Positions 1 to 21,347 of a stretch of DNA of 21,347 nt are shown here, one piece after another. Each line of letters begins with the position of its first letter. Positions within the stretch are counted from its first letter, which is position 1. Both the position numbers and the translations under genes were made by a program. The notes beneath the pieces are model-generated. The model did not search any database. It was not told where the DNA came from and saw nothing but the letters and a program-made list of their open reading frames with translations. The stretch comes from a virus. The stretch is from IMG/VR virus record IMGVR_UViG_3300037222_000123, positions 1 to 21,347 of that record; one strand, written 5' to 3'.

Positions 1-2
1 GT

Positions 3-1238
3 GTGATTGCACCTGAGCAGCGCGATGCAGTTACGCCTGCTAAAGAGTACCGTGCTGCATACTTCGATTTCATGCAGAACGGCCGCACGAATGGTCCGAA
101 AAACATTCGCGGTGGAGCAGCAGCTTCAGAGATTGCAAAGCTCGACGCCGCGAAAGCGACTTGGGAGAGCATGACTGAAGAGCAGCGCAGAGCTGTGCAT
201 GTAAAGCAGTCCGCTTTCTCGCGGCTGTCTGCTGAAAAGCGCGACCAGCAAGCTGGCACGCAGAGCATCACATACACTGAAGGCAACCTGGGTGGATATT
301 TTGTTCCCGCAGGCTTCGTGTATGACATCGAGCAGGCCACCAAGTTCTACGCGAACCTGATGGACGGTTCGAGCATTCGGATCATGGAAACGGCGACGGG
401 CAATGTTCTGCCCTATCCGACCAGCAATGACACGAATGAAGCTTGGACGCTGTTGAGCGAAACCACTCAGATTGTGGATAACGGCACGTCGCCGAACTAT
501 CCCACACAGGGTGGAGCTGCTCCGCAGGCTAACCCCGGCAACGTGCTCGCATCGCAAGTCTCTTTCGGCGCATACAAGGGCTCTACTGGCCTTGTCCGCG
601 TGTCTTTGGAACTGATGCAAGACAGCGCATTCAGTCTCGAAGCTTTCTTGAAAGAAGCTTTCGCTGTCCGCCTCGGCCGCGGCTACGAATATTACCTCAC
701 TCTCGGCAACGGATCGAATGCACCTCTCGGGATCATCCCCGCGATTGCAGCTTCCGGCGCCGTTGCAGTGACTGCTTCCGGTTCCAGCACAAATGACGGT
801 GTTGTGGGTAACACTGGCGCGAACAGCATCGGCTGGCAGGATCTTGTGGGCCTGATTCACTCCGTTGACCCGACTTACCGTCGGGGAGCGAAGTTCATGT
901 TCCACGATCAGACTCTTGCTCATCTGAAGACCCGCGTCGACAAGTTCGGTCGGCCGTTGTGGGTTCCTTCGGTGAAAGAGGGAGAGCCCGACCGCCTCGC
1001 TGGTTATGAGTACGTCATCAACCAGAGCATCGCACAGATCGCCGCTTCTGCGACGACTGTTGCATTCGGCTTGTGGAGCAAGTTCATCGCACGCAAAGTG
1101 CGTGATCTCTCCATCGCCCGTCTGGACGAGCGCTTTGCGGATTACGGCGAAGTTGCTTATGTCGGCTTCTCGCGTATTGACTCGCGGTTGATCGACGCAG
1201 GGACACATCCTTTGAACGTACTTGTGCAACATTCGTGA
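3..1238 (+). CDS. Major capsid protein, HK97 fold (5' partial)
   Basis: Forms the icosahedral shell. The frame is open to the left edge, so the true start lies upstream; the GTG at position 3 is only the first start-like codon in the window. The first ~80 visible residues are polar and helix-prone, as in the scaffold-like delta domain of HK97-family capsid precursors. The part from about residue 84 (AGTQSITYTEGNLGGYFVP) resembles the mature N-terminus and N-arm, where proteolytic cleavage would occur. Later segments fit the family: a GRGYEYYLTLGNGSNAPLG stretch (E-loop/P-domain region) and a C-terminal ending in a short beta strand. At least 411 aa are present, normal for a phage capsid. It is followed directly by a terminator, which fits a highly expressed gene. 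Family assignment is from recognised sequence style, not an alignment. Confidence 0.88.
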   Translation: MIAPEQRDAVTPAKEYRAAYFDFMQNGRTNGPKNIRGGAAASEIAKLDAAKATWESMTEEQRRAVHVKQSAFSRLSAEKRDQQAGTQSITYTEGNLGGYFVPAGFVYDIEQATKFYANLMDGSSIRIMETATGNVLPYPTSNDTNEAWTLLSETTQIVDNGTSPNYPTQGGAAPQANPGNVLASQVSFGAYKGSTGLVRVSLELMQDSAFSLEAFLKEAFAVRLGRGYEYYLTLGNGSNAPLGIIPAIAASGAVAVTASGSSTNDGVVGNTGANSIGWQDLVGLIHSVDPTYRRGAKFMFHDQTLAHLKTRVDKFGRPLWVPSVKEGEPDRLAGYEYVINQSIAQIAASATTVAFGLWSKFIARKVRDLSIARLDERFADYGEVAYVGFSRIDSRLIDAGTHPLNVLVQHS

Positions 1239-1266
1239 TTTCAACAATTTACGAGTGTTAAAGATC

Positions 1267-1306
1267 ACTGGATACAAGAGAACCTGCTTGTATCCAGTTT
1301 CTTTTT
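1267..1306 (+). terminator. Rho-independent terminator after the capsid gene
   Basis: A perfect 12-bp inverted repeat (ACTGGATACAAG at 1267-1278 and CTTGTATCCAGT at 1287-1298) with an 8-nt loop is followed by TTCTTTTT. It lies 28 nt after the capsid stop codon. This is the clearest intrinsic terminator in the window. It would cap abundant capsid mRNA while read-through supplies downstream genes. GC content of the stem is moderate, so termination may be partial. Confidence 0.8.
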
Positions 1307-1323
1307 GTAGTAAACTATTTGAT

Positions 1324-1449
1324 ATGAGAATAGGCTCAATTTACGTCATCACAAATTCAGTGTCCGGCAAGATGTACATCGGGCAAACATGGATGACACT
1401 TGAGCAGCGCCTGCACTCTCAATCTGCAAGCACTCCTTCACAAGTATAG
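1324..1449 (+). pseudogene. GIY-YIG homing endonuclease remnant (N-terminal fragment)
   Basis: From the ATG at 1324 the protein starts MRIGSIYVITNSVSGKMYIG, a textbook GIY-YIG entry: beta strand, YVITN, then YIGQT. It runs 41 aa and then hits a stop, whereas a GIY-YIG domain needs about 90 aa with a later catalytic Arg and Glu. The other frames after 1449 give no recognisable continuation beyond scattered polar residues, so this is most simply a decayed free-standing homing endonuclease inserted after the capsid terminator. No convincing ribosome-binding site precedes the ATG. The open frame extends upstream to 1222, but that part overlaps the capsid end and the terminator and is not likely to be translated. 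Confidence 0.7.
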
Positions 1450-1498
1450 TTCTCGGTCTCCCGTCACACTCTGCTGAACATTGTGAGAAGGTGTCGGT

Positions 1499-1714
1499 GT
1501 GTTTGCTCACTGGAGTGTGAATGACGCTATCCGCGCACATGCTTGCGGAGCGCTGCTCGACACACATGCGATAAATGAACTCAAGAGTCTAGAGTTCTGC
1601 CTGCCGTGCAGCGGTGCCTCTTATGACCTCAACGGCCGCTGCTACTATTGCGGCCGAAAGAAGTTGCCACCGCCGAAGCTGCTGACTGGAGCAGAGAGGT
1701 TCGGCACAGCGTAA
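1499..1714 (+). CDS. Small zinc-ribbon-like protein of unknown function
   Basis: A 71-aa frame with a GTG start at 1499, preceded by GAGAAGG (1485-1491) at good spacing; an in-frame TGA at 1484 rules out a longer form. The C-terminal half has two cysteine pairs, CLPC (about residues 33-36) and CYYC (about 48-51), in a context (NGRCYYCGRKK) typical of small zinc ribbons. A proline-rich tail follows. The N-terminal part could be read-through of decayed endonuclease sequence, since it lies right after the GIY-YIG remnant. I cannot name a family. The start codon and even translation are uncertain, but the cysteine pattern and the ribosome-binding site argue for a real gene. Confidence 0.5.
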   Translation: MFAHWSVNDAIRAHACGALLDTHAINELKSLEFCLPCSGASYDLNGRCYYCGRKKLPPPKLLTGAERFGTA

Positions 1715-1740
1715 CAGTTTACTGATTCATGGGGGAACTT

Positions 1741-1980
1741 ATGATACTGGTCCGGATGAAGAATGGGAACCTTGAGAACTTGATCGACGAAGTTGCTCTC
1801 GGCTTTCTCGCGCGCGGTGCAGCAGACAGAGTGAACATTGAACTGAAGAAAGAAGCACTGACGCTGAAAGCAGAATCTCAGGGCGGTGTGTGCGCATGTG
1901 CCGGCATTGAGCTGGCAACATTAGAGCCAAAGAGAGAATCGGCAGTGGTCCGGTTCGTCCGTACGCTCAGAAGCAGGTAA
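1741..1980 (+). CDS. Small hypothetical protein between capsid and connector genes
   Basis: From the ATG at 1741 this is a 79-aa protein (MILVRMKNGNLENLIDEVA...). I prefer this start over the in-frame ATG at 1729 because GGGGGA (1731-1736) lies just before it as a ribosome-binding site. It has a short beta-like start, an acidic helix ending in GFLARGAADRVNIE, then a Cys-containing CACAGIE segment and a basic tail. Small proteins of this form (N-terminal strand, 'DEVA..L...GAA') are common between capsid and connector genes of siphophages and are often unassigned or called head protein. It ends 4 nt before the connector gene, so it is co-transcribed with it. Function unknown. Confidence 0.65.
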   Translation: MILVRMKNGNLENLIDEVALGFLARGAADRVNIELKKEALTLKAESQGGVCACAGIELATLEPKRESAVVRFVRTLRSR

Positions 1981-1984
1981 GAAT

Positions 1985-2713
1985 ATGGCGGGGATTATTG
2001 TTCAAGTAGGGCCGGTCGCAGAGCCGGTGTCTCTCGCAGTAGCGAAGAACTTTTGCCGTGTTGAGCACAATGCAGACGACCTCTTGATCGGTGTGTTTAT
2101 CACTGCGGCCCGCGAAGCTTGTGAGATGTTCTGCTCACGCAGCTTTGCGGTGAAGAGTTACATCCAGACAATGGACTCTTTTCCGTACTACACCGACACA
2201 GCCGTGAGCCAGATGGCATATCCGCCCAGTTACTATTCGCTGCCGATGTACTCTACAACGCTGTGGAACTATTCGCAGATGATTAAGCTTTACTATCCAC
2301 CCGCAATTGAAGTGCAAGGCATTGACTACACAGATACAAATGGTGTGAATCAGACGCTGGAGCAAGACACAGATTTCTTGCTCGACAACATCAATGAGCC
2401 AGCGCGTATCTTCCCACTGCCGGGCCAGATGTGGCCTCCGTGCCTGTATGTTCCGAATGCTGTGCGGATCCGTTTCACCGCGGGTTTCGGCGATACAAGT
2501 TCAAACACGAAAACTGTTGACGGAGAAATTCCGCAGGGTGCTGGATCACAGCCGATGCCCGGACGTGTGCAAGTTGCGATTCTCCAGCTTGTCAATTCAT
2601 GGTATGAAAACAGAGAAGCTGTCACGGCTGCAACACTGAAAGAAATTCCGCAGCATGTGCAGATGCTTCTCTGGTCGATGAGAGTCATGGACATGCAACC
2701 GACGCGCGGGTAG
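1985..2713 (+). CDS. Head-tail connector protein, phiE125 gp8 / HK97 gp6-like
   Basis: A 242-aa protein that would form the ring under the portal (adaptor). The N-terminus is diagnostic: EPVSLAVAKNFCRVEHNADD, then LLIGVFITAAREACEMFCSRSF, the paired helices of gp6-like adaptors. The middle has IEVQGIDYTDTNGVNQTLEQ and a PNAVRIRFTAGFGD strand pair. The C-terminal helix VQVAILQLVNSWYENREAV and the IPQHVQMLL stretch match the longer phiE125 gp8 type (about 180-240 aa) rather than the ~100-aa HK97 gp6. A Tyr/Pro-rich stretch around residues 68-105 (QMAYPPSYYSLPMYSTTLWN) is probably an expanded loop. It follows the capsid region and precedes the head-closure gene, the usual order. Confidence 0.85.
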   Translation: MAGIIVQVGPVAEPVSLAVAKNFCRVEHNADDLLIGVFITAAREACEMFCSRSFAVKSYIQTMDSFPYYTDTAVSQMAYPPSYYSLPMYSTTLWNYSQMIKLYYPPAIEVQGIDYTDTNGVNQTLEQDTDFLLDNINEPARIFPLPGQMWPPCLYVPNAVRIRFTAGFGDTSSNTKTVDGEIPQGAGSQPMPGRVQVAILQLVNSWYENREAVTAATLKEIPQHVQMLLWSMRVMDMQPTRG

Positions 2714-2722
2714 GAGACAATA

Positions 2723-2818
2723 ATGTGGATGCGTGATTGTCCGCAATGCAAGCGCGCTTTGAAGAAGTGGCACCTGAGTGAAGTGCTGCGGTGTTTCTGT
2801 AGTTGGGTTTGGGAGTGA
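2723..2818 (+). CDS. 31-aa CxxC/CxC mini-protein (zinc-ribbon-like)
   Basis: A short frame starting at the ATG at 2723 with a strong ribosome-binding site AGGAGA (2712-2717) 5 nt upstream, ending TGA at 2816-2818, 4 nt before the next gene. The protein carries CPQC (residues 6-9) and CFC (24-26) with Trp residues near the end (SWVWE), a pattern like a minimal zinc ribbon. It exactly fills the gap between connector and head-closure genes. The ribosome-binding site and exact packing support translation; the function is unknown. It could instead act mainly to couple translation of the head-closure gene. Confidence 0.6.
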   Translation: MWMRDCPQCKRALKKWHLSEVLRCFCSWVWE

Positions 2819-2822
2819 AGAC

Positions 2823-3428
2823 ATGGCTTTGAATTGGAAAAGCGGACGGCTAGAAGCTGGCAAGCTGCGGCATCGTATCGACATTGTGAAAGTCTCTCCG
2901 GTGCAAGACAGCACTGGCGGAATCAATCTTTCTGAAGATGTGATCTTTGCTCAGGTGTGGGCTTCAGTTGAAGCAGTCAGCGGAGCTGAGCAACCAGCAG
3001 CCGGCTCTGAGAACTCAGTCACTACTCATCAGGTCATCATTCGCTATATTGCTGGCGCTCCAGACTATCAAATCGGTGTGCCATATGCAGCTGGTCAATT
3101 GGTGAAGGATCCAGCCGGATACTTGCAGCAGTGCATGACTCCGGGAGGCACCGCAGTCATCGCAGACAGCAGCACTTGGAGTGACGTTGAAGGCGTGTTC
3201 ACCGAAGACGGTGATCCGAGCATCGAAACTTTCTTGTGGTTGAATCGCGGAGTTGCTCCGCTATATGAAGGGGTAGATGCTGCGATGCAAGTGTGGTTCA
3301 AAGGCCGCCAGCTTCAGATTACAAGCGTGTTGAATCCTGATGAGAAAAACAAGATGCTCTGCTTGAACTGCACAGAAATCAACAGCAGCAAGCAGCAGAA
3401 GACAAACCAGCCGAGTGGTCTGGCATAA
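2823..3428 (+). CDS. Head-closure/head-tail adaptor (SPP1 gp16 / lambda FII type) with inserted module
   Basis: 201 aa from the ATG at 2823. The N-terminus GKLRHRIDIVKVSPVQDSTG followed by VWASVEAVSGAEQ and THQVIIRY is the standard start of the Phage_H_T_join family, and VWFKGRQLQITSVLNPDEKN with LCLNCTE is its standard end. The family is usually about 105-115 aa. Here about 75 residues (roughly 78-152) are inserted between those halves: YAAGQLVKDPAGYLQQC, a TPGGT turn, STWSDVEG and a later FLWLNRG. This resembles the small beta module (YxxGxxV...G.lqxC...GTxG...W) found repeatedly in phage fibres. The protein would plug the connector and bind the tail. The 4-nt gap to the preceding mini-ORF and 1-nt overlap with the next gene suggest translational coupling. 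Confidence 0.85.
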   Translation: MALNWKSGRLEAGKLRHRIDIVKVSPVQDSTGGINLSEDVIFAQVWASVEAVSGAEQPAAGSENSVTTHQVIIRYIAGAPDYQIGVPYAAGQLVKDPAGYLQQCMTPGGTAVIADSSTWSDVEGVFTEDGDPSIETFLWLNRGVAPLYEGVDAAMQVWFKGRQLQITSVLNPDEKNKMLCLNCTEINSSKQQKTNQPSGLA

Positions 3429-3694
3429 TGGATGACCCGAATCATAATCACAAGAATGAGCCGCTGCGCGAAGTGAGCGTTGAAGTTCTGTGGCAAGCGA
3501 ACCTCAATGACATCCAGACATACTTTCTCAGTGACGTAGCTCGGAGAGTCTGCTGGGGATATGCGATGATGAAGACTGAAGCACCGCCTGTCCGCATAAA
3601 CACAAGGAACCACATTCACGACGGCCGGCACAGAGTCATTGCTGCAAGACTGCGCGGTGAAAGCGTGATCAAGGCCTATGTCTCAGTTGTCTAA
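3428..3694 (+). CDS. Small ParB/sulfiredoxin-like protein A
   Basis: 88 aa. The ATG overlaps the stop of the head-closure gene by one base (TAATG). The C-terminal half, PPVRINTRNHIHDGRHRVIA followed by ARLRGE, has the DGxHRxxAA signature of the ParB N-terminal / ParB-like nuclease / sulfiredoxin fold, in which this loop binds nucleotide or phosphate. The protein lacks the usual first ParB box and any helix-turn-helix, so it is a minimal core. It is followed, with a 17-nt overlap, by a second protein of similar design. The role among structural genes is unknown; small ParB-like proteins do occur in phages, but I know no virion role for them. Confidence 0.65.
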   Translation: MDDPNHNHKNEPLREVSVEVLWQANLNDIQTYFLSDVARRVCWGYAMMKTEAPPVRINTRNHIHDGRHRVIAARLRGESVIKAYVSVV

Positions 3695-3959
3695 AATTCC
3701 GCTAGAGCGCCGAGTTTATGCATCGCACAGAGTTGCTGACTTGCTCTCTCTGCCGATGAATGTGAAGCGGGCAGATGAAGCATTCGCGCATGACCTGAAG
3801 CTTGTCGCGCGGTATGCTGCGATGACCACACCGATGCCGCCGATCCGCATTGTGAAAGTGCCTGGCGGATTCTGGGTTAGTGACGGCGGGCACCGTCTTG
3901 CAGCAGCACGCATGCGCGGTGATGAACTGATACCGACATTAGAGTTTCCGACGGAGTGA
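3678..3959 (+). CDS. Small ParB/sulfiredoxin-like protein B (tandem relative of A)
   Basis: 93 aa from the ATG at 3678, inside the end of the preceding gene. It carries PPIRIVKVPGGFWVSDGGHR (residues 54-73) and then LAAARMRGDE, aligning with protein A (PPVRI...DGRHR...AARLRGE). The segment before it, ARYAAMTTPMPP, also matches WGYAMMKTEAPP in A, so the pair looks like an old tandem duplication. The sulfiredoxin/ParB-like loop is intact. The overlap and short spacing suggest both are made together, perhaps as a heterodimer. No DNA-binding domain or zinc site is seen. Function unknown. Confidence 0.65.
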   Translation: MSQLSKIPLERRVYASHRVADLLSLPMNVKRADEAFAHDLKLVARYAAMTTPMPPIRIVKVPGGFWVSDGGHRLAAARMRGDELIPTLEFPTE

Positions 3960-3963
3960 GACA

Positions 3964-4953
3964 ATGGGCCGCATTCAAAAAGTGAAGATGATTCTGACCG
4001 AGAACCTTGTGCCAGAGAAGGCAGAGTTCGGTAAGGTGTTCGTGTGCAAAGACACTCAGCAAGTCTGGGTGACAGCACTCAGCGGGGAAGTGCTCAATCT
4101 GTCTGACTTGCTTGAAGGCAAGACTGCAACAGTTCGCACGCCTGGTCCGCAAGGTGCTTCTGGAAGAGACGGTGTTGACGGCAGCAATTCTACAGTGCCG
4201 GGGCCGCGAGGGAATGTAGGTGAAGCAGGCAGAGATGGCAAAGATTCAACAGTGCCTGGGCCGAAGGGAGACAAAGGCGACAGGGGAGACAAAGGCGACA
4301 AGGGAGATGACGGCAAAGATTCTGTTGTGCCGGGGCCAGCTGGAAGAGACGGTCATGACGGCAAGGATTCAACCGTTCCCGGACAGAAAGGTGAGCCTGG
4401 CACGGCTGGAAGAGACGGAGCTGACTCAACAGTTGCTGGACCTCGCGGACTTCCGGGGAGAGACGGAAAAGACTCAACAACTCCTGGACCTCGAGGACTG
4501 AAAGGTGATTCTGGCAGAGACGGACTTGACTCAACAGTTGCCGGATCGCCGGGACGTGACGGGCATGACGGGCACGATGGAAAAGACGGCTCGCGCGGAC
4601 TGCAAGGGATCCCAGGCAGAGATGGAAGCAACGGTCATGACGGAAGAGACGGCGACAAAGGTGACAAGGGCGACAAAGGTGATCGCGGTGCTGCCGGCAA
4701 TGACGGCAAAGATTCTGTTGTGCCGGGGCCGCATGGTGACAAGGGAGAAAAAGGGGAGCGCGGGGATGTCACAGTTATCGGGGACAATGAGCTGCTTGCG
4801 GCTGTTCAGCAACTGAAAGCTGAGAAGACGCGGTGGCTTGCAGCTCTTGCAGTTCAGCAAGAGCGCAATGACAGTCGAAAGCATGATGGCCTGCGATCGG
4901 CAGTAGCGTCCGTACTACGGACTCTGAGGGTGGATTCAAATGTCCACAAATAG
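3964..4953 (+). CDS. Collagen-like phage appendage protein
   Basis: 329 aa with GGAG upstream of the ATG. Residues 1-60 form a small non-repetitive head (KVFVCKDTQQVWVTALSGEV looks like a short beta hairpin, a probable anchor or trimerisation unit). Residues 61-268 are almost all Gly-X-Y triplets, rich in GDKGDKGD, GRDG and GHDG, predicted to fold as a collagen triple helix. The array is broken by eight similar breaks of the form (K/A/L/N)(D/N)S(T/V)(V/T)(P/A)G. Residues 275-329 are a helical C-terminus with coiled-coil character (LLAAVQQLKAEKTRWLAALAVQQ). The gene overlaps the following fibre gene by 14 nt. Collagen-like proteins are common in phage fibres; this one is likely a trimeric stalk or virion decoration. 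The attachment point cannot be told from sequence. Confidence 0.85.
   Translation: MGRIQKVKMILTENLVPEKAEFGKVFVCKDTQQVWVTALSGEVLNLSDLLEGKTATVRTPGPQGASGRDGVDGSNSTVPGPRGNVGEAGRDGKDSTVPGPKGDKGDRGDKGDKGDDGKDSVVPGPAGRDGHDGKDSTVPGQKGEPGTAGRDGADSTVAGPRGLPGRDGKDSTTPGPRGLKGDSGRDGLDSTVAGSPGRDGHDGHDGKDGSRGLQGIPGRDGSNGHDGRDGDKGDKGDKGDRGAAGNDGKDSVVPGPHGDKGEKGERGDVTVIGDNELLAAVQQLKAEKTRWLAALAVQQERNDSRKHDGLRSAVASVLRTLRVDSNVHK
4144..4767 (+). repeat. Gly-X-Y coding repeat array
   Basis: DNA encoding residues 61-268 of the collagen-like protein. It is built from degenerate 9-nt units plus longer units of about 45 nt ending in a DSTVPGP-type break. One 30-bp stretch occurs twice without change, at 4308-4337 and 4701-4730, which points to recent unequal recombination or gene conversion inside the array. 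Such arrays commonly change length between related phages. Confidence 0.8.
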
Positions 4954-7039
4954 AACGTCGTTCCTTAACCTGAGCATCAACGGACCATTTGCAGTTGAGC
5001 AGCAGAACTCGTCAACGAATGCCTTTGCCCTTGCCTGGGAAATCGATCTCAACTTTGAAGTCATCGACTCTGCTATTGAATCACTCACTTCCGCTCTTGC
5101 TGGCGGCTCAATCGCTATCAACGGCGCACTTGTCAATGCTCCGAACTTTCAGAACAGCTCGACTGTTACGTTCTCCGTTTCAGGACACAACATCACTGCA
5201 ACCGCAACGCTCGCGACCGTCGCAACGACAGGTGCTTATTCCGACCTGAGCGGCAAGCCCGTCCTTCCAGCGAACACCAACGCTGTATCGCATCAATTCG
5301 TCACCGCTTACAACTCTGCCACTGGAGCATTCACACAGGCACAACCTGCCGCGACCGACGTTTCTGGTCTGGCGACGGTTGCGACATCGGGCAGCTACAC
5401 GGATTTGAGCAGCAAGCCGACACTGCCTGTTACCGATTCTGGCTCGGCTCACCAATTCTTAACTTCATACGACGCCTCGACGGGACTTTTCGCCAAGGGT
5501 CAGCCCGCTTACACCGACATCAGCGGTTCTATCGCCATAGGACAAACCCCGCTTACCACACTCGGCGATACGTTGTACGTTGACAGCACGCCCGCATTGC
5601 ATCGGTTGGCGGGCAATATTACTACGACCAAGATGTACCTGAGCCAGACAGGCAACGGAGCAATCTCTGCTGCCCCAGCATGGGCACAGATAAACTACGC
5701 AGACATTACAGGGACTGTTCCGACACCACCCTCAGGGTCAGTCCTGTGGTCTGCCCTCGGCAACGCAGGGGCTGACCTAAGTCTTTCCAACAAAGGATTC
5801 AATACGACGTTTAACCAGACCTCAGCAGTCAACTGGACGTGGGCGAATACGACTGTAGGAACCGTAGGGTCAACCAACGCATCCCCCTTGCTCAACCTTG
5901 CGGCTAACTATTGGGCTACAGGTGCGGTGGCAGGCGTGGATTCGTGGTCGCTTGGCATCGCAGCCTTGACTGCGGGACTGAACAGTCCTAGCACGTTGAC
6001 ATTTACACATAGTGGTAGCACAGGCGTAGCAGCCGTGCGAGTGCCCCTGCTTGACATTGGCGGCACAGACGCTGGTATCTCCCGCCGCGGCGCGGCATCC
6101 CTCGCCGTGGGTAATGGGACTGCTGGGGATGCGAGCGGTACGCTCAGTTGTGTTGAGGTTACCACGGGTTCTGCTCAGTTACTGCTTCAGCAGACGGGGG
6201 ATACCTTTGGCACAACACAACTTGCCCTGCGTAACAGTGTTGGTTCCGCTGGAGCAATCTTCATTAACAGCGGACTGGACCTTGTAGACCTAGGGTTCTT
6301 GACCAGCACTTCAAAGCAATTCAACCTGCGGTATGAACATCGCAGTGTCGCAGTACTATCCGCTAACAGTGCGGGGGAAATGCAAATTATTGACTCTACG
6401 GGGGGGAGTAAGTTTGTTGCTGAAATAGGGACTGGCGTTGCCTCTTTCGCCGCATCAGTGTTGGCCATAGGCTCCCCGTATGTCTCGTCTCTGCCTGTGC
6501 CGGACGCTGGCATCTCCCGCCTCGGTGCAGCATCTCTTGCGATAGGTAATGGGACTGCTGGGGACTTCTCAGGGAGTTTGAAGTTCACCACGCTGACCCT
6601 CGCAGGTTTGATTGGAACCTACAATGGGGTTGCTACGGTCAAGCAGGGGGTTGCCCCTATCCTTGCTGCACCTGCTAGGTTGGTTTCGCAGACCGCTGCG
6701 CAATCGGCGGTAAGCCTTGTAGCTTCGGCACTCGCAGGAATGTATCGCATCTCGTACTGCTCCGCAATTACGACAGCATCCGATATTTCGTCAGTGCTTG
6801 GGGGTACAACAGGTTTTGCGGTCACTTATACGGACCCTCAGGATTCCGTGGCGAAGACAAGCAATCCTACAACCCCGACGATATCCGCAGCGAATACTAC
6901 GGGTACCACGGTGTCTGGGAATTTGTACGTATACGCAAAGGCAGCAACAGCGATAACTTTTAATTTTGGGTACACCGATTCTCACACGAGCCAGCCTATG
7001 GTTTATAATCTGGCCTGCTATGCAGAATATCTTGGCTAA
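4940..7039 (+). CDS. Tail fibre / appendage protein with internal repeats
   Basis: 699 aa; the ATG lies 14 nt inside the collagen-like gene, with GAGGG upstream. Residues 1-55 (FALAWEIDLNFEVIDSAIES) look like an N-terminal attachment or trimerisation region. Two 53-residue repeats (about 91-143 and 144-196) contain ATVATTGAYSDLSGKPVLP-type sequence, a motif widespread in phage tail fibres. A second repeat pair (about 377-402 and 522-547) has DAGISRxGAASLAxGNGTAGD, seen in fibre shaft domains. The C-terminus (about 580-699) is a beta-rich domain that resembles a small receptor-binding or C1q/TNF-like head (AGMYRISYCSAITTASD; VYAKAATAITFNFGY), by style only. No enzymatic motif is visible. Base use in the 3' half (many GGG and CCC runs) differs from neighbours, suggesting exchange of the tip. 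Confidence 0.8.
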   Translation: MSTNRTSFLNLSINGPFAVEQQNSSTNAFALAWEIDLNFEVIDSAIESLTSALAGGSIAINGALVNAPNFQNSSTVTFSVSGHNITATATLATVATTGAYSDLSGKPVLPANTNAVSHQFVTAYNSATGAFTQAQPAATDVSGLATVATSGSYTDLSSKPTLPVTDSGSAHQFLTSYDASTGLFAKGQPAYTDISGSIAIGQTPLTTLGDTLYVDSTPALHRLAGNITTTKMYLSQTGNGAISAAPAWAQINYADITGTVPTPPSGSVLWSALGNAGADLSLSNKGFNTTFNQTSAVNWTWANTTVGTVGSTNASPLLNLAANYWATGAVAGVDSWSLGIAALTAGLNSPSTLTFTHSGSTGVAAVRVPLLDIGGTDAGISRRGAASLAVGNGTAGDASGTLSCVEVTTGSAQLLLQQTGDTFGTTQLALRNSVGSAGAIFINSGLDLVDLGFLTSTSKQFNLRYEHRSVAVLSANSAGEMQIIDSTGGSKFVAEIGTGVASFAASVLAIGSPYVSSLPVPDAGISRLGAASLAIGNGTAGDFSGSLKFTTLTLAGLIGTYNGVATVKQGVAPILAAPARLVSQTAAQSAVSLVASALAGMYRISYCSAITTASDISSVLGGTTGFAVTYTDPQDSVAKTSNPTTPTISAANTTGTTVSGNLYVYAKAATAITFNFGYTDSHTSQPMVYNLACYAEYLG
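5210..5527 (+). repeat. Tandem 53-residue fibre repeats
   Basis: Two adjacent coding repeats of 159 nt each. Unit 1 covers residues 91-143 and unit 2 covers 144-196. Both follow the order ATVAT(T/S)G(A/S)Y(S/T)DLS(G/S)KP(V/T)LP, then HQF(V/L)T(A/S)Y, then a (T/S)ATG or STG turn and QPA(A/Y)TD(V/I)SG. They are diverged at the DNA level, so the duplication is old. Confidence 0.8.
6068..6580 (+). repeat. Dispersed 26-residue fibre repeat (two copies)
   Basis: The first copy is at 6068-6145 and the second at 6503-6580. Both encode DAGISR(R/L)GAASLA(V/I)GNGTAGD(A/F)SG(T/S)L. The two copies are 357 nt apart, within the fibre gene, and probably mark repeated shaft or domain-boundary units. Confidence 0.8.
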
Positions 7040-7104
7040 CTTTGAAAGGGAAAGAACAATCACTGGGACTGCTGAGTGATGTCACAGTCTTCTGGGACAC
7101 TGCT

Positions 7105-7536
7105 ATGCTAGTTGAAGAGCTACAGACATTCCTTGCTGCCGCTACCGCAGTCACCGCACTGCTCGGCACTCCGTCCTCGCGTTCTGACAGCACGAACGGG
7201 CTCTTCCCTGTTGAAGCACTCGACGGGCCAGCGCTGACGATGCCGTACATCTGCTACTCACAAGCAGATGGGGAACCACTCGCAGAGACTATGGTTGGTA
7301 CCGCCCCGCTGCGGCAAGCGCACTGGATGCTGTCTTGCTACGGATCAAACTACAAGCAAGCCAAGAAGCTTGCTCAGATAGTGAAAGACACACTGCTTGC
7401 TGTCCCGCCTAATGCTGTCCCAACGACACAGGGGGTATGGTTGAGGAGAGAAGCAGACAGCAAAATTCCGATCGGCAAGGGAACAATGTTCGTGACCGAT
7501 CTCACTTTCCTTGTGATCTTCAATGAAACAGCATAA
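7105..7536 (+). CDS. Tail terminator / tail completion protein (DUF3168-like)
   Basis: About 143 aa from the ATG at 7105. The open frame extends upstream to a TTG at 7042, but the 21 added residues are not family-like, so I choose the ATG. The protein begins MLVEELQTFLAAATAVTALL, the typical N-terminal helix of DUF3168 (lambda gpU-type terminator) proteins. It then has LTMPYICYSQADGEPLAETM, HWMLSCYGSNYKQAKKLAQI (strand then helix), and a C-terminal MFVTDLTFLVIFNET strand, all matching the family fold. These proteins form the hexameric ring that stops tube growth and binds the head-closure protein. The normal neighbour would be the head-closure gene; here the ParB-like and fibre genes stand between them. 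Confidence 0.75.
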   Translation: MLVEELQTFLAAATAVTALLGTPSSRSDSTNGLFPVEALDGPALTMPYICYSQADGEPLAETMVGTAPLRQAHWMLSCYGSNYKQAKKLAQIVKDTLLAVPPNAVPTTQGVWLRREADSKIPIGKGTMFVTDLTFLVIFNETA

Positions 7537-7549
7537 TGCCCGTCACACT

Positions 7550-7672
7550 ATGTGGACATATTGCCACGAGTTTGCGGTAGAAAGACAAGCAAGTGCAGCA
7601 GAAAGACCGGTGGTTGAAGTAGATTCAGGATGTGGCGTCTCACAAGCAGTTGTGTGTCCCTTCCTGCTCTAA
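7550..7672 (+). CDS. Possible 40-aa ORF in the gap before the GIY-YIG gene
   Basis: An ATG-started 40-aa frame (MWTYCHEFAVERQASAAERP then VVEVDSGCGVSQAVVCPFLL) fills most of the 157-nt space between the tail-terminator and GIY-YIG genes. Its cysteines could suggest a small metal-binding protein. There is no ribosome-binding site before the ATG and I recognise no relative, so it may be chance. Otherwise I see no stem-loop or regulatory site in this gap. Confidence 0.25.
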   Translation: MWTYCHEFAVERQASAAERPVVEVDSGCGVSQAVVCPFLL

Positions 7673-7693
7673 AATCAACTCCGAACATTGCTT

Positions 7694-8263
7694 ATGAGAA
7701 GATTCTGCACGTACATGTATTTGCGTGAGGATGCTACACCTTATTATGTTGGAAAGGGTGTTGAGAGCCGTCCTTTCTTTGCATTTCGTACAGTGCCGAA
7801 GCCGAAAGAAAAATCTCGGATATTGATTCAGTTTTGGAGTTCAGAAGCCGAAGCTTTTGAGATGGAGAAATTCTACATTCGGTTGTTCGGACGTAAGGAC
7901 AGCGGAACAGGAATTCTCAGAAACAGAACTGATGGCGGTGAAGGTTCAACTGGCTACAAGCACACTGTGGAAGCACTTGAGAAGTTGAGCAGACCTCGTC
8001 CGTACTTGAAAGAGCGGAATAAAATTATCAAGCCAGGACTGGGAGTAAAGCATCCAGAATTGACTGAGTATTTGAGGCTTCATCCAGAGATTCGCAGTAA
8101 GCCGCGTAGTGCAGAAGCACGCAAGAATATGAGTGCTGCACGGCAAGGCAACAGTAATGCACTCGGCAAGCATTGGAAGTTATCACAAAAGACGCGTGAT
8201 CGGATGAGCGCTGCACAACTCCTCCGCAAAGAAAAAGAGCGTCACAGTTTAGCTATAATGTGA
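7694..8263 (+). CDS. GIY-YIG homing endonuclease with NUMOD3 repeats (free-standing)
   Basis: 189 aa from the ATG at 7694 (a TTG at 7688 is an alternative). The GIY-YIG catalytic domain is intact: YMYLREDATPYYVGKGVESR (residues 7-26) holds the diverged GIY...YVG core, followed by the helix around SEAEAFEMEKFYIRLFGRK with the likely catalytic Glu, and RNRTDGGEG (77-84), a hallmark ending of this subfamily. The C-terminal half has DNA-binding NUMOD3-type repeats: GYKHTVEALEKLS, RSAEARKNMSAARQGNSNALG and KLSQKTRDRMSAAQ. This would nick or cut DNA at intron-less or endonuclease-less alleles. It lies just before the tube gene, 44 nt from its exon 1, and outside the group I intron in that gene. The ribosome-binding site is poor. 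Confidence 0.88.
   Translation: MRRFCTYMYLREDATPYYVGKGVESRPFFAFRTVPKPKEKSRILIQFWSSEAEAFEMEKFYIRLFGRKDSGTGILRNRTDGGEGSTGYKHTVEALEKLSRPRPYLKERNKIIKPGLGVKHPELTEYLRLHPEIRSKPRSAEARKNMSAARQGNSNALGKHWKLSQKTRDRMSAAQLLRKEKERHSLAIM
8254..8259 (+). promoter_or_regulatory. Possible -10 element (TATAAT) upstream of the tube gene
   Basis: A perfect TATAAT lies in the last codons of the GIY-YIG gene, 47 nt before the tube-protein start. The positions expected for a -35 box (about 8230-8237) are A-rich and do not resemble TTGACA. It could provide extra transcripts for the abundant tube protein, but with only one recognisable box this is tentative. Confidence 0.25.
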
Positions 8264-8285
8264 GGGGAGACTCTCACAAATTTTG
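8260..8285 (+). terminator. GAGA-loop hairpin at the end of the GIY-YIG gene
   Basis: GTGAGGG (8260-8266) pairs with CTCTCAC (8271-8277), one pair being G-U, around a GAGA tetraloop. The hairpin includes the endonuclease stop codon and is followed by AAATTTTGT, a short U run. It may be a weak terminator, an mRNA-processing or stabilising stem, or may separate the nuclease from the tube gene. A true terminator here would sit just in front of the essential tube gene, so strong termination is unlikely. Confidence 0.35.
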
Positions 8286-8306
8286 TAACAAGAAAAGAGA
8301 AAAGAA

Positions 8307-8946
8307 ATGCCAACTACTGGACCTTTTGTAGGCTAAACTTTCCTTGGCCTAATAAAACCCACTCTGATTGACTTGGAAGCTGAGATGCTAACAGGGCGGA
8401 AGCTGAAAAGCACCGTGAACGACTAAGTGAGAGGGCGCTCGAAAGAGCGATGCGATAGTCTGAACTCGTGAGAATAAGAAGAATCACGAGAGAGGGATCC
8501 GAAGAGATTCTTCCCGCTGCAAAGCGAGTAACAAGTTTGTAGGGACCACTTTCGAGTTCGAGCCGGTCGGCGGAAATCCGTCCACTCTGACTTCACTTGC
8601 AGGCGTTGAGAATGTCGTTTTTGCTGGCGACAAGGTTGCGACTGACAAGACAACCACGATGCTGTCCGTTGACGGCATTGACACTTACATCGGAGCAACG
8701 AAAGAGCCCGGAACGGTAGACGTGAAATGTTTCTACTACCCCGGTGACTCCTCGCAGATCGCAATTGAGGCGGTCAAGAATGCGGGCTTCGCTGTGCAGT
8801 GTCAAGTGATCTATCCGCTCGGCCTCGGAACCGCGTCGTTCCTCGGCATCGTTGAGAGTGTGACCCGCGGCTTGCCGCTGGCAAAGGTTTGCCCACTTGA
8901 TGTGAAGATCAAAGTCTCAGGCCCAATTACCTACTCTAACGGGTAG
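8307..8946 (+). CDS. Tail tube (major tail) protein, split by a group I intron: join(8307..8334, 8540..8946)
   Basis: Exon 1 encodes only MPTTGPFVG plus the first base of codon 10. Read without splicing, codon 10 is TAA, so unspliced mRNA gives a 9-residue peptide. Joining at the predicted splice sites gives MPTTGPFVG-LGTTFEFEP and a 144-aa protein. The GLGTTF start and the following VENVVFAGDKVATDKTTTML, IDTYIGATKEPGTVDVKCFY and a PGDSSQIAIEAVKNAGFAVQ stretch are typical of siphophage tube proteins, with a (Y/F)PGD stretch as in many lambda gpV-like subunits. It would polymerise into hexamer rings around the tape measure. Frame after 8540 is open, and the upstream TGA at 8461 prevents translation from within the intron. 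Position between tail terminator and chaperones is as expected. Exon joints are inferred. Confidence 0.82.
8335..8539 (+). ncRNA. Group I self-splicing intron in the tail tube gene
   Basis: The core shows the conserved P7 pair: AACGACTAAG (GACTA at 8421-8425) and GCGATAGTCTGA (TAGTC at 8456-8460). Between them is the P8-like hairpin CGCTC-GAAA-GAGCG (8436-8449). P1 is clear: exon TAGGCT (8329-8334) pairs with GGCCTA (8346-8351), leaving the required U-G pair at T8334-G8346, which sets the 5' splice site. Just before it, CCTT of the guide (8342-8345) can pair with AAGG-like exon 2 (P10; A8541-G8544 with 8341-8344), placing the terminal intron G at 8539. Other elements: GCT-GAAA-AGC (8402-8411), P9-like CTCGTGA/TCACGAG (8465-8471/8484-8490), and CGCT-GCAA-AGCG (8515-8526). 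About 205 nt with no ORF inside. The 3' edge could instead be at 8542 or 8524. Confidence 0.82.
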
Positions 8947-8994
8947 AAAGTGTCTGCGATGTGCTCTCTTGCGGCACAGAGGAGATAAGTGTGT

Positions 8995-9345
8995 ATGGGC
9001 AGGCCGAGACTAAGGCCGTTTGAATCTTTGTTTCGCTCTCTACAGCGAAGTGCTGCTGGAGGAAACAGAGACTGCACGCTTTCTTACGAAGAGTTTGTTA
9101 AGTTCACCGCGCTTGATAGGTGTCACTACTGCTGGTCGCCGATTAGGTGGTCAGAGTACAACATCAACATAAACGGTAACGGACACAACCTTGACCGCAA
9201 AGATAGTCTCCGCGGATATACACCTGACAATGTAGTTGTGTGCTGCTCAATTTGCAATTGGCACAAGGGCGGATATTATGACTACGAAACATGGTTTGCA
9301 ATGACAGAAGTTTTGAGGAACAGGAAACAAGGGGGACAGCAATGA
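8995..9345 (+). CDS. HNH endonuclease (free-standing, homing type)
   Basis: 116 aa from the ATG at 8995 (GTG at 8989 is also possible, and AGGAGA at 8980-8985 suits either). It contains a zinc-bound HNH domain: CHYC (residues 43-46), the NGHNLDRKD stretch with the catalytic His (about 62-70), a PDNVVVCC segment, and SICNWHKG with CxxC (84-87) and the trailing N and H. The spacing, RCHYC..., GHNLDR, NV and C..CN, is standard for phage HNH homing nucleases. Its stop overlaps the chaperone start (ATGA), so the nuclease is translationally coupled to a structural gene. It would act as a selfish DNA nickase or double-strand cutter; a role in packaging is less likely here because no terminase is nearby. 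Confidence 0.88.
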   Translation: MGRPRLRPFESLFRSLQRSAAGGNRDCTLSYEEFVKFTALDRCHYCWSPIRWSEYNININGNGHNLDRKDSLRGYTPDNVVVCCSICNWHKGGYYDYETWFAMTEVLRNRKQGGQQ

Positions 9346-9743
9346 AGGTGCTTGACATTCAATCAACAGTCACGCCGGAGATCAGGCTGACAGTGAACAC
9401 GGAAGATGCGGCCGGCAATCCAGTGAGCAAGACTTGGCGTCTTGTGTTTGACTACCGCGCAATCGCAAAAGCAGAAGAAGCAACCAGCCGCGACCTGAAG
9501 AGGATCACTGACTGGAAAGACATCAGCTCCGGCAAAGACTTTCCAAAGATCATTCATGCCGGCTTGAACCGCTATCACAAAGACGTTACGCTGGATGAAG
9601 TGATTGATGCTCTGAACCCGATGGCTCAGCGGCTGTTGAGTGACGAGATTTTCTTCTACATGTTCCCGGGGATGCGTGAGGCAGTAGAGAAAGAAGATGC
9701 TGGCGTAACTGCAAACCCTCAGAAGGCGACTCCTGCCGTTTAG
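9342..9743 (+). CDS. Tail assembly chaperone, short form (gpG-like)
   Basis: 133 aa from the ATG at 9342, which overlaps the HNH stop (ATGA) and has AGGGGGA upstream. A longer frame from 9291 reads into the HNH gene and is rejected. Sequence TWRLVFDYRAIAKAEEATSR, then DFPKIIHAGLNRYHKDVTLD and EVIDALNPMAQRLLSDEIFF is a tail-chaperone signature: beta hairpin, then helices holding the 'RAIAKAEE' and 'H(A/...)L...D.T.(D)EV' patterns. It ends in a flexible tail (DAGVTANPQKATPAV) where the frameshift signal sits. In lambda-like phages this short product and the frameshifted GT product bind the tape measure during tail assembly in a needed ratio. Confidence 0.82.
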   Translation: MKVLDIQSTVTPEIRLTVNTEDAAGNPVSKTWRLVFDYRAIAKAEEATSRDLKRITDWKDISSGKDFPKIIHAGLNRYHKDVTLDEVIDALNPMAQRLLSDEIFFYMFPGMREAVEKEDAGVTANPQKATPAV

Positions 9744-9753
9744 AGGAGCCGCC
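9713..9753 (+). promoter_or_regulatory. Programmed -1 ribosomal frameshift signal
   Basis: The heptamer A AAC CCT (9713-9719) is in the correct zero-frame phase (codons AAC, CCT) and allows both tRNAs to re-pair after a -1 slip. It is followed by a 5-nt spacer (9720-9724) and a hairpin: GGCG, A, CTCCT (9725-9734) pairs with AGGAG, C, CGCC (9744-9753), 9 bp with one A-C mismatch and a 9-nt loop that contains the short-form stop codon. This is the standard layout: slippery site, spacer, stem. Slip leads into the open frame that ends at 10171. Confidence 0.82.
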
Positions 9754-10171
9754 GCATACATGGCTAGAGTTGTGGGCAGTTGCGCGCTACGATCTCGGAT
9801 TATCGTACAAAGAATTTGGTGAGCTGACTCCGGGAATGTTTCATGCACTCTGTCAGCGCAAGCGGATCCGCTATAAGTATGAGCGACTCGCACACGCAAT
9901 GACAGCATCAGCCGTGTACAATGTGCACCGCACAAAAGATTCACCGATCATTGCGCCGATTGACTTCGTAACAGAGCAGACACCAGAGCAAGCAGAGCTG
10001 GCAGAAATCAAGAAGATTATCAAGACTGCGGTCGCTGCTGCGCCGAACGGCACAACACGTGAGACGCTGCTGAAGACGAAGAAGAACGTGATCGCAAGCT
10101 TGAATGCACGCGGCAGAACGGACAGCAAGAAGATATTCGATGAGTGCTGGCCGAGTTTGAAAGAAGAGTGA
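9719..10171 (+). CDS. Tail assembly chaperone extension (gpT part), expressed as a -1 fusion
   Basis: This frame has no proper start. It is open from 9680 (after TGA 9677-9679) and overlaps the end of the short chaperone; its first start-like codon is a TTG at 9770 with no clear ribosome-binding site. The N-terminal part reads through EEPPHTWLELWAVARYDLGL (from 9743), and LSYKEFGELTPGMFHALCQR is the typical T-domain pattern. Slippage at 9713-9719 would add 150 residues (S from codon 9719 on) to residues 1-126 of the short protein, giving a ~276-aa GT protein. The next half is basic and helical (EQAELAEIKKIIKTAVAAAP). Expected role: recruit tube subunits to the tape measure. The gene ends 4 nt before the gp10-like gene. 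Confidence 0.8.
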   Translation, partial: SEGDSCRLEEPPHTWLELWAVARYDLGLSYKEFGELTPGMFHALCQRKRIRYKYERLAHAMTASAVYNVHRTKDSPIIAPIDFVTEQTPEQAELAEIKKIIKTAVAAAPNGTTRETLLKTKKNVIASLNARGRTDSKKIFDECWPSLKEE

Positions 10172-10175
10172 GCAC

Positions 10176-10694
10176 ATGGGAGCAGCGGACACTGCGATCG
10201 AGATTGAAGGACTGAAAGAGTTGCAAGAACTCTTGTCCGAAGATCGGTTGCGGCGCACTACGAAACGCTACCTCACAATGATTGAGAAGAAAGCGGCTGC
10301 ACCTGTTATTGAAGCAATGAAAGCTGCTGTCCCTGATGAGTCTGGTAAGGGCACCGGACACATGGCAGAGACTATCGGGAGCAAGAGCAAGTGGCAGACT
10401 TCCGCTGGTGGTGAGCAGTTGAGCATGAAGATCGGACCGGGGACAGAAGCATATCCTCGAGGCAAAGCTGCTGACATCATTGCCTTCTTCTTAGAGTTCG
10501 GTGCGAACACACGGCTTGGGAAAAGAATTTCTGGAATGGTGCGGTCGCACAAGCGGAAGACTGAGGCACAGCACCAGCTTGACAACATTCCAGCGAAACA
10601 CTTTCTGTATGGTGCTTGGATGTCAAGTAAAGATGCCTGCCTCGCAGCTTTTGTTGAGGCCGGCCAGAACCTTGTAGACAGGTTCAAGGACTAA
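10176..10694 (+). CDS. HK97 gp10-like tail-completion protein
   Basis: 172 aa. It starts with IEIEGLKELQELLSEDRLRR, the 'GL.EL...L' opening of the HK97 gp10 family, then PVIEAMKAAVPDESGKGTGH and MAETIGSKSK, a GPGTEAYPRGKAADIIAFFL segment leading into EFGANTR, and a C-terminal IPAKHFLYGAWMSSKDACLA resembling the family's 'AxPFLrpA...' end. Such proteins act at the head-tail joint or tail completion and normally lie before the terminator gene. Here it lies between the GT chaperone and tape measure, a moved position. The family call rests on motifs; alternative: unrelated minor tail protein. AAGAG precedes the ATG. Confidence 0.7.
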   Translation: MGAADTAIEIEGLKELQELLSEDRLRRTTKRYLTMIEKKAAAPVIEAMKAAVPDESGKGTGHMAETIGSKSKWQTSAGGEQLSMKIGPGTEAYPRGKAADIIAFFLEFGANTRLGKRISGMVRSHKRKTEAQHQLDNIPAKHFLYGAWMSSKDACLAAFVEAGQNLVDRFKD

Positions 10695-10698
10695 AATC

Positions 10699-13161
10699 AT
10701 GGCAGTCATCGGCGAGCTGGTTGTAAATCTGAAAGCGCAGACGGCAGAGTTCACAGACTCTCTCGGAAAATCGAATACACTGCTCGTTGAGTTCGGCGAC
10801 AAAGGCAAAGAAGCCGGCGAGAAGATGGGCACTTCGATGGGTGAAGCGCGCGGCGGCTTGATGTTGACTGAGCACCTGCTCGGTGTTCCTCTTCCGCGTC
10901 ACCTCAACAGTTTGATCGCACAGATTCCCGGAGTCGGCGCTGCATTCGCTGCGATGCTGCCGATTGTTGGTGTGATGCTCGCAATTACTATCATCGCAAA
11001 GCTGATCGAGAAGCACTATGAGCATCTGGAAGTCATCCGCAAGACTCAGAACTCTTTGATAGAGATGAGCGGTGAAGGCGCCAAAGCAATGGGCGCACTG
11101 GATGATAAGGTCCTCGAGGCCAGCAAGACGCTCGATGACTTGACTCATAATAAAGTAGCCGGCCTCAGCGCTGAGCTGAAGCTAATAGATCACAAGTCTA
11201 TTGAAGAGCTGAATGCCTTCCTCGCGCAGTCTACGACGCAAGCTGAGAAGTTTTTCAAGCTTGTGAAGCCGTCATGGTATGAATTCGATCGTGATGTTAA
11301 GGGTGCGGAAGCCGGACTTGAAGATTTTTCCGCGAAGTACAAAGCACTCATTGACAACGGTCAGGTGAAAGAAGCTGGAGAGCTGCTCGCGGGAACACTG
11401 GATGCTGCGAAAGCTAAGCTTGAAGACATGAAGAGCGCAGGAATAGAAGTGCGTGATGAGTTCGGCAACATTGTTGTCGCTGCGAATGAGGTTACGAAGG
11501 GCACAGAGAAAGACATTCAAGCGCAAACTGTAGTTTTGAACCTCTTAAAAGCACAGGCTGATGCAGCGGAGAAGATCAAAGAAATAGAAGAGGATAAAGA
11601 AGCAGCCGCAAGGATTTCTGCTGCTGACAAAGCGCACTCTGAAGAGCAGGCTGGCCGAGAGAGCGCACTGTCGAGCAAGAAGACAAGCGCTGAGATAAAG
11701 GTGAAGATTGCAGAAGAAGCAGCACAGAAAGAATATGCGGCTGGCAAGATCACATCAGAGCAGCTTGCTGCTGCGGAGCAAGCGGCGGCTGACAAGCGCC
11801 TGCAAATAGAGCGCGATTTCACTGAGGCGAAGATCGCGCTAGAGATGAGCAGCAATGATGACGCCGCGACTACCGTTTCTAAAGTGGCTGCGCTCAACGC
11901 TCACCTGCAAGATTTGGAGCTAGAGCACAGAGCTAAACTCTCGAACATTGACAATGAGGCGCAGAAGCGCGATAACACTGCCGCCGAGAAACTCTACACG
12001 GAGAATGAGAACGCCGCCAAAGAGAAAGCAGAAGCGATTGAAACAAGTCTCCGCGGCGAAGAAGCTGTCCGCAAAGCGAATGGCGAGTCCATTGAGAGTG
12101 AAGCACAGGCCTCTATCCGCCTCGGGGAAGTGAAATTGAAAGTTGCGGAATCCGGCATAAAAAGTGCTGCTTCAAGCGGCCTGATTTCTAAGATAGAAGA
12201 GCAGAAGGAATTGAAAAAGATCCTTGTGCAAGAAGAAGCCGACCGTCAAGCTGCTTATGCAAGAGAGCTGACAGCAGCGCAATCGAATGCGGCTGCTCTT
12301 GCTGCTGCTGCGACTGCATCTAAAGGGGACGGAGATGAGGCACAGAAGATCAAAGCATCTAGTGATGCCAGAGCAAAATTGAATGCAATGATCGCGCAGA
12401 ACACTGCTCTAACAGGACAGAATGCTGCTGCGATCAATGCTGCTGACGTTGCAGAGAAGAGAGCACGCGGAGATTTCAGCCAGTGGGTCAAAGACATGCA
12501 TCGTGATTTGCCGACAACTGCAAAGATGCTCCAGACATCCTTTCAAAAAGGGTTTGACAGCGTGAATGCAGGCTTCGCGAAGACGCTCATGACTGGCAAG
12601 GGATTCGGCAAAGAGATGCGGCAAGTCGGACAAGAGCTGCTCCAGTCTGTTATTGAGCAAGAGCTGAAGAAGCTTGAAGTCTATGTGATGGGACTCATTC
12701 AGAAAAAGACAACAGCCGTCACATCAGATGCAGAAGAAGTTGCACAAGCAACAGCGAAAGCAGCCGCGATGAAGACACTCGCAGCGAGTGAAGCTGGTGC
12801 ATGGGCTTTTGAGTCTGTGATGTCAGCAATGCCTTATCCTGGAAACATGATTCAAGCGCCGATCGCGGCTGGCATGGCTGTAGCACAAGCAATGGCCTTC
12901 AACAAAGGTGGTGAAGTTCCTGGATACGGCAGCGGTGATACAGTCCCAGCAATGTTGACGCCTGGGGAGACTGTTGTTACGAAAGCACTGACGGAGCAAG
13001 TCAAGAGCAATGGCAGCAGCCGCGCTGATCGCGGCGGAGACACACATGTGGCTGTGCACGTCCATGCTGTTGATGCGGCCGGCTTTGAGGGCTTGATAAA
13101 GAAGCACTCCTCTATGCTTCAAAAACATGTCACGAGTGCAGTAAGGCGGGCAAACCGATGA
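10699..13161 (+). CDS. Tape measure protein
   Basis: 820 aa. Begins MAVIGELVVNLKAQTAEFTD, the common start of tape measure proteins. A hydrophobic stretch of about 30 residues (74-103: AQIPGVGAAFAAMLPIVGVM and on to LAITIIAKLI) may insert into the host membrane. Residues ~105-560 are long heptad-rich, Ala/Glu/Lys-rich helices. The C-terminus has the well-known end motif KGGEVPGYGSGDTVPAMLTP followed by GETVV (from about residue 736). At about 1.5 angstrom per residue it predicts a tail near 120 nm, an estimate only. No lysozyme or peptidase domain is seen within it. Its stop overlaps the next gene's start (ATGA). It follows the chaperones, as in most siphophages. Confidence 0.9.
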   Translation: MAVIGELVVNLKAQTAEFTDSLGKSNTLLVEFGDKGKEAGEKMGTSMGEARGGLMLTEHLLGVPLPRHLNSLIAQIPGVGAAFAAMLPIVGVMLAITIIAKLIEKHYEHLEVIRKTQNSLIEMSGEGAKAMGALDDKVLEASKTLDDLTHNKVAGLSAELKLIDHKSIEELNAFLAQSTTQAEKFFKLVKPSWYEFDRDVKGAEAGLEDFSAKYKALIDNGQVKEAGELLAGTLDAAKAKLEDMKSAGIEVRDEFGNIVVAANEVTKGTEKDIQAQTVVLNLLKAQADAAEKIKEIEEDKEAAARISAADKAHSEEQAGRESALSSKKTSAEIKVKIAEEAAQKEYAAGKITSEQLAAAEQAAADKRLQIERDFTEAKIALEMSSNDDAATTVSKVAALNAHLQDLELEHRAKLSNIDNEAQKRDNTAAEKLYTENENAAKEKAEAIETSLRGEEAVRKANGESIESEAQASIRLGEVKLKVAESGIKSAASSGLISKIEEQKELKKILVQEEADRQAAYARELTAAQSNAAALAAAATASKGDGDEAQKIKASSDARAKLNAMIAQNTALTGQNAAAINAADVAEKRARGDFSQWVKDMHRDLPTTAKMLQTSFQKGFDSVNAGFAKTLMTGKGFGKEMRQVGQELLQSVIEQELKKLEVYVMGLIQKKTTAVTSDAEEVAQATAKAAAMKTLAASEAGAWAFESVMSAMPYPGNMIQAPIAAGMAVAQAMAFNKGGEVPGYGSGDTVPAMLTPGETVVTKALTEQVKSNGSSRADRGGDTHVAVHVHAVDAAGFEGLIKKHSSMLQKHVTSAVRRANR

Positions 13162-13493
13162 TCTATACTGCGGCAACGAGAGTGAAAAGGAATGCATATT
13201 GCAAGGAGTGGCGGAAAGCTAATCCAGATAAAACCAAAGCTGCCTATTGTGACAGCCGCTACGGCAACGGAGCGCATGTGCATCTTCAGAATCAACTGAG
13301 TAAGCAAAGTCACTGTTGCGCTATCTGTTCTACTGTACTTACAGAGCCGTGCCTAGATCACAACCATGAGACTGGGCAATGGCGCGGTGCCTTGTGCCAT
13401 CAATGCAATCTTGCTCTAGGGCATATTAAAGACAATCAAGAGACCCTTCTAAAAGCAGTGGAATATCTCAAATTTTGGAAGGAGCAAGTATGA
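13158..13493 (+). CDS. Endonuclease VII-type HNH nuclease (probable free-standing homing endonuclease)
   Basis: 111 aa. The start overlaps the tape measure stop and its stop overlaps the DUF2460 start (both ATGA). It has the recombination endonuclease VII fold motifs: CAIC (residues 54-57), LDHNHETGQWRGALC (66-80) with the His-Asn-His active site, then CHQCNLALG (80-88) with CxxC and the zinc-binding pair, and a DNQETLLKAVEYL helix. T4 endonuclease VII itself is a 157-aa Holliday-junction resolvase; such short versions in structural operons are usually mobile nucleases rather than resolvases. The N-terminal basic RVKRNAYCKEWRKANPDKTK is typical. Confidence 0.87.
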   Translation: MIYTAATRVKRNAYCKEWRKANPDKTKAAYCDSRYGNGAHVHLQNQLSKQSHCCAICSTVLTEPCLDHNHETGQWRGALCHQCNLALGHIKDNQETLLKAVEYLKFWKEQV

Positions 13494-14158
13494 GCTATCC
13501 AACAATGCCGCTTCTGCCGATCTCAATGGTGAAAGGCTTGCACAAGGCACCTGTGCTCAACACTTCTACGCAGAAGACAGCCGCGAATGTTGGGAACAGT
13601 TCTATTTCATACACTCCGTATCCGTCTTGGTCATTTGAATTCGACATGGAGAAAATTCTCGGTAATGAGAATGCACCGACATCTGTTGCTGCTATTTTCC
13701 AAGGCACTTTTATAGCGGCTAAAAGTTTGGGCGGACTGTTTCTGTTCACTGATCCGCAAGACAGCACAGTGTCGCTTGCTACTTCAGGAATGCTTGACGT
13801 GACGCCGGGCTCTGCAACGCCGATGGCTGTTAAGGGCAACGGGACCAGCACTCAGTTTCAACTCGCGCGCTTGTACGGCGGTGTTGCTTGGGACGTTATT
13901 CAGTTCGCATCTGTGTCAGCCCTCAAAGTCAGCGGCACTGCAAAATACTCTCCCGGCGATTTTTCGATTAGCAGTACTGGCGTAGTTACCTTCACATCAG
14001 CTCCTGCGAACAATGCTACGCTCACATGGATCGGAACATTTCAGTTTCTGTGTCGGTTCGATGAAGACACACTTGATGCGACACGCTGTTTCACTACGAA
14101 TAGTGGCTCTGACCAGTGGGACTTTGCGGCCGTCAAGTTCACTTCAGAGTTCGTTTAA
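13490..14158 (+). CDS. DUF2460 distal tail protein (RcGTA gp12-like)
   Basis: 222 aa from the ATG at 13490, with AAGGAG upstream; an in-frame TTG at 13475 would only add residues inside the nuclease gene. It shows MPLLPISMVKGLHKAPVLNT, then SISYTPYPSWSFEFDMEKIL, FLFTDPQDSTVSLA and STGVVTFTSAPANNATLTW with FQFLCRFDEDTLDA, which matches the DUF2460 pattern (rigid opening, P(Q)D pattern, GvitF.tAPa.Ga.ltwt...pVRFd.d.l). In RcGTA the homologue is the distal tail ring that links the tube to the hub. It is the first gene of the GTA-like tail-tip block. Confidence 0.82.
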   Translation: MSYPTMPLLPISMVKGLHKAPVLNTSTQKTAANVGNSSISYTPYPSWSFEFDMEKILGNENAPTSVAAIFQGTFIAAKSLGGLFLFTDPQDSTVSLATSGMLDVTPGSATPMAVKGNGTSTQFQLARLYGGVAWDVIQFASVSALKVSGTAKYSPGDFSISSTGVVTFTSAPANNATLTWIGTFQFLCRFDEDTLDATRCFTTNSGSDQWDFAAVKFTSEFV

Positions 14159-14188
14159 CAGCGCGTCACAGATAACAGAGAGTGTGCT

Positions 14189-15136
14189 ATGAAGAGGTTG
14201 ATGTCATCGACGCTGATTACATGGCTCAAAGCCAATCCAAACTGCTTCAAGGCAGATTGCTTTGTTATCTACCTGCCGACTGGTGACACACTGACTGCAA
14301 CAGAGGGTCAATGGGACTTGACTATACCTGCCGGCACTTCTGGCTTTCCCGGTGACATTACGACATTCAGTGCGAAGCAGTGGGGATGCTGGAAGCGCGG
14401 AGACATCACAAGCGAAGCAACTTTCAGCCTTGCTACGAACACGATGGACTTGACGTGCACAGTTACACAAGTAATTGTGTACCCCGGCAAAACGTGTGGA
14501 CTTCTCAATGCAGCAGCGAACGGACTCTTTGATGGGGCAACACTCGCCATTTATACGGTGTACATGACAAGCTACGGAACAATTCCGGCTGGCGGAATTG
14601 AACCGAAATGGACGGGCACCATCGGCAGCTTCAAAGAACTCAGCCGGCAGCATGTAGTGTTCGAGTGCGTTGACCCGCTCTACATCTGCAACCGCAAAGT
14701 ACCGACGCGGCTGTATCAGCCTTCTTGCCCGTGGATTTTCTGCGGGACAGACGGAAACTGCGGACTGGATCCGCTGAATTACACTGTCAATTTTACGGCC
14801 GCTTCCGGCAGCACACAGACTGTTCTCAAGCCAGCTTCGGCATTCACACAAGCTGTAGGCTGGTTTGTGCAGGGCACTGTTAAATGCACTCAGGGCGCGA
14901 ACAGCGGCCTGTCTACTAACGTTACCTCAGATGCTGGCGGCAATCTAGCACTGGATCCGCCGTTCATCTTTCCAGTTACGGTTGGTGACACATTCAGTGC
15001 TCTTGCTGGCTGTGATAAAGCACTGCCCTCATGCAAGACAAGGAAAACTGCTGCTGGCGGATCAGTTGACAACTCATTGCAGTACGGTGGCTTCGACTTC
15101 ATGCCGCCGCCAGCATCTGTGCTGGGCGGAGCATAA
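14189..15136 (+). CDS. DUF2163/BR0599 tail hub protein (RcGTA gp13-like)
   Basis: 315 aa; ATG at 14189 or, less likely, 14201. The N-terminal half carries a strand-rich hub domain (FVIYLPTGDTLTATEGQWDL, KRGDITSEATFSLATNTMDL). The C-terminal half has a cysteine set matching the family: PSCPWIFCGTDGNCGLD (C180, C185, C191) and GCDKALPSCKTRK (C275, C282), followed by a GGFDFMPP end. In RcGTA gp13 and lambda gpL, cysteines of this region hold an iron-sulfur cluster; that this one does so is inference. It sits between the DUF2460 and peptidase genes, with a 30-nt gap before it that holds the ribosome-binding-like AGAGAG. Confidence 0.85.
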   Translation: MKRLMSSTLITWLKANPNCFKADCFVIYLPTGDTLTATEGQWDLTIPAGTSGFPGDITTFSAKQWGCWKRGDITSEATFSLATNTMDLTCTVTQVIVYPGKTCGLLNAAANGLFDGATLAIYTVYMTSYGTIPAGGIEPKWTGTIGSFKELSRQHVVFECVDPLYICNRKVPTRLYQPSCPWIFCGTDGNCGLDPLNYTVNFTAASGSTQTVLKPASAFTQAVGWFVQGTVKCTQGANSGLSTNVTSDAGGNLALDPPFIFPVTVGDTFSALAGCDKALPSCKTRKTAAGGSVDNSLQYGGFDFMPPPASVLGGA

Positions 15137-15140
15137 AGCA

Positions 15141-15596
15141 ATGTTATACACGAAGGACAGAGAGCGCATCATCGCAGAAGCGGCCGAGTGGCTGCATACG
15201 CCGTATCGCGGCTGGAGTCGCTGCAAGCACTACGGTGCTGATTGCTTGGGGTTCGTTGCTGGTGTTTTTGTCAACATGGGGCACATCACAGAGAAAGAGG
15301 CAACGGCTGCAATTCCAACTGACTACTCACTTCAGATTGGACAGCATCAAGAAGATACGGAGTACCTCAGCGGAATCATGACCTTCATGGATGAAATCAA
15401 AGAGCATGAAGCAAGAGCTGGTGATGTGGTCATGTTCAAAATTGCGATGGCTTACACACACTCTGCCATCATCGTGAAGTGGCCGCTAGTTATTCACTGC
15501 CTTGCACATGGCGGTGTGCGGTATGCAGATGCAAAACGCTGTCCTGTGCTAGTCGGCAAAGCAGCAAGATTCTTCACTCTGAAAGACGGGCGTTAA
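15141..15596 (+). CDS. NlpC/P60 tail-tip peptidase (RcGTA gp14-like)
   Basis: 151 aa from the ATG at 15141; the long upstream frame overlaps the hub gene and is a shadow. The NlpC/P60 core is complete: WLHTPYRGWSRCKHYGADCL with catalytic Cys35 in the DCxGF motif, AGDVVMFKIAMAYTHSAI with His107, and WPLVIHCLAHGGV with a third polar residue His119. It would cleave peptide stems in host peptidoglycan at infection, or trim during assembly. No signal peptide is expected, because it is carried on the virion. The flanking hub genes match the RcGTA order. Confidence 0.88.
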   Translation: MLYTKDRERIIAEAAEWLHTPYRGWSRCKHYGADCLGFVAGVFVNMGHITEKEATAAIPTDYSLQIGQHQEDTEYLSGIMTFMDEIKEHEARAGDVVMFKIAMAYTHSAIIVKWPLVIHCLAHGGVRYADAKRCPVLVGKAARFFTLKDGR

Positions 15597-15597
15597 A

Positions 15598-18500
15598 ATG
15601 GGCGTATTCGGCGGCGCGAAGCAAGCATCTTCGAGAATCAACGCTATCCAAGTGAATGAGAGTTCCTACGGCAGGGCTGTAGCAGCCTTGCTGGGGCAGC
15701 AGCGCGTCCATCAGACTATTCTTTGGACAGACGGACTTGTAAGTTGGAAGTCTGATGCTGGCGGCAAGGGCGGTGGCAAGGGTGGTTCACAATATGTTTA
15801 TGCCGGTGATGTGATTGCTGCACTCTGTAACGGTCCTGTAACTTCAATCGCAGATGTGTGGGATGGGCAAAGTTGGCTGAGCAAGCAGTGGGGCGGCAAC
15901 ACTTTCACCGTGTCTTCCAACGGTGTGTACGCACCGGCGAACGCTGCTCTGCTTGCTTCAGATAACGGAGTCGTATTTGAGACAACGTACAGTGCATCTT
16001 ACAATGACTATGGTGCTCCGGCAGCAACAGTGCTGAGCGGCACGGATTACGTTCCGCTGACGAAAGTTCCTTATGGAACGGTGCTCACTGCAGGCCAGTA
16101 CAGTATTAGCCCGATCAGCATCGGCACGTTTGTGCTGAGTGCGGCAGCTAATGCATCCGGCGGGAACACAGTGTACACCGGAACAATCACTGGCGGTGTG
16201 TCACCGTACAGTTCCGGCGCAGCCAATGCTTATATCGGCTTCGCATTCATAGTCACTGGTTTTGCTACTGCTGCGAACAACGGCACATTCATTTGCGCAG
16301 CTTCTACAGCCACAACTCTGACACTCATCAATCCGAGCGGCGTGTATGAAGTACATGCTGGTCATGCTGCTGAGACAGGCAACTCATATCACTTCTGCGC
16401 TTCAGACGCTGGCAAGACTGCAATTCAGAATTATCAGTACACTATCCAAGACATGATGGACGAGCAGATCGGTGTTGTGCCGTCTTCAGGAAGGATCACT
16501 GTCGGCGGAACATTCACACCGACAAAAGACATGGGAGTTTGGTACTACGATACTACTGGCACCGGAGCGACAATGGTTCAGATGCAATCTGTCCCCGGAA
16601 CTCCGTCAGCCGCCGGTCAGTATCATTTCAAAACTCCTGGGGACTCTAGCACAGGCGGAGCGACTTACATTTTTTATGTTGGAGGTAGCGGAGACTTCAA
16701 TCAAGAAGTGCTGATGAAGTGGCAATATCAAAACAACTCTGCGACGCCTGGCAACACTGGCAACTTGCTCAAGTTTGAATTCTTCGGAGGCGGGAGAGGG
16801 CAAGCAATCTGGCCGTTCATTCTTACTGGCGGCACTGTTCAGATTGGAAATCAAGACGGCGGTCAATCACCGACTGAGCCAGCATTCCCCGGTGAAGCAC
16901 TCGGCTACAGCAACACAGCATATCTTGCTTTTGGTCCGATGACACTCGGCTCATCCGGCGCGCCGCACAACATCACTGTGGAAGCAACAACACCATGGAG
17001 CTATGGTGGATATTACTCAAGTGGTTGTGATGAAGGCAAGCCAATCATAGATGTAAACCCAGTAACCGCGATCTTCCAAGTGCTAACTAACTCTGTCTGG
17101 GGACTAGGCAGCGGTTCTGTGCCGTTCCATACTTCTTGCATTGACAACGGCCCCGGCGGCACATGGGGAGCTGGTGCAGGCAGCTCAATTGCTCCCACAG
17201 CATCGCAGCAAAAGAATCCTGCTGCTGCCGCACAAACTGGAAGCGACTGGTATAACCCAACTAGAGTTGATAATCCAAACGGAATCTTAGGCAATGGCAG
17301 TTACGGTCCTGGCACTGCTTTCATTGAGACTGGATCATCGCAGACTCTCTATGCAAGCAACTTCGGTTTCAGCATTCCGAGCACGGCCGTAATCACTGGC
17401 ATAGAAGTGCACTGGACATCTCGCGGATTCGATTCTCATGGCACTAACACACCTACAGTGCTTAATGTTTCTCTTGAGACTTCGGCTGGCGTAGCGGCAG
17501 TTTTCCGCACCGTGCCAGTGAATATCAACACCAGCAATGTGCAGGGAGGTCCCACGGACTCTTGGGGTGCAGGGCTAACACCAGCACAAATCAATGCTTC
17601 GAGTTTCGGTGTCGGTTTCCAAGTTGGACCTGGTGCTGCATGGGGAAGTGCCGTCTGGAACTGCTACGTTGTTGTCTACTACTCTACCGCTGTACTAGGC
17701 ACGCGCACCGTAGACAATACGGCGTCCAGTTACTTTGCGGCCAACAATGCTTTCCTGAGTGCATATCTAGAGACACAGGATTCTGCTTCTACAGTCATTG
17801 GAAAATGGCTAGAGATGTTCCAGTGCGGCGCATACTTCAGTGAAGGCATGTTGAAGCTTGTCCCTTACGGAACACAGTCCGCAGCCGCTAACGGTTGCAC
17901 GTGGATTGCTCCGTCATCTGTTGTAGTCGCGCTGGACGACACTTGCTTTGTTCAGAAAGAAGGCAAGGACCCGCTTGAAATGGAACGCGGCAACCCCTAT
18001 GATGCTTTCAACAAAGTCAGTATCAACTGGACAAACCGCGCCGTGCAGTACAGCAATGACTTGGTTGAGGAGTCTGATCAAGCGAGCATCGACCGCTACG
18101 GAGAACTGCGCGAGAGTCCGCAGACATTCAGTGATATTTGTCAGTTGAGTGCAGCAACGTTCGCAGCGAACATGCGGATCAAGCGACTTGGATACATCCG
18201 CAACAAGTACAAGGGCACGCTGTCATTCGTCTACAGCTACCTTGAGCCGATGGATTTGGTGAGTGTGAGCACTTCATCACAGTGGGCCGCTGGGCTGAAT
18301 AACATCAACCTCGGACTTGTCAACATCACTTTGCGTGTGACAAAGAAAGTAGACAAGCCGGATGGCTTCATCGACTTTGAATTTGAGAACACAACTTTTG
18401 CGGCTGGTATGCCCACACTTTACAACAAAGGCGTATCTTCTGGGCAGAGCACCGTGAATGCTTACAAAAGCCCTGGCAACACTGAAATTGTGATGTTTGA

Positions 18501-19212
18501 GGCGACCAGCCGGTTGACACGGCAGCAGGGGAATCAAATTTGGATTGGTGCAGTCGGAGCGGACTCGGTTGATTGGGGAAGTTGCGAAATCTGGGTTTCT
18601 CAAGACAATACGAAATATCAGAACATCGGAACCATCACGCAGCAAGCGCGGATGGGCGTGCTGGCTTCAACATTCGGTTACGGTTCTGACCCTGACATCG
18701 ACAATGTGCTTGTCGTTGACCTTGCTCAGAACTGCGGTGCATTAGAATCAGGATCAGAGTTGGATGCTGACAGCGGGAACACGCTTTGTTTTGTAGATGA
18801 AGAAATTGTCTCTTACTCTTCTTGCACCGTTACAGGCCAAAATGAGTACACAATGAATCTTGGAGCACCATCTGTGGCCGGCTACATCCGCCGCGGGCAG
18901 ATGGGCAGCACGATCTCATCACATGCCGCGGGGACGCTATTCATGCGCTTAGACGGTGCTGTCTACAAATACACTTACGACCCAGCATTGGCTGGTGTCA
19001 CACTTTACTTCAAATTTCAGAGCGTCAACAACTTCGGCAACATGGCACAAGACTTGAGCACTCTGACGCCCGTCATCTTCACTGTTCCTGGACTGAATGG
19101 CGGGTCGGTAGATGCCAGCAGTGGCTTGATTATCAGTGCCGGACCGAGTCGCACACCGCTACCTATTGGAAGTCCGAGACAGCGGTTAATGAGTTGGGGA
19201 GCGGTGGCCTAA
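15598..19212 (+). CDS. Large tail hub / tip protein (RcGTA gp15-like) with inserted modules
   Basis: 1204 aa. Start GVFGGAKQASSRINAIQVNE then SSYGRAVAALLGQQRVH, the usual opening of GTA gp15/phage tail hub proteins. The Phage-tail_3-type domain is at about 715-880 (YFAANNAFLSAYLETQDSAS, then GMLKLVPYG, PLEMERGNPYDAFNKVSINW). Two display-like segments are inserted: residues about 168-262 (AYIGFAFIVTGFATAANNGT then FICAASTATTLTL), and about 540-698 (WYNPTR, LYASNFGFSIPSTAVITGIE, WGAGLTPAQINASSFGV, VVVYYS), which separates the WGLGSG stretch from the hub continuation. The C-terminal ~320 residues have EIVSYSS and further beta-rich strands. Expected role: central spike and base for fibres and the peptidase. 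Only 1 nt separates it from the peptidase stop and from the next gene. Confidence 0.85.
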   Translation: MGVFGGAKQASSRINAIQVNESSYGRAVAALLGQQRVHQTILWTDGLVSWKSDAGGKGGGKGGSQYVYAGDVIAALCNGPVTSIADVWDGQSWLSKQWGGNTFTVSSNGVYAPANAALLASDNGVVFETTYSASYNDYGAPAATVLSGTDYVPLTKVPYGTVLTAGQYSISPISIGTFVLSAAANASGGNTVYTGTITGGVSPYSSGAANAYIGFAFIVTGFATAANNGTFICAASTATTLTLINPSGVYEVHAGHAAETGNSYHFCASDAGKTAIQNYQYTIQDMMDEQIGVVPSSGRITVGGTFTPTKDMGVWYYDTTGTGATMVQMQSVPGTPSAAGQYHFKTPGDSSTGGATYIFYVGGSGDFNQEVLMKWQYQNNSATPGNTGNLLKFEFFGGGRGQAIWPFILTGGTVQIGNQDGGQSPTEPAFPGEALGYSNTAYLAFGPMTLGSSGAPHNITVEATTPWSYGGYYSSGCDEGKPIIDVNPVTAIFQVLTNSVWGLGSGSVPFHTSCIDNGPGGTWGAGAGSSIAPTASQQKNPAAAAQTGSDWYNPTRVDNPNGILGNGSYGPGTAFIETGSSQTLYASNFGFSIPSTAVITGIEVHWTSRGFDSHGTNTPTVLNVSLETSAGVAAVFRTVPVNINTSNVQGGPTDSWGAGLTPAQINASSFGVGFQVGPGAAWGSAVWNCYVVVYYSTAVLGTRTVDNTASSYFAANNAFLSAYLETQDSASTVIGKWLEMFQCGAYFSEGMLKLVPYGTQSAAANGCTWIAPSSVVVALDDTCFVQKEGKDPLEMERGNPYDAFNKVSINWTNRAVQYSNDLVEESDQASIDRYGELRESPQTFSDICQLSAATFAANMRIKRLGYIRNKYKGTLSFVYSYLEPMDLVSVSTSSQWAAGLNNINLGLVNITLRVTKKVDKPDGFIDFEFENTTFAAGMPTLYNKGVSSGQSTVNAYKSPGNTEIVMFEATSRLTRQQGNQIWIGAVGADSVDWGSCEIWVSQDNTKYQNIGTITQQARMGVLASTFGYGSDPDIDNVLVVDLAQNCGALESGSELDADSGNTLCFVDEEIVSYSSCTVTGQNEYTMNLGAPSVAGYIRRGQMGSTISSHAAGTLFMRLDGAVYKYTYDPALAGVTLYFKFQSVNNFGNMAQDLSTLTPVIFTVPGLNGGSVDASSGLIISAGPSRTPLPIGSPRQRLMSWGAVA

Positions 19213-19213
19213 A

Positions 19214-20116
19214 ATGAGTTCAGAGCTGACAATCAATTACGGGAACGTAGTCGCAGGGAGCAATGCTCTTCCGGCTGAAGTAGCCACCAGCTATTTTTAC
19301 GCCACATGGGCTGGCTACATCATTCCATCTGTCTCCGGCCTGTACACTATCGGAGTGAATTCACAAGACGGCGTGAACTTCTCTCTGTGCGGTGTGCTGC
19401 TCATTGCGAACATCGACGCAGCGCAGTCAGCAAACGGAACCGCAGCGTACACACAGAGTTTCACGATCAACTTGACTGCTGGGGTGTACTACGATTTCAT
19501 TCTGGAGTGGCAGCACGGCAGCGGCCCGAACTATGAATTGCAGCTCCTCTGGACAGCACCGAACAGCTCTGTTGCTGTTGTTATTCCATCTGCAAACTTG
19601 TCGCAGCACAGCTATGAAGTGACATCGAATTTAGCTGGCATTTGGTGGAATGGCACTTCAACACTCTGGTACCCGAAAGGAAACGGTGTTGTCATCGGCG
19701 GCGATACTGGTGGAAGTAGCAGACCTCCGACAGGAACGAGTGCGGCTGTTACGACTGGATCTCTTGCAGCGAATGCTTCAGAAAATGATACGCTCACTAT
19801 GGCGAAGATGTTCACTGCGTACATGATCACTGTGAACTATCCGGCTCGCGTGCGACTCTACAGCACAGCGGCAGCGCGGACAGCAGATGCTTCACGAGCT
19901 AATAGCGTTCCACCAGTTCCGGGGACACAGCATGGTGTAATCGCAGATTTGTATTTGGACACGAGCGACAAGTACACATGGCTGTGTTCACCAGATATTC
20001 CTGGCTCAAACAAAGACGGGCCGCAGAGCACAGCTATCTATGCGGCAATCACGAACTTGGATGTAACATCGAGAGCAATAACAGCAACTATCTACTTCGT
20101 TCCGATGGAGAGCTAG
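19214..20116 (+). CDS. PA14-domain tail protein with fibre-like C-terminus
   Basis: 300 aa, starting just after the hub stop. Residues 1-130 look like a PA14 domain: YFYATWAGYIIPSVSGLYTI then GVNSQDGVNFSLCGVLLIAN, and YYDFILEWQHGSGPNYELQL then LWTAPNS. PA14 is a carbohydrate-binding beta barrel in toxins, glycosidases and adhesins. A low-complexity Gly/Ser/Thr linker (about 163-185) leads to a C-terminal beta domain (ASENDTLTMAKMFTAYMITV; ARVRLYSTAAART; AIYAAITNLDVTSRAITATI) of the kind seen in phage minor tail proteins. Likely a receptor- or glycan-binding component attached to the hub. PA14 family match is by pattern. Confidence 0.75.
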   Translation: MSSELTINYGNVVAGSNALPAEVATSYFYATWAGYIIPSVSGLYTIGVNSQDGVNFSLCGVLLIANIDAAQSANGTAAYTQSFTINLTAGVYYDFILEWQHGSGPNYELQLLWTAPNSSVAVVIPSANLSQHSYEVTSNLAGIWWNGTSTLWYPKGNGVVIGGDTGGSSRPPTGTSAAVTTGSLAANASENDTLTMAKMFTAYMITVNYPARVRLYSTAAARTADASRANSVPPVPGTQHGVIADLYLDTSDKYTWLCSPDIPGSNKDGPQSTAIYAAITNLDVTSRAITATIYFVPMES

Positions 20117-20149
20117 TCACACTCTTCTGTCAGACTGGGAGAATTCATC

Positions 20150-21289
20150 ATGGCAACACTTCAGAAAACAATCGTCGGTGACAATACATCGTATGCTGAT
20201 TTTCAGGGATGGGCTGGAGACATCACCGCTGCTGCCGGCACTGGCACTGGCATCGCGGCTGCACTGTATGCACTCGGATTCACGAAGACATCCGATCAGT
20301 ACAATGCAGTCTGGACAGGTGGCACACTGCCAACCGTCGGCTCAAACTTAATTGGCGCGACATGTTTCCCTGCGATGTCCGCAAACGCGCGTGTTGCACT
20401 CGCTGGCACAATGTTCAATCTCGGCACTGCTGGTGCTTCAGCATGGTTGTCTGGTCAGACGTACACGGCAGGTCAGGTCGCTACGTACGGCGGCTTCGTT
20501 TGGATTTGTAACTTGTCGAACTCTACGAGCAACACCACCACTCCAGCGGCTGACACAACTAAGTGGTCGCAGTATTTCATGGAGATTTGGTCCGCTGTCA
20601 GCAGCGGCCTGACGACATTCTACATCAAGCTAGAATACGGTTGCAGCAGCAACGTAGGCAAGCCGATGTTTACGATCCAGTTCGGTACTGGGTATGTCAC
20701 TAACTCCGGAGTCCTCAGCGGCAACGTCTCGCTGACGGAGCAGTGCATGGTTGACAATGCTGTCGCAACTTCAACAGAATGCGACTGGTCCGGTGACGGG
20801 CAGAACTGGTTCGGCATGATGATGTGGCGCGGCAGCACAACGCAAGCCAACTTTGTCTGCTTTGAGCGTGGCATCTCCGGTCAATCAGCAGGTGCTCCAG
20901 TCTACTCTTCTGCCAATCAGTACATCACTTGGCTTGTCGGCTCAGGTGCCGGTACTCCATTCTGGCATCAGTGCAGTTTGTTCCTCGGGGCCGTTGGCAC
21001 AACTAACTCTGTCAGAAATGCCTGGGTGTCTAACGTAGAAATCTTCACGGCCGGTTCTCAGATTGTCAACAACATCACACCTGCTCTGCCAATCTTCCCG
21101 CTTGTCGGCTGGTGCGGCAACCCACTATCCTGTGCGCAGACTTACTCTCTCACTGACACAACGGAAGGAGCTACTGTTTCATCCGTTGTGTATGGCACTG
21201 CAAAAAACTACCTGACCACCATTAACGCATTCGTGCAGAAGCTGGGCGGCACGAACGCTACGGACGGCATCAGCATCAAGTGGCAGTAA
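20150..21289 (+). CDS. Putative receptor-binding / minor tail fibre protein
   Basis: 379 aa with GGGAGA upstream of the ATG. The N-terminus (FQGWAGDITAAAGTGTGIAA) could attach to the tail. A carbohydrate-binding module-like segment (about residues 99-144: WLSGQTYTAGQVATYGGFVW then a TKWS end) matches the small beta module YxxGxxV...g.xW.c....s......W. The rest is beta-rich with a sandwich-like pattern (FTIQFGTGYVTNSGVLSGNV; NWFGMMMWRGSTTQANFVCF), as in adhesion tips. No known enzyme motif. It follows the PA14 protein and precedes another gene, so the tail-adhesion cluster continues to the right. Confidence 0.6.
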   Translation: MATLQKTIVGDNTSYADFQGWAGDITAAAGTGTGIAAALYALGFTKTSDQYNAVWTGGTLPTVGSNLIGATCFPAMSANARVALAGTMFNLGTAGASAWLSGQTYTAGQVATYGGFVWICNLSNSTSNTTTPAADTTKWSQYFMEIWSAVSSGLTTFYIKLEYGCSSNVGKPMFTIQFGTGYVTNSGVLSGNVSLTEQCMVDNAVATSTECDWSGDGQNWFGMMMWRGSTTQANFVCFERGISGQSAGAPVYSSANQYITWLVGSGAGTPFWHQCSLFLGAVGTTNSVRNAWVSNVEIFTAGSQIVNNITPALPIFPLVGWCGNPLSCAQTYSLTDTTEGATVSSVVYGTAKNYLTTINAFVQKLGGTNATDGISIKWQ

Positions 21290-21298
21290 GGGGAATGA

Positions 21299-21347
21299 AT
21301 GGCTACACAGAAGATTCAAGTTAACGCGATTTGGGATAGATCGAGCG
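21299..21347 (+). CDS. Start of a further gene (3' cut by window end)
   Basis: An ATG at 21299 preceded by AAGGGGA (21288-21294) opens MATQKIQVNAIWDRSS, open to the edge. Only 16 codons are visible, so function cannot be assigned; it follows in the same transcription direction, within the tail-fibre region. Confidence 0.55.
   Translation, partial: MATQKIQVNAIWDRSS

Follow-up and report, generated by a model that had tools for sequence, protein, structure and literature searches.

A probable programmed -1 ribosomal frameshift at an A_AAC_CCT site in the tail assembly chaperone frames of an IMG/VR viral contig

Positions 1 to 21,347 of IMG/VR virus record IMGVR_UViG_3300037222_000123 (hereafter the window, 21,347 nucleotides in length) contain two overlapping reading frames, the second of which has no start codon of its own near the overlap. 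The locus raises the question of whether the second frame is translated as an extension of the first by means of a programmed -1 ribosomal frameshift. Such a frameshift joins the G and T frames of the tail assembly chaperones and is widely conserved in long-tailed phages, with a product ratio of approximately 30:1 in lambda (PMC5009743). Based on the anatomy of the locus and its conservation in related contigs, we consider it very probable that a chaperone gene of the lambda G/GT type undergoes programmed -1 ribosomal frameshifting here. Judged by its sequence, the signal is of the conserved, canonical -1 type and represents a phage device of a standard kind.

Anatomy of the predicted frameshift

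The two frames and the elements of the slip signal are the following:

9342..9743, plus strand: G-like ORF, predicted zero-frame tail assembly chaperone of 133 aa, starting at ATG 9342 and ending at TAG 9741-9743; matches phrog_2115
9713..9719, plus strand: slippery heptamer A_AAC_CCT, the same in five close lineages
9719..10171, plus strand: -1 frame, T-like part of the predicted GT, 150 aa after the N-P-/S-E-G join, ending at TGA 10169-10171; PF06223 match below cut-off
9720..9724, plus strand: 5-nt spacer CAGAA, from the sequence
9725..9734, plus strand: 5' arm of the probable stimulatory hairpin, GGCG-A-CTCCT with A9729 mismatched; from the fold and compensatory changes
9735..9743, plus strand: hairpin loop GCCGTTTAG, containing the zero-frame TAG; from the sequence and the fold
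9744..9753, plus strand: 3' arm of the probable stimulatory hairpin, AGGAG-C-CGCC; from the fold and covariation

A frameshift site of this type is expected to show an in-phase X_XXY_YYZ heptamer in a two-frame overlap, a structure approximately 4-10 nt downstream and a downstream frame without a conserved start of its own. In the window, A_AAC_CCT can be read directly in phase at 9713-9719, with AAC (9714-9716) and CCT (9717-9719) as zero-frame codons. The stem begins after 5 nt, its stimulatory role being putative, and comprises 4 + 5 bp, i.e., nine pairs and one A·C mismatch (A9729/C9749). The first ATG, GTG or TTG in the -1 frame after the heptamer is TTG 9770. The initial annotation had described the heptamer, the 5-nt spacer, the 9-bp mismatch-bearing stem with the stop in its loop and an open -1 frame lacking its own start; all of these are present, and the signal was placed correctly to the base. 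A scan of the window against Rfam gave no match at gathering scores.

The anatomy and its conservation are observed, whereas slippage, its rate and the chaperone function of the products are inferred. The majority of ribosomes would read G through to TAG 9741-9743, and a minority would be delayed by the hairpin (9725-9753) while the P site is occupied by tRNA-Asn and the A site by tRNA-Pro. Both tRNAs could then slip back from AAC/CCU to AAA/CCC, after which the proline tRNA would re-pair well and the asparagine tRNA would retain two pairs. Translation in the -1 frame would subsequently read N-P-S-E-G and yield the predicted GT fusion of 276 aa (9342-9719 + 9719-10168). By analogy with lambda, G would coat the tape measure protein, the tail tube protein would be recruited by the T part of GT, and the shift rate would thus set the G:GT ratio.

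Heptamers among related contigs

A search of viral contigs (IMG/VR) retrieved seven loci with 76-80% identity in GT, extending from the heptamer itself to the end, and an eighth locus (L023) with around 60% identity in GT and 63% in G. AAACCCT lies in phase and 28 nt from a TAG in all eight. A_AAC_CCT is exact in each of the five close lineages, i.e., the window, L001/L028, L004/L025, L007/L031 and L023/L024 (L025-L031 are the same loci as L001-L007). In the seven loci a -1-frame stop lies before the heptamer, so the shift cannot precede it. As the open -1 frame of L025-L031 begins at the heptamer, a shift would have to occur within the final 28 nt ahead of the zero-frame stop, and A_AAC_CCT is the sole canonical heptamer in this stretch.

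A wider search with a five-member alignment returned 64 loci; with duplicates removed and the window included, 52 distinct sequences were compared. Canonical X_XXY_YYZ heptamers in their frame overlaps occur 52 times in phase versus three and four times in the other phases, which is why we consider the in-phase heptamer to exceed chance. At least one is present in 44 of the 52 sequences, while the scanned overlap of the other eight contains no canonical heptamer, which counts against the reading. The site types are distributed over the 52 sequences as follows:

CCCAAAC alone: 17
CCCTTTN: 12
AAACCCT alone: 9
AAACCCC alone: 2
more than one candidate site: 4
none: 8

Conservation in relatives, which the initial annotation had proposed as a check, is borne out by the five close lineages, all of which keep A_AAC_CCT. 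The qualification is that distant kin with both frames rely on other heptamers, mostly C_CCA_AAC or C_CCT_TTN, and that the eight sequences above lack a canonical one in the scanned overlap. Where A_AAC_CCN is the sole site, only the pyrimidines T and C occur as N, in agreement with the CCY > CCR rule in E. coli. Both site types overlap in L042, which carries CCCAAACCCT, and in L051, which carries CCCAAACCCG; the site comparison further shows AAAAAACCCT in L064.

In a tree of the GT part, the window and L028, L031, L025 and L024, all with A_AAC_CCT, fall in well-supported nested groups (98/86, 100/98 and 100/98 for three, four and five rows, respectively). This A_AAC_CCT group sits inside a larger, mostly C_CCA_AAC group. 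Given the nesting and the neighbouring lineages in which both sites overlap (CCCAAACCCT, CCCAAACCCG), the slip site probably moved by one codon. The direction from C_CCA_AAC to A_AAC_CCT is likely rather than proved, as many deep branches of the tree are weak, the bootstrap was unsettled and residues beside the slip site were included. We offer the overlapping double sites of neighbouring lineages as a simple intermediate. In the full scenario, C_CCA_AAC gave way to A_AAC_CCY one codon downstream, with double sites such as CCCAAACCCT as the intermediate step, and the shared AAC was kept while passing from A-site to P-site codon; we regard this scenario as evenly balanced.

The slip sequence itself can be placed against earlier measurements. 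All 64 heptamers have been assayed in E. coli, and 61 of the 64 were shift-prone in combination with the IS3 pseudoknot, the three exceptions being A_AAC_CCA, G_GGC_CCA and C_CCG_GGC (PMC4066793). Since A_AAC_CCU is not one of these exceptions, it belongs to the shift-prone heptamers, and the E. coli reporters imply that it can shift given a strong stimulator (PMC4066793). Among the ZZN codons, homogeneous ones (CCY, for example) shift more readily than those that are heterogeneous, and the average CCN codon shifts less readily than AAN and UUN codons do (PMC4066793). According to the PRFect paper, annotated phage frameshift sites include all four bases at X, Y and Z, and heptamers with Y=C have already been reported for phage chaperones (PMC10885494). 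A literature search on AAACCC tail frameshifts returned nothing relevant. On the basis of both studies (PMC4066793, PMC10885494), the A_AAC_CCT type is uncommon but not new; the value first attributed to it as an unusual slip sequence is retained in that the type is less common, but shrinks because Y=C was known and all 64 heptamers had been measured. What the locus adds is a well-conserved natural example of an A_AAC_CCY slip site whose A-site codon encodes proline. It also adds approximately 50 related loci with a constant arrangement and interchanged slip sequences, which could serve to train or test frameshift finders.

In 11 of the related loci (L034, L035, L040-L043, L046, L048, L051-L053), the codons GGT GCA are invariant approximately 10 nt before C_CCA_AAC, although Gly and Ala otherwise use several codons in those genes. 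The GGTG of these C_CCA_AAC loci could serve as an internal Shine-Dalgarno-like stimulator. Such an upstream stimulator was considered for the window as well and rejected: GGTGCA is absent there, though it lies approximately 10 nt before many C_CCA_AAC sites.

Downstream structure and competing readings

The hairpin region of the window (37 nt) has a predicted stability of -15.0 kcal/mol (z -2.5), which was reached by two out of 200 shuffles. The 40 nt starting 3 nt past the heptamer exceed dinucleotide shuffles in stability in most of the 44 heptamer loci, with a mean z of -1.78 compared to -3.1 for the window. In loci with a short overlap, the downstream stretch averages -12.6 kcal/mol versus -7.1 kcal/mol for stretches elsewhere in GT. 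No such additional stability is seen downstream of the heptamer in L041, L044, L063, L080 and L086.

Loop lengths differ among loci and MAFFT left the arms unaligned; the arms were anchored by hand. The fourth stem pair is C-G in nine, U-A in two and G-C in one of 12 sequences, counts that come from related, not independent, sequences and lean towards the hairpin because the arms were aligned to the structure. At 9733/9745, both sides have changed in L007/L031 (C-G to U-A, compensatory); the pair is U-G in L024 and broken in L051 (C, A). The A·C mismatch is replaced by A-U in L045 and L042. Moreover, the outer GGCG/CGCC helix covaries, being GGUG/CACC in L034 and L045 and GGGG/CCCC in L042, for which the outer pairs and the A-U pair were used after a check by eye and the two innermost bases were excluded.

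The covariation of the outer helix is predicted by the long hairpin and not by a pseudoknot (9725-9727/9735-9737 plus 9730-9733/9745-9748), a candidate for a different stimulator. The GGC/GCC pairing around the CTCC segment does extend in L025 (ACGGC/GCCGU), and alternative folds are favoured in longer stretches of L025, L028 and L031. We regard a pseudoknot or another fold as an unlikely variant, which leaves the ribosomal shift intact and does not exclude the preferred explanation.

Reinitiation after the TAG, which would yield T as a protein in its own right, is very improbable. A Shine-Dalgarno-like AGAGGAG (9742-9748) overlaps the stop and could serve as a ribosome binding site for the in-frame TTG 9770. 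Yet this TTG is replaced by CTG or CTT in L004 and L023, the residues before it (LEEPP.TWL.LW) are conserved, and ATG 9760 is out of frame and soon runs into a TGA. In 41 of the 52 sequences there is no ATG, GTG or TTG between the heptamer and the conserved GT domain (ARYD motif), and no start codon upstream of this domain is conserved across the 52.

Joining of the frames by slippage of the transcript instead of the ribosome is scarcely credible. Four consecutive A residues occur in some relatives (GAAAACCC), but the window has only AAACCC, the C_CCA_AAC sites of relatives lack a long homopolymer, and the phase requirement and downstream structure fit ribosomal slippage. Finally, an error in assembly or sequencing, or a mutation of recent date, that split a single gene would give the same one-base frame offset in one contig; this reading is refuted by the recurrence of the two-frame layout with in-phase heptamers in dozens of contigs from different metagenomes.

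Gene neighbourhood and known systems

A programmed ribosomal frameshift of the G/GT type also fits the position of the two frames between the genes for the major tail protein and the tape measure protein, the latter assigned by length and position. The flanking genes are:

8540..8946, plus strand: major tail protein gene, main exon, named by position; its relatives lie directly upstream of G in related loci
10176..10694, plus strand: next gene, HK97-gp10-like/neck protein (PF04883, E 1.3e-3; phrog_5, E 9e-8)
10699..13161, plus strand: probable tape measure protein, a long ORF of 820 aa, from length and position only

The 820-aa ORF gave no tape-measure match among family profiles. G of the window matches phrog_2115 ('tail protein') at E 4e-4, and 10 of 12 aligned members match this family (best 4e-6). 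GT matches PF06223 (Phage_tail_T) weakly, at E 0.011, below the Pfam cut-off; five of 12 and four of six aligned members (9/18) reach E<0.01, with the scores seen still below that cut-off.

Several mobile-element-like features surround the locus. The major tail protein gene (8308-8946) is interrupted by an insert of 205 nt (8335-8539) resembling a small group I intron, for which Rfam gave no match. Exon 1 ends in GGCT and exon 2 begins with TAGGG, where intron-less relatives read PFVGLGTTFEFE uninterrupted; the AGGCU that closes the exon can base-pair with a GGCCU immediately within the insert, placing a U-G at the splice site. The window (7200-8560) and L001 (approximately 50-1410) are identical over approximately 1.3 kb and drop to 73-82% shortly past the insert, the pattern that recent homing of the intron, with co-conversion of its flanks, would be expected to leave. 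The identical stretch spans the insert and an endonuclease-like ORF (7688-8263; GIY-YIG by eye). An HNH endonuclease-like ORF (8989-9345; phrog_3322, E 4e-11) occupies the interval from the tail protein gene to G and shares an ATGA with the start of G; it is absent from L001. A further small ORF (13158-13493), which by eye resembles an HNH ORF, overlaps both of its neighbours, namely the probable tape measure gene at its end (ATGA) and the following gene at its start. Further upstream, an ORF rich in collagen-like G-x-y repeats (3964-4953; GPKGDKGDRGDKGDKGDDGKD) perhaps encodes a fibre or appendage protein.

Scans of bacterial genomes with the alignments of GT and G found no relatives, nor did the window protein match a collection of cultured phages. 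The annotated tail assembly chaperones of the cultured Streptomyces phages Gibson and Rooney are matched by a distant GT relative (L069) at E 7e-3, with only 29% identity and not by the window protein; their gene order is as observed here (tail terminator, major tail protein, two chaperone frames, tape measure). Related IMG/VR contigs with C_CCA_AAC sites share with the window the GT family, the conserved AAC codon and a similar hairpin. This AAC is the A-site codon at their slip site and the P-site codon in the window, where the site is displaced downstream by one codon. No similarity to the lambda G and T proteins was detected by direct profile comparison. Unlike lambda, the window has A_AAC_CCT as slip sequence with a conserved downstream hairpin, and an extra HK97-gp10-like gene between GT and the tape measure gene. 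Like lambda G/GT, the two frames lie between the tail tube and tape measure genes in an order resembling V-G-T-H, and they combine a short zero-frame protein with a -1 extension that lacks its own start and an X_XXY_YYZ heptamer near the end of G (PMC5009743).
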